DNA of 64,000 nt from Phycisphaerae bacterium (lineage in GTDB: Bacteria; Planctomycetota; Phycisphaerae; Phycisphaerales; UBA1924). The notes beneath the pieces are model-generated. The model had not been told where the DNA came from. It did no database searches and worked only from the letters and a program-made list of their open reading frames with translations. How positions within the stretch are numbered: position 1 is the first letter of the stretch; each line of letters starts with the position of its first letter. Position numbers and translations under genes: made by a program. Below are positions 1 to 64,000 of the stretch, piece after piece. The stretch is taken from positions 124,001 to 188,000 of the forward strand of contig JAUIES010000003.1 in assembly GCA_030429705.1 (NCBI GenBank), read 5' to 3'.

Positions 1-1
1 T

Positions 2-1075
2 TCACCGATCTTGATCGCTCAGTCGCTTGAAAAGAAATTGGTGGTGATTCTCGGCACCCGTTACGCAGGCGAGATCAAGAAGAGCATTTTCTACGCCATG
101 AACTACGACATGCCCGACGAAGGCGTGTTCCCGATGCACTGCTCGTGCAATGTCGCCTGTGAAGACCATTCTGATGTGGCGCTGTTCTTCGGTCTTTCGG
201 GCACCGGAAAGACGACGCTGTCGGCCGATCCGGAGCGGAGTTTGATCGGCGACGACGAGCACGGCTGGGGTCCAAACAGCGTGTTCAACTTTGAAGGCGG
301 GTGCTACGCGAAGTGCATCAAGTTGACGCGTGAAACCGAGCCACAAATCTGGGACGCGATTCGGTTTGGTAGCGTGCTGGAAAATGTCGTCATCGACGAC
401 GAGACGCGCCAGCCTGACTTTGACGACGGCTCACTGACAGAAAACACGCGGGTGACCTATCCGGTCGATTTTATACCCGGTGCGACCATCCCTTCGGTGG
501 GCGAACATCCGAAGAATGTGATCTTCCTGACCGCCGACGCATTTGGCGTGTTACCCCCGGTGAGTCGATTGACCGCCGAGCAGGCGATGTATTACTTCAT
601 CAACGGGTATACCTCGAAACTTGCGGGGACGGAAGCCGGTGTCACTGAACCGATGCCGAATTTCAGCCCATGCTTCGGCGGGCCGTTCTTACCGCGTCGT
701 CCGAGCGAGTATGCCAACATGCTCGCTGAACGCACGACCAAGCACGGTGCCCGTGTGTGGTTGCTCAATACTGGTTGGTCGGGTGGGCCATATGGTGTCG
801 GCGAACGATTCAGTCTGGCGTACACGCGTCAGATGGTTCGCGAGATTCTGAACGGGCATCTGAACAACGGCGAGTTCCAGACCGACCCTGTGTTTGGGTT
901 GCATGTCCCCAAGCAGGTCAAGGGCGTGCCTTCCAAGGTGTTGATGCCCAAGAATACCTGGGCCGATCAGGATGCGTATGAAGTTAAAGCGAAGGAACTT
1001 GCAGCGTTGTTCCGCAAGAACGCCGAGCAGTTCAAGTTGACAGATGCCGTTCGTGCTGCCGGTCCGCAAGGCTGA
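2..1075 (+). CDS. pckA: Phosphoenolpyruvate carboxykinase (ATP), 3' part
   Basis: Catalyses ATP-dependent decarboxylation of oxaloacetate to phosphoenolpyruvate in gluconeogenesis (cytosolic). The reading frame is open to the left window edge, so the first third or so of the protein (about 180 residues by comparison with the ~540-residue family) lies outside. The visible part has the PCK P-loop GLSGTGKTT (codons near nt 190), the kinase-2 / metal site DDEHGWG (nt 250-270), and the conserved [10 protein letters not shown] and [12 protein letters not shown] segments that belong to the ATP-using class. A strong hairpin follows 39 nt after the stop, so it is probably the last gene of its transcript. 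Identification is secure; only the start is missing. Confidence 0.96.
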
Positions 1076-1113
1076 ACGCGACAAATCGGTCCAATCGTCC
1101 ATTGTTCAAAGAA

Positions 1114-1142
1114 CCCTCATCGGCGCGCCGATGGGGGTTTTC
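1114..1142 (+). terminator. Intrinsic terminator after pckA
   Basis: A perfect 16-nt palindrome (1118-1133, CATCGGCGCGCCGATG) is extended by three C-G pairs and one wobble to 1114-1137 and followed by TTTT and a second T-rich run. It lies between pckA and the oppositely oriented FG-GAP gene; the minus side also has a short T-run (GTTCTTTG), so it may serve both. Confidence 0.8.
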
Positions 1143-1216
1143 ATTTTGTTCGATCTCACGCCACGCTCGCGCTCAACGAGCGCGTTCAAGCCGGTGTATT
1201 GACGGTTTGCACATGT

Positions 1217-2926
1217 TCAAGGCAAGATCGGGTTCGGGCCGAGGGTTTTGCTCCCGAGGGGGGTTGAGTACACTATGCCCATGCGCAGAATGTCGTTGGT
1301 GTCCACATAGCAGTCGCCGTTCATATCAAAGATCTCTTCGCCTGGTTCGATGTGGGCTCCGGCTCGGGTGATCATGATGTCAATCGCTTGCTGAACTTCG
1401 GCTGCGTCGATCATGCCATCGCCGTTCGGGTCACCCAGTCGCGTGGGGTGCCAGGCGGTCCAAGTACGGTTTTTCTGGTAGCCTCGTAGCGTGCGACGAT
1501 GCGTGCTGTCAGGCCATCGGATTTCGATCGCTTCGATGTTGAGCGGGCTGTCACCAAGTCCGACATGGACCACGCGTTCATTGTCTGATTTGTAGTTGGT
1601 GCCTGCTCTCACTTCCCTGAATTGCTCGAGTCCTTGCGAGGTCACACGGACCTGTGCCCCGATGGCGTGGACATTGGGTCCGGTGCCGTTCACTTTCAGG
1701 CGGACCCAGTCACGGTTGTCGCCCTCTTGATTGATGTACAGCCGCAGTGGTGCAAATGCGGTTGCGACCGCAAGGTCGAGGTCGCCGTCCAGATCGATAT
1801 CTGCGGTCGCCGAGATGTAGGTTGTGCCGGATTCGCCGACACCCATCGCCGCGCTGACATCAACGAGCGGGAACAACCCTTCGTTTTTGAGCAACACATT
1901 GGTTGCGTTCATGTGTGCGATATACAGGTCTTCCCAGGTGTCGTTGTTGTAATCAAAGAAACTGCAGGACCAGCCGATTTCGAACAGTTCGACACCCGCA
2001 GCCGCGGATTGGTCTGAGAAAGTACCATCGCCGTTGGCCATGAGCAGCACATGCCCTGCCTGGATGTTGGTGACGAAGAGGTCCGGGTATCCGTTGTGAT
2101 CGATATCGCCGTAAGCGATGCCCATGCAATCAACATTGGCTTCGGTGCCGGTGAGCGCTGTGACATCGGTGAACACGCCGCCGTCGTTGCGCAACATGCG
2201 GTTGGTGAACGATGGTCCACTCCCCTTGTCGGTACCGAGGTAGAGGTCGGCATCGCCGTCGCTGTCATAGTCAAGAAATGACGCGAGGAGCGTCGGGTCA
2301 CCGGTCGCCTGTGCGCCGACTGCTACTGCAACATCGGTAAATGTACCATCGCCGTTGTTGTGGAAGAGTCTGTTTTCTTCCCAGTTGTTGTTTTCACCCG
2401 TGCGTGTACAGACATACAGGTCGAGCCAGCCGTCGCCGTTGTAGTCACCCCAGTTTGATCCCATGCTGACGCCGGCGAAGTCGATCCCTGCCGCTGCTGA
2501 GACATCGGTAAAAGTAAAGTCGCCGTCGTTTCTGTAGAGGCGGTCGGTATCGCCATTGGCTCGCGAGATGTGCAGATCTTCATCGCCATCGCCGTCGAAA
2601 TCACCGGGCGTGACTGAACTGATGGTGGTGGATGAAGCGATTCCTGATCCTGCGGTGCGATTGATGAAATGACCGGTGCCATCGTTTTCATAGACCGCGA
2701 CGAGACCGGTCTGCGATCCGGAAACGATCAGGTCTGCGTCGAGGTCGCCATCGAGATCGACGAAGGCAATGCCTGCACCGAGTTGTTGAGCGTTGATACC
2801 GACCGTATAGGAGATGCCTCGTGCGACGGCCTGGTTCAAGAACGGTTCTTCAGCCGCAGCTCCAGCAGCACACGCTGCGAGCACCATCGCGGCCGTGCTT
2901 GGGTACAAAAGGTGCATCTTGAACAT
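1217..2926 (-). CDS. Exported FG-GAP/ASPIC-UnbV protein with dockerin-like tail
   Basis: A 569-residue secreted protein. It has an N-terminal signal peptide (about residues 1-25, ending AAGAAAEE). Residues about 40-390 hold a series of FG-GAP/VCBS beta-propeller repeats, each with a Ca-binding D-x-D-G-D-x-D type loop (for example DLDGDLDADL, DFDGDGDEDL, DYNGDGWLDL). An ASPIC/UnbV domain follows (about 400-500). The last ~60 residues form a dockerin type-I-like pair of EF-hand loops, DPNGDGMIDAAE and DMNGDCYVDTND. FG-GAP/ASPIC proteins are typical of planctomycete and Bacteroidetes surface proteins of unknown substrate. It stands alone, convergent with pckA and divergent from tpiA. The domain reading is secure; the biological role is not known. 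Confidence 0.88.
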   Translation of the reverse strand: MFKMHLLYPSTAAMVLAACAAGAAAEEPFLNQAVARGISYTVGINAQQLGAGIAFVDLDGDLDADLIVSGSQTGLVAVYENDGTGHFINRTAGSGIASSTTISSVTPGDFDGDGDEDLHISRANGDTDRLYRNDGDFTFTDVSAAAGIDFAGVSMGSNWGDYNGDGWLDLYVCTRTGENNNWEENRLFHNNGDGTFTDVAVAVGAQATGDPTLLASFLDYDSDGDADLYLGTDKGSGPSFTNRMLRNDGGVFTDVTALTGTEANVDCMGIAYGDIDHNGYPDLFVTNIQAGHVLLMANGDGTFSDQSAAAGVELFEIGWSCSFFDYNNDTWEDLYIAHMNATNVLLKNEGLFPLVDVSAAMGVGESGTTYISATADIDLDGDLDLAVATAFAPLRLYINQEGDNRDWVRLKVNGTGPNVHAIGAQVRVTSQGLEQFREVRAGTNYKSDNERVVHVGLGDSPLNIEAIEIRWPDSTHRRTLRGYQKNRTWTAWHPTRLGDPNGDGMIDAAEVQQAIDIMITRAGAHIEPGEEIFDMNGDCYVDTNDILRMGIVYSTPLGSKTLGPNPILP

Positions 2927-3154
2927 CAGATGGATCTCTTTCTCACTCGGGAAGATTCGTACATCGATGATGCAAGCCGACTGGCTGCATCACCTGAATC
3001 TAGCAATCCATTGTAATGACCGTCTATTGGCAGCGGAAGCACGATTCCAGCGAATCGTGCGTAAGAAAGACCGAGAATCGGTGTAAGGAGCGCACAACCC
3101 CTACACTCCGCCTCGTTTCGACACTTGAATCGCACCAGTAAGGATGGATTGACC

Positions 3155-3922
3155 ATGAATCGCACCCCTTTTGTCGGCGGCAACTGGAAAATGAACACCG
3201 ATCTTGAATCAGGGCTCGCTTTGTTGCAGAGCTTGTCCGATCAAATCGGACCTTCATCGCCTTCAAGCGAGGTGGTGGTCTATCCGCCGTTCCCCTACCT
3301 GATGAGTTTGCATCAGACCATGGCGCAAACGATCACTTCCGTGCGGCTCGGCGCACAGGATGTCTCCGACCAACCGAACGGTGCGTTCACCGGCGAAGTC
3401 TCTACCGAGATGCTGCTCGATTGTGGCGTTCGGTCAGTGTTAGTTGGGCATTCAGAACGGCGCCATGTCATCGGAGAGTGCGATGCGCTGATCAACGCCA
3501 AGACCCGGCGCGGGCTCGAAGCCGGCCTGCAGGTGGTGTTGTGCGTTGGCGAAACACTCGAACAACGCGAGGCGGGCGAGACGGACACGATCAACGAAAG
3601 GCAGATTCGTGCTGGCTTGCAGGATGTTTCTGCAGAGGCGATGTCTGAGGTGGTGATTGCGTACGAACCGGTCTGGGCGATCGGGACAGGCCGAACCGCC
3701 AGCCCGGACGATGCACAGAAAGCCCATGCCCACATCCGGGCGGTCTTGAGCAGCCTCTACGACGACCGTCTCGCAGGTCAGGTTCGTGTGATCTACGGCG
3801 GCTCGGTGAAGTCATCGAACGCTGCCGAGTTGTTCTCGTGCCCGGACATTGACGGGGGCCTCATTGGTGGCGCATCCTTGAAGGCGGAGGAGTTTGCGAA
3901 AATCATCCGTGCGACGGGGTAA
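3155..3922 (+). CDS. tpiA: Triosephosphate isomerase
   Basis: Interconverts dihydroxyacetone phosphate and glyceraldehyde-3-phosphate in glycolysis. The 255-residue TIM barrel shows every key site: GGNWKMN with catalytic Lys12, VGHSERR with the electrophilic His, YEPVWAIGTG with the catalytic Glu, and the phosphate-binding YGGSVK and GGLIGGASL loops. I chose the ATG at 3155 because AAGGA sits 10 nt upstream and the protein then begins in register with other TIMs; an in-frame TTG at 3125 would only add ten extra residues. secG follows within 90 nt, a pairing seen in many bacteria. Confidence 0.97.
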   Translation: MNRTPFVGGNWKMNTDLESGLALLQSLSDQIGPSSPSSEVVVYPPFPYLMSLHQTMAQTITSVRLGAQDVSDQPNGAFTGEVSTEMLLDCGVRSVLVGHSERRHVIGECDALINAKTRRGLEAGLQVVLCVGETLEQREAGETDTINERQIRAGLQDVSAEAMSEVVIAYEPVWAIGTGRTASPDDAQKAHAHIRAVLSSLYDDRLAGQVRVIYGGSVKSSNAAELFSCPDIDGGLIGGASLKAEEFAKIIRATG

Positions 3923-4012
3923 AAGTCATCAGGGAATGTGCAAGGCGGTCGCCAGAGGCCCTACCATCCTCTTCAGTTTGCACAAGTGCCGGTTGCCGGC
4001 CAGGAGATCGGT

Positions 4013-4543
4013 TTGCTCGTCCTCTCACTCGGTGTCAGTCAATGGGTTGCGTCACTTCTGGTGGCGTTGTTTCTCATCGTTTGTCTGCTGCTCATTTTGA
4101 TCGTGTTGATTCAGAGGCCTCAAGGCGGTGGTCTGAGCGGTGCTTTCGGTGCTGGCGGTGGCGGATCTGGTCAGACGGCGTTCGGTGCGAAAACCGGCGA
4201 TGCACTGACGATTGCCACCATCGCAATCTTTGTGTTGTATCTGGCGATCGCTGTTGGTCTGCAGTTTGCAGCTCGACCAAGTCAGGCACCTGCGCCCATA
4301 CCTGCGATGACGGCGGGCGAAGGGAATGGCGCTGGTGAACAACTGCCCGAAGATGGGCAGCCAATTGATGTGACTGACGACGGCGCTGCTCCGGTCGAAG
4401 ACACTGGTGCAGTTGAAGACGAATCAACTGACGAAGATGCGCCAGTGGGCACACCCGATGAAGCTGGCGAGATCGATGGCGAAACGCCTGATGAACAGCC
4501 CGAAACACCCGAAGATGATGGCGCTGGCAACGGTGGCGGCTAA
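4013..4543 (+). CDS. secG: Protein translocase subunit SecG, acidic C-terminal extension
   Basis: SecG is the non-essential membrane subunit of SecYEG. The first ~85 residues carry the family hallmarks: a first membrane helix, the cytoplasmic loop LIQRPQGGGLSGAFGAGGGG with the QTAFG segment, then a second helix. A tail of about 85 residues follows that is very rich in Asp, Glu, Pro, Gly and Thr and has almost no basic residues; ordinary SecG (75-110 residues) lacks this. The start is uncertain: TTG at 4013 has AGGAG six nt upstream and gives a normal SecG N-terminus, whereas GTG at 3938 would add 25 non-hydrophobic residues. It lies in a tpiA-secG-yicC run. Confidence 0.85.
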   Translation: MLVLSLGVSQWVASLLVALFLIVCLLLILIVLIQRPQGGGLSGAFGAGGGGSGQTAFGAKTGDALTIATIAIFVLYLAIAVGLQFAARPSQAPAPIPAMTAGEGNGAGEQLPEDGQPIDVTDDGAAPVEDTGAVEDESTDEDAPVGTPDEAGEIDGETPDEQPETPEDDGAGNGGG

Positions 4544-4558
4544 CGGAGAACGAATCGC

Positions 4559-5449
4559 GTGATCCGCAGTATGACCGGTTTCGGAGACGCATCAACCCAC
4601 GACGAGGGGATTCACTACTTCGTCGAGGTTCGATCACTCAACAACAAGTACTTCAAAGCGGTCATCCGCTTGCCCGAGCATCTCGCTGCGCTCGAAGCCG
4701 AACTTGAATCGGTGTTGCGCAATCGGCTGCATCGGGGAACGGTGACCATGACCGTGTCGGTGTCCGACACTTCGGCGGATGCTGCGCTTGAAGTCAATCA
4801 CGCAGCACTCGAGCGGTATGTCGAACAGGTTCGGCAAGCTCCGTCAGTGTCTGGAGGAGCCGTCCCGCTTGATCTGGCTGCGCTTCTTGCGTTGCCCGGT
4901 GTGTTGCAGCCTCCGGGCGATGAAGAAGAAAGGCTCGCGCACGCGCGAGTCGTGTTGATCGGTCTCGCAAAAGAGGCTGCCAAAAAGTTGATTGCGCTGC
5001 GAGACCGCGAAGGCGTGTCGCTGTGCAACGAGTTTGAAACACAACTCGATCTGATTGCGAATCGACTTGAGATCGTGAACGAACGAGCACCTGAGATTGT
5101 TGAAGCGTACGAGGCGCGGCTGAAATCGCGTGTCGAGGCACTGCTGAATGATGCTGAACTCGTCGCCGAGCCTGCCGATTTGATTCGTGAGATTGCGGTG
5201 TACGCTGAGAAGACGGATATTCGAGAAGAGATCACGCGACTGCGTGAGCACCTTCGACACTTTCACGATGTCATCGGGTCAGAAGGATCCGAACCGGTGG
5301 GGCGAACGCTTGATTTTCTCACGCAGGAGATGCTGCGTGAAGCGAATACAATGGCGAGCAAAAGCCCGAACGCCGAGTTGGCGAGGAACATCGTCGATAT
5401 CAAAGGCGCGATCGATCGGATCAAGGAGCAGGTCCAGAACTGCGAATGA
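4559..5449 (+). CDS. yicC: YicC family endoribonuclease
   Basis: A 296-residue member of the YicC family, shown in enterobacteria to be an endoribonuclease acting with PNPase on small RNAs. The N-terminus MIRSMTGFG...VEVRSLNNKYF is the family signature; the C-terminal DUF1732 part contains DIREEITRLREHL and GRTLDFLTQEMLREANTMASK with the conserved Glu/Asp residues. It uses a GTG start with GGAG about ten nt upstream. Its stop overlaps the next gene by four nt (ATGA), so the two are translationally coupled. The family is clear; its RNA targets here are unknown. Confidence 0.93.
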   Translation: MIRSMTGFGDASTHDEGIHYFVEVRSLNNKYFKAVIRLPEHLAALEAELESVLRNRLHRGTVTMTVSVSDTSADAALEVNHAALERYVEQVRQAPSVSGGAVPLDLAALLALPGVLQPPGDEEERLAHARVVLIGLAKEAAKKLIALRDREGVSLCNEFETQLDLIANRLEIVNERAPEIVEAYEARLKSRVEALLNDAELVAEPADLIREIAVYAEKTDIREEITRLREHLRHFHDVIGSEGSEPVGRTLDFLTQEMLREANTMASKSPNAELARNIVDIKGAIDRIKEQVQNCE

Positions 5450-6534
5450 CGGGGACGCACATGTCCGCAGGCGACCAACAGGATCACGAACCTCTCGATC
5501 TGGCATCAGTCAGTCGGATCGAGCCTGAGCAGTTTGCGCCCAAGGAGTTGTCCGAAGTCTGCAGCCGATGGGAACTGGGGCACATCAAGTCCATCCGCGA
5601 GTTTCGTCGGGGTAGTCCGCAATCACCGAAGGTGATCATCGATTCGGCCCGTGGCAAGTTCCTGCTCAAACGAAGAAGCCCGCGCACGAGCGATCCATTT
5701 CGGGTCGCGTTCGTTCATGGCATTCAGTTGTTTCTGCACGCGCATGCGTTCCCGACGCCCGGCATCGTGGGAACACGCGAAGACAATAACTCCATCCTTC
5801 AACATCACGGCATGGTGTATGAGTTGTTTCGGTTTATCGAAGGCGAACCGTTGTCGGGACACCTCGACGAAATCGCAAGTGCGGGTACGACACTGGCTCG
5901 TTTGCATCGATTGCTCGTCGAACATCGTCCCGCGTATGAGCCCGGCTCATTTGAAAGCCGTGTCGGGTTCGATCTCGATGCCGCGCTGGCGATGGTTGGT
6001 GAGCGCGATGCAGGATGTGCCGAGTCCATCGCTCGGATTCATCGACCGGTCTCCGAGGCTGCCAATGCGCTCGACCACAGCGGGTTCTCGGAAAGAGAAA
6101 CGAGGATAATTCACGGCGACTGGCACCCGGGAAATTTGATCTTCCGCGATCACGCTGTTGCTGCTGTGCTTGATTACGACTCCGCCCGATACGCGCCGCC
6201 GCTTGTCGAGTTGGCCAACGGGCTGTTGCAGTTTTCGATGACGCGTGTCGGTCCTGACCCGGCGAAATGGCCTTATGAACCGGATGAAACGAGGCTCGGT
6301 GTGTTCTGGCGGTCCTATCTCGATGCCGGTACCTCGTGGATTGAACCAGCAGACGCTCGACTGGTGCCCTGGCTGATGATCGAGTTGCTGGTGGCGGAAG
6401 CGGTGCGCCCCATCGTTGAAACCGGTCGATTTGGACATTTGGATGCGGTGACCTGCTTGCAGATGGTCGATCGGAAGTGTGCATGGCTGCGTGAGAATGC
6501 TGCTTCGCTCGCTGAACGAATTGGTGTACAATGA
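5446..6534 (+). CDS. APH/CotS-like phosphotransferase family protein
   Basis: A 362-residue protein with the aminoglycoside-phosphotransferase/homoserine-kinase fold. The catalytic loop HGDWHPGNLIF (about residues 223-233) and the metal-binding VLDYDSARYAPP that follows are intact; an N-terminal lobe with GKFLLKRRSP provides the ATP-binding Lys. This fold phosphorylates many small molecules (choline, homoserine, spore-coat sugars), and nothing here fixes the substrate. It begins in the yicC stop (ATGA) and its own stop overlaps the next start, so yicC, this gene and the PDZ gene form a tight operon. An alternative start is the ATG at 5461. Confidence 0.8.
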   Translation: MTGTHMSAGDQQDHEPLDLASVSRIEPEQFAPKELSEVCSRWELGHIKSIREFRRGSPQSPKVIIDSARGKFLLKRRSPRTSDPFRVAFVHGIQLFLHAHAFPTPGIVGTREDNNSILQHHGMVYELFRFIEGEPLSGHLDEIASAGTTLARLHRLLVEHRPAYEPGSFESRVGFDLDAALAMVGERDAGCAESIARIHRPVSEAANALDHSGFSERETRIIHGDWHPGNLIFRDHAVAAVLDYDSARYAPPLVELANGLLQFSMTRVGPDPAKWPYEPDETRLGVFWRSYLDAGTSWIEPADARLVPWLMIELLVAEAVRPIVETGRFGHLDAVTCLQMVDRKCAWLRENAASLAERIGVQ

Positions 6535-7613
6535 TGGATATGTTGACCCATTGTCACATCTTGTTCGTAGGTCTTGTTAGTACGATCGCGTTGGCGGGTG
6601 CTGCTGTATCGGTGCCAGATTCGATCGAAGAGGCGCTTTCCATGATGGACAGCGATCTTTTGGCAGACCGGGAAGCTGGCGAACGAGCCATGGCGAACGC
6701 ACCCGGAGTTACACTTGCTGATATCGAGCAACTCGCGCAGTCGCTCGATCGCTCACCCGAGCAACGGCATCGGTTGCGTCAGGTGGCTCGCCGACTTTTT
6801 GACAGCCGGCTGCTTGCTGGTATGGGCGTGCAGTTTCAGGGGTTCAGTGATGAAGGCGTGATCATCGGCGACACGATCGAAGGATTCCCCGCACGCGATG
6901 TGCTATTACCGCTCGACATGATTCAAGCCTGCAACGGCGAACCGATGCGCACGCAGGACGACCTGCGCTGGGCCATCTTGTCGCGCGATCCGGGCGATGT
7001 GATTCGGCTGACGGTTAAACGACGCAGCGGCATTGTCGAACTCGATGTGGCATTGGGGTCGTTTGCGGATCTGCCAAATGCGATTCGTCCTACTTCGGTT
7101 GATCTGGCCTTTGCATTTGCTGTGCGCTGGCAGCGGGTTGTTGGCGTGCCGCAGTCTCACACGCGGCCGCTCGGTGGCGATATGACGGTCGAGGAATGGG
7201 CTCGGGTAGAAGCGGGGCAGATCACCGAGTCGACCGGTCCTTTGTGGCCGATGACGCGCGAGTCGGCATCACGCATGGTGGCTTTTGGCGGCCGCCCGCG
7301 TTCGGCTCTGGCCGCCCGTCAGGCGCTCGCCGATTTTTCTGAGCCGTACATCCAAGGCGGGGCCGAAGGTGCCCGCATGACCACGATCGCCGAGATCGTC
7401 GATCAGATGCGGTCGCTCAATCGGCAACGCATCGTGGTTGATCAGCGTGCACAAACGCTTGAACGGCACGCCGACATGGTTGTCGATCCTGCTCGTCAGG
7501 AACAGTTGATCAACATGCGCAATGCGGCTTTGCAGGAGATCATTGTGCTCGACAGCCAACTCGCGACGCTCCGCGAATCGCTTCGGCAGATCCGCGAAAC
7601 CGGCGGCGACTAA
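6531..7613 (+). CDS. Exported PDZ-domain protein
   Basis: A 360-residue protein with an N-terminal signal peptide (about 1-22, cleaved near AGAAVS). Residues about 95-180 form a PDZ domain: GVQFQGFSDEGVIIGDTIEG, then VLLPLDMIQACNGEPM and GDVIRLTVKR, the usual carboxylate loop, peptide groove and closing strand. The C-terminal 80 residues look like a coiled coil (QERINMRNAAL-type heptads). No protease domain is present, so a scaffold or substrate-capture role in the periplasm is the simplest guess. It overlaps the kinase-like gene by four nt. It is not a recognised named family beyond PDZ. Confidence 0.72.
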   Translation: MMDMLTHCHILFVGLVSTIALAGAAVSVPDSIEEALSMMDSDLLADREAGERAMANAPGVTLADIEQLAQSLDRSPEQRHRLRQVARRLFDSRLLAGMGVQFQGFSDEGVIIGDTIEGFPARDVLLPLDMIQACNGEPMRTQDDLRWAILSRDPGDVIRLTVKRRSGIVELDVALGSFADLPNAIRPTSVDLAFAFAVRWQRVVGVPQSHTRPLGGDMTVEEWARVEAGQITESTGPLWPMTRESASRMVAFGGRPRSALAARQALADFSEPYIQGGAEGARMTTIAEIVDQMRSLNRQRIVVDQRAQTLERHADMVVDPARQEQLINMRNAALQEIIVLDSQLATLRESLRQIRETGGD

Positions 7614-7673
7614 AATGAGTTGCAGAAAATCCTTCGCATCGGTGAGGCGACCTTGCGACTCGATTTGTTTAAC

Positions 7674-9134
7674 CTATGGCTGACTCGTTGGCGATTGTTC
7701 AGTTGTTGCGCTGGCGCGATCGAGCAGTGCTCGCAATTGAGCAAACAGATGCCCGCTTTCGGGATATTGACGGGCGATCGGCCCCGCAGCCACCAGCAAG
7801 TTGTCGTTGCTTTGGAACAGATACAAATCGACTGGTGTCGAGCCGTCATTCGCGATGACGCGAAGTCCTATGGCTGCATCTCGATCAATGAGATCGGCAT
7901 CCACGATCGTGATGGCATCGGCTGGTGATTCGGTCAGGTGTTTCAGAAGCGTTTGAATAAACTCGGTTTCGTCGGGCAAAAGCAACTGTTCGTCGGTTCG
8001 CCAGGGCACGCCGTCGCGGCGGATTTGTAACGCAGCCCGTGGGTCACTGATCGTGAGCCTGTCAATGGACGCAGGCAACGAGGTGAGTATCACCGGATGG
8101 ATGTAGGGTTCTGGGCGCGTGGTCAACTTGTTGAGTACTTCCGTGGCGACGCGACCAACGACCGGGCCGGCAATCGTCTCTGGGGGGGCGTCGCCAGTCA
8201 GCCTCGACCACTCGAGATAGACGAACACCTGTTGACCGGTCGCATCGGTCGGGCTGCCGACGATCATGCGCTGCCGCAAGGTGCCGGGTTGCACCGCCTC
8301 GCCGTCGCGCATACGAAAGTCAGTTTCTGTGACGATGGTGGCGAGCGGCTGGGCAAAACCGTACTTGAGGTTTGCAAGCGCATCGACTGGTTCATTATGA
8401 TGGCTGACGGGTTCGAAGCCATCGAGCGAAAGTGCCGCCAGGTGCCCGGCGAGTTCGCGGGCGGATTCGGTCCTGACAAGGCTCTGGATGGGTTCGAGCA
8501 TCGACCATCTGCCCTGCCGACGAACGATCGAGAGCGTGCCCGATGGACTCTCCAGTTCGATCTGGCTCGGGCCGGCGTTCATGGTCAGCAGCGCATGCGG
8601 ATCGCGCCACGCGAGCAAACCCGTGCGAATCAACGCTTCAAAAATCTCGGCATCGGTCAAACCGGTGCGTTCTGATCCGTCGTTCACAGCGACCTCGACG
8701 CGTCCGGCGAGTGGGTCGGCGCCGAAACTGACCACGCGCGTCGAGGTGTCAGCCATGGTGAGCGTCAGCGTGCCCCCGGTCATGTCGCTTGCGTTCGACC
8801 GAGATTCCATCGTGGCGGTTGACAGCACGCGAAGCCCTGCTCGCACGCGTCCTTCATCGGCCGGCCAGGAAAGAGTTTCGCCATTCATCTCGTAGCGCAC
8901 CATCCAGCGCGATGAGCCGAAGAGGATCGCGCGCTCGATGACAATGGTCGATTCGGTCGATACATCTGCAGACGCGGTCACAGAGACTTCGATACGATCA
9001 ACCGCAGCCGGGTCGAAGTCGATCAGAGCGACCGGCTGGGTGTCCGTTGGTCGGGTGTTGATGAGGCTGAGGCGCCACACGCCGACCATCACGAGTGCAA
9101 GCACGACCGACACGATGACGCTTCGTTCAGACAT
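7674..9134 (-). CDS. DUF4340 domain protein
   Basis: A 486-residue protein with one N-terminal membrane helix (residues about 5-22) followed by an extracytoplasmic beta-rich region of DUF4340 type. DUF4340 proteins usually accompany gliding-motility-like ABC transporters (GldF/GldG type). The frame stays open upstream into the next gene's promoter, but the ATG at 9134 gives the hydrophobic anchor MSERSVIVSVVLALVMVGVW, so I start there. It is divergent from the amidotransferase gene. An ABC ATPase and permease pair of the kind expected to partner it occurs 40 kb away at 49013-51798, not beside it. Confidence 0.75.
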   Translation of the reverse strand: MSERSVIVSVVLALVMVGVWRLSLINTRPTDTQPVALIDFDPAAVDRIEVSVTASADVSTESTIVIERAILFGSSRWMVRYEMNGETLSWPADEGRVRAGLRVLSTATMESRSNASDMTGGTLTLTMADTSTRVVSFGADPLAGRVEVAVNDGSERTGLTDAEIFEALIRTGLLAWRDPHALLTMNAGPSQIELESPSGTLSIVRRQGRWSMLEPIQSLVRTESARELAGHLAALSLDGFEPVSHHNEPVDALANLKYGFAQPLATIVTETDFRMRDGEAVQPGTLRQRMIVGSPTDATGQQVFVYLEWSRLTGDAPPETIAGPVVGRVATEVLNKLTTRPEPYIHPVILTSLPASIDRLTISDPRAALQIRRDGVPWRTDEQLLLPDETEFIQTLLKHLTESPADAITIVDADLIDRDAAIGLRVIANDGSTPVDLYLFQSNDNLLVAAGPIARQYPESGHLFAQLRALLDRASATTEQSPTSQP

Positions 9135-9185
9135 CAGGGCAATGGTAAGCGAACAGGACGGTGTATGCGGGCGAAAGGGGTGTTG

Positions 9186-9857
9186 ATGATCGACAAGCCA
9201 CTGATCGGGATCACGACGGATGTGGTGTGTGTCGAGGGGCGCGAGCGGTGTGCGTCGTACCCGAGTTACGCCCGGGCGGTCGTCGAGGCGGGCGGGGTGC
9301 CGGTGTTCCTCAGCCATGACCTGTGCGCGATCGACGGGTTGATCGCTCGTTTGGATGGGTTTGTGCTCACCGGCGGCGACGACCCGGTGATGGAGGCGTT
9401 CGGGGCTGCGACCGACCCGCGGGTGACACCGGTGCATGCTGATCGACAAGCGTTTGAGGTGGCGTTGTTGCGTGCGTTACAAGCCGATCGGCCTGATGTG
9501 CCCGTCCTTGGCGTGTGCCTGGGCATGCAGATGATGGCCCTCGTCGCGGGGGGCACACTCGAGCAATACATGCCCGACCGAGGCCCCGAAGCCGACGCAC
9601 ACTGGGAGCACGAACATGCGATCGTCGGGACAAGTGATTGGCGATTTGGCACGGGGCCGGTCCTCAGTCGGCACAAACAGGCGGTCTCGGAAGCGGGGGG
9701 GCTGCGGGTCGTGGCGACGGCTCCTGATGGTGTCATCGAAGCGGTGGATGACCCGGGCCGACTGTTCTATGTTGGTGTGCAATGGCACCCGGAGCGGACG
9801 GCGGCGGCTGGGTGCGGGGCGGATGTGTTTCAGACATTGGTGGAGTCTTCGGGATGA
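9186..9857 (+). CDS. Class I glutamine amidotransferase-like hydrolase (peptidase C26 / PuuD type)
   Basis: About 223 residues of the gamma-glutamyl hydrolase family. The nucleophile Cys is in GVCLGMQ (about residue 110) and the His-Glu pair in VQWHPERT (about residue 200); the oxyanion loop is LTGGDDP. The family includes PuuD, which releases GABA from gamma-glutamyl-GABA, and folate gamma-glutamyl hydrolases; no polyamine genes are nearby to choose between them. The start is chosen at ATG 9186 because AAAGGGG lies just upstream; ATG 9165 would add seven residues. Confidence 0.85.
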   Translation: MIDKPLIGITTDVVCVEGRERCASYPSYARAVVEAGGVPVFLSHDLCAIDGLIARLDGFVLTGGDDPVMEAFGAATDPRVTPVHADRQAFEVALLRALQADRPDVPVLGVCLGMQMMALVAGGTLEQYMPDRGPEADAHWEHEHAIVGTSDWRFGTGPVLSRHKQAVSEAGGLRVVATAPDGVIEAVDDPGRLFYVGVQWHPERTAAAGCGADVFQTLVESSG

Positions 9858-9890
9858 GGCGGCTGGTAGCAGTGATTCGTTCAATTCAAA

Positions 9891-10391
9891 TCATAAGAAC
9901 CAACTCACCATCTCAGCAAATCCAACAAACAGGGCAATGATGAGTACGATTGCTATAGCCAAGCAGCTGGCTGGCCCGATTTGTGAGTAGGATCCTTCAA
10001 CAGGCGATTTTTGTTTCTTTCGTCCGACACCAAGTTTCCGAATTCCGATGTTCTTGAGGCGAATCCGGACTCGGTCCGGCATTGTTTCGATATCGAGTCG
10101 CTTGAATGCAGTGGGCAGCGTATTGATGATGGATTGTTTGTCGCGGCGATGCTGGTTGAGGTAGCGTTCAATGAGGACTTCTTGCTCTGCTGTGCTTTGC
10201 TCGGCGGTCATCAGATACCACCGCCCGGCCTCGGTCAGATCGCCCATTCGGACCGACAATTCGGCGATTTCGCGGCAGAGTTTCGGGTCGTAGGTCGAGG
10301 TTGCCATCAACGACATCAGCCGTTTTCGGGCCAAGCCGAGATCGCCGTCGAGTTCATCCTGTTTGGCCCGTCCTCGAGCGTCCATGCACAC
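9891..10391 (-). CDS. DUF6584-like protein with C-terminal membrane anchor
   Basis: A 166-residue protein. Residues about 10-75 resemble DUF6584: ARKRLMSLMATS, then an alpha-helical repeat with RMGDLTEAGRWYLMTAE, similar to a single TPR-like unit. A basic linker follows and the protein ends in a 23-residue hydrophobic helix (LAIAIVLIIALFVGFAEMV), giving a tail-anchored topology. Start GTG 10391 or ATG 10385. The function of DUF6584 is unknown. The gene is divergent from gmhA. Confidence 0.68.
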   Translation of the reverse strand: MCMDARGRAKQDELDGDLGLARKRLMSLMATSTYDPKLCREIAELSVRMGDLTEAGRWYLMTAEQSTAEQEVLIERYLNQHRRDKQSIINTLPTAFKRLDIETMPDRVRIRLKNIGIRKLGVGRKKQKSPVEGSYSQIGPASCLAIAIVLIIALFVGFAEMVSWFL

Positions 10392-10467
10392 AGTGTACAG
10401 ATAAGCGGCGTGCGTTTCGCGGCTTGGCTGTGGTGCTGGCAGGTTTGGGTCTTCCTATCCTCCCTGC

Positions 10468-11049
10468 ATGACTTCCACGACTGACCGGGTGCGGGCGGCG
10501 GTGGCGAATGCCCAGGCCGATTTGAACACTTTTGCAGCCGACGCTGCGAGCATGGATCGCATCGTGACCGTGGCGGGAGCGCTGGCCAAGATCTTGCGCA
10601 GCGGGGGGCGGATCCTCGCGGTTGGTAATGGCGGGTCATTATGCGATGCGATGCACTTTTGCGAAGAACTCACAGGCCGATTCCGCAATGACCGGCGGCC
10701 ACTGTCCGCCATGGCCTGCACCGACCCCGGGCACCTGTCGTGTACGGCCAACGACTTCGGCTATGAACAGGTCTTCAGCCGATGGGTCGAGGCCCACGGG
10801 CGGAAGGGTGATGCGCTGGTCGTGCTTTCGACCAGTGGATCCAGCCGCAATGTGCTGCGCGCGGTCGAATCGGGGGGCATGATCGGCATGACGCGTGTGG
10901 CGCTCCTCGGCAAGGGGGGCGGCGTGCTGACCGGTTTGTGTGAACACCAGTGGATCGTGCCGGGCGCCACCAGCGACCGCATCCAGGAAATCCACATGCT
11001 GATCCTGCATGTGCTGGTGGAGGCGATTGAAATGGAACTCGGATTGTGA
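10468..11049 (+). CDS. gmhA: Phosphoheptose isomerase
   Basis: Converts sedoheptulose-7-phosphate to D-glycero-manno-heptose-7-phosphate, the first step of ADP-heptose synthesis for lipopolysaccharide core. The 193-residue SIS-domain protein shows GNGGSLCDAMHFCEELTGRF (phosphate-binding loop plus Zn-ligand His and Glu), STSGSSRNV (second phosphate loop) and the C-terminal EIHMLILHVLVEAIE helix carrying the remaining metal ligand. No other heptose gene is in the window. Its stop overlaps a GTG in the frame of the next gene, so the two may be cotranscribed although unrelated in function. Confidence 0.93.
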   Translation: MTSTTDRVRAAVANAQADLNTFAADAASMDRIVTVAGALAKILRSGGRILAVGNGGSLCDAMHFCEELTGRFRNDRRPLSAMACTDPGHLSCTANDFGYEQVFSRWVEAHGRKGDALVVLSTSGSSRNVLRAVESGGMIGMTRVALLGKGGGVLTGLCEHQWIVPGATSDRIQEIHMLILHVLVEAIEMELGL

Positions 11050-11081
11050 ACCGGTCCAGCTTTCAGTGCGAATCAGGTGGT

Positions 11082-12632
11082 ATGCAAATCTGGCTGTATA
11101 TCGGATTGACATGGTGCATTGCACTTTCAAGTTGCGGTCCGGGGTCGAATCAAAGCGAAGATTCAAGAACGCCGCAGTCCGAGCGCGAACAACAAACGAG
11201 GCCTGAAGCGCTTATGGCGGGGTTTGAAAGACTTGGCTTTGAGACAAGTCAGACGGTGGATGGTGCGCCATTTGTGGCAGCGGTGACGACGGTCGACGGC
11301 GCGGGACGAAAGAAATATGGGGCGGGCGTGTTCGTAGATGCGAAGACACTCGCGATCCCGTACAGGCTCATCGACGAGGCGACCACGGTTTTTATCGATC
11401 TCGGCAATTGCGAGACTGTTCACGCGATTGGCATCGTTGGCGTGGACGACACGCTGCAAGTTGCTCTCCTTGAACTCGATCATGCTCCCGAGGGAGTCTC
11501 GCCGCTTCCCGTCGTGGCACTTCCAAGTGAAGGAGAAGCGGTCGGTTTGCACGGCGTGTTGATGATTGTGCTGTCAGACTGTGGCTTCCTTTCAGTGCGA
11601 TGTGACGATTGTCTTGAAGTACTCGGTGTCTACGACATGGCTGATCGCGGGCGACAATTGGTCGTCAGCCAGGCAACCGGTCCGATCGCATTCGGTTCGC
11701 CGGTCGTCAGTATTGACGGTGAGTTGATCGGATTGATGCAAGGAGGAGCGGGCGGTGGGGCATCGTTTGTGTTTCCCGCCGAGGCAATCAACGAGATCGC
11801 TCGGCATGACCCGGTCTCGTTTCACGCGTTTGCCGAGCGCGAGCTGAGTGAAGCGGAACAGGTCGATCGTTTGGTCAGATCTGGAAGTGGTCTGCGCGTT
11901 GAAGGAAAGTACGAGGAAGCGCTGGAGATGTTGCGTCAAGCAACTGCGATCAATGAAGACTCATGGCAAGCGTACTACGAAATCGGCGTGAGCCTCGACA
12001 TGGGAGGTTGGCCGGTCGACGCGATGGATGCGTTGCTCGAATCTATCGACATCGAGCCAAACTACGCAGAGTCGCATTTCAGTCTTGGATTGATTCGACT
12101 CAAGTCGAACCGTCCCGCCGATGCGGTTGAACCGCTTTCAAAGGCCATTCAACTCGATCCGTACTACGCCAATGCGCGCGGGATGCTTGCGGTTGCCTAT
12201 CTGAATCAAGGGAAGACGAGAGATGCGATCGCGGCAGCGGAGGGCGCTCTGGCGCTACGTGTGGTTGATGAATCCCATTTTGCAAACCTCTGCATCATGT
12301 ACGAACGGGTTGGGCAGACGGAAGATGTCGTCCGCGTTGCAAGACGATGGACCGACAAGTATCCGAGCAGCGTTCAAGCGTGGAGCGCACTCGGCGAAAA
12401 CCTCATCAACATCGAGCGGTCGGCCGAAGCAGTCGAACCACTTCGCACGGCTCTTCAACTGGGAGCCACGGATGTGCGAACACACATATTGTATGTGATT
12501 GCTTTGGGCGAGTCGGGCAGAACCGAAGAGGCTGCAGCGGCACTTGAAAACGGCTTGCGCAAGTTTCCTGATGACGCGATGTTACCGCAGTTGCGCGGGT
12601 TGTTGGAACAGGATCGAACTGACGGTCCTTGA
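11082..12632 (+). CDS. Lipoprotein with inactive trypsin-like fold and TPR repeats
   Basis: A 516-residue predicted lipoprotein: a signal peptide ends in the lipobox LSSC. Residues about 55-235 align by pattern with HtrA/S1C proteases, but the catalytic triad is absent: the His position in the TNYHVV-like strand is IPYRLI (Arg), the Asp strand is LQVALLEL (Gln), and the GNSGGPL loop is IAFGSPV (Phe at Ser). From about residue 260 to the end there are at least six TPR units, including AMDALLESIDIEPNYAESHF and AVEPLSKAIQLDPYYANARG. I read it as an envelope scaffold built on a dead protease. ATG 11082 is preferred over GTG 11046 because it places the signal peptide at the N-terminus. Confidence 0.75.
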   Translation: MQIWLYIGLTWCIALSSCGPGSNQSEDSRTPQSEREQQTRPEALMAGFERLGFETSQTVDGAPFVAAVTTVDGAGRKKYGAGVFVDAKTLAIPYRLIDEATTVFIDLGNCETVHAIGIVGVDDTLQVALLELDHAPEGVSPLPVVALPSEGEAVGLHGVLMIVLSDCGFLSVRCDDCLEVLGVYDMADRGRQLVVSQATGPIAFGSPVVSIDGELIGLMQGGAGGGASFVFPAEAINEIARHDPVSFHAFAERELSEAEQVDRLVRSGSGLRVEGKYEEALEMLRQATAINEDSWQAYYEIGVSLDMGGWPVDAMDALLESIDIEPNYAESHFSLGLIRLKSNRPADAVEPLSKAIQLDPYYANARGMLAVAYLNQGKTRDAIAAAEGALALRVVDESHFANLCIMYERVGQTEDVVRVARRWTDKYPSSVQAWSALGENLINIERSAEAVEPLRTALQLGATDVRTHILYVIALGESGRTEEAAAALENGLRKFPDDAMLPQLRGLLEQDRTDGP

Positions 12633-12808
12633 TCCATGCTCAAATTCAGCGGACATCCCTGTTCTGTGTGTGCAGTACGATCCACTCGATCATGATTCCA
12701 AAGGAAAAAGAAATGAGACCCTGCCGGCCGATCGGCTTGCAATTCTTTAGATCGGTTGTCAATTCGATTGACCTCGTCATCGAAATCAGAGGTCGCAAGG
12801 AGACGGCT

Positions 12809-13393
12809 GTGGAACATATTGTGGCCTGTGTTGCGATTGGTTCGTTGTTTCTAGGATGGACCGCGGCCAACGCTGACATCTATCTCGAAGTCACGCGATC
12901 GGGTGATGCGGCAGACGGGTTCTGGGATGACGCCATTTTCAATGAGATGGCGTTCTATGACCTGTGGCTGTACAGCGACACCGGGTCGTCGGGTCTCTGG
13001 TCGATGCAGTTTGATATTGGTGGCACGCCCGAGCAGCCTGGGACGCAGTGGTGGATCGGGGCCAGCGGGCAGATCGACCCGAACGGCATGTTCAACTTGT
13101 TGGCGAACGGCGGCGATCTGGTGGATGGGCTGATCTCGAATGCGCAGGTAGCATCCATCGTGCCAGTGACCGTTCCAACGGGCCCTGAGAACGCGATCTT
13201 GCTGTACGAAGGGTTTGGAGCGACCAATTACGAGGTTGGCGGGCGACTTTTTGCCGGGGTCGATTTTCTCGACACAGTTCTGCCCGGCGAATCGGTCGTA
13301 TCCATCGGGATGCTTCAGACACCAGCCCCTGGTTCACTTGCGGTGTTGGGTGTCGCATTACTCGCCACGCGTTGCCGCCGCCCTTTGACTTGA
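12809..13393 (+). CDS. Exported protein with PEP-CTERM-like sorting tail
   Basis: A 194-residue secreted protein of unknown function. GTG 12809 is chosen because AAGGAG lies six nt upstream and the protein then opens with a normal signal peptide (cleaved near TAANADI). The C-terminus TPAPGSLAVLGVALLATRCRR has the tripartite PEP-CTERM-like layout: a short Pro-containing motif, a membrane helix and terminal Arg residues. That tail is normally processed by an exosortase/archaeosortase-type enzyme; none is encoded in the window. The central region is beta-rich and aromatic, with no family that I recognise. Confidence 0.72.
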   Translation: MEHIVACVAIGSLFLGWTAANADIYLEVTRSGDAADGFWDDAIFNEMAFYDLWLYSDTGSSGLWSMQFDIGGTPEQPGTQWWIGASGQIDPNGMFNLLANGGDLVDGLISNAQVASIVPVTVPTGPENAILLYEGFGATNYEVGGRLFAGVDFLDTVLPGESVVSIGMLQTPAPGSLAVLGVALLATRCRRPLT

Positions 13394-13511
13394 CCCGGGC
13401 TGGTTGGTCGCGTGGTCGGCTCGATTCGCGGCTGACGCTCCCTAGAATGACGGCATCAACGCCCTCCCCCGATGGTTGACCGTCGCGGGGAAGAATGAGG
13501 TTCGTGAGCAC

Positions 13512-14786
13512 ATGCCGTATTACATGACACTTGGGCAGATTCCGCGCAAGCGCCACATCCAGTTCCGCCGCCCAGACGGCGCTCTGTATTCTGAAGAACT
13601 TTTCGGTACAGAAGGATTCGTCGGCCCATCGAGCACGATGTACCACATCCACCCGCCGACCCAAGTGACGGGCTGGAAGAAGCTCTACGACACGGCTCCA
13701 GAATATGTCGAGCGGGAGATCATGCGGATGCGTCACATCAAGACGCAGCCGATGAAGCCCAAGGGCGACCCGGTTGAAGGCCGCACGATTATTCTCGGCA
13801 ACGCCGATGTCGAGATGGCGATGTGCAACCCGGCGGAACAGATGGCGTACCACTTCAAGAATGGACAGGGCGATGAGTGTCTATTCATTCATTACGGCTC
13901 GGGCACGGTCTTTACCATGTTCGGCACGCTCGCATTCGGGCCCAAGGACTACATCATTATCCCGAAGGGTACCATTTATCAGATTGTGTTCGATGAACTT
14001 GCCGATGCCGATCGTCCGGAGGGCGTAAGCAAGGCCGACATGCCGTTCGGCAAGTTTGTGGCCTTTGAAACCGCGAACCACTCGCACATTGGCCCCCCTC
14101 CAAGGTATGTCTCGAAGAAGCATGGGCAGTTTCTGGAAGATGCGCCCTATTGCGAACGCGACTTGCGTGTGCCACAATTGCCACTGACCTTCGATAAAGC
14201 AGGCGAGTATGAGGTCCGCATCAAAGCGCGCGACTGTGTGCACAGTTATATCTACAGTTACCACCCGCTTGATGTCATTGGCTGGGACGGCTGCTACTAC
14301 CCGTACTGCTTTAATATTGACGAGTTCTCGCCAATCGTGGGCAAGTTGCACCTGCCGCCGCCGATCCACCAGACTTTTGAAGGGCACAACTTCGTCATTT
14401 GCTCATTCTGCCCGCGCGTGCTCGATTTCCACCCCGAAGCGATCCCGATTCCATACAACCACTCAAACATCGATTCGGATGAAGTGTTGTATTATGTCGA
14501 AGGGAACTACAAGGCCCGCCGCGGGATTACATCGGGCTCGGTCAGTCTCCATCCGCAGGGCATTCCGCATGGTCCGCATCCCGGAACGGTCGAAGCATCG
14601 CTCGGCAAGACTTACACGGATGAACTGGCGGTCATGTGTGATACCTTCAGGCCGCTGTTCCCGACGAAGGCAGCGCTCGAGATCGACGATCCGGCCTATC
14701 CGGAGAGTTGGCGTGATGACCACCACGCGCCGGGTGAAAAGCGGGACAAGCCGAATGGTGACGGCCCGGTGAACACCTGGACCTGA
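13512..14786 (+). CDS. hmgA: Homogentisate 1,2-dioxygenase-like cupin protein
   Basis: A 424-residue member of the homogentisate dioxygenase family, which opens the ring of homogentisate to maleylacetoacetate in tyrosine degradation. Family landmarks are visible: the N-terminal MYHIHPPTQV segment, and the C-terminal iron region with YNHSNIDSDEVLYYVEG and SLHPQGIPHGPHPG (the last supplies the HGP His). In the well-studied enzymes the first His and the Glu ligand are six residues apart; here His and Glu are seven apart with Asp at the sixth, so this may be the divergent bacterial subgroup with untested activity. No fumarylacetoacetase or other tyrosine-catabolic gene is nearby. ATG 13512 is the chosen start; an upstream TTG at 13476 is in frame. 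Confidence 0.8.
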   Translation: MPYYMTLGQIPRKRHIQFRRPDGALYSEELFGTEGFVGPSSTMYHIHPPTQVTGWKKLYDTAPEYVEREIMRMRHIKTQPMKPKGDPVEGRTIILGNADVEMAMCNPAEQMAYHFKNGQGDECLFIHYGSGTVFTMFGTLAFGPKDYIIIPKGTIYQIVFDELADADRPEGVSKADMPFGKFVAFETANHSHIGPPPRYVSKKHGQFLEDAPYCERDLRVPQLPLTFDKAGEYEVRIKARDCVHSYIYSYHPLDVIGWDGCYYPYCFNIDEFSPIVGKLHLPPPIHQTFEGHNFVICSFCPRVLDFHPEAIPIPYNHSNIDSDEVLYYVEGNYKARRGITSGSVSLHPQGIPHGPHPGTVEASLGKTYTDELAVMCDTFRPLFPTKAALEIDDPAYPESWRDDHHAPGEKRDKPNGDGPVNTWT

Positions 14787-14804
14787 ATGCTGCGCGCTTG
14801 ATAA

Positions 14805-14820
14805 ACCCGGAAAACCGGGT
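14805..14820 (-). terminator. Short hairpin after the SpoIIE-type gene
   Basis: ACCCGG-AAAA-CCGGGT abuts the stop codon of the minus-strand phosphatase gene; on the minus strand it is followed by TTTATC. The stem is only six pairs, so this is a weak terminator call, possibly shared with the convergent dioxygenase gene. Confidence 0.4.
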
Positions 14821-16175
14821 CAGCGTACCTTGCCGACGAGGATGGTCCGATCGTCGTCGGCGGGCTCGTTGTCAGTAAAGGTCTCGACATCGGCCATGAT
14901 CGTCGAGATGAGTCCGCCGGCGTCGATGCCGCAGTTTTCGATTGATTTATCGAGTCGTTCGGTACCGAACAGTTGATTGCCCTGGCCGCGCGCTTCCGTG
15001 ATGCCATCGGTGTAGATCACCACCTGGTCGCCGGGTTCGAGTTGGGCGGTCGCTGCGTTATAGTGCGTTTCCGCCATAATTCCAAGCGGCAGATCGTTCG
15101 GCTTGCTGGGGCTGGCGTTCGATTCATCGATGTTATCAAGAACAAATGTTGTTCCATCAGAACATCGTTTCACGCGCGGCGGGGGGTGACCGGCGTTGGC
15201 GTAGGTCAGGAGTCGGGTCCGTTCGTTGAAGATTCCGAAGAAAGCGGTAACGAATGTGCCGTTCGGTCCGGCGTAGCGGGCTTCGAGGTTCGCGTTGAGA
15301 TAGGTCATGAACCGGGCCGGGCAATGGTGCTCGATCGCGGCTGCGTCCGGATGCCCCGCTCGAAAATGGAATGCATGGGCGAGTGAGTGCGTGATCGCCA
15401 TCAGGACGGCTGCGGGGGTGCCGTGTCCGCACACATCGGCCATGAAGATGCCCCATCGGCCATCGCCAAGGTTGAAGACATCATAATAATCCCCCCCGGC
15501 GCGAGCCGAGGTCTCGTAATAAGCAGCCAGATCGAGCGACGGGATGCCCGGCAACTTGTCCGGCAAAAGAGAGCGTTGAATGCGGGCGACAGTCTGCAGT
15601 TCCTTATCCAGTTTCTCGTAGGCAGCCTTGAGTTGCCGCTGCAGGACAAGCGTGCTGGTCGCACGCCCGAACAGATTCGTCGTCCAGACCTGCTCCGGAA
15701 AATGCTCGGGATCAAACCCGTCGGGCTGCGATGACAGAACCAAGTTCATGTTGAGAGCGACGCCACCATCAAAGACAGGCGTGACGATCGCGGAGCGATA
15801 CTGCCCGATGTACGGGTATGCGGGGTCCGATTCGGGTACACAAAGATCGTCGATGATCCTCGCTTCGCCCGCGTAAATCAGTTCGCTCAAAATGCCGCTC
15901 TCAAGCAGCGGCAACGAATCACGGTTGACCCATGGATCGGTGTCGATGCCGGTGTTCGAGTTCCGCGTAATCATCACCTGCGGCTCTTGAAGACCTCGCC
16001 GACTGATGGCGATGAACGCTTCAAACGCACTGACTTCGCGGATTTTTTCAGAGTACGCCTTAATCAGCGCGTTGGGATCCGTCGCTTGCGACGATTCGCG
16101 CATCATGTTCACGACGAAGGCGAGTCGATCCTGCCACGCGGCTTCCGCTCCATATCGCAGGCTGACGCGTGGCAT
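14820..16175 (-). CDS. GAF-SpoIIE (PP2C-type) serine phosphatase
   Basis: A 451-residue cytoplasmic signalling phosphatase of the RsbU/SpoIIE class. Residues about 15-195 form a GAF-like sensor; a linking helix with LQTVARIQRSLLPDKLP (the typical RsbU switch helix) precedes the PP2C domain. Metal-binding motifs are present: GGDYYDVFNLGDGRWGI, IFMADVCGHG, NAGHPPP and the C-terminal DDRTILVGKV. Such enzymes dephosphorylate anti-sigma-factor antagonists (SpoIIAA/RsbV), but no partner-switch genes are encoded here. It starts 18 nt after the putA stop, so it is probably cotranscribed with putA. Confidence 0.88.
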   Translation of the reverse strand: MPRVSLRYGAEAAWQDRLAFVVNMMRESSQATDPNALIKAYSEKIREVSAFEAFIAISRRGLQEPQVMITRNSNTGIDTDPWVNRDSLPLLESGILSELIYAGEARIIDDLCVPESDPAYPYIGQYRSAIVTPVFDGGVALNMNLVLSSQPDGFDPEHFPEQVWTTNLFGRATSTLVLQRQLKAAYEKLDKELQTVARIQRSLLPDKLPGIPSLDLAAYYETSARAGGDYYDVFNLGDGRWGIFMADVCGHGTPAAVLMAITHSLAHAFHFRAGHPDAAAIEHHCPARFMTYLNANLEARYAGPNGTFVTAFFGIFNERTRLLTYANAGHPPPRVKRCSDGTTFVLDNIDESNASPSKPNDLPLGIMAETHYNAATAQLEPGDQVVIYTDGITEARGQGNQLFGTERLDKSIENCGIDAGGLISTIMADVETFTDNEPADDDRTILVGKVR

Positions 16176-16193
16176 GGTCGAGTCCTTTCGTTC

Positions 16194-19100
16194 TTACAGT
16201 TCGGGTGCGAACCCGCGACGCATCGTGTTTTCGCAACACGCGCGAGGTTCGACGAACTGAAGCAAGTAGTCCTGCCCGCCGGCTTTCGATCCGACACCGG
16301 ACATGCCGAAGCCGCCGAACGGCATTCGAGCGACGAGCGCGCCGGTCGACCCACGGTTAATGTACAGATTACCGACGCGGAATGATCGCTTGGCCTTCTC
16401 GATGTGCGCGGGCTTGCGCGTGTAGACAGCACCGGTCAGTTTGTACGCGTGGTTATTGGCGAGGCGCAGCGCTTCGTCAAAGTCGTGAGCATGAATGACC
16501 GCGAGCACCGGTCCGAAGATCTCTTCGCGAAAGATCGTGTGCTCGGGTGTGACACCGGTGAAGATGTGAGGCTGAATGTACTTCTGCGGGATTGTCCCCG
16601 AGTCAGGATCACCCGGCGTGTCGGTTGCACCGATGGTGGTGTCAAGCGCGAGCGTACAGCCTTCGGTTTTGGCGATGTCGATGTACCGTCGAATGTTTGC
16701 TGCTGCGGTCTCATCAATCACCGGTCCCATGTCGGTGCCGGGGCGAACCGGGTCCGCAACGACGAGGGCCCGTGTCGCTTCGACGAGACGTTCGATGAAA
16801 GTGTTCATGTGCGGGCCGTTTGGTCCTGCCGGATCAACCACGATGCATCGTGAACAGGCTGAGCACTTTTGACCGTTGAAACCGAACGCTGAGTATCGCA
16901 CACCAAGGACCGCTTCGTCGAGGTCAGCGGACGCGTCAATGATGATGGCGTTCTTGCCGCCCATTTCGCAGACAACTTTCTTGACATGCTGTTGGCCGTC
17001 GGGTGTGAGTCCGGCGGCTTCGATGATGTTGAGTCCGACCGCTTTCGACCCGGTGAACGCGATCAGCGAGACACGCGGATCGCGCACCAGTGCTGCACCG
17101 GTCGTTTCACCCGGCGCGGAGCAGAAGTGCATGACCTGCTCGGGCTTGACGCCGAACTTTTCGACGCCCGCTTCGCGCATCGATTCGATGAAGATGTCGT
17201 GCAGGATTTTGGCAATGCCGGGGGTTTGCTCGGCGGGTTTGATGATGACGGTGTTGCCACAGACCAAAGCCGCTGCCGCCATGCCGCAACAGATCGCCGC
17301 CGGGAAGTTCCACGGGCTGATAATGACCGCGATGCCGCGTGGCTGATACCAGCGTTCGTCGAGTTCGCCGATGAACTTGCCCAGTCTCGACCGATCAAAC
17401 AACTCGACCGAAGTTCGGGCGTAATACTCACAGAAATCAATGGCTTCGCAAATGTCCGCGTCGGCTTCTGTCCAGGGTTTGCCTGCTTCTTTGAGCACCA
17501 CGCCTGAGAGTTCGTCGCGGCGCGCGCGCATTTTTGCGGCCGCGCGGACCAGAACATCCGACCGCGTTTTCTGGTCAACATCGCGCCAGATCTCAAATGC
17601 CCGTTCGGCGGCATCAACCATCTCGGCTGCTTGCTCGGGTGTGTGGTCATTGGCAACCTGTGGCACGCGGGCATTGGTGATCGCGCTGGCATAGGCACCG
17701 CGAACGGATGACATCGCCAGGTCTCGGAATGACTCGTTGAAGAATGCTCGTCCGTCTCCCACGCCTTCGACAGCGGGACTCAGTTGGTGCCGCTCGGGCG
17801 CGACGAGATAGAGATCGGTCTTCTCGGCAGCGTGACGATCGCGTTGTGCTGGAGCCGGTGCTGCGAGCAATGCGTCGGGCGATGCGTTATCGAGGAATCC
17901 AGCCTTGAGCCAGGATTCGTTCGAGGTGTTCTCGAGCAATCGTCGAACCAGATACGCCATGCCGGGGATCATCTCGCCGACCGGGACATATTCGCGCACG
18001 CGCAGACCCATGTCCTCGGCTGCGTGCTTGAGTTGGTCCGCCATGCCGTGCAGCATCTGCAACTCAAGCGCGTTGCGAGGCAGACCACGCTGTTCGAGCC
18101 CGGCGAGTGCTGCGGCGATGGAACGCACATTGTGTGAACCGAGCGCAAGTTTCACGCCGCCGCGCCCGGGTTCGAGCGCGGTTGGACCGAGTCCGGTCGC
18201 GTTCGCATCACTTGCTTGCGGGCATGCGTCAAGGAAAACCTGCGTCATGTCTTCAAAGCAACGATCGGTCTGCCATTTTTCGTTCCACACCGGGCAAGGC
18301 CAACCCATTTCTTCGGCGTGAATGGTTTCGTAGTCCCAGTAGGCGCCCTTGACGAGTCGAACAGAGACGATGCGACCGGTACGACGCGCCCAGTCGCAGA
18401 TCTTCGTTGCGTCGGCAACACCTGACTTGAGATAGCCCTGCATTGCGAGACCCGCCTGGAAATCGACGGCTTCGCAGCAACGCATGAACAGATCGAGCGT
18501 CAGGTCTTTGACCTCGAACTGTTCCATATCAAAGTTGACGAACACGCCGCGGTCGCGTGCGGCTTCGAGAAGCGGAACGAGCCTCGTCATGAGATCGTTG
18601 ATTGATCCCTCGTGGTCGATCGGATTCAATCGACCGGACAGACTCGAGATCTTGATCGAGACATTGGTGCGCGGGATGCCGCCGAGATGGTCAGTTTCGA
18701 GTCGCTCGTTGGCCGGCCATGCGTCAACTTCAGAAGGCAGGTTGGTGATCAGGTCGCGGTATTTTTCGCCGTACGAATCAGCTTCTGCGTCAGAGAGACA
18801 TGCTTCACCCAGCAGGTCGACCGAGAATGCGATGCCATCCTTCCACAGGTCACGCAGCCCCCCCAGGGCGCTTTTGGCATCGGTTCCGGCGATGAAGTTT
18901 GATGCCATGCCCTTGATCTGTCCTGAGATGGACTTGGTGGCGATGCCCTTGGCGATGCCGCCGGCTTTGAGCGCCAGGTCCATCCCGGGGGGAGTCTTGA
19001 CACCGGGCTGTGTCAGGTAGTCAACCAGGTGGTCGTGGACCATATCAGGCGTGGTGAGCACCGGGAACGCGTCGACGAACCTGAACAACTGGACCTTGAA

Positions 19101-19328
19101 CTCATGGTCCTTCATCGCCCAGTCCATGAGCTTGTCCTGATAGAACCGGGCGCTGAGCAAGCCGGACTTGTGCTTGCGCGCGATTTCGAGCATTTCGATA
19201 CCGAGTTCTTGAATTCGTTTATCTTCAGGCGCGTTGGCCGACGAACGAGTCGCGGGCGTGTGTGCTGGCTGAGAATCGGGCGACGAGCGTGTCGGCGCGG
19301 GCTTGGGCTTGCGAGAAAAAATTGCCAT
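16194..19328 (-). CDS. putA: Bifunctional proline dehydrogenase / glutamate semialdehyde dehydrogenase
   Basis: Oxidises proline to glutamate in two steps. Of 1044 residues, about 70-470 form the FAD-dependent proline dehydrogenase barrel (VFVNFDMEQFEVKDLTLDL, VRLVKGAYWD, LRVREYVPVGEMIPGMAYLVRRLLENTSN). About 530-1040 form the NAD-dependent aldehyde dehydrogenase, with VIISPWNFP, the catalytic Glu in CEMGGKNA, the nucleophile Cys in FNGQKCSACSR and the EEIFGPVLAV strand. There is no N-terminal DNA-binding domain, so it is not the self-repressing trifunctional form; the first ~35 residues are Lys/Pro/Ser-rich and disordered. A phosphatase gene follows. Divergent from ribF. Confidence 0.95.
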   Translation of the reverse strand: MAIFSRKPKPAPTRSSPDSQPAHTPATRSSANAPEDKRIQELGIEMLEIARKHKSGLLSARFYQDKLMDWAMKDHEFKVQLFRFVDAFPVLTTPDMVHDHLVDYLTQPGVKTPPGMDLALKAGGIAKGIATKSISGQIKGMASNFIAGTDAKSALGGLRDLWKDGIAFSVDLLGEACLSDAEADSYGEKYRDLITNLPSEVDAWPANERLETDHLGGIPRTNVSIKISSLSGRLNPIDHEGSINDLMTRLVPLLEAARDRGVFVNFDMEQFEVKDLTLDLFMRCCEAVDFQAGLAMQGYLKSGVADATKICDWARRTGRIVSVRLVKGAYWDYETIHAEEMGWPCPVWNEKWQTDRCFEDMTQVFLDACPQASDANATGLGPTALEPGRGGVKLALGSHNVRSIAAALAGLEQRGLPRNALELQMLHGMADQLKHAAEDMGLRVREYVPVGEMIPGMAYLVRRLLENTSNESWLKAGFLDNASPDALLAAPAPAQRDRHAAEKTDLYLVAPERHQLSPAVEGVGDGRAFFNESFRDLAMSSVRGAYASAITNARVPQVANDHTPEQAAEMVDAAERAFEIWRDVDQKTRSDVLVRAAAKMRARRDELSGVVLKEAGKPWTEADADICEAIDFCEYYARTSVELFDRSRLGKFIGELDERWYQPRGIAVIISPWNFPAAICCGMAAAALVCGNTVIIKPAEQTPGIAKILHDIFIESMREAGVEKFGVKPEQVMHFCSAPGETTGAALVRDPRVSLIAFTGSKAVGLNIIEAAGLTPDGQQHVKKVVCEMGGKNAIIIDASADLDEAVLGVRYSAFGFNGQKCSACSRCIVVDPAGPNGPHMNTFIERLVEATRALVVADPVRPGTDMGPVIDETAAANIRRYIDIAKTEGCTLALDTTIGATDTPGDPDSGTIPQKYIQPHIFTGVTPEHTIFREEIFGPVLAVIHAHDFDEALRLANNHAYKLTGAVYTRKPAHIEKAKRSFRVGNLYINRGSTGALVARMPFGGFGMSGVGSKAGGQDYLLQFVEPRACCENTMRRGFAPEL

Positions 19329-19433
19329 GTCTGGTCCCTATCGCCGCGGTTCCGGCGCGGCAACCGAGTATAGACCTGAGCGAGGCGATACCCCGTCAGT
19401 CTTGCAGGTCGCTCGGGCAACCTAGGCTCTGTC

Positions 19434-20378
19434 ATGTCTCTTCCTGTAGCGGTGACAATCGGGAACTTCGATGGCGTCCATCTCGGTCACCAGGCGCTCA
19501 TCAGAGCCTGCCGAGCCGAGGTCGGATCCACCGGCCGCGTTGTGGTCATTGCCTTTGATCCGCATCCACAGTCGGTCCTCGCTGCACGGGGTGTACCAGA
19601 GCGTTTGACGACCTTTGACGAGCGGGCGAGGGTGCTGCTGGAAACGGGTGCAGATGAAGTTCGCCGTCTCGCACCCGATGCACAACTGCTCGGGATGGAT
19701 GCTCGGTCGTTCGCCGAGCAGGTGGCCGAGACTTTCAAGCCGACCGCATGGGTTGAAGGGTCCGATTTTCGCTTTGGCCGCAACCGAGTTGGCGACCTTG
19801 CGTTGATTCGAGAACTGGGTGTCGCACATAATTTCACGACGATCGAAGTCGAATCAGTCGAAGTGGACCTTGAAGACCAGACAGTTGTTCCAGTTTCGAG
19901 TTCGATGGTTCGCTGGTTGGTCCTCAACGGACGCGTAGCCGATGCTGCTCGTTTGCTCGGTCGGCCGTATCGATATTCGGGTCGGGTCGTTCGATGCGAT
20001 CGACGCGGCAGGACGATCGGATTTCCGACAGCCAATATTGATGGCGATATGGTCATGCCCGCCAATGGCATCTATGCCTGTCACGCGACGCTTCCCGATG
20101 GACGCGTGCTGCCTGCTGCGGTCAATGTGGGGACGCGCCCGACCGTTGACGGGCACCACCGTTGTGTCGAGGCCCATGTACTGGGGTTGGAACAAGGCAC
20201 GCCTTGGGCGCCATTGCCCGGATTGCCGGAATACAACTGGGTGCTCGCGATCGATATTGTGGCGTGGCTTCGCGAAGAGGTCAAGTTCAACTCCATCGAT
20301 GCGCTCGTTGACCAGATGCACCGAGACTGTGCTCGCGTATTCGACTTTTTGCCTACCCCTGCAGGAGACCGCCGGTGA
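19434..20378 (+). CDS. ribF: Bifunctional riboflavin kinase / FAD synthetase
   Basis: Makes FMN and then FAD from riboflavin. The 314-residue protein has the N-terminal nucleotidyltransferase (TIGNFDGVHLGHQ, then AFDPHP and the SSSMVRW segment) and the C-terminal riboflavin kinase barrel (GRTIGFPTANI, NVGTRPTVDG, and a terminal LREEVKF helix). It uses ATG 19434, and its stop overlaps the next GTG start by four nt. FAD would feed the divergently encoded PutA, although no regulatory link is visible. Confidence 0.96.
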   Translation: MSLPVAVTIGNFDGVHLGHQALIRACRAEVGSTGRVVVIAFDPHPQSVLAARGVPERLTTFDERARVLLETGADEVRRLAPDAQLLGMDARSFAEQVAETFKPTAWVEGSDFRFGRNRVGDLALIRELGVAHNFTTIEVESVEVDLEDQTVVPVSSSMVRWLVLNGRVADAARLLGRPYRYSGRVVRCDRRGRTIGFPTANIDGDMVMPANGIYACHATLPDGRVLPAAVNVGTRPTVDGHHRCVEAHVLGLEQGTPWAPLPGLPEYNWVLAIDIVAWLREEVKFNSIDALVDQMHRDCARVFDFLPTPAGDRR

Positions 20379-21424
20379 CCACTGATACCTGGGAGACCAA
20401 TGCCACACTCGCCGAAGTTGCCAATCGAATCGCGCGAGCGTCGAGCATCGTCGTGCTCACGCATGTCAAGCCGGACGGCGACGCAGTCGGTTCATCGCTT
20501 GCACTTGTCAGAGCGATCGCGCAGAGTCGGCGAACCACCCCGAGCGGTGTCGCCTGCCCCGCCGAAGCCTGGTTCACGGGGCCGATGCCGATGTGGTTTG
20601 GTTCGATCCATCGCGATACCAAAGCGAGGCCGCTCGGTCCTGACCAGTCGATCCCGCCGCTCGACCCAGACCTGGTCGTCATCGTCGATACCGGTTCGTG
20701 GTCGCAACTCGATCGCTTCGCCGACTGGGTCAAGCCGAAACAAGAAAAGACGATTGTCATCGATCATCATCGGCAAGGTGATCCTGATGTGAGCGCATTG
20801 CGCGTGGTTGATACGAGCGCAGCGTCCGCGACCGAACTGATCGCCGAACTCGCATGCCTGCTGCTCAAGTGTGCGTCGCCGGCAGAACTCGACGAATCGA
20901 TCGCCGAACCGCTCTATATGGGTCTGGCGACCGATACTGGTTGGTTCAAGCACTCGAATGTCACGCCGCGTGTGTTTCGTCTGGCAGCCGACCTTCTCGA
21001 AGCCGGCGTCAAACACGAAGAGTTGTTTCTGAACATCGAATCGCGCGATCGCCCGGCACGGCTGCGGCTCATGGCTCGATCGCTCAGCACCATCGACTTT
21101 GCACTCGGTGGCACCGTCGCGATTCAATGTCTTCAACAATCCGATTTTGAGGAAACCGGTGCCGCTCCGCAGGACATCGGCGGATTCGTCGATCTTGCTC
21201 GCTCGATCGAGCAGGTTCGTGTTTCTGTCCTGTTGACTGAGATGCACACACCCGATGGCATGCTCACGAAGGTATCGATGCGAAGCAAAGGCGGGCCGAA
21301 CATGGTCGATGTGAACATCGTTGCCAATACCTTTGGCGGCGGCGGCCACGCGCAGGCGGCGGGCGCACGCATCGCATTACCGATTGCCGAAGCGAAGGCG
21401 AAGATTATCGAGGCACTTCAATGA
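20375..21424 (+). CDS. DHH/DHHA1 phosphoesterase (NrnA-like oligoribonuclease / pAp phosphatase)
   Basis: A 349-residue cytosolic DHH-family hydrolase. The N-terminal domain carries VLTHVKPDGDAVGSS, VIVDTGS and the DHH triad in VIDHHRQGD, all Mn-binding; the C-terminal DHHA1 domain has the substrate loop NTFGGGGHAQAAGAR. The family degrades 2-5-mers of RNA and removes phosphate from pAp. An alternative within the same fold is a c-di-AMP/pGpG phosphodiesterase, but no PAS or GGDEF domain is present. GTG start inside the ribF stop; four-nt overlap with the methyltransferase gene downstream. Confidence 0.88.
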   Translation: MTTDTWETNATLAEVANRIARASSIVVLTHVKPDGDAVGSSLALVRAIAQSRRTTPSGVACPAEAWFTGPMPMWFGSIHRDTKARPLGPDQSIPPLDPDLVVIVDTGSWSQLDRFADWVKPKQEKTIVIDHHRQGDPDVSALRVVDTSAASATELIAELACLLLKCASPAELDESIAEPLYMGLATDTGWFKHSNVTPRVFRLAADLLEAGVKHEELFLNIESRDRPARLRLMARSLSTIDFALGGTVAIQCLQQSDFEETGAAPQDIGGFVDLARSIEQVRVSVLLTEMHTPDGMLTKVSMRSKGGPNMVDVNIVANTFGGGGHAQAAGARIALPIAEAKAKIIEALQ

Positions 21425-22380
21425 GCGATCGTGGCAAGCAGCGTGGGGGTCCTTCTCGCGGTCAAGCCAGAGGATCTGGGGGGGCTCGCCCGAACGATGC
21501 CAAAGGATCGCGCAAGGGTCACCAGCCGCGCTCGCAGGGCGCGTCACGAAGTGCGCCAAAATCGATTGAGCCCGAAGCGGACCATCGCAATGACATGCGT
21601 AAACGCGTCAAGGATGCAGTGGGGCGGATGGAGCCCGACGCCCCCAGGCCCGGTCGCGAACGCCGCCCGCCATTGCGCATCAACACCACCACGCTGTGGG
21701 AATACCCGAGTCAGCATTACGACAGCCCGACGGTGGGCTCGATGCAAGGCGACAAGAACTATGTCGGGGCAACGCCGAGTTGGGTGATCTGGCAACTTCT
21801 CAAAAGGTACACCCGAGAGGGCGATGTTGTTCTCGACCCGATGTGTGGCAGCGGCACCACACTCGATGTGTGTACAGACCTGGCGAGACACGGCATCGGT
21901 TTTGACCTTGTGTCGCAACGACCAGATATCAAGCAGGCGGACGCCAGACAGTTGCCGCTTGAAGATGAGTCTGTTGATTTCGTTTTTGTTGATCCGCCGT
22001 ATTCCACGCATATTGACTATTCAGATGACCCGTCGTGCATCGGCAAACTCGATGCTGCCGACTATGACGAAGACGGACAGTCGGCCTATTACAACGCGAT
22101 GGATGGTGTGCTCGCAGAGATCGACCGCGTCCTCAAGCCGCGTCGATACATGGGGCTCTATGTCAGTGACTCATTCCGCAAGACCAAGCAAGGCGCGCGG
22201 TTCATGCCGATCGGGTTCGAGTTGTTTGCCATGATGACCAATCGATTCAAGCCGGTTGACATCGTTTGTGTCGTTCGCCAGAACACCAAGTTGAAACGAG
22301 GGAACTGGCACAAGGCAGCCGAGAAAGACAACTTCTTCCTGCGCGGTTTCAACTATCTTTTCATCATGAAGAAGACCTGA
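21421..22380 (+). CDS. DNA/RNA adenine- or cytosine-N-methyltransferase, orphan
   Basis: A 319-residue class I SAM methyltransferase. About 85 residues of Arg/Gly/Ser/Pro-rich, probably disordered, sequence precede the fold. Motif I is LDPMCGSGTT (about residues 138-147) and motif IV is VDPPYS (about 190-195), the D-P-P-Y active site of exocyclic amino-nitrogen methylation; motif order I then IV. No specificity domain of normal size, and no restriction gene beside it, so it is a solitary enzyme; the basic tail would also suit an RNA substrate. It is translationally coupled to ribF and the DHH gene, an unusual place for an orphan methylase. Confidence 0.78.
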   Translation: MSDRGKQRGGPSRGQARGSGGARPNDAKGSRKGHQPRSQGASRSAPKSIEPEADHRNDMRKRVKDAVGRMEPDAPRPGRERRPPLRINTTTLWEYPSQHYDSPTVGSMQGDKNYVGATPSWVIWQLLKRYTREGDVVLDPMCGSGTTLDVCTDLARHGIGFDLVSQRPDIKQADARQLPLEDESVDFVFVDPPYSTHIDYSDDPSCIGKLDAADYDEDGQSAYYNAMDGVLAEIDRVLKPRRYMGLYVSDSFRKTKQGARFMPIGFELFAMMTNRFKPVDIVCVVRQNTKLKRGNWHKAAEKDNFFLRGFNYLFIMKKT

Positions 22381-22383
22381 TGC

Positions 22384-23694
22384 TCACTCAGCGGTGGATG
22401 ACGACCAGGCAACCATGAATGTCAGGACATCAAAGAAGTCGGTGATGCCGTCTTCGTTCAGGTCGTAGTCCCCGGCGCTGAAGATGTTGAAAAACTGTTG
22501 GACATCGAAGAAGTCGAACCGGCCGTCCCTGTTCTGGTCGGCGATCGCTGCCTGCTTGCCTGCCTCATCGATCAAGCCGTGAATATAGCCGCCAAAGAAC
22601 TGTCCACCCAATGGGCTCAAGTGAACCCTGCCGTTCAAATAGCCGAGGTTGTCCATCTCTTCGTGACCGGAAAACAGGTCATAGAGATTGATGAAACCGA
22701 GTTCACGCTGGCGGGCAATCCGGAGGATCGCGTCGGCCTGGGCTTCGATCGCCGGGCGAAACGGGTGATGTGTGATCATGATGATCGGTACACCGGGCAG
22801 TTGCGCCATGTACCAGTCGACAAGCGTTGCCAGATTCGACTCGTAGAGTTCGTACACGGGGTCTTCGCCGTCGCCAAAGCTCGCATCGATCATCACGATC
22901 AGCAGATCCATTTCAAGAGACCGCAACACTTCACCATTGGCTGCGGTCATGGAATCTTGAAACATGAACGCACCGGCCCCCCCTCGTGCGAGTCGGTGGT
23001 AGCGCGAGCCTGCCAGGTCTGACCGCATCTCGACCGCGTTCACTTGTACCGGTGACGGGCCTGCGGTTTCAAACTTCAGCGTGCTCAGTGTCGCTTGGTC
23101 AGTGACACCGGTCTCAACCACGAGGCGACCGGCCTGCGGCTCGCCCGAGGTCAACCCGGTATCGACGGTCGCGACCGCGACGCCGTTTAATCGAACGGTC
23201 ATCAAACCGCCGCCGACACGCCGCGTGTAGTGCACGATTGCTTCATTGCCATAGACCAGGGCGCTGAGATTCCCTGGAAAAGGTGTGGGTGTGAGCAAGC
23301 CCCACATGCCATCAGGTGTGGCGTATCCGAGCGGATCGAAAATGCCGGTATCTTCACCGACCGTCGAACCCGGGCCGCGAATCATGTCGAGTCCGCATCG
23401 TGGGCCGTTGTCCGTCTCGTTGCATCGGCCGTCAAATCGTGCGAGCGCAAGGTACCCTTCGCCTGCGTTGCCATACGACTCGACGAGGCGATTGCGAACC
23501 TGCCAGTTATAGGACGCACTGAGCAGACTGACCGAATCGCCCGCGATCCCCCAGGAACCAACTTCACCATCTTCAAGATGCGAAAACAATGGCAAGAGGG
23601 ACTTGTGCAAGCGCTCGGACCACGGGCGATCCTGTCCATGAGCCTGCTCGGCGAGAAACAGACCCAGAGCGATGAAGACGATTCGTAGCATCAT
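22384..23694 (-). CDS. Secreted SGNH/GDSL-type hydrolase with dockerin-like tail
   Basis: A 436-residue exported hydrolase. The signal peptide (about 1-20, ending QAHGQ) starts at the ATG at 23694. The GDS block is GIAGDSVSLLSA with Ser54 as the likely nucleophile; a late D-x-x-H-like block is NGRVHLSPLGG. Between them is a beta-sandwich insertion of the kind found in carbohydrate-esterase-like SGNH proteins. The last 60 residues are two EF-hand dockerin-like units, DQNRDGRFDFFDVQQF and DLNEDGITDFFDVLTF, ending in AW and a short polar tail. Substrate unknown; surface polysaccharide esters are plausible. It stops four nt from the methyltransferase stop (convergent). Confidence 0.8.
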   Translation of the reverse strand: MMLRIVFIALGLFLAEQAHGQDRPWSERLHKSLLPLFSHLEDGEVGSWGIAGDSVSLLSASYNWQVRNRLVESYGNAGEGYLALARFDGRCNETDNGPRCGLDMIRGPGSTVGEDTGIFDPLGYATPDGMWGLLTPTPFPGNLSALVYGNEAIVHYTRRVGGGLMTVRLNGVAVATVDTGLTSGEPQAGRLVVETGVTDQATLSTLKFETAGPSPVQVNAVEMRSDLAGSRYHRLARGGAGAFMFQDSMTAANGEVLRSLEMDLLIVMIDASFGDGEDPVYELYESNLATLVDWYMAQLPGVPIIMITHHPFRPAIEAQADAILRIARQRELGFINLYDLFSGHEEMDNLGYLNGRVHLSPLGGQFFGGYIHGLIDEAGKQAAIADQNRDGRFDFFDVQQFFNIFSAGDYDLNEDGITDFFDVLTFMVAWSSSTAE

Positions 23695-23853
23695 GGATCT
23701 GTGATAGCATTTCACGCGACTCGATACAAGCATGAACACCGAAACTTGGGCTCGATCATGGGGCTCAGGAGGTCTACACTCTCCGTCCCGAAGCGGCCCG
23801 GGTGAAAATCGGACGAAGTCCGTCCCGTTCCCGCGCGGAAGATGGAGCATGCC

Positions 23854-24180
23854 ATGTACGCAATCATTGAAGAATCAGGTGGTCAGCGCAAGGTCGCTGA
23901 GGGCGAAACGGTCTACATCGACCTTTACGAACAGGGTCAGGCCGAGGCCGGGTCCAAGATTACTTTCGACAAGGTTCTTGTCGTTGGCGACGATGGCGGC
24001 ACCGCCAAGATCGGCACGCCTTTCGTTGATGGTGCTTCTGTGACCGCTGAAATCGTTGAGCCGGCGGTCAAGGGCGACAAACTCTTCATCTACAAGTTCC
24101 GGGCCAAGAAGGGCTACAAGCGCAAGACCGGCCACCGCCAGCGCTTCACCCAGGTCAAAATCACCAGCATCGCTGGTTGA
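23854..24180 (+). CDS. rplU: Large ribosomal subunit protein bL21
   Basis: A 108-residue bL21, matching family length: MYAIIEESGGQRKV at the start, VLVVGDDGG in the middle and the basic YKRKTGHRQRFTQVKI end that contacts 23S rRNA. ATG 23854 has GGAG six nt upstream; ATG 23842 would add four residues. The usual partners rpmA and obg are absent and a terminator follows directly, so it is a one-gene transcript. The 150-nt leader includes a small CGGAC-GAA-GTCCG hairpin (23810-23822) near the ribosome-binding site, a possible autogenous control element. Confidence 0.95.
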   Translation: MYAIIEESGGQRKVAEGETVYIDLYEQGQAEAGSKITFDKVLVVGDDGGTAKIGTPFVDGASVTAEIVEPAVKGDKLFIYKFRAKKGYKRKTGHRQRFTQVKITSIAG

Positions 24181-24206
24181 GACGACGCGTTGATCTACAA
24201 AAATCG

Positions 24207-24236
24207 AACCCTGCGGCGAGAGCCCGGGGTTTTTTT
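24207..24236 (+). terminator. Intrinsic terminator after rplU
   Basis: An imperfect GC-rich stem, ACCCTGCGGC with GCCCGGGGT around GAGA, is followed by seven T residues (24230-24236). It isolates rplU from the convergent flavin reductase gene. Confidence 0.75.
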
Positions 24237-24261
24237 ATGCAATGTCCTCGAGGTGCTCGGT

Positions 24262-24762
24262 TCAGAGCACCGACCCGACTCGAGCAGCAATGACCTCACC
24301 GACGAAGATCTCATGGTCCGTTTCGAGGTCAAAGTGCCGTGCGACTTCGCAGTCGAACGCGGCTGTGCAACGGGAGAGCACCGGCGAACCGGTCACGAGT
24401 TCATCGACGACGAATGAATCGAACGGATCCTCGTACTCCGGGCCAGGCTCGGTGGAAAACTTGCGGATCGCGAGTTTTTGGGTGGGATCGAGTTTGCAGA
24501 TGGCGAATGTGTGGCTGTCACGAATGAGTGGCGCAATCGGGTGGCCTTTGCGGGCCACGACTGCGATGAGGCACGGTTCGATTTCGCACCTTTGGACCGA
24601 TAATACGGTGGTTCCATTGCGTTGGTCGTCGAAGGCGGATGTCATGATGAAATGACCGCCGCCGAGTGTCGCCAAGGCTTGTTGGATGGCATCAGTCATA
24701 ACCGGCGCGAGTGTATCGGCGAATTGGCGGGTTCGCTGTGGCGAATTGCGCGGTTGAGGCAT
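24262..24762 (-). CDS. Flavin reductase-like FMN-binding protein
   Basis: A 166-residue split-barrel flavoprotein. Family features are GGGHFIMTSAFDDQRNGTTVLSV near the N-terminus (flavin phosphate site), CLIAVVARKGHPIAPLIRDSHTFAICKL in the middle, and the closing SPVLSRCTAAFDCEV and TDHEIFVGEV strands. These proteins reduce FMN or FAD with NAD(P)H, or bind flavin in unrelated oxidoreductases. The frame runs on upstream, but ATG 24762 gives the normal N-terminus and leaves room for the mraZ promoter. Divergent from mraZ. Confidence 0.8.
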   Translation of the reverse strand: MPQPRNSPQRTRQFADTLAPVMTDAIQQALATLGGGHFIMTSAFDDQRNGTTVLSVQRCEIEPCLIAVVARKGHPIAPLIRDSHTFAICKLDPTQKLAIRKFSTEPGPEYEDPFDSFVVDELVTGSPVLSRCTAAFDCEVARHFDLETDHEIFVGEVIAARVGSVL

Positions 24763-24810
24763 CTCGAACTCAAGATCAGTGGAGAAAAGTGTCGAAAAAG
24801 GGGGCGGAGG

Positions 24811-24840
24811 TGTTGCGTTGTGGGCGAAAGTGGGTATGAT
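24811..24840 (+). promoter_or_regulatory. mraZ promoter with MraZ-type operator repeats
   Basis: Two TGGG boxes, at 24821-24824 and 24831-24834, are separated by exactly ten bp start to start, the TGGGN-N5-TGGGN arrangement bound by MraZ in other bacteria; a degenerate third copy (TGTTG) lies ten bp further upstream at 24811. A -10-like TATGAT (24835-24840) abuts the second box, and TTGCGT (24813-24818) is a possible -35 at 16-bp spacing. The geometry fits autorepression of the mraZ gene that starts 32 nt downstream. Confidence 0.68.
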
Positions 24841-24871
24841 TCCCATGTGATGAATCGGGAGGCACTCCAAG

Positions 24872-25330
24872 TTGCTGTTTACGGGACAAGCCGAGGTGAC
24901 GGTCGACGCAAAACAGCGTCTGGCGATCCCCGCAAAGTTTCGGGCGCTGTTGGATGCCGAACGGGACGGGTCGGCGTGGTTCTGCGTGCCGTGGCCTCAC
25001 GAGAGTGTGCTGCGGATCTACACGGAGCAGCGTTTTCAACTGATGGCCGAGCGTCGGGAAGAGACGCTGACGCCCGATCAGGACGAAGCCGATCTGGAGA
25101 CAACGCTGTTCGGGTATACCGAGCGGCTAGAGATGGATGCCAATTTCCGGGTCAAACTGCCGAGTTGGCATCTCGATTTGATTCAGTTACCCCGCGAGGT
25201 CGTCGTGGTCGGCGCGCGGAACAGACTCGAGATTCGTTCGCGCGAGGCATGGACCGCCAACCGCGAAGCACGGTTCAACGATCTTCGTTCGCTGGTCGCT
25301 CGGCGCGAGGCAAGGAAGCCTCAAGAGTGA
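24872..25330 (+). CDS. mraZ: Transcriptional regulator MraZ
   Basis: A 152-residue MraZ with two SpoVT-AbrB half-domains: the first has EVTVDAKQRLAIPAKFR (DNA-contacting D-x-K-x-R-x-x-x-P), the second MDANFRVKLPSWHLD (diverged N-F-R-V-K-L-P). MraZ normally heads the division and cell-wall cluster and represses its own promoter. Here rsmH, ftsI and mur genes do not follow; the next features are a structured RNA locus and a DUF3052 gene. TTG start with GGGAGG nine nt upstream. In a lineage that has largely lost the FtsZ system, this MraZ may regulate only itself and neighbours. Confidence 0.93.
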   Translation: MLFTGQAEVTVDAKQRLAIPAKFRALLDAERDGSAWFCVPWPHESVLRIYTEQRFQLMAERREETLTPDQDEADLETTLFGYTERLEMDANFRVKLPSWHLDLIQLPREVVVVGARNRLEIRSREAWTANREARFNDLRSLVARREARKPQE

Positions 25331-25339
25331 TGTGCGTGC

Positions 25340-25735
25340 ACAGCAGAAGAGAGATCCCTGAACGCATGGATGCGGGATGGGTTGCGTCCGGGGTCGGCCC
25401 GACAGGACCGACTGGGGCGTTGATTCCAGGCAGATTTGTAAACTGACGCCAAGGACGGCGATCAGTGCGGCCCGCGCATGCGTCAAGGATGACGCCACGC
25501 GTGGAAGGGCAAGGATGCCCCGGTCGCGACAAACAATGTGTGGTCGAACGATCGGGATCTTATGGACAAGATCCTGGCGCACGGATGCGCCCCGGTTGGT
25601 TGATCTGCACAGTTTCAAGACTTGCATGTCGCATCGGCACATGCAATCGATGAGATCCCACACGCCTTCCGCGCTCCCTCCTGATCGCGTCGGACGGCAC
25701 CAACGCTCGCCGCGCACAGAGGCGAGCGTTTTTCT
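25340..25735 (+). ncRNA. Candidate CsrA-binding (CsrB/RsmZ-like) small RNA
   Basis: This 400-nt stretch has no convincing reading frame but a dense array of stem-loops with GGA in the loop. Perfect stems with their loops: 25363-25374 (TGGA), 25443-25465 (AAGGAC, eight pairs with one bulge), 25480-25495 (AGGA, six pairs), 25507-25520 (AGGA, five), 25556-25573 (ATGGAC, six), 25576-25591 (CGGA, six). A seventh, 25393-25412, has a larger loop ending AGGA. Four copies read CANGGAUG, the core of the CsrA binding consensus (RUACARGGAUGU). A plain 8-bp hairpin (25622-25646) and an intrinsic terminator close the locus. No tmRNA, SRP or RNase P landmarks are present. No promoter was found, so it could also be processed from the mraZ transcript; the 5' end is approximate. 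Confidence 0.72.
25702..25733 (+). terminator. Intrinsic terminator of the GGA-loop RNA
   Basis: A perfect ten-pair stem, AACGCTCGCC (25702-25711) with GGCGAGCGTT (25721-25730), around a nine-nt loop and followed by five T residues. It is one of the strongest intrinsic terminators in the window and it does not follow an open reading frame. Confidence 0.9.
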
Positions 25736-25776
25736 GTGTTTCAGCGAAGCGTGGTCGATTCGTGCATAATACCTGT

Positions 25777-26202
25777 ATGACTGGGTATTCCGGTACGCCG
25801 CTGGCAAAGAAACTGGGCATCAAACCCGGCGCGACGATTGCGCTTCTCGGCGATGCAGCGATTGATATCCCTGATCGACCAACCGACATCACCGTCAAGC
25901 GCAGTCTTCGTGGGTCCATGGCTTTCGATGTCGTGTTGCTCGTGTGCGCACAGTTCAAGACACTCGATAGCAAGTTCGACACCGTCGCCAATCGATTGAA
26001 ACCGGCGGGGGGGCTGTGGGTTTGTTGGCCGAAGAAGTCGTCCGGCGTGCTCACGGATCTGTCGGATGGCGTGGTCCGCGCGTATGGATTGGATCATGGT
26101 CTCGTTGACAACAAAGTGTGTGCAATCGACGAAACCTGGTCAGCCTTGCGGTTCGTGATCCGGGTCAAGGATCGACCGGCTCGCAGATCGAGCAATCGTT
26201 GA
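25777..26202 (+). CDS. DUF3052 family protein
   Basis: A 141-residue cytosolic protein of the DUF3052 family: TGYSGTPLAKKLGIKPG at the start, VVLLVCAQFKTLDSKFD in the middle and GGLWVCWPKKSSG. The fold is predicted Rossmann-like, and the family is known in actinobacteria and planctomycetes without an assigned role. ATG 25777 has no ribosome-binding site, but CATAAT lies seven nt upstream, so transcription could begin at or near the ATG (leaderless). It directly follows the terminator of the GGA-loop RNA. Confidence 0.82.
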   Translation: MTGYSGTPLAKKLGIKPGATIALLGDAAIDIPDRPTDITVKRSLRGSMAFDVVLLVCAQFKTLDSKFDTVANRLKPAGGLWVCWPKKSSGVLTDLSDGVVRAYGLDHGLVDNKVCAIDETWSALRFVIRVKDRPARRSSNR

Positions 26203-26207
26203 GTCGA

Positions 26208-26471
26208 TTATGGCGTTGTGGGATTTTGCCGAATCGTGATCGGTCGGCGCCGGCGACGCGGCGTGCCCGAGACTGTTCCGCCATAGACATAGTGTGGGTT
26301 GTCTTCACTGAGCCTGGCTTGGCAGACGGCGCATGCGAGCTCCCACGACCCCTGTTCCTGATGCCGAATGCGATAGAGCTTTCGCGTCGGGTGTTGACAC
26401 TGCGGGCACACGCGTACGGGGATGCCCGGTCGGCGTGAGCGATTCGAGTTGTCAGGTGTGAGGGCGGTCAT
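26208..26471 (-). CDS. Small zinc-ribbon protein, unknown
   Basis: An 87-residue basic protein with two Cys pairs, VCPQC (about residues 21-25) and CAVC (about 47-50), the spacing of a zinc ribbon. The N- and C-termini are Arg- and Pro-rich (PRRRRRP). It ends five nt from the convergent DUF3052 gene. No family recognised; a nucleic-acid-binding role is a guess. It lacks a clear ribosome-binding site, so it could be a chance frame, but the Cys pattern favours a gene. Confidence 0.52.
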   Translation of the reverse strand: MTALTPDNSNRSRRPGIPVRVCPQCQHPTRKLYRIRHQEQGSWELACAVCQARLSEDNPHYVYGGTVSGTPRRRRRPITIRQNPTTP

Positions 26472-26922
26472 CGTAAGCGTAACAGTTCCAATTCTGAGTT
26501 GAGGACGCGACTCGTATAGAGATGCGTTGTTTGTAGAACGCCGTCACGATGTCGATGATTCTGACAAAGTGTCGGAGTTCAGCATTTCTTTCGGTTTTTT
26601 GGGTGTCCGGTTTCGCCGGAGGCGATTGGGACCAATCTCTGTGCTCTCTTGAATACCCAGTATCGGCGCTCAAGCGGGTGGGTCGTGAGATGTGATGAGG
26701 AGAATTACACTGACCTCATAGAACCCACTTATTCCGGCGGGAAGGCAGCGAACGCACTGCTCGATCCTTGCCCGAATGTGTGTTCTTTTACCTTTCGGCA
26801 GTTATTGACCCGAGCAAGCGTATGAGCGATCAGGTACATTCTGCGCTCAGCAGATAACTTGGCTCCCCCTCACTGGCGTGGGGCGGTCAGGACCGAATAA
26901 CCAATCATTGAAGGGAAGACAC
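26472..26922. other. 450-nt gap between genes
   Basis: No convincing reading frame on either strand. It is less GC-rich than its surroundings. It holds the nested inverted repeat at 26678-26728 and, near the right end, a plausible 5' leader for the DUF5684 gene with GAAGGGAAG as ribosome-binding site. No tRNA or known riboswitch pattern seen. Confidence 0.6.
26678..26728. repeat. Nested inverted repeat, possible structured RNA
   Basis: GTGGGT (26678-26683) pairs with ACCCAC (26723-26728), and inside it ATGAGG (26695-26700) pairs with CCTCAT (26714-26719), giving a two-tier stem around an A-rich loop. There is no T-run, so it is not a terminator. It could be an RNA element or a protein-binding dyad. 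Confidence 0.45.
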
Positions 26923-27318
26923 ATGTTTGATTTGGTTCTCGCGCAAAATAGTGGTGGTGGAGCAGGCGGAGCAATCGGCGGCATCTTGTTTTTGCTGATC
27001 TATCTCGCGATTATCCTCGCGGTCATCATCGGCGGGTGGAAGATGTTCGTCAAAGCAGGCCAACCCGGCTGGGGTATTCTCGTTCCGATTTTGAACATCT
27101 ACTTCTTGTGCAAGATCGGTGGGCGCCCCGGTTGGTGGGTGATTCTGTTTTTCATTCCGATCGTGTCATTAATTGTGTCAATCATCTTGATGATCGATAT
27201 TGCCAAGTCATTCGGCAAAGGCATCGGGTTTGCCATCGGGTTGATTCTGCTCGGGTTTATCTTCATACCGATTCTCGGGTTTGGAAGCGCCGAGTATCAG
27301 GGCCCGGCTGCCGCGTAA
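26923..27318 (+). CDS. DUF5684 family membrane protein
   Basis: A 131-residue integral membrane protein with four predicted helices. The conserved region is GWKMFVKAGQPGWGILVPILNIYFLCKI, followed by GRPGWWVILFFIPIV and DIAKSFGKG, which is the DUF5684 pattern (often annotated as signal-peptidase-like or large exoprotein-like by transfer). ATG 26923 has AAGGGAAG five to six nt upstream. Function unknown. Confidence 0.82.
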   Translation: MFDLVLAQNSGGGAGGAIGGILFLLIYLAIILAVIIGGWKMFVKAGQPGWGILVPILNIYFLCKIGGRPGWWVILFFIPIVSLIVSIILMIDIAKSFGKGIGFAIGLILLGFIFIPILGFGSAEYQGPAAA

Positions 27319-27324
27319 CGCTCA

Positions 27325-27999
27325 ATGGCCCGGTCGAAAGCGACGCTGCCGTTTCCACTGCTGGTCGGGTTGACCACACTGCGTTGTGCGCGTTGTGAGT
27401 ATGACCTTGCCGGGCTTGGTAACATTGCCCAGTGCCCGGAGTGCGGCATGCGTCTGGGACCAGCGAAAGCGCTCTGTATGGTGGGTGTTCCTCGCAGGTC
27501 TGAGTCGAACTCGATGCGGCGTTGGCTTTGGGTGTTGCTGTTTGTTGCCGTTTTTATGTTTTCGCAATTGTGGTTTCTTCTTGTCATGCAAGGCAGTTGG
27601 ATCCTCGTGGGTGTCGTCTTGCTCGGCATCGTGGGTGGTGGCGTTGCTATGGTCACCACCGGGCGCGGGCGATCGCGGGCGACCGAACGACTGGTGATGA
27701 CCTGGGGCGGCATCGGTCGCAAAGAATGGGGCAAATCAGCTGCCCCGAGTGAACTGATGGATTGGCCGGAACAGATCGATGTCCGTGTCGAATCGATCGG
27801 CGCGGTGTGGCAACGCATCAAGGTCTTTTCGATCGAAACGAATGGCGCACGGAAGAAGTTCTTCGACTGCGGGTTTCGCTGTGAGCGCGAACAACTTGGT
27901 TGGGTCAAGGCTGCGATCGAAGCCTTGCATCGCGGCGAGGACGCGCCGGACCCGGAGCCGGTCATGGATGTGAGCCAGTCATCGATACCATGGGACTAG
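27325..27999 (+). CDS. Zinc-ribbon membrane protein, unknown
   Basis: A 224-residue protein. Residues about 20-42 are a zinc ribbon, LRCARCEYDLAGLG then CPECGMRLGP; residues about 65-105 form two adjacent membrane helices (WLWVLLFVAVFMFSQLWFLL and WILVGVVLLGIVGGGVAMV); the C-terminal ~110 residues are soluble and unassigned. This ribbon-plus-helix layout is common among planctomycete proteins of unknown function. It begins six nt after the DUF5684 stop and is probably cotranscribed with it. Confidence 0.68.
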   Translation: MARSKATLPFPLLVGLTTLRCARCEYDLAGLGNIAQCPECGMRLGPAKALCMVGVPRRSESNSMRRWLWVLLFVAVFMFSQLWFLLVMQGSWILVGVVLLGIVGGGVAMVTTGRGRSRATERLVMTWGGIGRKEWGKSAAPSELMDWPEQIDVRVESIGAVWQRIKVFSIETNGARKKFFDCGFRCEREQLGWVKAAIEALHRGEDAPDPEPVMDVSQSSIPWD

Positions 28000-28021
28000 C
28001 GGCTTCTGACGGAGGACGGCT

Positions 28022-28300
28022 TTGCTTTGGTGGTGGTGCGGTGTCATCGTTGTTGTTTCACTGATCACGCTGATCGCGTTCGGATTGGATAAGCGTGCCG
28101 CGCGACTCGGTCGATGGCGGACTTCCGAAAAGGTGTTGCTCGTGATGTGCGTGCTCGGTGGCTGGCCTGGGGCGTTAATTGCTCGACGGGTTTTTCGGCA
28201 CAAGACCAGGAAGCAGCCATTCGTCGCATTGATGTGGCTCATGGTGACGATCCATGTCGTTGTGACCGGCTTGGTTGTGTGGTGGGTGTGGTCGCGGTAA
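28022..28300 (+). CDS. DUF1294 family membrane protein
   Basis: A 92-residue inner-membrane protein with three helices and the DUF1294 signature: AFGLDKRAA, RTSEKVLLVMCVLGGWPGALIARRVFRHKTRKQPF. TTG start with GGAGG six nt upstream. DUF1294 is sometimes fused to cold-shock domains, though not here. Followed closely by coaD. Confidence 0.85.
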   Translation: MLWWWCGVIVVVSLITLIAFGLDKRAARLGRWRTSEKVLLVMCVLGGWPGALIARRVFRHKTRKQPFVALMWLMVTIHVVVTGLVVWWVWSR

Positions 28301-28318
28301 TTCTGCTAGGCTTTCTCT

Positions 28319-28816
28319 ATGATCCAGACCGCTGTGTATGCCGGGAGTTTTGATCCACCGACCAACGGGCATGTGTGGATGATCGAGCGTGCGGCTGCCA
28401 TGTTTGAGCGGTTGATCGTTGCGGTCGCGCAGAACCCGGAGAAGCCGTACTCGTATCCGCTCGAACAGCGATTGGGTTGGCTGGAAGAACTCACCGCATC
28501 GCACGACAATGTGTCGGTCGCCAGCATCGAAAACGAGTTTCTGGCTCATTATGCCGGTCGGGTGGGAGCATCGTGGATCATCCGCGGCATTCGCAACGAA
28601 GCCGACTACCAGTACGAACGCGGCATGCGGTATGTGAACAGTGATCTGGGGCCTGGGCTCACGACGGTGTTTCTGATGCCGTCGCGCGAACTGTGTGAAG
28701 TGTCGTCGAGTCTTGTGAAGGGGATGATCGGTCCGAATGGATGGGCGGACATCGTGAAGGGGTATGTGCCGTTGTGCGTGTTTGAAGATCTCATAGGAGA
28801 GCATGGGGGGGAATGA
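28319..28816 (+). CDS. coaD: Phosphopantetheine adenylyltransferase
   Basis: Transfers AMP from ATP to 4'-phosphopantetheine, the penultimate step of coenzyme A synthesis. The 165-residue protein has GSFDPPTNGH (the T/HxGH nucleotidyltransferase motif), the Arg-rich WIIRGIRNEADYQYERGM substrate loop and the C-terminal VSSSLVKGM signature that replaces ISST. Complete and of normal length. CoA supply links it functionally to accBC further on. Confidence 0.96.
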   Translation: MIQTAVYAGSFDPPTNGHVWMIERAAAMFERLIVAVAQNPEKPYSYPLEQRLGWLEELTASHDNVSVASIENEFLAHYAGRVGASWIIRGIRNEADYQYERGMRYVNSDLGPGLTTVFLMPSRELCEVSSSLVKGMIGPNGWADIVKGYVPLCVFEDLIGEHGGE

Positions 28817-28850
28817 ACACTGCCTTTACGCTCGAATCATCAGATCAATC

Positions 28851-28888
28851 CAAAAAGACGAAACCCGCGCCATGATGACGCGGGTTTC
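28851..28888 (-). terminator. Terminator of the GC-dockerin gene
   Basis: A perfect ten-pair stem, GAAACCCGCG (28860-28869) with CGCGGGTTTC (28879-28888), lies between the convergent coaD and dockerin-like genes. On the minus strand it is followed by GTCTTTTTGG, so it terminates the minus-strand gene; it may also stop the coaD transcript. Confidence 0.82.
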
Positions 28889-28938
28889 GGTGTCAAGTGG
28901 TTCACCCAGGTGTTCCAATCCTGGGCATGAGCGCGTTC

Positions 28939-30003
28939 TTACGGGCAGCCGGCGGAGAACTCGCCGAGGAAGTAGAGAACATCTGCGAATTCCCAGACGC
29001 CGTCGCCACCTTCGGGGACGAGGTCGGCTGCGGGATCCATGGCGGAGAACGCACCGAGGAATGCGAGGACATCAGCGAACTCGAGAACGCCGTAGGGTTC
29101 GACGAGGTCAGCATCGTTACACGGGCCGCCCGTGTCATCGGCTGCATACAGACCGAGGTAGTAAGACGCGAACGGACTCCAGTTGAATCCTGCGCCGCCG
29201 GAGCAGTCGATGCCACCGAACCAGTAGTTCGGGTTGGTGGTGTCCCAGTTCTGATCGAACGAGAGGCCCATATTGTCGGGGTCACCGAGGCTGTTGACCT
29301 CACTGAGTTCCGGAGGCGTGACGAGCATCATGCCTGCGAGGTGAGCGTTTGCATCTTTGGGCGTTGCGAACTGCCAGCCGTAGCCGAAGTCGGCCATGCT
29401 GTCGCCATCAATGTCGGTGCTCCCGAAGTTGAGTTCATTACCCGAACCGGCAAGGTCGACGGTGATGGCCCAGATGAGGTTGGCGCCACCGGTGGCACCG
29501 TTGCCATCTGAACCCGGAAGGTTGGGAATGGTGAAGACCTGTGTGATGAGGCTTCCGATCCCCGATGCGGTCGTGGTCTGATCAAGGCCGTCAAACAGTG
29601 AGAAGGTTGCTTCGAGCCCTTCGACGCCGTCGAGTTCGGGATCTGGAACATCAGTGACCCAGATGAGGGTCATGACATCGGCGACGGTATTGTCTGCGAT
29701 GTCACCCCAGTCAAGCCACCAGTTGTTGGTGCCGTTCGCGGTGTTGACTGCGGGGTACCAGTATGTTTCGTTGAAGCCGCACTGGTCGTTTTGTTCGTTG
29801 ATCCAGAGCGGCGTGCCGTTGCCACGAAACTCGGAGGGCGGGGTGATGGCGCGTTCGCCGGTTGCCAGGTTGATGTACATGTGTCCGACGCGATCCATGG
29901 AGATCGGCATCTGACCAGTGAGTGTGATGTTTTCCGGATTGGCTGTAGCTGCACATGCGCAGCCTGCAGCGACGGTCAACGCAACAAGTGTTCTCGTTTT
30001 CAT
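28939..30003 (-). CDS. Exported protein with GC-type dockerin-like C-terminus
   Basis: A 354-residue secreted protein. Signal peptide residues 1-22 (MKTRTLVALTVAAGCACAATA). A ~250-residue beta-rich body follows, with a Ca-loop-like DIDGDSMADFGYG segment. The last 60 residues hold two repeats of the form D-(A/L)-V-E-x-x-G-V-L/W-E-F-A-D-V-L-x-F-L-G-x-F-S-A, ending in AGCP; this is the 'GC-type dockerin' tail reported from planctomycetes. ATG 30003 has AAGGGAGC upstream. The body is not assigned; a surface or S-layer-associated role is likely. Confidence 0.8.
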   Translation of the reverse strand: MKTRTLVALTVAAGCACAATANPENITLTGQMPISMDRVGHMYINLATGERAITPPSEFRGNGTPLWINEQNDQCGFNETYWYPAVNTANGTNNWWLDWGDIADNTVADVMTLIWVTDVPDPELDGVEGLEATFSLFDGLDQTTTASGIGSLITQVFTIPNLPGSDGNGATGGANLIWAITVDLAGSGNELNFGSTDIDGDSMADFGYGWQFATPKDANAHLAGMMLVTPPELSEVNSLGDPDNMGLSFDQNWDTTNPNYWFGGIDCSGGAGFNWSPFASYYLGLYAADDTGGPCNDADLVEPYGVLEFADVLAFLGAFSAMDPAADLVPEGGDGVWEFADVLYFLGEFSAGCP

Positions 30004-30765
30004 TGTGATAGCTCCCTTTTCTACTTTCTGTAAACGGCGAAACAAAATGAGACAACAAACCCCCAATGGGGAACACCATCACTTCCTGCCGCTGACCACG
30101 AGATCAGCGGAGCAAGTGACGAAAAAGAGTCAACGTCTGACTCAGTCCATCAAATTGAATCGATGCCACACGGTGCGGTCACACTCGCTGATAATTAGCA
30201 CAATGCAAACCTGTGCGGCAACACCTTCTTCGTAATGCCATGGGCAACCCCTTCCCATCAGTGGCTTTGGCAACCCACGCGGCAACCAAGTCCACATTGA
30301 AGGCCACGAGAATGTCGCAGAACGCGACCGGTAATAAGCCCTCATCATTCAATATACAGAATGTTTTGTCGGACGCAAGCGGTGTGTCCCACGGACTCGC
30401 AAATACTGATCTTCGACAAGTTGTCGGTGGGGGACAAGGTGGGGGCGGTCTTAGCATGGAATCACCCGATCGTGTTGCGAACGGCTTTGGTTCACTTCGA
30501 TCGACGATACAAAGGTCGCGCCAGGGTCCTGATACGGTAAGGTCTTGCGTGCGGCAGCCTTAGTGGCTTGTGACGACAGCGTGTCGGATCGGCGATGTGA
30601 GTTGTTTCTCGATGACGATTCGAGCGTGGTGTAAAATTTGTACCAATAGTCGGTTCGATCTGAGAGAAACTGCTCGCTCGTGCAGAGCAACGGTGAGTGC
30701 CCGGTTTCGTCATGCCGGGCCGACCAACGCTGAGGCTTTCGGATGTCCCAGCGGTCAGTTCTTTC
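30004..30765. other. 760-nt gap, promoter region and unexplained sequence
   Basis: Contains the upstream region of the dockerin-like gene, with a hairpin CCGCTGA-N8-TCAGCGG (30089-30110). The rest holds only short frames (for example 30213-30563 plus, 30179-30457 minus) without family resemblance, codon bias or ribosome-binding sites. I see no RNA or mobile-element signature; it may be decayed coding sequence. Confidence 0.5.
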
Positions 30766-31170
30766 ATGGAGATCGTGGTGACCTATCGCAGCCTCATGCT
30801 CGCCGCATCAATCGCAGGACTCGTCGCGGGCCTCGCGCTCTTTGCACTTGTATACGCGTTTCGCGAGGCATTCCTCGCCCAGGACCAGTGGAACTTTCAA
30901 TCGAATCGAGGCGGTGCCGAGGGGTTCACGATCATGTGCAGCGTGGCCATTGGTTGTCTGTTCTCATGGGCCAACAGCCGGTTTTCCGGGTTTGACGGTC
31001 GGTCTCTCGCCGTGCCGCTCGTCCTTTTCGTGGCTGTGGCCGTCGGATTGGCCATCGTGCTTGAATATCAAGTCTCGCCCGAGTTGGTCTCGACACTGAC
31101 GCCGCGCATCGTACTCGCAGGCGGCGTGATTGCGGTCGCGGCCTGTGCAACCGAGTGGTTCCGCGGCTAA
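30766..31170 (+). CDS. Small four-helix membrane protein, unknown
   Basis: A 134-residue protein with four predicted membrane helices: LMLAASIAGLVAGLALFALV, TIMCSVAIGCLFSWA, LAVPLVLFVAVAVGLAIVL and PRIVLAGGVIAVAACA. ATG 30766 puts the first helix at the N-terminus; the frame also extends to 30697. No family recognised. It is convergent with another small membrane protein of similar size and topology, but the two share no obvious sequence. Confidence 0.58.
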   Translation: MEIVVTYRSLMLAASIAGLVAGLALFALVYAFREAFLAQDQWNFQSNRGGAEGFTIMCSVAIGCLFSWANSRFSGFDGRSLAVPLVLFVAVAVGLAIVLEYQVSPELVSTLTPRIVLAGGVIAVAACATEWFRG

Positions 31171-31229
31171 AGAACTGTGGCAACCGGGCGCTGCCGAAGT
31201 CAATTCGACATCGGAACCGCCTGCTTCGT

Positions 31230-31646
31230 TCAATACTCCGTCAGCCAGTAGCGGGCGATTATGGCGGGCACGGCTGCGGTGCCCAATTGATAGGCAAGCG
31301 TCAGCCAGCCGAGGTCCACCGTCGTCGCCCTAGGAAAGGGTGGGGGCGAGTCTAGAATATCATCATTCAACACGACTGCGAGCACGGTTCCGCCGACCAC
31401 CGCTGCCGTGGCAAGGATCGCGCAGCCCCACGAGATCCACGCGCTCCCAAATTGACAGGTCGCGACGGCGTGCAGCACCCAGAACACGCCGATGGTGAGC
31501 AGAGCGCGTGGGATCAGGGACATGATCAGATAGAAATTCCACGACTCAAGCAGTCCGATGAGGGTCGCACACACGCTCGCGACGACCACTGCCATCATCA
31601 GCGGTCTGCCAAGAGTAAGGATCGAGAGGTGGCTTGGATCATCCAT
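31230..31646 (-). CDS. Small four-helix membrane protein, unknown
   Basis: A 138-residue protein with four hydrophobic stretches: PLMMAVVVASVCATLIGLLE, LIPRALLTIGVFWVLHAVA, ISWGCAILATAAVVGGTVLA and a final YQLGTAAVPAIIARYWLT. ATG 31646 gives MDDPSHLS before the first helix. No recognised domain. Confidence 0.58.
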   Translation of the reverse strand: MDDPSHLSILTLGRPLMMAVVVASVCATLIGLLESWNFYLIMSLIPRALLTIGVFWVLHAVATCQFGSAWISWGCAILATAAVVGGTVLAVVLNDDILDSPPPFPRATTVDLGWLTLAYQLGTAAVPAIIARYWLTEY

Positions 31647-31803
31647 CAGGAAAATGCTACGCCACTGACGGGTGGCATGGTCTTGGCTTTGCAAGGCCAT
31701 GATCGAGGTTCAGTGACGCTCCAAATTTCCATGAAGACATGACCGCTGTGCCTGGCTTCCCGGGCAAACCGAATCCCTTTTTTTTCGTGTAGTATGGCGT
31801 CAT

Positions 31804-32256
31804 ATGCGTCACGGTCTCATCAAATCCATCGCCCACAACTTCCTCCAAACCTACACCAGTCGATACTCGAGTTGGCACGGTTACTGGCTTTGGGGCTTTG
31901 TGATAGAAGATCATCTTCATTTAAATTGGGATCTTCTCGCAAGGCCGACTGGCTCGCACTACGACCCACTTACATTTGCTCGTGAACTCGCTGTCGTGCG
32001 ATTCTTCCAGCAATGTGAGAAGCAGGGAGCAAGCAGACGAATCGAGCGAGTCGAACTCATCATCACAGCCTCAACACCGCCCGATACGCTCTACACCCGA
32101 ACATTTGGCCTCCGCCTGTTGAACATGCGGTTCGTCATCAAGGTTGAAACCAGTGGTACAGCGATCGTTACCGAATGCGATATCCTCGTCGCACGCCATG
32201 ACCCGAGTCTGGAGTCACCGTCATACGGTACAACCCCGTTGGACCCGATCAACTAA
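31804..32256 (+). CDS. Hypothetical protein
   Basis: A 150-residue soluble protein, unrecognised. It is rich in His, Trp and Tyr near the N-terminus (SSWHGYWLWGFVIEDHLHLNW) and has alternating beta-type segments later (RVELIITAS, FVIKVETSGTAIVTECDILV), suggesting a compact alpha/beta fold. ATG 31804 has no ribosome-binding site but a TAGTAT nine nt upstream, so the message may be leaderless. It is convergent with the accC remnant and borders the duplicated segment. Confidence 0.55.
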   Translation: MRHGLIKSIAHNFLQTYTSRYSSWHGYWLWGFVIEDHLHLNWDLLARPTGSHYDPLTFARELAVVRFFQQCEKQGASRRIERVELIITASTPPDTLYTRTFGLRLLNMRFVIKVETSGTAIVTECDILVARHDPSLESPSYGTTPLDPIN

Positions 32257-32430
32257 TTTGTAGGCGAAGGTGCCGAAGATCGGGGGTGATGGGATATCAA
32301 AGACCGAGGGCATGTGCCGCTCGGCGCGGTGAGACATTCGCAATTGGTTGTCCGCGCAGGCCACCGGACCCGTGCCACCAATGCCTCATCCCAATCGGAT
32401 CCGCCTCGGAGAGGCGGGCTACCCACGATG

Positions 32431-32688
32431 CCTACTTGAGCAACCGTTCCAGGTAATGGATATCGATGCCGCCGGTCTTGAAGGCGGAGTCTTGCATTAG
32501 GCGCAGTTGCAGGTCGATCGTCGTGTTGATCGGGCCGACGCGGAACTCGCGGAGGGCCCGGGCCGTGCGTTCGATGGCTTCGGCGCGTGAGTCGGCGTGG
32601 ACGATCAACTTGCCGATCATCGAGTCGTAGTTGGGGGGGACGAAGTAGCCGGGCACCACATGCGAGTCAATCCGCACGCCCGGGCCGC
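32431..32688 (-). pseudogene. Displaced 3' end of accC
   Basis: These 258 bp repeat the last 86 codons and stop of accC at 33760-34017. I count 14 differences (about 94.6% identity); the longest open stretch from codon 6 on is translated identically in both copies, so the differences there are all synonymous. There is no N-terminal part, promoter or ribosome-binding site, so the fragment cannot make a working biotin carboxylase. At its open end (32689) similarity stops abruptly. A hairpin CCGCCTC-GGA-GAGGCGG lies 14 nt beyond the stop (32401-32417) and may be the old accC terminator. Confidence 0.9.
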
Positions 32689-32714
32689 AGCGCCAGTAAA
32701 GGTCTCCGACCGTG

Positions 32715-32740
32715 CCACTGACCTGTCCGCAGGTCAGTGG
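32715..32740. repeat. Perfect 11-bp hairpin near cassette edge
   Basis: CCACTGACCTG-TCCG-CAGGTCAGTGG, perfect, 27 nt inside the end of the accC remnant. No T-run on either strand, so it is not a typical terminator. Confidence 0.7.
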
Positions 32741-32771
32741 GACTTGTCATGGATGGTCACCCTCGCTGATC

Positions 32772-32806
32772 AAGAACAAACGCCCCGGGCGAAGAGCCCG
32801 AGGCGT
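32772..32806 (-). terminator. Terminator of the PEP-CTERM-like gene
   Basis: An eleven-pair stem with one mismatch around GAAGA (32780-32806) is followed on the minus strand by GTTTGTTCTTG. It lies 47 nt after the stop of the minus-strand gene at 32853-33446. Confidence 0.78.
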
Positions 32807-32852
32807 GACGATGATCACATTCATGTGGTTCGTTCGATCGCTCGTTCACGAC

Positions 32853-33446
32853 TCAACGGCGACGACGCGTGACGACCAGGCCACCAAAGCCGAGCAGGGC
32901 CGCCGCGCCGGGCGCGGGAACACTGGTTTCTGAAAACACGATGGTGTATGCACCGGTTCGAGAACCATTATATAACCAGCCGCCAAGGACGCCATTGGGG
33001 TCCTCGATGCCAGTATCGTTATCTTGAATCAGAACCCCTGCTCCGTCTGTGGCATGCGTGTTGTTATCGCCAACACCAAAGTAGTACACGCCGGGGGTAA
33101 TCGCGATGGTCAGGACACTATTGAGGAAGCTGTCACCCATCGAACTGCCGTCATCGTTCGCGCCAAGTGGATTGCCCGCCGCGTTAAAGGCGTGCAGGTT
33201 CATATCGAGAGTGAAGCCAACTGCCTCAACGGCATCAATCTGCAGATTGCCGGTGAAGTTGAACTGGACGCAATACAGATCCACCTCGCCGGATGTGTCG
33301 ATGTTTCCAGCGATGACATTGATTCCCGAGCCGACATTCTGGGCCGTGCCCGGCAAGTCGCCGGTATCGCCAACCTCGTTGTAAACATTTGCACATGCGA
33401 TGCTTGCAATACCAGCGAAGACGGTAAGTCCGAAGATCTCGTTCAT
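32853..33446 (-). CDS. Exported protein with PEP-CTERM-like tail, cassette cargo
   Basis: A 197-residue secreted protein: signal peptide 1-19 (ending SIACA), a ~150-residue beta-sandwich resembling bacterial pre-peptidase/DVUA0089-like domains (EVDLYCVQFNFTGNLQIDAVEA, GVYYFGVGDNN, GAYTIVFSE), then the sorting tail SVPAPGAAALLGFGGLVVTRRRR (Pro motif, helix, Arg cluster). It lies exactly between the complete accC and its duplicated 3' end, making it the only gene of that segment. The upstream GAGAGG nine nt before ATG is the ribosome-binding site. Role unknown; probably surface matrix. Confidence 0.8.
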   Translation of the reverse strand: MNEIFGLTVFAGIASIACANVYNEVGDTGDLPGTAQNVGSGINVIAGNIDTSGEVDLYCVQFNFTGNLQIDAVEAVGFTLDMNLHAFNAAGNPLGANDDGSSMGDSFLNSVLTIAITPGVYYFGVGDNNTHATDGAGVLIQDNDTGIEDPNGVLGGWLYNGSRTGAYTIVFSETSVPAPGAAALLGFGGLVVTRRRR

Positions 33447-33759
33447 GATTGTGCCTCTCTCATCCTATAAAAAAAACAAATGCGTGCTGTCGACACCATC
33501 GGGCTTAGCCTCACGCTGAGGCTGCGACAGACTGGTCGACAGGGCATGGTATCAGGCGAGACTGTCCGCCGAATGTGCTAAATGGTAAAACGCAAGCAAA
33601 ATGCAGAAATATTTACAGTTTCTGATGTGGCGGCACCCGATCTTACCCATCTTGCCACCAATACCGTGCTTCGCGGCACGATGGCTCTGGTATGCAAGTA
33701 AAGGAGCTGGCTCCATTGATGTTGATGAGGGATCGTTGGAACGCCTCAATGCGACCACG
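33447..33759. other. Noncoding upstream region of the cassette gene
   Basis: About 310 nt without a frame worth reporting. It carries the A-rich stretch just before the PEP-CTERM-like gene's leader, the symmetrical dyad at 33487-33542 and a small hairpin CGTGC-TTCGCG-GCACG (33665-33680). It is more AT-rich (33585-33625) than its neighbours. Confidence 0.6.
33487..33542. repeat. Symmetrical two-tier dyad, 56 bp
   Basis: Outer arms CTGTCGAC (33487-33494) and GTCGACAG (33535-33542) enclose inner arms AGCCTCA (33507-33513) and TGAGGCT (33517-33523), with spacers of 12 and 11 nt. Such symmetry suits a recombinase or regulator site, or an extruded cruciform; it lies ahead of the PEP-CTERM-like gene. 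Confidence 0.6.
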
Positions 33760-34017
33760 CCTACTTGAGCAACCGCTCTAAGTAATGGATGTCGATGCCG
33801 CCGGTCTTGAAGGCCGAGTCCTGCATCAGTCGGAGTTGCAGGTCGATGGTCGTGTTGATCGGGCCGACGCGGAACTCGCGGAGGGCGCGAGCGGTGCGTT
33901 CGATGGCTTCGGCGCGTGAGTCGGCGTGGACGATCAACTTGCCGATCATCGAGTCGTAGTTGGGGGGGACGAAGTAGCCGGGCACCACATGCGAGTCGAT
34001 CCGCACGCCCGGGCCGC
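33760..34017 (-). repeat. accC 3'-end copy inside the intact gene
   Basis: The partner of the remnant at 32431-32688, in direct orientation, start-to-start distance 1329 bp. The two copies differ at 14 positions, 13 of them in the 165 bp nearest the stop codon and one in the remaining 93 bp, an uneven spread. Confidence 0.93.
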
Positions 34018-35101
34018 CGGGTAGTTCCCAGGTGTCGATGCGGCCGGCGCTTGGCATGAAGTTCCGCGTTGGGTCTTCGGCGTTGATGCGGCACTCGATC
34101 GCGTGGCCACGGATGGTGATGTCCTTCTGCTTGACAGGCAAGGGTTCGCCGGCGGCGACGCGGATTGAAGTCTTGAGAATATCTACGCCGGTGATCATCT
34201 CGGTGACCGGGTGTTCGACCTGCACACGCGTGTTGACCTCAAGCATGTAGAAGTTCTGCTTGTTGTCCATCAGGAACTCGACAGTCGCAGCACCGGCATA
34301 TTCTGCCGACTTGACGAGTCGAGCGGCGGCTTCACAGACCGCAGTCATCTTCTTGCGATCGACTTCAGGAGCCGGGGCTTCTTCGATCACTTTCTGATGG
34401 CGTCGCTGCATGGAGCAGTCTCGCTCGAAAAGGTGGATTGCGTGCCCGTGTTTATCGCCGATGACCTGGACTTCGACATGGCGGGCAGATTCGAGGAACT
34501 TTTCAACGAAGACGCTGCCGTCGCCAAACGCGGCGAGCGCTTCCTGCTGAGCCTTCTTGATGTTGGTGCGGAGGGTTGCTTCGTTGTGGCAGACGCGCAT
34601 GCCGCGTCCGCCGCCACCGGCTGCCGCTTTGATGATGACGGGGTACCCGATCTCGGCTGCGACTTCGACGGCTTCTTCTTCGACCTCGATCGCTCCTTCT
34701 GAACCTGGGAAGACGGGGACTTTGGCCGCTCGTGCGAAGCGTTTGGCTTCGACTTTGTCGCCGAGGCGACGCATGGCTTCGGGACTTGGACCGATGAACT
34801 CGATTTTGCAGTCGCGGCAGACTTCGCTGAAGTCGGCGCGTTCGGCGAGGAAGCCGTAGCCGGGGTGAATGGCATCGACATCCGCGATTTCGGCTGCGGA
34901 GATGATGCGGGAGATGTTGAGATAAGAATCGCGGGCCGGACCGGGACCGATGCAGATGGCGCGGTCAGCGAGACGCAAGTAGGGGGCATCGCGGTCGGCT
35001 TCAGAATAGACGCAGACGGTCTCGATGCCCAGTTCCTGACAAGCGCGCATGATGCGCAGCGCAATCTCACCTCGATTTGCAATCAGAACGCGTCGGAACA
35101 T
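33761..35101 (-). CDS. accC: Acetyl-CoA carboxylase, biotin carboxylase subunit
   Basis: Carboxylates the biotin of AccB with ATP and bicarbonate, committing acetyl-CoA to fatty acid synthesis. The 446-residue ATP-grasp protein is complete: N-terminal MFRRVLIANRGEIALRIMRA, glycine loop KAAAGGGGRGMR, the catalytic MEVNTRVQVEHPVTE-like strand (here LEVNTRVQVEHPVTE) and the C-terminal BC domain. It follows accB (95 nt gap), the usual order. Its last 86 codons are duplicated at 32431-32688, which raises the possibility that the present 3' end is a replacement from a related lineage; the protein is uninterrupted. Confidence 0.97.
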   Translation of the reverse strand: MFRRVLIANRGEIALRIMRACQELGIETVCVYSEADRDAPYLRLADRAICIGPGPARDSYLNISRIISAAEIADVDAIHPGYGFLAERADFSEVCRDCKIEFIGPSPEAMRRLGDKVEAKRFARAAKVPVFPGSEGAIEVEEEAVEVAAEIGYPVIIKAAAGGGGRGMRVCHNEATLRTNIKKAQQEALAAFGDGSVFVEKFLESARHVEVQVIGDKHGHAIHLFERDCSMQRRHQKVIEEAPAPEVDRKKMTAVCEAAARLVKSAEYAGAATVEFLMDNKQNFYMLEVNTRVQVEHPVTEMITGVDILKTSIRVAAGEPLPVKQKDITIRGHAIECRINAEDPTRNFMPSAGRIDTWELPGGPGVRIDSHVVPGYFVPPNYDSMIGKLIVHADSRAEAIERTARALREFRVGPINTTIDLQLRLMQDSAFKTGGIDIHYLERLLK

Positions 35102-35196
35102 GGTGGAACTCGATCAGGCGCCGGGCGGCGCGGGATTGGGACAGCGTGAACAGCGAAGCAAGCGATCAGTCAATCGATCAACTTGGGACGGCGGCT

Positions 35197-35706
35197 TCAG
35201 GACGGGCGGACTAGAAAGAGTTTTTGACCAAACTCAACCGCATCGCCGCTCTTGACGAGGATGCGTTCGATCTTGCCCGAAACACCGGCTTTGATTTCGT
35301 TGAAGACTTTCATGGCTTCGACGAGGCAGACATTGGAGTCTTCAGAAACTTCGCTCCCGACCGAGACATAGTTGTCTGAGTCCGGGTTGGGTGCGGTGTA
35401 GAAGGTGCCGACCATGGGTGACTCGATCGCGACGAGACCAGCGTCATCAGAAGAGGCGGATGCTTCGGCCGCCGGTGCTTCCGCAGCAGGGGCGGCCTGC
35501 GCGGCGGCTTGGGGTGCAGCGACCTGAGGCTGGGCCTGTCCGGTTGGTGCGCCGTTATAGATGACCGGCTGGTGATTGACAACAGTTTGCGTCTCGGCTC
35601 CACGCCGAATCTTGACGGTTTCCTGTTGGTCCTGCAGGTCGAGTTCGGAGAGTTCGTTCTCGACCATGAGACGAACGAGTTCTTTGAGTTTGCGAATATC
35701 GATCAT
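35197..35706 (-). CDS. accB: Acetyl-CoA carboxylase, biotin carboxyl carrier protein
   Basis: A 169-residue carrier. An N-terminal helical region (IRKLKELVRLMVENELSELDL) is followed by an Ala/Pro/Glu-rich flexible linker (about 60-95) and the biotinyl domain, whose acceptor Lys133 is in EAMKVFN (the commonest form is EAMKLMN). It ends with GQKLFLVRPS. It heads the accB-accC transcript; accA and accD are not in the window. Confidence 0.95.
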   Translation of the reverse strand: MIDIRKLKELVRLMVENELSELDLQDQQETVKIRRGAETQTVVNHQPVIYNGAPTGQAQPQVAAPQAAAQAAPAAEAPAAEASASSDDAGLVAIESPMVGTFYTAPNPDSDNYVSVGSEVSEDSNVCLVEAMKVFNEIKAGVSGKIERILVKSGDAVEFGQKLFLVRPS

Positions 35707-35858
35707 GTCGGCTCGCTTTGTGCGGGTTCGACGAACGGGTTGGTGAAGTCACGCCCTGCAAACGACTGGCAGGTCGTGACACTGTATCGAATGAGCAAAC
35801 GGCGTGCTCGTGGCCCTGAGTCTAGGTCGCTCAAGGCTTCGCAGCGATCATCGAGACT

Positions 35859-37460
35859 ATGAACCCGCCGGTGGCATCAGATCGGGGCGATACACTGAGC
35901 GCAACAATGCTGAGTCGCATTCAAAAACCATCGGAACACATTGGATTTGCGGTGCTCGTCGCCGGAACCGTTGTCGTGCTCGGACCGATCGTGTTCATGC
36001 TTGGTTTCGGCGGGATTCGTGCTGCATTCCGCGGTGACTTGCCGCCGGTGCGAGGTTTGTGGCTCACCCTGCTTGTCGCGGTCGGGATCGGTGTTCTGGC
36101 TACAGCGATGGCATGGTTTCCTGCTCGAGCGATCGGGCGGAGTCAACTGCTGTCGCGGATGCTACTTGTCCCCGTCCTGCTCCCACCCTACCTCATTTAT
36201 TCCGGGTACGGCATGATGCGCGACCCGAGTTGGTGGCTCGGTCGTGTGCTCGAGTCGTTTGCCGCTGACGGACATGCATGGGTGACGCGGTGGGTCGGCA
36301 TGGGGTTCGCCGTGATCGGGCTTGCGGCATGGGCGTTTCCGCTGGCAACCCTCGTGCTCGCGTTGGGGTTTCGTCAACAGGGCCGCGAGATTGATGACAT
36401 GCTCCGCCTGGAAGCGGGCGGCGTGCGTCGTTTCATCGCTCGAACGCGCATGCTCAAGCGGTCGATCATCGCTGCGGTGTTGGTGGTGGCGTTGGTGATG
36501 ATCGGGTCTGCTGTTCCACTGCACCTCGCTCAAATCCCGACAATGGCGATCGAACTCTGGCGCGAGTTGGCTGAGTCACCGAGTACGGCATGGGACGGTG
36601 TGTGGGCAGCCAGTTGGCCGTTGATGGTCGTCGCACTTGTCGGAGCCGTCGTGTGTGCGCGGTGGATTGAACAGGGTTCGCGTGAAAGTGATCAGCCCGC
36701 TACGGCTTGTGCCGGTGTTCCGCGCCACATCTGTTCGGTTGGATGGTCGGTGTGGGTCGCGGCTTCACTAGTTCCGTTTGTTGTTTTCCTGGTTTCGATC
36801 AGAAGTTCAGGTTCACTTGCCGAGTTCTGGACACTCTCGGGTGCGGGTGTCGTGGCTGCGATCGGGTATGGTGCAGCCGACGCAGCGGTCGCGATGGTTC
36901 TTGCCATCAGTGCAGCCATGCTTGCCGGGCAGTCGGGCGGGCATGTGCGCTGGTGCAGTCGTGTGGTGCTCATTGCGTGGGTCTTTGTTGCTGCGATACC
37001 GGGTGTGTTCGTTGGCGGTGTATTGGCGCGATTGGGCAGTTCTGTCGGGTGGCTTGGCGGCGACGGACTGGTGGTGGTTGCCCATGTTGCCCGATTTGGA
37101 GCAGTTGCTGTGATCGCCGGGTTGCTTGCAGGTTGGTCGGAGCCTCGATCGAGGCGTGAGATGAGGCTGCTTGATGATGGTGGTGGGTTGGTCGGTTGGT
37201 GCCGGGCGTGCTTGCCCTGGCAGTGGCCGATACTCGTGGGGGCCGCTCTGACGGTTGGCATGCTCGGGGTGCACGAAATCGAAGCGACGGTCATACTGTT
37301 GCCGCCCGGGCGTGCAAATCTCGCAGCACAGATCCTGGGATACCTGCATTTTTCAAGGACGGAGGAACTCTCGGCTGCTGCTGTCTATCTGATTGGCAGC
37401 GGGATTGTCGTTGCGGGTGTGATCTCAATCTTGCTGAATCGACGAAATTGTGCATCCTGA
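35859..37460 (+). CDS. Two-module ABC transporter permease (ferric iron/thiamine type)
   Basis: A 533-residue membrane protein with about twelve helices arranged as two binding-protein-dependent permease modules, the layout of FbpB/ThiP-type importers. A cytoplasmic EAA-like loop is visible near residue 185 (DDMLRLEAGGVRRFIARTRMLKR) and a shorter one near 430 (RLLDDGGGLVGWCRACLPWQW). No ATPase or binding protein is adjacent, so its partners must be elsewhere, or it has been recruited to the following envelope cluster. Starts ATG 35859 or 35907. It opens the co-directional run to 51.8 kb. Confidence 0.75.
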   Translation: MNPPVASDRGDTLSATMLSRIQKPSEHIGFAVLVAGTVVVLGPIVFMLGFGGIRAAFRGDLPPVRGLWLTLLVAVGIGVLATAMAWFPARAIGRSQLLSRMLLVPVLLPPYLIYSGYGMMRDPSWWLGRVLESFAADGHAWVTRWVGMGFAVIGLAAWAFPLATLVLALGFRQQGREIDDMLRLEAGGVRRFIARTRMLKRSIIAAVLVVALVMIGSAVPLHLAQIPTMAIELWRELAESPSTAWDGVWAASWPLMVVALVGAVVCARWIEQGSRESDQPATACAGVPRHICSVGWSVWVAASLVPFVVFLVSIRSSGSLAEFWTLSGAGVVAAIGYGAADAAVAMVLAISAAMLAGQSGGHVRWCSRVVLIAWVFVAAIPGVFVGGVLARLGSSVGWLGGDGLVVVAHVARFGAVAVIAGLLAGWSEPRSRREMRLLDDGGGLVGWCRACLPWQWPILVGAALTVGMLGVHEIEATVILLPPGRANLAAQILGYLHFSRTEELSAAAVYLIGSGIVVAGVISILLNRRNCAS

Positions 37461-37485
37461 ACCCCGAGTGAACGGAACAAGTACT

Positions 37486-38607
37486 ATGTACGCGGTGAGC
37501 AAAGGCATACACATTCGTCAGCAGTCCAGCATCAGCGCGATCGCGTGGATAGGTGGAGTGTTCGTGACTGCCATGCTGATTGGCGGTGCCGGGTGCAATG
37601 AGATACCTGATGGTGCAGCCATTGAGGCCGATCTGGTATTCGGCGATGTCGGGCTTTCATATGGTCAGTTCAGTTACCCCCGCGGGATCGACGCGAATGA
37701 ACGGGGGGTCGTTGTTGTTGATAAGTCCGCTCGCGTGCAACGGTTTGATGTTGAAACGGGTGCCTATCTGGGCGGGTTCCGGATGCCAGCATGGGACCTG
37801 GGTAAGCCTACAGGATTGACACTCGGGCCGAGTCTGCACGACGCGTCAACAGAAATGCTGTATGTCGCGGATACGCACTATCACCGCATCGCGGTGTTCC
37901 CGGTACCCGAGGATGCCACAGCGGACGCAAAGCAGACGACAGAACCGGAGTTGTCATTCGGTGTCTATGGCGAAGGACCGGGTGAGTTCGTGTATGTCAC
38001 CGATGTCGCGCTTTTGCTCGACGAATCAGGAGCCGTCGAACGCGTCTATGTCAGCGAATATGGCGGGAACGACCGGATCTCGGTGTTTGAGCCGACCGCG
38101 GACGGTGTTTCGTTCTTGTATTCGTTTGGTATTTTCGGCGATGGGCCGGGCACGGTCGGCACACGCGATGTTCAGTTTGAGCGTCCGCAGGCGATGGCGA
38201 TTGACTACACGACCCGCGAGTTGATTGTGCTCGATAACTGCAACCACCGCGTCGGGCGATTTACGCTGGAAGGCGAGCTGATCACCTGGATTGGTGACGA
38301 CACAGATGAAGCACAGTTTCTGCATCCTCAGGGCTTGGTCCTGCTCGAAGGGCAACGAGCGATGATTGCGGAGTTCCTTGGCAATCGCGTGCAGGTGATC
38401 GATCTTGCAACGGGTGCTTCGCTCGGGTCGTATGGCTACGCCGGTCGAGGTGAAGGCGAACTCGCAAGCCCGTGGGGTGTCGCGCTTGCTGGTCGCGATG
38501 CATTTGTCCTTGATTCGGGTAATAACCGCGTGCAGCGGTTTCGTGCACCGGGTCGATCGGCACCCACGCCAGAAAAGGTGATGGCTGATTCGGGGGGGAC
38601 GCCGTGA
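37486..38607 (+). CDS. NHL-repeat beta-propeller lipoprotein
   Basis: A 373-residue predicted lipoprotein (lipobox GGAGC about residue 37 of this start). Six NHL-type units follow, each with a GxFxxPxGIA-like strand and DxxNxRVQ-like end: YGQFSYPRGIDANERGV, FERPQAMAIDYTTREL with LDNCNHRVGRF, FLHPQGLVLLEG, and ASPWGVALAGRDAFV with LDSGNNRVQRF. Such propellers bind proteins or glycans outside the cell. ATG 37486 is preferred; GTG 37450 overlaps the permease stop. Four-nt overlap with the next VWA gene. Confidence 0.82.
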   Translation: MYAVSKGIHIRQQSSISAIAWIGGVFVTAMLIGGAGCNEIPDGAAIEADLVFGDVGLSYGQFSYPRGIDANERGVVVVDKSARVQRFDVETGAYLGGFRMPAWDLGKPTGLTLGPSLHDASTEMLYVADTHYHRIAVFPVPEDATADAKQTTEPELSFGVYGEGPGEFVYVTDVALLLDESGAVERVYVSEYGGNDRISVFEPTADGVSFLYSFGIFGDGPGTVGTRDVQFERPQAMAIDYTTRELIVLDNCNHRVGRFTLEGELITWIGDDTDEAQFLHPQGLVLLEGQRAMIAEFLGNRVQVIDLATGASLGSYGYAGRGEGELASPWGVALAGRDAFVLDSGNNRVQRFRAPGRSAPTPEKVMADSGGTP

Positions 38608-41600
38608 TCCTGTTCCTCTCTTCACTCGTTGTGGGTCCGGTTCAGTTTGATCGTCCGGTCTGGCTGTGGCTCATTCCGGTGCTCGGTGTCATGACATTCC
38701 TGATCGGTCGCAAGAGTTTGGCCGGGATGAATGCGCGTGCAAGGTGGGCTGCATTTGTGGTGCGCATCATCGTGATCGCGCTCCTTGCTGGCGCGATGGC
38801 GGAACCCGCGTCGAGGCGGGTGGCGACCGATGTCTCGGTCACGATCGTGCAGGATCTCAGCCGATCAATCCCGCGCGTGCTTGACGAAAATGTCGATTCA
38901 TATATTTCACAGTCGCGCGAAGGGTCAAGGCGGGCAACCGACAAACTCGGGCTCGTCACGGCGGGTGTCGGCGCGTATGTCCAGATCCTGCCGAGTGCCA
39001 ATGCCCGCGGGCTCGAGCGGCAGTTCGTCGGGGCGACCGATGGGACGAATCTCGCCGGTGCTGTGCGTCTTGCACTCGGGGTCATGCCGCAGGACGCTGC
39101 CAATCGCCTGGTGCTTATCAGCGACGGCAACGAAACAATCGGCAGTTTGCGTTCGGCTGCCGAACACGCCCGGGCGATGGGTGTACCGATCGATATCTTG
39201 CCCGTTCAGCTGAGTTACGACAGCGAGGTGATCGTAGAACGCGTTGCGCTCCCGGCGACGATTCGTGGTGGTGAAGTCATCAATGTCAAAGTCGTGTTGA
39301 GTGCGACCAAGGCGACCGCGGGCAGGTTACAACTGACGCAGAACGGCCAACCCGTTGATCTCGATCCGACCAGCGACGCACTTGGGTACGAAGTTGTTCT
39401 CGATCCCGGAAAGAATGTGCTCAGCGTGCCGGTGCCGCCGTCTGCGCCAGGGCCTCAGGAGTTTGAAGCCCAGTTTGTACCGCTCGGTCTGGTCGATGCG
39501 GCGGGCAACATCACGCCAGGGACCGGCGATTCACTCGTCGAAAACAACCGTGCCCAGGGCGTGACCTTTGTCGGGCGTGAAGGCTGGGTACTCGTGGTTG
39601 CCGAGACTGAAGAAGATGTGCAGCACCTTCGCCGCGTGCTCGAAGAGTCTGAGATTCGGGCAGAGATCATGCCTGCCGATCGCGTGCCAACGAGCCTGAC
39701 CGAGCTCAACCGCTACGAAGCCATCGTGCTGGTCAACGAACCCGCATACAACTTCAGCGAGCGTCAACAGGAAAACCTGCGTCAGTATGTACATGACAGC
39801 GGCGGGGGGCTCGCCATGCTCGGCGGGCCGAGCAGTTTTGGCGCTGGCGGGTGGATTGGTTCACCGCTCGAAGATGCGCTCCCGATCAAACTCGACCCGC
39901 CGCAGAAGCGGCAGATGCCGCGTGGCGCGCTCGTCTTGGTGATTCACTCGGTCGAGATGCCGCAGGGTGCGTACTGGGGCAAGCAAGTGTCGAATGCAGC
40001 GGTCGATGCACTCTCGCGGCTCGATCTTGCGGGCATTGTCGAGGTCAACTGGGCGCAGGGCGTTGACTGGGTGCATCCGCTGCTTCCACTCGGCGATCGG
40101 GTTCAGATTAAACAAGCGATCAACAACCTCACCTTTGGTGACATGCAGAACTTTGACCCGTCGTTGCGTCTTGCGCTCAACGGACTCAAGAATGCCGATG
40201 CCGGTCAAAAACACTGCATCATCATTTCTGACGGTGATCCAACGCTCAGTCGAAGTGTGTTGCAGCAGTTTGTAGCCGAGGGCGTGAGCATCTCGGCGGT
40301 CGGTGTGTTTCCGCACTCGACGCGTGATTACAACTCACTGAAAGACATGGCTGAAATCACAGGCGGGACCTTTTACCCGGTCAACACGCAAGCAGCCCTG
40401 ACGACGCTGCCCGAGATCTTCATTAAAGAAGCCCAGACGATCAAGCGGTCGCTGATCTGGGAAGGGCCCGCGTTCAGCCCTGCTGTGGTGGCTGCTCCGA
40501 TCGAATCCATGCGCGGGATATCGTCCGTGCCGCAGATCACTGGTTATGTCGTGGCAGCCGACCGTGGCGGGCTGAGCATGGTCACGCTGCGCGGGCAGGA
40601 AGACGACCCGATTGCCGCACAGTGGCAGTTTGGGCTCGGGCGTGTGTACACATTTACCAGTGACGCGACGACGCGTTGGGCCGCCGGCTGGACGGGTTGG
40701 GGGCAGTTCAAGGCATTCTGGGAGCAACAACTCCGCTGGGTCATGCGCCCTGGGGGGGATGCAAACCTCCGCGTGACCACTTCACAGGATGGCGACGAAA
40801 CAGTGGTCGAGATCGAAGCGCTCGACAGCGAAGGCGAACGCATCAACTTCGCTGCATTCCGCGCACGAGTCGCCACGCCCGACGGCAAGGGGGCTGATGT
40901 ACAGATCCGCCAGGTTGGACCCGGACTCTATCAAGGACGCATCAAAACCGATGAGGCGGGGTCGTATGTCGTCAGCATGGCGTACAAGGCACCCGGCGAT
41001 GCCGATGGCCCGCCGATCGAAGGCACTGTGCAAGCGGCGATCACGCGTCCATTCGCTGACGAGTTCCGGGCGCTCGACGACAATCTGCCGCTCTTGCGCG
41101 ATGTCGCAGCACTGACGGGGGGGACTGTTCTGCAATGGGACCCAACAACCGACAATCTCTGGCGGCGTGACGGGCTCGAAATGCCGGTATCAACGCGATC
41201 GATCTGGCTTTGGGTGGCGGCGGCCGGTATCGGCATGTTCCTGATCGATGTTGGTGTGCGGCGTGTGCGGATCGACCCACGGGCCATCGGCATGTTCTTT
41301 GTGCGGTCCATGCGCAAGAGTGAACAGAAAGAAGCCGGCGAACAGATGGGCTCGTTGCACGCAGCCCGGGCCAAGGCCAAGGCCCGCATGGACGGCGAGG
41401 CTGGCGACAAACGCAAAGCCGCCCGCAAGTTTGAAGCCTCGGCCGACATGCCGCTCAGTGATGGTCCGATCGCGGTCTCGGGACCGAGTGAAGACACCGG
41501 GTCTTTGCGCAAGCCCGAAGCCCCGCGACCAAAACCAACGAACAGCGAAGACGAAGAAGGTGGCATGTCGCGGCTGATGAAAGCCAAGCGACGGGCCCAG

Positions 41601-41633
41601 GACGAATATGGCAAAGACGGGGACCGCAAGTAG
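38604..41633 (+). CDS. Large VWA-domain membrane protein
   Basis: A 1009-residue inner-membrane protein. Two N-terminal helices (about 15-65, BatA/aerotolerance-like) precede a von Willebrand A domain whose MIDAS is VQDLSRS with LVLISDGNE later. A glutamine-amidotransferase-like core (DUF1355 style: YEAIVLVNEPAYNFSERQQENLRQYVHDSGGGLAMLGG) and a second VWA-like region (IIISDGDPTLSRSVLQQF) follow; a helix near 865-885 returns to the membrane and the last ~110 residues are a charged cytoplasmic tail. GTG start in the stop of the NHL gene. The domain order is typical of planctomycete MoxR clusters; the process served is unknown. Confidence 0.82.
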   Translation: MILFLSSLVVGPVQFDRPVWLWLIPVLGVMTFLIGRKSLAGMNARARWAAFVVRIIVIALLAGAMAEPASRRVATDVSVTIVQDLSRSIPRVLDENVDSYISQSREGSRRATDKLGLVTAGVGAYVQILPSANARGLERQFVGATDGTNLAGAVRLALGVMPQDAANRLVLISDGNETIGSLRSAAEHARAMGVPIDILPVQLSYDSEVIVERVALPATIRGGEVINVKVVLSATKATAGRLQLTQNGQPVDLDPTSDALGYEVVLDPGKNVLSVPVPPSAPGPQEFEAQFVPLGLVDAAGNITPGTGDSLVENNRAQGVTFVGREGWVLVVAETEEDVQHLRRVLEESEIRAEIMPADRVPTSLTELNRYEAIVLVNEPAYNFSERQQENLRQYVHDSGGGLAMLGGPSSFGAGGWIGSPLEDALPIKLDPPQKRQMPRGALVLVIHSVEMPQGAYWGKQVSNAAVDALSRLDLAGIVEVNWAQGVDWVHPLLPLGDRVQIKQAINNLTFGDMQNFDPSLRLALNGLKNADAGQKHCIIISDGDPTLSRSVLQQFVAEGVSISAVGVFPHSTRDYNSLKDMAEITGGTFYPVNTQAALTTLPEIFIKEAQTIKRSLIWEGPAFSPAVVAAPIESMRGISSVPQITGYVVAADRGGLSMVTLRGQEDDPIAAQWQFGLGRVYTFTSDATTRWAAGWTGWGQFKAFWEQQLRWVMRPGGDANLRVTTSQDGDETVVEIEALDSEGERINFAAFRARVATPDGKGADVQIRQVGPGLYQGRIKTDEAGSYVVSMAYKAPGDADGPPIEGTVQAAITRPFADEFRALDDNLPLLRDVAALTGGTVLQWDPTTDNLWRRDGLEMPVSTRSIWLWVAAAGIGMFLIDVGVRRVRIDPRAIGMFFVRSMRKSEQKEAGEQMGSLHAARAKAKARMDGEAGDKRKAARKFEASADMPLSDGPIAVSGPSEDTGSLRKPEAPRPKPTNSEDEEGGMSRLMKAKRRAQDEYGKDGDRK

Positions 41634-41656
41634 CCCCGATGGAAGGAGCGTCAACG

Positions 41657-42709
41657 ATGACAGGTGCCGACATGGTTGAGACCGCAGAAGTTCGGGCGAG
41701 GTGTGCCGCCTTTCGCGAGACATTCGAGAAACTCAAAGGCGAAATCGGCAAGGTCATGGTCGGCCAGGACGAAGTCGTTGATGCCGTTCTGACCACACTA
41801 TTTGCGGGCGGCAATGTGCTGCTCGAAGGTGTGCCCGGCCTCGGCAAGACACTGCTTGTGCGCACATTGGCGGAGGCGCTGCACCTGCCGTTCAGCCGAA
41901 TCCAGTTCACGCCCGACCTCATGCCCGCCGATGTGGTGGGGACGAACATCGTGTCAGAAGACCCCGAGACCGGGCGACGCAGTTTTGAGTTCCAGCAAGG
42001 GCCGATCTTTGCGCAGGTTGTGCTTGCGGATGAAATCAATCGCGCCACACCGAAAACCCAGTCGGCTCTGCTCGAAGCGATGCAGGAACGCAGCGTCACC
42101 GTCGGGGGGGAAACTTACCGACTGACCGAGCCGTTCCTGGTGCTGGCGACGCAGAACCCGATCGAGCAGGAGGGGACCTATCCCCTGCCAGAAGCCCAGA
42201 TGGACCGTTTTCTGATGAAGGTCAATGTGGGCTACAGCCAACTCGACGATCTCATGGTCATCCTCGACCGCACGACCGGTGCAGCCACACCGACAGTCGA
42301 GCGCATACTCGATGGCAAGTCAATCCTCGAGGCCCGCGACCTCATCCGCGGCGTGGTGATCGCGCCGCATGTCAAGGAGTACGCCGCCCGGCTCGTGCTG
42401 GCGACGCACCCCGGCGGGAGGTTTGCAGCCGGGGGGGACTCTGGGCCTGTGAACCGGTATGTCCGCTGCGGGGCGAGCCCGCGCGGGGCCCAGGCACTCG
42501 TGCTGGCAGCCAAGGTCAAGGCCGTGACCGATGGCCGATACCATGTCGGCAATCAGGACATCAAAGAGATCGCGATGGCATGTCTGCGGCACCGAATCCT
42601 GCTGAACTTCGAGGCTGAAGCCGATCGCGTAAACCCGGACGATCTGGTGGCGCAGATTTTGGAAATGACCCCGACCCAGCCGGTCGGTGTGGCGGCGGGC
42701 GTGTCGTAA
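41657..42709 (+). CDS. MoxR-family AAA+ ATPase
   Basis: A 350-residue AAA+ chaperone ATPase. Walker A is EGVPGLGKTLL, Walker B VLADEINRA, sensor 1 in LATQNPIEQEGTYPLPEAQMDRF, and the C-terminal lid helices are present. MoxR proteins act with DUF58 and VWA proteins to mature or insert metallo- or envelope complexes. ATG 41657 has AAGGAG eight nt upstream; ATG 41639 lacks one. Its natural successor, DUF58, is displaced by a GxxExxY cassette. Confidence 0.93.
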   Translation: MTGADMVETAEVRARCAAFRETFEKLKGEIGKVMVGQDEVVDAVLTTLFAGGNVLLEGVPGLGKTLLVRTLAEALHLPFSRIQFTPDLMPADVVGTNIVSEDPETGRRSFEFQQGPIFAQVVLADEINRATPKTQSALLEAMQERSVTVGGETYRLTEPFLVLATQNPIEQEGTYPLPEAQMDRFLMKVNVGYSQLDDLMVILDRTTGAATPTVERILDGKSILEARDLIRGVVIAPHVKEYAARLVLATHPGGRFAAGGDSGPVNRYVRCGASPRGAQALVLAAKVKAVTDGRYHVGNQDIKEIAMACLRHRILLNFEAEADRVNPDDLVAQILEMTPTQPVGVAAGVS

Positions 42710-42717
42710 GAAAAGAG

Positions 42718-42754
42718 AACGCGGAGGCGCGAAGATGACGCGAAGAGGCGGAGG
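42718..42754. repeat. Left inverted repeat of the GxxExxY cassette
   Basis: A 37-bp purine-rich sequence made of CGCGGAG/CGCGAAG units. It is an imperfect inverted match to 43169-43207 (about seven mismatches in 36). Its last bases GGCGGAGG provide the ribosome-binding site of the cassette gene. It is followed by CTGAATCAT (42755-42763), which recurs after the right repeat. Confidence 0.75.
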
Positions 42755-42761
42755 CTGAATC

Positions 42762-43211
42762 ATGGGCATGAGTCATGAAGATATTCCTGGTGAGATTAAT
42801 GCGTTGGTTGAGCGCGTCATCGGGGCTGGTATTGAAGTACATCGACAACTCGGACCGGGCTTGTTGGAGAGGTCCTATGAGATTGCTCTTGTCCATGAGT
42901 TGGGTCTTCGCGGTCTCCGCGTTTTTCAGCAGGTCGAAATTCGACTCGAATACAAAGGTGTGGAGTTGCCGAGTCAGCGATTGGATCTCGTCGTTGAAGA
43001 CATGATCGTAGTTGAGTTGAAAGCGGTCGAATCAATTGTTCCCGTTCACCTTGCTCAACTCGTGAGTTATCTGAAGGCCGGTCATTACCCACTCGGACTC
43101 GTGCTCAACTTTAATGTTCCGGTGCTCAAGGACGGTATCTCCCGTCGCATCAATAAACACCATCCCCTCCTCTCCGCATCTCCGCGTGACCTCCGCGTCT
43201 CCGCGTTCTGA
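42762..43211 (+). CDS. GxxExxY family protein (PD-(D/E)xK-like)
   Basis: A 149-residue protein of the GxxExxY family: IGAGIEVHRQLGPGLLERSYEIAL carries the G-L-L-E-x-x-Y motif and a likely nuclease-superfamily acidic/Lys set follows (RLDLVVEDMIVVELKAV, then HLAQLVSYLKAGHYPLGLVLNF). Biochemical role undetermined; the fold is related to PD-(D/E)xK nucleases. The last dozen residues (SASPRDLRVSAF) are encoded by the right inverted repeat. It sits between moxR and DUF58, in a cluster whose later gene junctions overlap by a few nt. ATG 42762 with GGAGG seven nt upstream. Confidence 0.88.
   Translation: MGMSHEDIPGEINALVERVIGAGIEVHRQLGPGLLERSYEIALVHELGLRGLRVFQQVEIRLEYKGVELPSQRLDLVVEDMIVVELKAVESIVPVHLAQLVSYLKAGHYPLGLVLNFNVPVLKDGISRRINKHHPLLSASPRDLRVSAF
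43169..43207. repeat. Right inverted repeat of the GxxExxY cassette
   Basis: A 39-bp pyrimidine-rich run of CTCCGCG units, the inverted counterpart of 42718-42754. It codes for the C-terminus of the GxxExxY protein and is followed by a second CTGAATCAT (43208-43216), two nt before the DUF58 start. Confidence 0.75.
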
Positions 43212-43217
43212 ATCATC

Positions 43218-44198
43218 ATGCTGCGAACACCAAACCCAACTCGACCCAAGTCCATTGATCAACTGCTTGATCCGCGGCTGATCGCGCGCATTGGTCAACT
43301 CGACCTTACCAGTCGCCGCATCTTTGCGGGCAAGGTGCAGGGCGAGCGGCGATCAAAGAAACGCGGCGAGTCAGTCGAGTTCGCCGACCATCGGCCCTAT
43401 GTCATGGGTGATGACCTGCGGCATGTCGATTGGAACATCTACGGCCGCCTCGACCGGTTCTTCATGAAACTGTTCATGGAGGAAGAAGACCTGTCGCTGC
43501 ATATCGTGCTCGACGCGAGCGAGAGCATGGACTGCGGCGACCCCAACAAGTTCTTCTATATGCAGCAGACCGCGATGGCTCTCGGATACATCGGGCTCGT
43601 CAATCTCAATCGCGTCGCAATCACGACGATCGGCGGGACGCTGCGCACCGACCGCGATGGCGACGAAGTGGCTGAGCGAAAACTGCGCGGCGATGACGAT
43701 GGGCCCGTGATGCACGCGCTGCGCGACCTGCGCGGCCGCCGGCGTGTGCAGGATCTCGGGCGATTCATCTGTAGTCTCGAGCCGGGCGAGCCGACCGATT
43801 TTTCTGCGGCCGCCAAGCGACTCGCGCTCTCGCGGCGCGGGCGCGGGGTCATGGTCGTGCTCAGCGATTTCTTCATGAAGGAAGGATACGAAACCGGGCT
43901 GCGGCTGTTGGTCGGGCGCGGGTACGACCTCTTCGCGATGCAACTGCTCGCTCCGCAGGAAGTCGAGCCGGATATCACCGGCGACCTGCGGCTGCGCGAT
44001 GTTGAAGACGCGGATATGGCCGAGGTGACGATCTCGGCGCCTTTGCTCAAGAAATACAAGCAAGTGCTGGCGGCATACTGCGGCGAGTTACGCGAGTTCT
44101 GCGCCCGCCGCGAGATCTCGAACCTGACCGTGCGGACGGACATGCCGATTGACACGCTGCTGCTGGACTATCTGAGGAAGCGGGGGTTGTTGCGATGA
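43218..44198 (+). CDS. DUF58 domain protein
   Basis: A 326-residue cytoplasmic DUF58 protein, the standard MoxR partner. The signature VMGDDLRHVDWNIYGRLDRFFMKLFMEEEDL is followed by a VWA-like fold with an intact MIDAS, LDASESMD, and VVLSDFFM. Start ATG 43218, directly behind the cassette's CTGAATCAT; there is no ribosome-binding site in the required place, so insertion of the cassette may have altered its translation. Four-nt overlap with the next gene. Confidence 0.92.
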   Translation: MLRTPNPTRPKSIDQLLDPRLIARIGQLDLTSRRIFAGKVQGERRSKKRGESVEFADHRPYVMGDDLRHVDWNIYGRLDRFFMKLFMEEEDLSLHIVLDASESMDCGDPNKFFYMQQTAMALGYIGLVNLNRVAITTIGGTLRTDRDGDEVAERKLRGDDDGPVMHALRDLRGRRRVQDLGRFICSLEPGEPTDFSAAAKRLALSRRGRGVMVVLSDFFMKEGYETGLRLLVGRGYDLFAMQLLAPQEVEPDITGDLRLRDVEDADMAEVTISAPLLKKYKQVLAAYCGELREFCARREISNLTVRTDMPIDTLLLDYLRKRGLLR

Positions 44199-44671
44199 AT
44201 GAACGCAATGCAGATCGCATTCCACAACCTCCACCGGGACCGGCTCAGCGTTCGACTGACATGCCACTATCTGAAAAGTCGTTCTGGTCTTCAGGTAAGC
44301 TGCCGGCGGAGATCGACAGGCGATGGAATCGAGCGTTCGAGCTTTACGAGCAAGGAAAGATCGAGCGAGAAGAGGGGCGGCGAATTTCCAGTTTGCGAGA
44401 GAGCGTGGAGTTGTGCCCTCATTCGAAGACTGCAGAATTACTGTCTCGGGAACTAGTCCGACATGGCGAGGTTTGCGAGGCCTTGGCTTGGGCAGGGTTT
44501 GCCTACGCGCTCAATCCACGAAACGACTCGGCTGCGACACACTTGGCACATTTGCTTTTTCAAAATGCGCAGCCAGAGCGAGCGTGGCAAATGGTTGCAG
44601 AGACTCTCAATCGCAATGAGGACTATGGCCCCGCCTGGCAACTGCTCGAATCGTTGGGGGCAATTCGATGA
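44195..44671 (+). CDS. Short TPR-like protein
   Basis: A 158-residue soluble, helical protein. The first ~45 residues are Pro-rich; the rest forms about three TPR-like helix pairs (RRWNRAFELYEQGKIEREEG, EALAWAGFAYALNPRN, ERAWQMVAETLNRNEDYGPA). It overlaps DUF58 and the next VWA gene by four nt each, so it belongs to the same complex or pathway. TPR proteins in Bat operons (BatE/BatD region) play scaffold roles. No exact family named. Confidence 0.7.
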   Translation: MNERNADRIPQPPPGPAQRSTDMPLSEKSFWSSGKLPAEIDRRWNRAFELYEQGKIEREEGRRISSLRESVELCPHSKTAELLSRELVRHGEVCEALAWAGFAYALNPRNDSAATHLAHLLFQNAQPERAWQMVAETLNRNEDYGPAWQLLESLGAIR

Positions 44672-46812
44672 CCTGGGCGACTCCTGGATTAGCGATGATT
44701 GCAGCCGCCATTGCGGTGCCGTCGTTGTTGATTTTGTATTTTCTGAAGTTGCGCCGCCGCAATGTTGAGATCTCGTCGACGCTGCTGTGGAAGAAGGCGA
44801 TTCAGGATCTGCACGCGAACGCGCCGTTCCAGAAACTGCGCAGGAATCTGTTGCTCTTTCTGCAATTGCTGGTGTTGGCAGCGATCTTGATCGCTCTTGC
44901 TCAGCCACAGATCATGAGCGACCGCACGACGGGCGACCTCAAAATATTCATGATCGATCGGTCTGCCAGCATGAACGCGATGGACGGTGATCCGGAATCG
45001 ACGCGCACGATCAGTCGGCTTGAACGCGCCAAAGAGTTTGCGATCGATGAGGTTGATGCGATGCGTGAGGCGGGACTGTTCAACGACGAACGGCCCGATC
45101 AGGCGATGGTCATTTCATATGCTGCGAATGCCGTGGTTGTGCAGCAGTTCACGAGCGACAAGGACGCGCTGCGGGCGGCGATCAGGTCGATTCAGCCGAC
45201 AGATGGACCGTCCCTGCTCGATGAAGCAATGCAGCTTGCCAAGAGCCGCAAAGCTTCCAAGACATTCCAGGATTCCGGTGGCGATCAATCGCCCGATGCC
45301 GAGACAGAGACCCGTGAGATTGAAGGTCTCACCGCAGGGCCCCCCCAGCAGATTCATATCTTTTCAGATGGCAATGCCCTTGATGCAGCCGATGTCCTGC
45401 CCGCGGTTGAAGATTCTGTGTTTTACCACGCGATCGGGCTGCCCGATGCAAAGAATCTCGGCATCACTTCGCTGCGTGCGGAGCGCAGTTACGAGAATCC
45501 GGTCGAACTGACGATTTTTGCAGCGATCGAAAGTACCGATTCGGTGGCGCGTGTTGTCGATGTAGAGTTACGCGTTGATGGTGTGCCGGTCGCGACCAAA
45601 GAAGTGACGCTGCCCGCGAGTGTGGCAACCGGTGCGACGACAAGCGATGTCGAGGGTGAAGACCCGCAGGCCGCCCAGGCGATGCCCGGTTCTGGAGGGA
45701 TTGCGTTTCCGCTTGAAATGAGTCGGGGCGCTTTGGTCGAGGTCCGTCTTGAAGGGCTCGATGAGGGCGATGTGCTGGAAACTGACAATACTGGGTATCT
45801 GATTGTCCCGCCCGCGCAGCAGACCGCGGTTGCCGTGGTGTCGCCCGATGATATTTTTATTGGTGAGGCGCTCAGCGGCCTTCCGTTGTCGCGCCTTGAT
45901 GTGTTCACGCCCGCCCAGTTTGAAGCGATGATGAAGGACGGCCGAAGTGTTGAGTACGAGGTTGTTGTGCTCGACCGTTGGCTGCCTCCGGCGACCGGCG
46001 AGGCGTTTCCGCCCGGGCGCTGGTTGTCGTTTGGATCGGTACCTGACGGACCAGGCGGCGTCATCAGCGCGGGCATAGACGGCATCACCACGATCATCGA
46101 TTCGCAGACTGACCACCCGGTGTTGCGCTCACTGACGCTCGATCCACTTGTTATTGCCAAGATGCAACGGGTCGAGATCCCGGAAGATTCTGGTGTGCAG
46201 GTGCTTGCCGAAGCCGCGGGCGGGCCGGCGATTCTTGAGATGTCGGGTGTCGAGTATCGATCGATTGTTGTGCCGTGGGAGATCGAGCAGTCCAACTGGC
46301 CGTTCCAGGTCGGATTTGTCGTCTTTCTTGCCGGTGCGATTGATTATCTGAGTAGTGATTCGTTTTCGGAAGCGGATGCCGGGGGGGCTGCCCGACAGTT
46401 CCGACCGGGCGATATCCTCGCCGACCGACTGCCGCTCAACGCTGTCGATGTCGATGTGGCCCTCGTGCCGGGCGGCGACGCCGAATCGACGACACCCACC
46501 GGCGATGGCCGCATTACCTTCGGCCCGATCGACAAGACCGGTGTCTACCGTGTGCGATGGACGGGGTCACCCGGTGCGACCGATGTCGTCGAAGGCGATC
46601 GCGTCAGCCGGTTTTTCGCAGCCAACATGTCCAGTTCGCCTGAGTCCGATGTACGCACCGCCGAGCGCATGGTGCTCGCGTCGCAGACCGTGGCAGCTCA
46701 GGAGCAAGAGGCCCGCAGCGAGGTTCGGCGGCTTTGGCCATGGCTCATCCTCGCAGGACTCGGCATCATCATGTTCGAGTGGTTCATCTACAACCGGAAG
46801 GTGTATGTGTGA
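44668..46812 (+). CDS. BatA-type membrane protein with VWA domain
   Basis: A 714-residue membrane protein. The N-terminal BatA region is MIAAAIAVPSLLILYFLKLRRR followed by LLLFLQLLVLAAILIALAQP (two helices, residues about 10-90). The VWA domain carries the intact MIDAS MIDRSASMN (about 93-101); long beta-rich extracytoplasmic region; a last helix near the C-terminus (LWPWLILAGLGIIMFEWFIYN). With MoxR and DUF58 it forms the conserved core of an aerotolerance-like operon. It ends in TGATG overlapping the next gene. Confidence 0.85.
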   Translation: MTWATPGLAMIAAAIAVPSLLILYFLKLRRRNVEISSTLLWKKAIQDLHANAPFQKLRRNLLLFLQLLVLAAILIALAQPQIMSDRTTGDLKIFMIDRSASMNAMDGDPESTRTISRLERAKEFAIDEVDAMREAGLFNDERPDQAMVISYAANAVVVQQFTSDKDALRAAIRSIQPTDGPSLLDEAMQLAKSRKASKTFQDSGGDQSPDAETETREIEGLTAGPPQQIHIFSDGNALDAADVLPAVEDSVFYHAIGLPDAKNLGITSLRAERSYENPVELTIFAAIESTDSVARVVDVELRVDGVPVATKEVTLPASVATGATTSDVEGEDPQAAQAMPGSGGIAFPLEMSRGALVEVRLEGLDEGDVLETDNTGYLIVPPAQQTAVAVVSPDDIFIGEALSGLPLSRLDVFTPAQFEAMMKDGRSVEYEVVVLDRWLPPATGEAFPPGRWLSFGSVPDGPGGVISAGIDGITTIIDSQTDHPVLRSLTLDPLVIAKMQRVEIPEDSGVQVLAEAAGGPAILEMSGVEYRSIVVPWEIEQSNWPFQVGFVVFLAGAIDYLSSDSFSEADAGGAARQFRPGDILADRLPLNAVDVDVALVPGGDAESTTPTGDGRITFGPIDKTGVYRVRWTGSPGATDVVEGDRVSRFFAANMSSSPESDVRTAERMVLASQTVAAQEQEARSEVRRLWPWLILAGLGIIMFEWFIYNRKVYV

Positions 46813-49016
46813 TGGCCCGCTTCCTCTGGCTTTGTCTGGCGCTCTGCGTCAGTCTGGTTGTTTCCACCGATGCGTCGGCTGCGCCTGACGATAAACTGAC
46901 CATCGTGCCGCAGTTTGGGTACGACGGGATCCTTGCGACTGAGTACTGGATGCCGTGCCGGTTTATCTTGACCTCGGCAACCACACCCTTGACCGGGACG
47001 CTGACCTGTCAGTATCTGCAGGACGGTTCACAACAGGCGAGCACCACGACTCGATTTAGCCTGACACCCGGTCTTGCGACGCCCGTTGATGTCGGCGTGA
47101 GTTTGCAGTCATCAGTGCGCAGCATGAACATGACTATCCGCGATGATCGCGGCAGGGTGGTTGCGCGACAGTTCTTCGACTTTGATCGCCCGGATCGGTC
47201 GAAGATTCCGTTCGCGCCGCCTGTGCTCGTGTCGACAAAGACGACCTTGCTCGCTGTTGGGCTCGAAGCGTTGGTCGAGGCAGGCAACGCCTGGGCCCGC
47301 GACATGTACACGCCCACAGACATGGGCTATGTGGTGACCGGCGACGCAGCGAACGATCTTCCAGTCGAGAGTCGATTCCGCGTGTCTGGCGTTGAGCCGG
47401 ACAAACTGTTTGCGTTCTGGAGTGCATACGACGGCGTGCAGTGCATCATCGTGCGTGCATCGGTCATCACGGCGCTTCCTGAACGAACCCGTCGCGCGAT
47501 CCTTGATTGGCAACGCGGCGGAGGGGAACTTGTCGTCATTGTCGATGACGCGTCAAATGCCTGGAGGCGCTGGCTGCCCGAAGGCCAGGCGGGGGATCTG
47601 GTCACACTTGACGAGACCAGGACAGTTCCTGCATCGATCGCATTCGATGGTTTCGTAAGCCACACAAAGGAAGTCAGCGCTCAAGATGCTTCACTTGCAG
47701 ATCCTGTAGAAATGCTGCCTGCCCGCGTGCTTTCGTTAACACCTCAGGGCCAAAATCACGCGTGGACAACATTGTTCCGAGGCAACTATGGCGGCGGGGC
47801 AGGTCTCATCGCACGCGGACCGGCTGGTCTGGGTTTTGTCACGATCGTCGGGTTTGATCCGGCGCAGGTCGCGGCGTTGCAGTCGAAGAAAACGCGCTCC
47901 CTCGCCTGGGGTTTCGTGCTCAACGAGATTATCACGCAAATCGCTGACCCGGTGGAAGACCATCAGATGCGCTACTACGCCAGTGGGTCTGGTGCGACCG
48001 CGAACGAAGCAAACGCGCTCAACTCAGCCATGGATGCAACGCTGCGCACCACGGGCATGAGCAGCAGCGTGCTGTACTTGATCATTGTCGTTCTCGTCGG
48101 GTTTGTGATTGCTGTTGGCCCGATTGACGCACTTGTGTTGCGGCGGTTTCGGCTGCGGCATTGGTCCTGGTTGACTGCGCTGATTTGGATTGTTCTGGCG
48201 TCTCTCCTCGCTGTGCAAGTGCCAAATCTCACACTTGGGGGGGCAACGCATTTCGGGCGTTTCGCAGTGACAGACGCAGTCCTCGATGACGAAGCCAACC
48301 CGGTCACATCGTGGACGACCGGTGTGAACACGATCTATGCCGGATCCGCTGCAAAGATTCAAACCATCGACAATCGGTCCGGATCGTGGTGGCGTGGTAT
48401 CTCGCCGATCAGTGTCTGGCAGTTTGGTGGGAATCGACCGGCAGGAGCGCTCGGCACGCTCAATCTGATGATGCGAAACGAAGTGAGCAGCACCGGCACA
48501 CGCTTGACCTCGTCTCCAGCCGCCATGCCACAGCGCGGGTGGACCGCTCGGGCCATGCTCGATGTCGCACCGTCAGCGCCGATTGTCACAGCAACGCTTG
48601 ATGGGTCTGATGGTGGCTGGGTGTTGTCGTTGCAACAGCATTCAATCGATGTACAGATCAGTGGCGTTGATGTTACCGTGGGTCGATCAACCTGGCGCAA
48701 GCAGGATATTGAGTTTGAACGACCGATCAGTCTCATGCAGTCTGAAGCGCGACCAGCACAACGCATGAAGGACCGTGACTTTAACACTCGATTCGCCGGG
48801 TCGCTCGATTATTCTTCCACGATGCAGTTCTTGCCCGGGTCTGCGAATCGTCACAAGACGCTGCTGCATCTGGCGGACTCACCTCACATGGCGATGATTG
48901 AAGTTGCATACTCGACCTCAGTGCCAGTGTTCGAAGTGTCAGGTGTCGACACCATTGAAGAGCGAGGGATCGTGCGACTCATCGTGCCCATTCGTCAGCA
49001 GGAGCCAACGCCTTGA
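46812..49016 (+). CDS. Exported, membrane-anchored protein of the MoxR/VWA cluster
   Basis: A 734-residue protein: signal peptide 1-23 (ending DASAAPD), a long extracytoplasmic beta-rich region, and two to three helices at about 415-480 (SVLYLIIVVLVGFVIAVGPI, WLTALIWIVLASLLAVQV). The pattern helix-x-GPID-x-(L/V)LRRF recalls the DUF4350/putative GATase-like membrane proteins of this neighbourhood. No enzyme motif recognised. ATG 46812 overlaps the preceding stop; the frame is open further upstream but lacks a signal peptide there. Confidence 0.7.
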   Translation: MARFLWLCLALCVSLVVSTDASAAPDDKLTIVPQFGYDGILATEYWMPCRFILTSATTPLTGTLTCQYLQDGSQQASTTTRFSLTPGLATPVDVGVSLQSSVRSMNMTIRDDRGRVVARQFFDFDRPDRSKIPFAPPVLVSTKTTLLAVGLEALVEAGNAWARDMYTPTDMGYVVTGDAANDLPVESRFRVSGVEPDKLFAFWSAYDGVQCIIVRASVITALPERTRRAILDWQRGGGELVVIVDDASNAWRRWLPEGQAGDLVTLDETRTVPASIAFDGFVSHTKEVSAQDASLADPVEMLPARVLSLTPQGQNHAWTTLFRGNYGGGAGLIARGPAGLGFVTIVGFDPAQVAALQSKKTRSLAWGFVLNEIITQIADPVEDHQMRYYASGSGATANEANALNSAMDATLRTTGMSSSVLYLIIVVLVGFVIAVGPIDALVLRRFRLRHWSWLTALIWIVLASLLAVQVPNLTLGGATHFGRFAVTDAVLDDEANPVTSWTTGVNTIYAGSAAKIQTIDNRSGSWWRGISPISVWQFGGNRPAGALGTLNLMMRNEVSSTGTRLTSSPAAMPQRGWTARAMLDVAPSAPIVTATLDGSDGGWVLSLQQHSIDVQISGVDVTVGRSTWRKQDIEFERPISLMQSEARPAQRMKDRDFNTRFAGSLDYSSTMQFLPGSANRHKTLLHLADSPHMAMIEVAYSTSVPVFEVSGVDTIEERGIVRLIVPIRQQEPTP

Positions 49017-49945
49017 TTGAACTGAAAAACATCAGCAAACGCTATGGCAAGTTGACTGCTGTCGATGATCTCACGCTCAGCATCGGCCCGGGCGAAGTGT
49101 TCGGGTTCATTGGTCCCAACGGTGCGGGCAAGAGCACGACGATGAAGATTCTCTCATGCCTGCTTCGGCCCGACGAGGGTGTCGCGACGGTGGGGGGATT
49201 CAATGTCATGCGCGATGGCGATGAGATTCGCCGCATACTTGGGTACATGCCCGATTTTCTCGGTGTCTATGACGACCTCACGGTCGACGAGTACCTCCAG
49301 TTCTTTGCATCAGCATTTTCTATTGCCCGCAGCAAACGCCGAGCGGTCGTCGACAGCGTGCTCGAACTCACCGACCTCACCCATAAAAAGAACACCATGG
49401 TCAGTGGCTTGAGCCGAGGCATGCAGCAACGACTCGGTGTTGCCCGCGTGCTCATTCATGAGCCCAAAGTGCTCCTGTTGGATGAACCCGCGAGTGGACT
49501 CGACCCGCGGGCACGCATCGAAATGCGCGAACTGCTCACCGAACTCGCGCGCATGGGCAAGGTGCTCATGGTGTCGAGTCATATTCTCTCCGAGTTGGCC
49601 GAGATGTGTACCAGCATCGGCATCATCGAGCAAGGCAAGTTGCTTTATGCGGGGTCGCTCGAAGACGCACTCATCCGCGCCAAGGTTGGCGAGACCATCC
49701 GTGTGACGCTCGAAAATGCCGATGTTGCACCGCAGATCGCGGACCGACTCGAGCGAGACGAACGGGTGACGAGCGTTCACGCGAACGGCGCAGTCCTCGA
49801 CATTGAACTCAAGACCATTGGTGATCCACATCACTTCATCGTTGATCAGGTCATCAGTGCCGGGGGTCGACTCGTCTCGGTCGTGCCGCGCGAAATCAAA
49901 CTGGAAGACGCTTTCCTCACGCTGACAAAAGGGGCGGTGCAGTGA
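49013..49945 (+). CDS. ABC transporter ATP-binding protein
   Basis: A 310-residue ATPase of the NatA/GldA/CcmA-like exporter class: Walker A GPNGAGKSTTM (about residues 37-47), signature LSRGMQQRLGVAR, Walker B VLLLDEPASGLDP, and switch His in MVSSHILSE. The C-terminal ~80 residues are the accessory domain found in this class. TTG start in the previous stop, and its own stop overlaps the permease GTG. It forms a two-gene transporter with the next gene. Confidence 0.93.
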   Translation: MIELKNISKRYGKLTAVDDLTLSIGPGEVFGFIGPNGAGKSTTMKILSCLLRPDEGVATVGGFNVMRDGDEIRRILGYMPDFLGVYDDLTVDEYLQFFASAFSIARSKRRAVVDSVLELTDLTHKKNTMVSGLSRGMQQRLGVARVLIHEPKVLLLDEPASGLDPRARIEMRELLTELARMGKVLMVSSHILSELAEMCTSIGIIEQGKLLYAGSLEDALIRAKVGETIRVTLENADVAPQIADRLERDERVTSVHANGAVLDIELKTIGDPHHFIVDQVISAGGRLVSVVPREIKLEDAFLTLTKGAVQ

Positions 49946-51798
49946 AACTTCGGCTGGTTAGTCCAGTTCGGTTGTTCTTCGGCCCGATCTTTCAGATGGA
50001 GGTGCGGACAGCCGGTCGGCGCACAAGCACCTACGTGTTTCGTTCCTTCCTCGCAGCGCTGATCCTTGCTTTCTTTTCGCTGGTTTTGCTCGGTTCGTGG
50101 TCGAGCGTGTCGTGGGAGGAGTCTTCGTTGGCCCGTTTGCAGGCGGGACAGAACATTGCCCCCTCCCTGGCGTCATACATCATCTGGACGCAGTACATTG
50201 CGCTGGTTCTGCTTGCTCCGATTATCACCGGCCCGGCATTGTGCGATGAACGCCGCAACCGCACGATGGCGGCCCTCCTCACGACACCGCTTTCCGCATG
50301 GGAAATTGTTCTCGGGAAGTTGTCCGGTCGACTGACACAGGCGTTGATCCTCGCACTGATATCGACGCCGATGATCTTTGCCGCACGCGTGCTCGGCGGG
50401 CTCAGTGTCGAAGGTGTGGTGGCTGCGGTCATCTTGACCGGCATCAGCGTTATTCTCTGTTCGTCGTTGGCATTACTCGCATCCGCGGGTTCGCCGCGTG
50501 CAACGACAGCGGCCTCGACCGGGTTCATGTTGTTTCTGTTTTTCAACTTTGGCCCGCTCCTGCTCGCGGTGATGTACAACGCGTGGATTCAGCCAAACTT
50601 CGCAGGTCTCCCCATGATCCCGTGGACATGGGCGTTCTTCACCTCGCTCCCGTTTGCGCTGGGCATGGTTGTGTTGACGCACTTCGGCGGTGCACCGGTT
50701 GCAGCCGGATCGAGCACGATGGAAATGTGGGGCTATGCAGCCTTGTATGGCGCCGCGTTATCGTCCATTGCGATCTTGCTCGCCGGGTGCAGTCTCCGTG
50801 GCGCAATGCGACGAAGTCCGGATGACTTGATGAGCGCTCCAGCCTCCAAAAAGAAGAGGAAGAAGCGAAAGACGAAGCGACGCAAAGGCGAAGCAGCACC
50901 AGAGGAATTGACTGAAGCCTGGTCAGAAGATGACGAAGTCCAGCAGGATTCACGCGAAGTCAGCGATCGACCGGTCCTGTGGCGCGAAACGCGCGCGGGG
51001 GCATTCCGCAAACGCCGGCGACTGATCGAGTCGCTCCTCGTCATCTTCGTCGTCTTTGGATTGATGTACTACAACGGAGGTCTGCAAGAGCCGGCTGCAC
51101 ACATTATTGTCGCCATGGTCGGGGGGGCGATCCTGATGATTCAGGCGATCTTTGGCACGACCGGCACCATCGCACACGAACGCGAATCGCGCACACTTGA
51201 TGTCCTCATGACCACGCCGATGCGACCGAGAGCAATCATCTGGGGCAAACTGCTCGGGTCACTCCGGAGACTGTGGTTTGTGCCCGCGGTGATCGGGGCC
51301 CATTTTGTCATCGGCGTGGCAATCGGTGTGTTCCACCCTGCGCTGTTGATCCTCGCACCGATCGTCATGGTGCCGGCGGTGATCTTTTTCGAGAGTACCG
51401 GGCTCTTGCTGAGTGTGGTTTTGCGCAAGGGGACCAGTGCTGCCGTCGCAAACATGTTCCTGGCGCTCTTTGTCTATCTCGGCGCACCGTTGATCATGGT
51501 GATCATTCAAAATGTCACGAACCTCTATGGCAGTTCGTCCTATGACACCATCTTCACCGGCATCATGATCTTCAATCCGTTCGTGATGGGCGGGATCGCG
51601 TTAGTCGGAACCGGTACGCTGTTCGACTACAGCGGGCACATGTCTTCGCCCGAGTTCCACATGCCGACTGGTGAAGTCGGCTTGCTCGGGTTTCTCGTGT
51701 TGATCTGCGCGAGCGGACTCAGTCAGATTGGCTGTGCATTCGTCGCACTAGCAGCAGCGTCGCGCCTGTTACCCGAGCGATTCGGTCGTTCAAGTTAA
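49942..51798 (+). CDS. ABC-2 type permease of the cluster
   Basis: A 618-residue permease with two ABC-2-like halves. Each half has a membrane-bound region preceded by the conserved GPALCDERRNRTMAALLTTP or TIAHERESRTLDVLMTTPM motif, in which E-R-x-x-x-T-x-x-x-L-x-x-T-P is the coupling helix. The two halves are linked by a Lys/Arg-rich cytoplasmic loop (about 295-350, with KKKRKKRKTKRRKGE). About twelve helices. It pairs with the ATPase it overlaps. In gliding bacteria comparable transporters associate with DUF4340 proteins; the DUF4340 gene in this window is at 7.7-9.1 kb. Confidence 0.86.
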   Translation: MKLRLVSPVRLFFGPIFQMEVRTAGRRTSTYVFRSFLAALILAFFSLVLLGSWSSVSWEESSLARLQAGQNIAPSLASYIIWTQYIALVLLAPIITGPALCDERRNRTMAALLTTPLSAWEIVLGKLSGRLTQALILALISTPMIFAARVLGGLSVEGVVAAVILTGISVILCSSLALLASAGSPRATTAASTGFMLFLFFNFGPLLLAVMYNAWIQPNFAGLPMIPWTWAFFTSLPFALGMVVLTHFGGAPVAAGSSTMEMWGYAALYGAALSSIAILLAGCSLRGAMRRSPDDLMSAPASKKKRKKRKTKRRKGEAAPEELTEAWSEDDEVQQDSREVSDRPVLWRETRAGAFRKRRRLIESLLVIFVVFGLMYYNGGLQEPAAHIIVAMVGGAILMIQAIFGTTGTIAHERESRTLDVLMTTPMRPRAIIWGKLLGSLRRLWFVPAVIGAHFVIGVAIGVFHPALLILAPIVMVPAVIFFESTGLLLSVVLRKGTSAAVANMFLALFVYLGAPLIMVIIQNVTNLYGSSSYDTIFTGIMIFNPFVMGGIALVGTGTLFDYSGHMSSPEFHMPTGEVGLLGFLVLICASGLSQIGCAFVALAAASRLLPERFGRSS

Positions 51799-51855
51799 GC
51801 CGTAAGCGCACAAGCATCAGCCCGCCAGCAGGATAGAATGGATTCGATTCATTGG

Positions 51856-52680
51856 TTACCAGTGCCGTCCGGTTGAGAACATCTCAGGTTTCTCTTCGAC
51901 CCGCATGCGGGAACTACCCTTGAGTGTGCGCAACTCGATCGGGTTCGTTTGCCCGTTCCAGACACCGGACCACTGTCCGACTTCAACACGAACCTGGGTA
52001 GCGCGGCCGTACTTCGATCCAAACCCGACGCGGCCATCATCAGACTGAACGATAATCGTGCCACCTGAGTTTGGAGCGAGGACCAGATTGACATCGCCTT
52101 CTGAAGTGCGCAGGTTGATGGGGTCTTTGATCGCTCGGCTCGTGCGGACCTCGATGTGACCGCCGGTACCGATTTCAAAGCCGCTGGAAATCGTGTGAGC
52201 GCCGCCCGCGCCGACGACGGTGACATAGCCACCGGCGTTACGCACGAAGACACCATCGCAGGAAGGCATCAGAATCTTGAGTTCCGTCGCCACCGGTTTC
52301 GACGCATCCGGGGTGGCTTGCGAAAGAACACGGAGGACCGCGTTGTCACCCTCGATGACATGATCTGCGACGACCCAGTCTTCGTTGCGAATCTCTTCCC
52401 ATTCGTCGTCTGAGTATCCGCCTCGCCAGTGCGCCCGGCCGTAGACCATGGCCTGTTCGTATCGGTCGCTGACAAGAATGGTGACCGAGCCGTTCAAGTT
52501 TTCCACATCGATGGCGGTACGGCGGCTGCCATCAATGACTTCCCCGGTGATTGGGATGAGGTCAGAAAACGGTGTAGCGAGTCCGTCGGGGCGAAGTTCA
52601 CGAATCTGACTGAACCCTTTGCAACCACCCAAAACAAGTGGGGCAAAGGCCAGGAGTGCAGCGACGGTCAATTTACGCAT
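51856..52680 (-). CDS. DUF4097-like beta-helix lipoprotein
   Basis: A 274-residue lipoprotein: lipobox LVLGGC at about 17-22, cleaved at Cys. After about 100 residues of beta-type sequence comes a right-handed helix-like region with repeated strands such as GVFVRNAGGYVTVVGAGGAHTISSG, GHIEVRTSRAIKDPINLRTSEGDVNLVLAPN, as in DUF4097/adhesin-like domains. Start ATG 52680 or 52692. Envelope location is clear; function unknown. Confidence 0.72.
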   Translation of the reverse strand: MRKLTVAALLAFAPLVLGGCKGFSQIRELRPDGLATPFSDLIPITGEVIDGSRRTAIDVENLNGSVTILVSDRYEQAMVYGRAHWRGGYSDDEWEEIRNEDWVVADHVIEGDNAVLRVLSQATPDASKPVATELKILMPSCDGVFVRNAGGYVTVVGAGGAHTISSGFEIGTGGHIEVRTSRAIKDPINLRTSEGDVNLVLAPNSGGTIIVQSDDGRVGFGSKYGRATQVRVEVGQWSGVWNGQTNPIELRTLKGSSRMRVEEKPEMFSTGRHW

Positions 52681-53213
52681 GGGCTGGGTCATTGGTGTGG
52701 TTCCGTATCTTGGGCTCTGTCACTACCTGTTTCGGTCTAATCGGGTTCGAGCCTGCGAGGAATGTTGGGAGGAATATGCGTGACAACGAGATTCCGCACG
52801 GCGGTTGCAAGATGAGCGTGCCTCGTTCGGTTATACTAGCCTGACGATTGGTGGCTTCGGCATCGCGTGGACCGAGGCCAGAGAATAACACAGATTTGCC
52901 AGGCCGCGTCAGACGCGGGCCGAGGTTTCAGGCTTTCCTATACCCCCCGAATTAATGGATTCGGAGTATGCATTGAACATGCGATTCAGATCAGATCTCA
53001 TCAGGCGACCGGTTGAACTTCGGCATTTCGTGTCGAGTGACCGAATCGTGCAAGGGGCATCGTTCAACAACGACCTCTGAAAGTTGTATTGATCCGGTCT
53101 GGATTCGCACGGAAAGCGAAGATCCGGCCATCGAATGGGCCATCAAAGCCCTCCGACTGACGCGCCCGGCGTAGATGGGTACCCAAAACGGTACACCAGA
53201 ACAGGGGCGTCGT
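52681..53213. other. Upstream region of RNase Y
   Basis: A 530-nt stretch with no gene I can firmly name. It includes a TATACT (52832-52837), an Asn/Ile-poor small frame at 53013-53174 listed separately, and a GC-rich dyad near 52900. Presumed leader and promoter region of rny. Confidence 0.5.
53013..53174 (+). CDS. Possible small protein upstream of rny
   Basis: A 53-codon frame beginning at TTG 53013 and ending in TAG directly against the ATG at 53175, an arrangement that suits translational coupling. The predicted product ends IDPVWIRTESEDPAIEWAIK followed by a basic tail, with residue composition more like a protein than a random frame. It is too short and lacks a ribosome-binding site, so confidence is low. 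Confidence 0.28.
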   Translation: MNFGISCRVTESCKGHRSTTTSESCIDPVWIRTESEDPAIEWAIKALRLTRPA

Positions 53214-54803
53214 ATGGACAGCATCCTGACATTGGCAGCCTTCACCGGTGAAACGGCGCTCTACGCCGTCGGAGGCATCGTGCTCGGGCTCGTCGCCGGT
53301 ATCTTCGGCGTCCGAGCAATCAGTTCCAAAGCATTGGCGAGCGCACGCTCTCAGGCCGAAGAAGTCATCAAGAACGCCGAGCGAGAATCAGAAGCGATCA
53401 AGGAACGGGCTTCCCTCGAAGCCGAACGCAAAGCACTGGAACGCCAGCAGCAGCAAGATGCCGAGATCGGCGAGGTCCGTTCGGAACTGAAAGAAACCGA
53501 ACGCCGACTCACCAAGCGTGAAGACCTGATCGATCGCAAAGAGGAAACGCTGTCCGAGAAGGACCAGCATCTATCCAAAGCCACTGACGCGTTACGGGCT
53601 CGGGAAGCGAAGGTCGATGACCTTGAAAAGCGTGCCGAGAAACTGATTGAAGATCAGACCACGATGCTGCAGAAGGTCAGCGGGCTCACCATGGCTGATG
53701 CGCGTGAGATTCTTCTTGAGCGCGTCGAGGAAAACGCGAGGCACGATGTCGCCCATGTGGTAAGGCAGATCACCGAAGAGGCTGAAGAAAAAGCCAACGA
53801 GCGCGCCAAAGAGATCACCCTCCAGGCAATTCAGCGCTACGCGACCGAACACACCTCGGAATCGACCGTGCGCACGGTTGCGATTCCGTCAGACGACATG
53901 AAGGGTCGGATCATTGGTCGAGAGGGTCGCAACATCCGTGCGATCGAGAAAGCGACCGGTGTTGACATCATCGTCGACGACACGCCGGGCGTGATTGTTG
54001 TGTCATGTTTCGACAAGGTGCGTCAGGCGGTCGCGGTTGAGTCGCTCGAGAAGTTGATTGCCGATGGCCGAATGCACCCGACTCGTATCGAAGAGATCGT
54101 CGCCAAGACGCGTTCTGAGATTGGCGAGAAGATTATCAAAGCGGGTAAGGATGCTGCGCTTGAAATGAACCTGCGCGGGCTGCACCCGAAGATCATCGAA
54201 GCGATGGGGCGGCTGACCTATCGCACGAGTTATGGTCAAAATGTCTTGCGCCACTCGGTGGAAGTCGGATACCTCAGCCAGGTCATCGCCGACATGCTCG
54301 GGCTCGATGGCACGCTCGCACGCCGTTGCGGGTTTTTGCACGACATCGGTAAAGCGATGGATCACGAAATGGAAGGCGGCCATCCGAAGATTGGGATGGA
54401 CTTCGCCAAGCAGTACGGCGAAAAACAGGAAGCCGTGCTCAACGCTATCGGTGGGCATCACGCGGATATCCCCGCAACGACTTTCTACACACCGATCGTC
54501 ATGGCTGCCGACGCGGTGAGTAGTGCTCGCCCCGGGGCACGCCGAGAATCAATGGATCGGTATGTGCAGCGTCTGCAAGAGTTGCAGGATATTGCCATGG
54601 CGGAAACGGGTGTTGAAGAGGCGTACGCGATTCAGGCGGGTCGCGAGGTTCGCGTCATGGTCAACGCCGATCGCGTGAATGACGACGAAGCGTACCTCAT
54701 TGCGCACAACATCGCCAAGCGTGTCAGTGAAGAAATGACATTCCCCGGCGAGATCCGTGTGACCGTCTTGCGTGAAACGCGCGCGATCGAGATGGCTCGA
54801 TAG
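53214..54803 (+). CDS. rny: Ribonuclease Y
   Basis: A membrane-anchored endoribonuclease that starts mRNA decay. The 529-residue protein has one helix at the N-terminus (ALYAVGGIVLGLVAGIFGV), a long charged coiled coil (about 35-170, rich in E/R/K/Q), a KH RNA-binding domain (SDDMKGRIIGREGRNIRAIE), then the HD domain with RHSVEVGYLSQVIA, the metal pair in FLHDIGKAMDHE and GGHHADIP. ATG 53214 has AGGGG about six nt upstream; ATG 53175, behind the small frame, would add 13 residues. With YicC it is the second RNA-decay enzyme in the window. Confidence 0.95.
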   Translation: MDSILTLAAFTGETALYAVGGIVLGLVAGIFGVRAISSKALASARSQAEEVIKNAERESEAIKERASLEAERKALERQQQQDAEIGEVRSELKETERRLTKREDLIDRKEETLSEKDQHLSKATDALRAREAKVDDLEKRAEKLIEDQTTMLQKVSGLTMADAREILLERVEENARHDVAHVVRQITEEAEEKANERAKEITLQAIQRYATEHTSESTVRTVAIPSDDMKGRIIGREGRNIRAIEKATGVDIIVDDTPGVIVVSCFDKVRQAVAVESLEKLIADGRMHPTRIEEIVAKTRSEIGEKIIKAGKDAALEMNLRGLHPKIIEAMGRLTYRTSYGQNVLRHSVEVGYLSQVIADMLGLDGTLARRCGFLHDIGKAMDHEMEGGHPKIGMDFAKQYGEKQEAVLNAIGGHHADIPATTFYTPIVMAADAVSSARPGARRESMDRYVQRLQELQDIAMAETGVEEAYAIQAGREVRVMVNADRVNDDEAYLIAHNIAKRVSEEMTFPGEIRVTVLRETRAIEMAR

Positions 54804-54828
54804 AGCCGGTTTTTGAGGTCATCGCGTG

Positions 54829-55692
54829 TCAGGCAGCTTTGCGAATCGAGCTGTTGATGCGTTCCATGCACAAAGCCATCTGATCAATCACGAATGCGCG
54901 ATGATCCTGATTGTGCGAGAAGTCAAAGGCAAATCCCGCGTGGACGACCTGCATTGCATCGCTAAATGTGTGAGCAAGGCGGGCTGATACTGTCATCGGT
55001 GCCGGGATCCAGGGCCGCAGGTCGAGCCGTAGCCAGTACACATTGCGTGTGTCGAGGTCGATGGCTTCTGACGGCATGAATCGCAGCCCGACTCCACCCC
55101 CCCCGATATTGGCTAGCGATGCCGTCGCCAGCGGTCCGACGGCGGGTAGAAGTATCGCTTCAAGTTCGGGTGCCAGATCTGAGGTTTCGCGAGCCATTTC
55201 CAATTCGCGGATACGGGCTCGGTTGGCAACTTCTGCCGGTACCGCAGATACCGGATCGACCAAAGGCCAGCAGCGTGCCTCGGGCAAACTGACCTCGGCG
55301 GTCGAAATTCGATCTGTCGAAGTGCGCCGACAACGCTCGACGCCTTCGGGTGGCGTCAGACACAACGCGGGGAAACCCCGAGGTTTGTTTGCTTCGGCTA
55401 GGCCGATGACGGTCGTGTGGAACATCCAACGATTCTGCCCGACAGACATGGTGCCGACCAATGGCGTGCCTGCTGGCAGCGCAAAGGACCGACCCATCGT
55501 CCCCGGCTGTTCGATGACAATCTGATCTGCTTGAATATCAAGCAAACGCACACGCCACACAAGGTTGACGGCATCTGAGGGGATTGATGCGTCCTTTGGC
55601 GGTGCAACTGAGATTTCGAGGCCGCCTCCGCGAGACAGTATCTGCTCGAGGCAGTCGCGCCAGCGTAATGTTCGAGATCTCTTTGCGCTCAC
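54829..55692 (-). CDS. YcgR-like flagellar-brake/PilZ protein
   Basis: A 287-residue soluble protein. The N-terminal half resembles the YcgR/PilZN beta-barrel (VWRVRLLDIQADQIVIEQPG, GTPLVGTMSVGQNRWMFHTTVIG), and the linker has the c-di-GMP-type Arg motif RCRRTSTDR (about residue 130). The C-terminal half has the PilZ D/N-x-S-x-x-G-like block weakened to NIGGGGVGLRF. It probably binds c-di-GMP, but the second motif is degenerate. Convergent with rny. No motility genes in view. Confidence 0.65.
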   Translation of the reverse strand: MSAKRSRTLRWRDCLEQILSRGGGLEISVAPPKDASIPSDAVNLVWRVRLLDIQADQIVIEQPGTMGRSFALPAGTPLVGTMSVGQNRWMFHTTVIGLAEANKPRGFPALCLTPPEGVERCRRTSTDRISTAEVSLPEARCWPLVDPVSAVPAEVANRARIRELEMARETSDLAPELEAILLPAVGPLATASLANIGGGGVGLRFMPSEAIDLDTRNVYWLRLDLRPWIPAPMTVSARLAHTFSDAMQVVHAGFAFDFSHNQDHRAFVIDQMALCMERINSSIRKAA

Positions 55693-55829
55693 AGTGAGCC
55701 TCCTGACGGGCAGAATCTACCAATCATCGGGTCGTGAGGGCCGAAAAGCGAGATTCAATGTGCAAAGTGAGAGGCATGGTGAAAAATGAAGTGGGTTATG
55801 TGACAGTCCACCCGAAACAGGCAGCGGAC

Positions 55830-58001
55830 TTATCGGCGGATCACATCGAGATCGATCGCACACTGATCGAGGAGGCGGTCGTTCGTGCCATGGAATCGCG
55901 ATTGATACAGCGATTTTGAGAGCCTCTCAGCTGCATCGCGCTCTTCCCCCGGCCAATCCTGACTCGTGCGTAGCACATGTGTGAGGAGCGGCACGCCAAT
56001 CGGTTTGGGGCATCCTCGCCGAGCAAGTTCACGCAGGAACCGCAGGTAAATCGCGTTCAAGTCAGTGCGAGGCCGAAGATAAAGCAGGACGGACTCAAGC
56101 AGGATAGAAATGCGTGCAACAATCACGCCGCGATACTTGGAAACGATGAGCGAGAAGATCGCGAGGCCGACGACTGCGAACATGAGCAAGGCCGCGAGTT
56201 GGAGGACAGCCTTCACACCTCCCTTGCGTAGTTCTGCCGCGAAGTTTTCGAGCGATTGATCCGGCGACCAATCGCGTTTGAAAGCGGAACGCACGAGGTT
56301 GCGTTGGCGATCGGAATCGAACCCGACGACGGAGCGAATCCACGCATATTCGGCGGCATCAAACAAGCGGCCCATTCGCGCGATGAGCGATTGTGACGGC
56401 TCATGCACGCGTTGAAAATCGGCTGAAGGGGTTGGGTCAAAGGTGCGCCATACACCGGGGCCGACTTCTGCTTCGACCCATGCGTGCGCGTTGGACTGGC
56501 GAACCAGATAGTGACCTGTCGCATCGTTGAACTCGGTCGCAACATAGCCTGTGACCACGCGTGTGTTGATCCCGATGCTGCGACAGAGCATGACCATCGC
56601 TGAGGCGTAGTACTCGCAATGACCGGCCTTTCTGCTGAACAGGAACCACTCTGTTGGATCAAGTGATCCGGGCACGGGTTCTGCTTCGAGCGAGTATTCA
56701 AAACCGGTGGCGAAGTAATCGCGAATTGCATGAGCGGCGCGTTCAGATTGCTCGATCGGTCTTACGCCAGGATCGGGGTTCACTCCAGCGTTCTGGAGTA
56801 TCTGACTGGCAAGTGCTTGAAACCGCTCGGTATTCATGTCAGGCGAGCGGACGGGTTCAGCGATCGTCGGGCGTACGCCGCCGCTAAAACGCATGCGCTG
56901 TTCAAAGTCTCGACTGAACACCGAGTACTCAAACTTGCCGCTCTCGCTTTCGCGGATAAGCGTGCCATCGGTAATGTCAAACTGGAATCGGCTTGGCTGT
57001 CTTGGCTGAAGACGCACGGGTCGCCAGATGGCGAACAAGTGTGATCGTGTCGCAGCCGCGTTGCGAATGGTGATGTGCTGTTCGAGCGTCCAATCTGCAG
57101 GTGATGGCCCGACGGTGAACTCGCGAAGGAGGTGGTCGGTGCGCGTTCGAGGTGCCTGTTCTGCGTTACGAGGGTTTCGTATCCATCGGCCATCTTCATA
57201 GGTGCCGAGCACCGCACCGCGCAGATAAAACACGATGCCTGGCGCACCTCTGTTCTCGCCATCCCGCCCGACAACCTCAAGATCGAGCACGGGTGTGCTG
57301 GATGGCGATATGAACCCCGGTGTCCCCAGTTCGACTTCATCAGAGAATCCGGTGACTTGTCCGATGCCGGGGTTGCCCCAGTCGCCGAAGAGACCGGCGC
57401 CGAGTTTGCGTGGAATCGTGAGAAAGATGAACACGCTGACCACGAGCCCGGTCACGAACATGACCATCGCCAGACGGCGTGTGTGCGTGCGATAACCAGC
57501 ACCTGCGGATGGCTCGGCCTGAGCTGGGCGGTCGCTCGCAGGAAACAGTCTTTCCACCTGATAATTGACGGTGGCGAAAATCATCAATGCGAGACAGAGA
57601 ATCAGAAGTAACCCCACCCCCAGTGAGTTTGATGTCAGGATTGTTCCAATACAAAGGAACACCGAAATCGAAATCACCTGCCCAAAATCGCGTTCGCTGC
57701 GCCGATCGAGCACTTTGGCGATGAGTGTCAGTGCAATCACTTCGCACACTGTCTCAACCGAAAACCCGGCGCGCGCGATGGCGAGGAAGGTGTACGCGAG
57801 AATGCCGAGCAGGAGCAAGTTGATGATGACGCGAGGCAAGGGCTTGCCGACCGGCGCTTGCGTAAAGAACCAGGCGCATAACACGCCGGGGATCGCGATC
57901 AAGAGTAGTGGAATGTTGAGGTCAGCCACACCAAACGCGAGCACAGATGTCGTAGCCAACCCCAGAATAGACCAATGCGTGCGATGCGTCCGGCGTTTCA
58001 T
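55830..58001 (-). CDS. TgpA-like membrane transglutaminase (DUF3488)
   Basis: A 723-residue inner-membrane protein. Residues about 10-200 hold several helices (DUF3488). A periplasmic transglutaminase-like domain (about 440-560) follows with catalytic Cys in RKAGHCEYYASAMVML, then His in NAHAWVEAEV and Asp in RTFDPTP. A further helix lies near 610-640 with a short cytoplasmic tail. TgpA is essential in Pseudomonas aeruginosa and its substrate is unknown. It overlaps the upstream DUF58 gene by four nt, the usual TgpA neighbour. Confidence 0.9.
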   Translation of the reverse strand: MKRRTHRTHWSILGLATTSVLAFGVADLNIPLLLIAIPGVLCAWFFTQAPVGKPLPRVIINLLLLGILAYTFLAIARAGFSVETVCEVIALTLIAKVLDRRSERDFGQVISISVFLCIGTILTSNSLGVGLLLILCLALMIFATVNYQVERLFPASDRPAQAEPSAGAGYRTHTRRLAMVMFVTGLVVSVFIFLTIPRKLGAGLFGDWGNPGIGQVTGFSDEVELGTPGFISPSSTPVLDLEVVGRDGENRGAPGIVFYLRGAVLGTYEDGRWIRNPRNAEQAPRTRTDHLLREFTVGPSPADWTLEQHITIRNAAATRSHLFAIWRPVRLQPRQPSRFQFDITDGTLIRESESGKFEYSVFSRDFEQRMRFSGGVRPTIAEPVRSPDMNTERFQALASQILQNAGVNPDPGVRPIEQSERAAHAIRDYFATGFEYSLEAEPVPGSLDPTEWFLFSRKAGHCEYYASAMVMLCRSIGINTRVVTGYVATEFNDATGHYLVRQSNAHAWVEAEVGPGVWRTFDPTPSADFQRVHEPSQSLIARMGRLFDAAEYAWIRSVVGFDSDRQRNLVRSAFKRDWSPDQSLENFAAELRKGGVKAVLQLAALLMFAVVGLAIFSLIVSKYRGVIVARISILLESVLLYLRPRTDLNAIYLRFLRELARRGCPKPIGVPLLTHVLRTSQDWPGEERDAAERLSKSLYQSRFHGTNDRLLDQCAIDLDVIRR

Positions 58002-59203
58002 GCGGGCACCCTCGCAGTCGTCGTTGGAGAGATCGCGACCTGCGACTTTCGTTTCGATCTCTTCTGATGGGCTGCGGGCATGAGGACCGTTTCGATGTCA
58101 TCGACAGCCCAGTCTGATGTATCGGCACCACTGAGCACTCCTTCAGCATGGATTGCTGAAAATGACACGATGAGATCCGGGTCATTCTGGTTCGTTGCTG
58201 TCGCGTGCGATGTTGCGTCTTGTTGTTGCAAGTTGGTCAGCGCTTCAAGCGCTCGATCGAGCCCGGCCGAACCCGAGGAGGGTGCGACGGTCATGCCTGC
58301 CCATGCGATCTGCAAACCGGGTGCAAGTTGATCGCGGCTCGCCTGCGCGTACAGGCTGGCGACAAACGCGATCGTGTTTTCAAAACTTCGTTCGTCAATA
58401 TCCGCTGACGGAGGTTCGACAGCAATCCACAGCCGGGGGGGAGCGAGAGCAGCGTGTTGCTTGACCACGAGCGTGTCCTTGCGAGCGCTCGCACGCCACG
58501 AAATTGTCCGCATCGGGTCGCCCGGCATGTATTCTCGCAATGCGAAAAACTCATCGCCCTGGCCCGCGCGATTGTGCGATCTGGTCGAATAGATAAGCCC
58601 CGGCTGAATTCGAGCCTTCACCTCGCGCTGTAGTTCAGCAATTCGAGGATGCACCCTCACAGTCTGTGGTAGATCAAAATACAGGCTTTTGCGGATCAGC
58701 CCGAATGGGAATGTCGTTGAGACACGCACGCGACCGAGTTCGTGGACGCCGCGCCGACATGCCCGGACGCGCGTCGATGATCCAGAGACTTGCCCCGGTC
58801 CGACATGCGCCATGACCGCTGGTATGCGATCCATCCAGTCAGACCTTGCGGACTTGCTGATGACTTCATCGATGCGAAGCGCGTACGCCGGCCAGAGTCT
58901 GCCGTTGTTTCGGATCTCGTACCCGAGTCGCAGGTGTTCCGCTACACCAACGGTTTCAGTGCGGGCGCGTTTGATCTGGAGGTGCATGAGCGGAGCACCG
59001 CTGACGATACCGGAGATTAACAGGCCTGCAATGCCGACGCCAAAAGCCCAAAACAGCAGATTATTTTGGCTGTTAAAACCACCAACAGCGATGAAGAACA
59101 CCGTGAGGAGATAGATGATGCCGGGAGGGTGGAGGCTGTAGGTCCGTCGCGAAGGACGCACGAATCGGTCATCTGGTGTGGATCTCGTGGGCAATGAGAT
59201 CAT
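57998..59203 (-). CDS. DUF58 domain protein, TgpA-associated
   Basis: A 401-residue DUF58 paralogue. Unlike the one at 43218 it begins with two membrane helices (residues about 25-65: HPPGIIYLLTVFFIAVGGFN, LLFWAFGVGIAGLLISG). The signature FALREYMPGDPMRTISWRASARKDTLVVKQ is intact, but the VWA MIDAS is lost (LWIAVEPPSAD in place of D-x-S-x-S). It sits between a lipoprotein gene and tgpA. No MoxR gene is adjacent; the only MoxR in view is 15 kb away. Confidence 0.88.
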   Translation of the reverse strand: MISLPTRSTPDDRFVRPSRRTYSLHPPGIIYLLTVFFIAVGGFNSQNNLLFWAFGVGIAGLLISGIVSGAPLMHLQIKRARTETVGVAEHLRLGYEIRNNGRLWPAYALRIDEVISKSARSDWMDRIPAVMAHVGPGQVSGSSTRVRACRRGVHELGRVRVSTTFPFGLIRKSLYFDLPQTVRVHPRIAELQREVKARIQPGLIYSTRSHNRAGQGDEFFALREYMPGDPMRTISWRASARKDTLVVKQHAALAPPRLWIAVEPPSADIDERSFENTIAFVASLYAQASRDQLAPGLQIAWAGMTVAPSSGSAGLDRALEALTNLQQQDATSHATATNQNDPDLIVSFSAIHAEGVLSGADTSDWAVDDIETVLMPAAHQKRSKRKSQVAISPTTTARVPA

Positions 59204-59246
59204 GCGGCTTCTTTCCGTTCCATCAACACCAGTGTCGATACGCGAG

Positions 59247-59654
59247 TCAGTCGCTTGCGGTTCGTTCCATCAGGATGAGCAATTTTTGGCCATCGCGTGG
59301 GAGGAACACGAGCCCACGGGCAGAAGCGTACTGGGCGCCCTTAGCGCGGACTTGCACGCGATCGGTCGGCCAGGCGCTCGAATCGAGTTTGATCGAGAAA
59401 CTGCCATCTGCTTTGGTCATCGCTCGACCGTAGTGCTCGTTTGATCCACCGCCCGACGAGGCTGCGATTTCAACTTCGATCCCACCAAGCCCGGCGAGAC
59501 CCAGGCGTTCGTCAGATTGGTCGACCACACCGACATGGCTGATCGCTCCGGGCACAACGCGCCCGGCAACCTTCATGGATGAGCACGCGGTCATGCCGGC
59601 TGCGACCGCCAGACAGAACAGGACAACAGCGGCTCGCTTGGTATGTTGCAACAT
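59247..59654 (-). CDS. Small lipoprotein, unknown
   Basis: A 135-residue lipoprotein (lipobox VAAGMTAC, Cys about residue 24). The mature part is a short beta-sandwich with a carboxypeptidase-regulatory-like run, MTKADGSFSIKLDSSAWPTDRVQVRAKGAQY, as in surface-exposed Ig-like folds. ATG 59654 has AAGGAG seven nt upstream; ATG 59660 would overlap the scpB stop by four nt. It is the second gene of the scpB-lipoprotein-DUF58-tgpA operon. Confidence 0.7.
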   Translation of the reverse strand: MLQHTKRAAVVLFCLAVAAGMTACSSMKVAGRVVPGAISHVGVVDQSDERLGLAGLGGIEVEIAASSGGGSNEHYGRAMTKADGSFSIKLDSSAWPTDRVQVRAKGAQYASARGLVFLPRDGQKLLILMERTASD

Positions 59655-59656
59655 GG

Positions 59657-60247
59657 TCATTCTCCTTGCCCGTGGGCGGCTCGTAGTTCTTCGACACTCG
59701 GCAAGTCCCGAATGGAACTCAACCCGAAGGCATCGAGAAACTGCTTGGTTGTGCCATAGAGCATCGGCCGACCGAGTTCTTCGGCTCGACCTTTGATGGT
59801 GATCAGTTTGCGATCGATGAGCGTGCGCAACACTTCGCCGCACGCCACGCCGCGAATTGACTCGAGTTTCGCCCGGGTGATCGGCTGCTCGTATGCGACG
59901 ATCGCGAGTGACTCGATCCCCGCCCGCGACAGCCGCCCGGACGAACGAGCCTTCTGAAACGCAGCGATCGCTGGCGCATACTCCGCCAGCGTCATGAACC
60001 GATAGCCCGCGGCGACGGCTTCGATGCGAAACGAGCGACCGGTGTCCTCGTACGCCTCGTTCAGTTGAAGCACCGCTTCGTCCACAAGTTCCGTCGTCGC
60101 ATCGATGCCAATCCCGTTCAGTGCATCTGCGACCTGCTGTGCGTTCACCGGGCGATCGACGCTGAGCAGAACGGCTTCGACAGATGATCGAATCGTGCCG
60201 ATCTGTGCTTGTGTGCCTTCGGTTGTGCTTTCTGATGAACTCATCAA
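59657..60247 (-). CDS. scpB: Segregation and condensation protein B
   Basis: A 196-residue ScpB, the winged-helix partner of SMC-ScpA in chromosome condensation. Markers are IRSSVEAVLLSVDRPV near the N-terminus, FRIEAVAAGYRFMTLAEYAP in the middle, SRAGIESLAIVAYEQPITRAKLESIRGV and GRAEELGRPMLYGTTKQFLDAFGL. scpA is not in the window. It heads an operon with envelope genes, a mixture of functions. Confidence 0.95.
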   Translation of the reverse strand: MMSSSESTTEGTQAQIGTIRSSVEAVLLSVDRPVNAQQVADALNGIGIDATTELVDEAVLQLNEAYEDTGRSFRIEAVAAGYRFMTLAEYAPAIAAFQKARSSGRLSRAGIESLAIVAYEQPITRAKLESIRGVACGEVLRTLIDRKLITIKGRAEELGRPMLYGTTKQFLDAFGLSSIRDLPSVEELRAAHGQGE

Positions 60248-60297
60248 ATGATGCTAGCACATCGGCTCGGGTCAGATCTTCGTGTATTCTCTTTGGC

Positions 60298-61233
60298 ATG
60301 TCTTCCAGCGATTACACGCTCCCCAGCGAGCAGCACGCATATCCCGACCTGCCCGCGCTCGATGAGCGCCAACTTCACAAACGCCGCGAAACAGTCTTTC
60401 TGGTGCTGGCGGGGCTCTTTCTGGGCACGCTCGCCATGCTCAACATCCTCGGCATCACCAAGTTCATTCCGCTGATCTCTCATTCGGATGGGACCGGCTG
60501 GACCTGGGGTGCCTGGGGCACGCTGAGTTTCGCGGTTGCTGTCGGCGTGTTGCCCTATCCATTGACCTTCCTGTGCACCGATTTTCTGAGTGAACTCTTT
60601 GGCCGAAAGCGAGCAAGTGCCGTCGTCTGGGTCGGGCTCTTGCTCAATGTCTGGGTGCTGGCGATCCTTTGGCTCGGGTCGGCGCTCCCGATGCAGACAG
60701 AAATGGTCTCATACGGCGTTGACACACTGGGTCGCGATGTCTTCGCACCACCAATCCCCGAAGCGGTGTTCAACGATGACGGTGCGTTTGTCCGGTTCAA
60801 CGAGGACTGGACCTTTGAACGCATTCGGCAACTGACATTTGGTGCAGTTGCCGCCTCGATGATCGCGTACCTGATCGCTCAACTCGTTGATGTTCACCTT
60901 TTCCATTTCTGGAAGCGACTGACCAAGGGTCGACACTTGTGGCTCCGCAACAACGGCTCAACACTGGTCAGTCAATTCGTCGATACATTTGCGGTCATCA
61001 CGATCACCTACTTCTTTGCCCGAGCACTCCCGGTCAATGAGCAAGCACCCATCTGGCCGCAACTCTGGATGTTCATCGCCACGGGATATGTCTTCAAGAT
61101 GGCAGCCGCGCTCTTCGACACGGTGCCGTTCTATCTTGGATCGCGGGCGCTTGCGCGGTACCTGCGCATGCCGCCGCCGCACACGATTGCTGAGCACACA
61201 CCGGGTGCCGAAGTCGAAGCGGGTGTTGGTTAA
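60298..61233 (+). CDS. Queuosine precursor transporter-like protein (YhhQ/VUT family)
   Basis: A 311-residue membrane protein with six to seven helices. The YhhQ/VUT family marks are PLTFLCTDFLSELFGRKRASAVVWVG and, further on, STLVSQFVDTFAVITITYF with GYVFKMAAALFDTVPFYLG. Such transporters import preQ0 or preQ1 for queuosine in tRNA. It is longer than usual because of a ~55-residue insertion near residues 140-195 containing LGRDVFAPPIPEAVFNDDGA, whose role is unclear. The frame runs further upstream, but ATG 60298 gives the normal start. Divergent from scpB. Confidence 0.82.
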   Translation: MSSSDYTLPSEQHAYPDLPALDERQLHKRRETVFLVLAGLFLGTLAMLNILGITKFIPLISHSDGTGWTWGAWGTLSFAVAVGVLPYPLTFLCTDFLSELFGRKRASAVVWVGLLLNVWVLAILWLGSALPMQTEMVSYGVDTLGRDVFAPPIPEAVFNDDGAFVRFNEDWTFERIRQLTFGAVAASMIAYLIAQLVDVHLFHFWKRLTKGRHLWLRNNGSTLVSQFVDTFAVITITYFFARALPVNEQAPIWPQLWMFIATGYVFKMAAALFDTVPFYLGSRALARYLRMPPPHTIAEHTPGAEVEAGVG

Positions 61234-61256
61234 ATCGTTGAACCGGTTCGCCCGGA

Positions 61257-61712
61257 TTATTCGGTCGAGGGCGTGCGCTCGGTGAACGATGCGCCGGGCT
61301 TGAGTTCACAAGTGACCAGTTGCCCGGGTTCAAACGCGACCGCGCGCTGACGCTGGTCGGTCAGTTTGCACACGATCGGGACGGATGCGTTGATCGTCAG
61401 CGTGTTGGCTGTGTTGTCGGCAGAAAGCACCGTGCCCTGAATGCGACGAGGTGAACCGTAGACAGGCTCAAAGTATCGGCCTCCGGTCTGCACGATGTCC
61501 ATTCGACCTGCGTCGGCGCGAATCGTCCCAACGATGCGTTTACCGACTTGCGCGCGGATGGCACCGATGACATTGAGCACCATCTCGTAGTTCGTGTTGG
61601 CAAAGTTCAAAGTCACTGTCGCAGGGGTCGAGTCGCCAGCCGGAGAATGGGCACCCAGCGTTCCTCGGGCGAGTCCTGGTTCGATGGCAGTCGTGGGGGA
61701 GGGCTTGATCAT
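61257..61712 (-). CDS. Hypothetical protein, PilZ/OB-like beta-barrel size
   Basis: A 151-residue soluble, beta-rich protein that I do not recognise. Regions such as IVGTIRADAGRMDIVQTGG, RIQGTVLSADNTANTLTINA and PIVCKLTDQRQRAVAFEPGQ suggest a small barrel. ATG 61712 chosen because upstream codons are less protein-like. It lies behind the UbiA-like gene, 23 nt after its stop, probably one transcript. Confidence 0.6.
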   Translation of the reverse strand: MIKPSPTTAIEPGLARGTLGAHSPAGDSTPATVTLNFANTNYEMVLNVIGAIRAQVGKRIVGTIRADAGRMDIVQTGGRYFEPVYGSPRRIQGTVLSADNTANTLTINASVPIVCKLTDQRQRAVAFEPGQLVTCELKPGASFTERTPSTE

Positions 61713-61735
61713 GCTCAGAGGATATGCCCGCACGA

Positions 61736-62629
61736 TCACAGAATGAACCAGACACCACACGCCAGTATCGGAAGACGAAGATCCGTGGCGGTTCGAATGA
61801 ACCAAGCGGGTATCGCGAGCAATCCACACTGTGTGACCACCAGGCCGACCGACCACGCCCACGATTCATGGCGCCAAGCGACCCAAGCAGCCACAGCGAT
61901 CACCAGTCCTGACGCGATCAATCGAGCAGACTTCGGTCCGAACATGACCGCGAGGGTGTTGGTGCCGTGTGCGCCATCGCCGGGTGCATCGCCCACATCG
62001 CACATGGCACAGTCTGCAAAGACGAGCACAGCGAGCACGCTCAACGGGACGAGATCGCCGAGTTGAAACTGGGTGCCGCCGGACTCGAAGACCGCGAGCA
62101 TGGCGATACAGGACAGCCCGGCTGCAGCAGACAAGTTTTTCACCAGGGGTAGATCCTTGAGCCGGATCGGTCGCCGGGTTGGCGACGGCGCACGACCGCT
62201 GTACAGAAAGACCATGATCTGTCCAACGAGCGGTGCAGCCACAAGTCGCAAATCGATCGTGGCACCAGCGACGGCTGCGACGACGGAAAGAAGCAGTGTG
62301 AATCTGCGGACCCACCGTCGGCGACCCCAAAGCCAGGCGTGCCGAGCGGGGTGCGTCGCTTCATCGCCAGGGTCGAGTGCACGATCAACGAGTTTGACCC
62401 GGTCGATGAGATACACGCTCATCGCCAGGCAGACGAGCATGAGCGAGCCGATCAGGGTGGGGCGGACGCCATCGGAGAGGTCAGCAGCAAGATGGGCACA
62501 TGCGAGAAGATACATCGCCGGCCAGACGGCAAGATAGCCCGCTGTATCAGCGATGTGCAGAACTGCATGCGTACGCGTAGGTCTCACCGCTGCCACTGTA
62601 TGGTGATCAATGGAATTGAAATGGGGCAT
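61736..62629 (-). CDS. UbiA-like prenyltransferase-family membrane protein
   Basis: About 298 residues with eight or nine predicted helices. The UbiA first Asp-rich motif appears as YLIDRVKLVDRALDPGDEATH, and a second as DCAMCDVGDAPGDGAHGTNTLAVMFG, similar to D-x-x-G-D-x-x-x-G-x-x-T-L-(P/A). This family transfers prenyl groups to quinones, hemes or glycans; substrate here unknown. The start is unclear: the ATG at 62629 lies inside a strong hairpin, GTG 62596 or 62587 lie just after it, and ATG 62665 lies before it. Confidence 0.65.
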   Translation of the reverse strand: MPHFNSIDHHTVAAVRPTRTHAVLHIADTAGYLAVWPAMYLLACAHLAADLSDGVRPTLIGSLMLVCLAMSVYLIDRVKLVDRALDPGDEATHPARHAWLWGRRRWVRRFTLLLSVVAAVAGATIDLRLVAAPLVGQIMVFLYSGRAPSPTRRPIRLKDLPLVKNLSAAAGLSCIAMLAVFESGGTQFQLGDLVPLSVLAVLVFADCAMCDVGDAPGDGAHGTNTLAVMFGPKSARLIASGLVIAVAAWVAWRHESWAWSVGLVVTQCGLLAIPAWFIRTATDLRLPILACGVWFIL

Positions 62630-62651
62630 CGAGTGTGAACTCGATGCCCCA
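62622..62651 (-). terminator. Terminator of the chemoreceptor gene
   Basis: A perfect 13-pair stem, TGGGGCATCGAGT with ACTCGATGCCCCA around GTGA, followed on the minus strand by TTTCAATTCC. It lies 25 nt after the chemoreceptor stop and overlaps the first possible ATG of the next minus-strand gene. Confidence 0.75.
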
Positions 62652-62675
62652 CGATCCACCTTCATCGAGATTCAA

Positions 62676-64000
62676 CTACAGTTTGAACCGATCGACGAGC
62701 CGTTGCATCGACTCACTGCCTCGGCTCAGGTCTGATGCGGCTTCGGCAGCCTGACCAGCACCCTGACTTGATTCCATCGCCACCGCGTTGACCTGATCGA
62801 TCGACCGGGCGATCTCTTCGGCAGCTGAGGCCTGTTGCTCAGACGCTGCAGCAATCCCCTGCACTTGAGCGAGCAACTGCGCCGAACTGGCAACGATTTG
62901 TTCCAGCGCTTCGCCAGCATTTTTCGCGAGTTCGACGCCGCCGTTCATACGCGTCGAGCCAGATTCGATTCGTTCGACAGCAATGCCCGTTTCGTTCTGA
63001 ATCTCGCGGATGCTCTTTGAGACCTCTTCGGTCGCCTGTGTGGTTCGCTCGGCGAGTTTGCGAACCTCATCGGCCACGACGGCAAACCCTCGACCGTGTT
63101 CGCCGGCACGGGCGGCCTCGATCGCCGCGTTCAGGGCAAGCAAGTTCGTCTGGTCGGCGATGTCGTTGATGACAGCGATGATGCCACCGATCTCTTCACT
63201 GCGCTTGCCAAGTTCGGTCACGGCTTTTGCAGACTCATCGACCTGGGCCGCGATCTGGCTGATCTCTTCCACAGTGTCCCGCACGAGCGAGCCGCCCTGG
63301 GTGGCTCGTTCACGAGAATCATCAGCAGCCTTGGACGCATCGATACTCTGTCGTGCGACCTCACCCACACTCTGCGTGAGCTCCTGAACAGCAGCACTTG
63401 CTTGCTGAGTCTGGTTCTGTTGTTCGCTCAGGCCGGCCGCCATTTCTTCGCTGGAGGCAGCAATCTCAGTCGAGGCTGCTGCGACCTGACGCGAGACACC
63501 GCTGATCTCGGTGATAATTTCGTGCATGCGATCAAGGAAGGTGTCAAACCACCCGCCGAGTCGTCCGATTTCATCGCCACGATTGAGATTCAATCGCTTG
63601 GTCAGGTCGCCGTCGCCAGTTGCGACATCCTTCATCATCTCGACGACATTGTTCATGGGTTTGGTCAGCACCACGCGAATGAGAAGGAAGATTGCGCCAA
63701 CGCCGATCAGAACCAGCGGTATGGTCACCATCATTCCTTGTTGAAAGAAGCCAGCGACTTGCGCGTTCATGGGTGCGAGCGGCATGGCGACCTCGTATGC
63801 ACCATGCATATCACCGATGGCCCAATTTTCCATACGCATGCCGAGAGGGTCGATTCCATCACCATCAGGATCGTCTTTCCGCGGGTCGCCATGACACAAC
63901 ATGCACGATGCATCAAGTTTGATCGCTCGCATGTAATGGAGTGTGCCGGTTTCTTCGTTGATCCGGCCGACGGTCTCGATGCCCGAACTGTTGAAACCGG
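62676..64000 (-). CDS. Methyl-accepting chemotaxis protein with heme-type sensor, 5' part missing
   Basis: The frame is open to the right window edge, so the N-terminus lies outside; 441 residues are visible. The visible sensor end contains the c-type heme motif CMLCH, as in DUF3365/Tll0287-like sensor domains that detect redox or gas ligands. One membrane helix ([20 protein letters not shown]) is followed by a HAMP domain ([26 protein letters not shown]) and the cytoplasmic signalling domain with the hairpin tip [20 protein letters not shown] and EVRKLAERT. No che genes nearby. Confidence 0.93.

Follow-up and report, generated by a model that had tools for sequence, protein, structure and literature searches.

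Genes can be gained through one-sided homology, as laboratory work has shown and as has been proposed for toxin loci. In HFIR, as described in PMC3240628, one homologous and one illegitimate junction are formed and foreign DNA is gained between them, at a rate that is very low in E. coli conjugation. The account in PMC5361080, which likewise describes HFIR as rare in experiments, invokes a process akin to it for the T6SS loci of Vibrio cholerae, where inserted effector-immunity modules displace older genes downstream, and for the orphaned 3' regions of Rhs loci. Target-gene-restoring islands of the Islander type, as presented in PMC4383910, leave an intact gene, cargo, and a displaced gene fragment. 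Duplications made by transformation and homology-assisted illegitimate recombination have also been described (PMC3784515, PMC2884548); in the Streptococcus pneumoniae merodiploids treated in PMC3784515, donor DNA bridges two chromosome copies and a duplication results. Natural footprints of one-sided homology in housekeeping genes are hard to recognize. Here, we describe a locus in a planctomycete genome whose layout resembles these systems, at the 3' end of accC, a metabolic gene of fatty-acid synthesis.

The stretch of DNA that we analyzed, which we call the window, is 64 kb long (contig C5, positions 124001-188000). It holds a complete accC, encoding the biotin carboxylase subunit of acetyl-CoA carboxylase (33761-35101, minus strand, 446 aa). 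The product scores 664.4 bits against TIGR00514, for which the cut-off is 626.5, and also matches the Pfam biotin carboxylase domains. The 3' end of this gene (copy F, 33761-34017, minus strand) occurs a second time as a displaced end of 84 codons plus stop (copy D, 32432-32688, minus strand), in direct orientation and at a spacing of 1329 bp. Over their 257 bp, the two copies differ at 14 nucleotides in 13 codons (5, 40, 41, 42, 55, 60, 61, 62, 64, 66, 74, 78, and 79, numbered from the start of D), and all 14 differences are synonymous. An initial annotation, made from the sequence, had reported the duplication with synonymous-only differences, and we could confirm both; the identical translation runs over 84 codons plus stop rather than the 81 codons it had given. 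The repeat starts at 34017 in F and 32688 in D, with no clear similarity between the copies upstream of these positions, and past the stop codon their homology fades within about 10 bp. This footprint is real and unusual. F and D form the sole direct repeat of at least 60 bp in the window (repeat search, seed 14), and no other direct repeat of at least 200 bp at 90% identity was found in twenty 20-kb stretches of the same genome; the other repeats in 400 kb of this genome are paralogous or complex ones. Base composition showed no clear break.

Between the two copies lies the cargo ORF (32853-33446, minus strand, 197 aa), in keeping with the layout of full gene, cargo, and displaced gene end that had been described for this locus. 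The C-terminus of its product resembles PEP-CTERM and MYXO-CTERM ends through sub-threshold matches, with 17.6 bits against a curated NCBIfam cut-off of 20 for MYXO-CTERM and 19.3 against 125 for XDP1. The C-terminal sorting signal passed a home-made regular expression but no curated cut-off, and the earlier description of the cargo as a PEP-CTERM-like gene holds for the resemblance of its tail and not at the curated thresholds. At E 1e-6, the cargo ORF matched 47 of 163 family genomes, its own genome counted, some of them through the C-terminal signal only.

The pattern of changes argues that both ends were once under selection as parts of working genes. Random point changes in the repeat stretch would be synonymous in only 25-32% of cases. 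The probability that 14 of 14 changes are synonymous is 4e-9 to 1e-7 if all fell in one neutral copy, and 7e-5 to 3e-4 if seven fell in D and seven in F. The divergence is synonymous-only, and homology fades after the stop codon, as it would between orthologues whose lineages have unlike flanks. The two ends therefore most likely go back to two functional accC genes of separate lineages; the earlier suggestion that both had been functional in separate lineages before they met is thus well supported. A phylogenetic comparison of both 3' ends, which had been proposed as a way of naming the native one, ended in a near tie. For this comparison we used 43 of 63 relatives' tails, dropping the 20 whose ungapped register identity was 60% or less, and at the 13 differing codons counted 157 matches to F and 137 to D. 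Since the relatives match F and D near evenly, phylogeny does not distinguish the native end from the imported one.

The differences between F and D are spread unevenly along the repeat, with 1 differing codon among the first 40 and 12 among the last 44 (Fisher p 0.0018, the split having been picked post hoc, after the data were seen). If the differing codons were placed at random, a stretch of at least 34 identical codons would arise with p 0.008. Pairs of the 43 relatives, when pooled, are synonymously as diverged in the one part as in the other (0.396 and 0.398). If the first 40 codons had diverged at the rate seen in the last 44, 10.9 differences would be expected there, and 1 was seen; the probability of one or none is 5e-5 to 2e-4, with that rate treated as known. 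For single pairs, the counts in the first and last parts were 11/34 and 18/33 for F versus G136, 9/31 and 14/32 for F versus G032, and 7/40 and 14/44 for G067 versus G066, with the direction reversed for G110 versus G109 (13/40 and 7/44). The F-D pair is more uneven than any pair among the 15 closest pairs listed. Judged by these counts, the F-D asymmetry is stronger than ordinary variation between single pairs, yet not unlike it. The clustering toward the stop codon that the initial annotation had pointed out is therefore real, and the partial gene conversion that it had offered as the cause is made unnecessary rather than refuted: if D is native, near-identical 5' halves are expected without gene conversion, because both would be host sequence, and the lone difference among the first 40 codons would have arisen afterwards by mutation. 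A boundary between host and imported sequence would then fall within F at 33896-33997 (minus strand), between differing codons 5 and 40, an interval placed by the asymmetry of the differences.

The layout is probably, though by no means surely, explained by a homology-anchored import, similar to HFIR, of a donor accC end together with the cargo. We read D as the native accC end and the stop-proximal part of F as an imported allele. A donor fragment from a related, probably congeneric, lineage would have carried that lineage's accC 3' end and the PEP-CTERM-like gene behind it; a donor with this layout is plausible because such genes often follow accC in the family. The fragment would have recombined by homology inside the resident accC, with a crossover at 33896-33997, and its other end would have been attached at 32688/32689, directly upstream of the resident accC end, with no homology involved. 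This sequence of steps would have left accC intact with a chimeric, protein-identical end, added a cargo inserted from another genome, and pushed the resident end 1.3 kb downstream as a dead fragment. Similarity to F ends at 32688/32689, and at 32689 the cargo side joins D with no homology to the upstream side of F, as is seen at the second junction in HFIR. From the arrangement as it now stands, we infer the identity of the native end, the direction of import, the route of uptake, and the formation of both junctions in one event, as HFIR has it.

Compared with the systems above, the accC case would share with HFIR a homologous and an illegitimate junction with foreign DNA between them, deduced here from one genome. 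Laboratory cases of HFIR typically delete host sequence. Here, unlike in those cases, the illegitimate joint would lie upstream of the anchor, so that host sequence is duplicated. The Rhs and T6SS immunity-gene arrays are similar in that a new part with cargo arrives at a conserved stretch and the old part is pushed downstream, but these are effector loci with exchanged ends, whereas accC is a metabolic gene whose protein is unchanged and whose cargo is surface-protein-like. The S. pneumoniae merodiploids differ in that, in the description given in PMC3784515, donor repeats drive large tandem duplications. Our literature search on planctomycete competence returned matches that look unrelated. 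The proposed mechanism is of a known kind, and its possible recurrence at accC is worth following.

We searched family genomes with the accC end and found it at E 1e-8 in 156 of 163, with two matches in three genomes, the window's own included. A search for other accC-flanked cassettes, as had been proposed, was successful in G029 (L203:2401-7288), where a second displaced accC 3' end lies 4.6 kb downstream of accC. The order there is accC, an IS256-family transposase (PF00872, NF033543), ORFs with signal-like starts as judged by eye, and the displaced end. This end is 139 bp long, 91% identical, and reaches the stop codon. Its codon differences are 7 synonymous and 5 nonsynonymous, with a different stop as well, which is what an older copy in decay would show. 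Its start lies 46 codons before the stop, versus 84 in the window. In the third genome (G174, L204), the second match proved to be a scaffold N-gap between short repeated stretches and not a displaced end; the interruption of accC by a run of N is probably a scaffolding artefact. We also examined an order sample of 400 genomes, the family included, of which 377 matched the accC end at E 1e-6. Twelve further genomes had two or more matches, and we rejected the extra ones, which fall in frames 452-1209 aa long (232 aa in G220, close to the start of a contig) and are either on a different contig or 270 kb or more distant. A displaced accC end was found in 2 of the 377 genomes, with thresholds under which short fragments and contig edges escape notice. 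When shorter accC pieces were sought downstream of accC in 176 loci (overlapping loci, not genomes), the matches were the 139 bp of G029 and others of 19-58 bp, which we took as chance.

An alternative that fits nearly as well as homology-anchored import is that the donor fragment circularized and entered through one crossover of the Campbell type within the accC end, after which the 5' part of one copy was altered by gene conversion. It yields the same layout, and PMC3240628 reports circularization with a single crossover among the fates of linear DNA in E. coli. This route predicts differences along the whole repeat, against the 1 in 40 and 12 in 44 codons seen, and because the differences cluster in the last 44 codons it needs the second event; we consider it unlikely.

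Less probable again is an assembly artefact in which the contig joins two strains, so that F and D are alleles of different cells. A strain mixture would supply just such synonymously diverged alleles. However, the absence of similarity to the upstream side of F at 32689 makes a plain overlap join unlikely, although a chimeric read is possible; the genome (G000) is in 8 contigs with 0.13% contamination, and the similar case with a decayed displaced end in G029 belongs to another genus. We therefore give the artefact little credence.

The initial annotation read the locus as a site-specific integration at the accC 3' end, by a mobile element that brought a replacement end. The layout is indeed like that of the target-gene-restoring islands as presented in PMC4383910, but the two differ in that accC is a protein-coding target, has no PF00589 integrase nearby, and shows no constant start of the displaced end in the two cases. 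Five ORFs scanned between coaD and accC had no Pfam match and no recombinase domain. The linked integrase that the annotation had suggested looking for did not turn up: all seven PF00589 (tyrosine recombinase) matches in the genome lie outside the window, and the only one on its contig is at C5:309883. The start of the displaced end, 84 codons from the stop in the window and 46 in G029, does not indicate a constant crossover point in the target, though the two cases could be unlike elements. A pattern search of viral contigs, able to detect close relatives only, gave no confirmed relative of the accC end. Among phage records, 23 of 50,697 matched the accC end, each below 60% identity; of the 20 of these that were listed, the annotated ones are accC-type genes and most carry no annotation. 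Among plasmid records, 29 matched, and the 20 listed matched the accC part of the query only. A site-specific event also predicts differences throughout the repeat unless conversion came after, and we judge it slightly more improbable still than the artefact. An ordinary tandem duplication in one genome, with the distal copy then drifting, would account for a direct repeat at short distance, but it is very improbable because 14 of 14 synonymous changes are not to be expected in a neutral copy and because flank homology fades past the stop codon.

We compared the neighborhood of accC across the clade. In G113, G078, G079, and G032, the convergent neighbor of accC is coaD, which in the window lies at 28319-28816 (plus strand, TIGR01510), leaving a coaD-accC interval of 4.9 kb (28817-33760). 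G113 is the nearest relative judged by accC, and its accC and coaD ORFs share 8 bp at their 3' ends; in G078, G079, and G032, all of genus g33, the interval is about 1.03-1.07 kb and holds one PEP-CTERM-like gene that does not group with the cargo of the window. No coaD match was present in the fetched stretch, in some cases a short one, at 59 of the 63 surveyed loci. Given the overlap in G113, the gene in g33, and the contents of the window, the interval has held different genes within the clade. The window's interval also includes a gene for a GC-type dockerin-anchored protein at 28939-30015 (NF041540), for which only a 50-residue end, in G113, was found in relatives' accC loci; the genes at 30697, 31230, and 31804 had no match there at E 1e-4, the last of these (31804-32256) being the gene that the initial annotation had expected to follow an uninterrupted accC. 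No empty site or donor was found among the relatives' genomes examined, a sample without a genus-mate.

Using a home-made C-terminal motif, we called 21 PEP-CTERM-like ends within 2 kb downstream of accC (63 genomes, 122 kb) and 4 in the next 4 kb (224 kb; near versus far p 8e-7). As the only baseline we used sampled stretches totalling 400 kb of the window's own genome; they held 15 such ends, a density that gives 4.6 expected near accC, about five times lower than seen. After collapsing, the near ends fell by BLASTP into 10 groups and the far ones, grouped by eye, into 3 (p 0.003 to 0.006); several groups probably consist of vertically inherited orthologues, and one match (G005 at 1355), if not more, seems doubtful. 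One near group joins the window's cargo to a homologue in G183 that lies 106 bp from accC on the opposite strand. With a looser motif used earlier, the counts had been 15 near, one of them spurious by eye, and 2 far. These counts are suggestive, and the downstream flank of accC may be a turnover spot for PEP-CTERM-like genes; we found no paper treating both PEP-CTERM and accC. A bolder proposal, which we entertain but do not favor, is that this planctomycete family repeatedly gains PEP-CTERM-like and dockerin-type surface-protein genes at the accC 3' flank, which would act as a landing site; homologous recombination in the conserved accC end would load it with no need of an integrase, and displaced ends would be the footprints. 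Displaced ends with synonymous-only differences pinpoint the joint, may also reveal the breakpoint and the native flank, and could be searched for systematically; such ends would show whether conserved gene ends serve uncultured bacteria as general landing pads at which surface-protein genes enter without an integrase.

A dispersed palindrome, ACTGACCTGNNNNCAGGTCAGT (32717-32738), lies about 30 bp away from the joint; it occurs at 12 places in the genome, including this one, with up to 2 mismatches (control 0), and folds strongly (hairpin z-score -3.57). It may have favored the illegitimate joint. Its REP-like copies form close pairs at two spots on contig C8, and at L009 a run of T comes after the palindrome, as in an intrinsic terminator. 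A second, short palindrome just past the stop codon of D (32401-32418, minus strand), with one further place in the genome at one mismatch, is possibly the old accC terminator; it has no T run and folds no better than shuffles. Elsewhere in the window's own genome, a 128-bp stretch is repeated 467 bp apart at 91% identity (L224:15160-15287 and 15627-15754) and, judged by eye, encodes the end of a zinc-ribbon-type protein.
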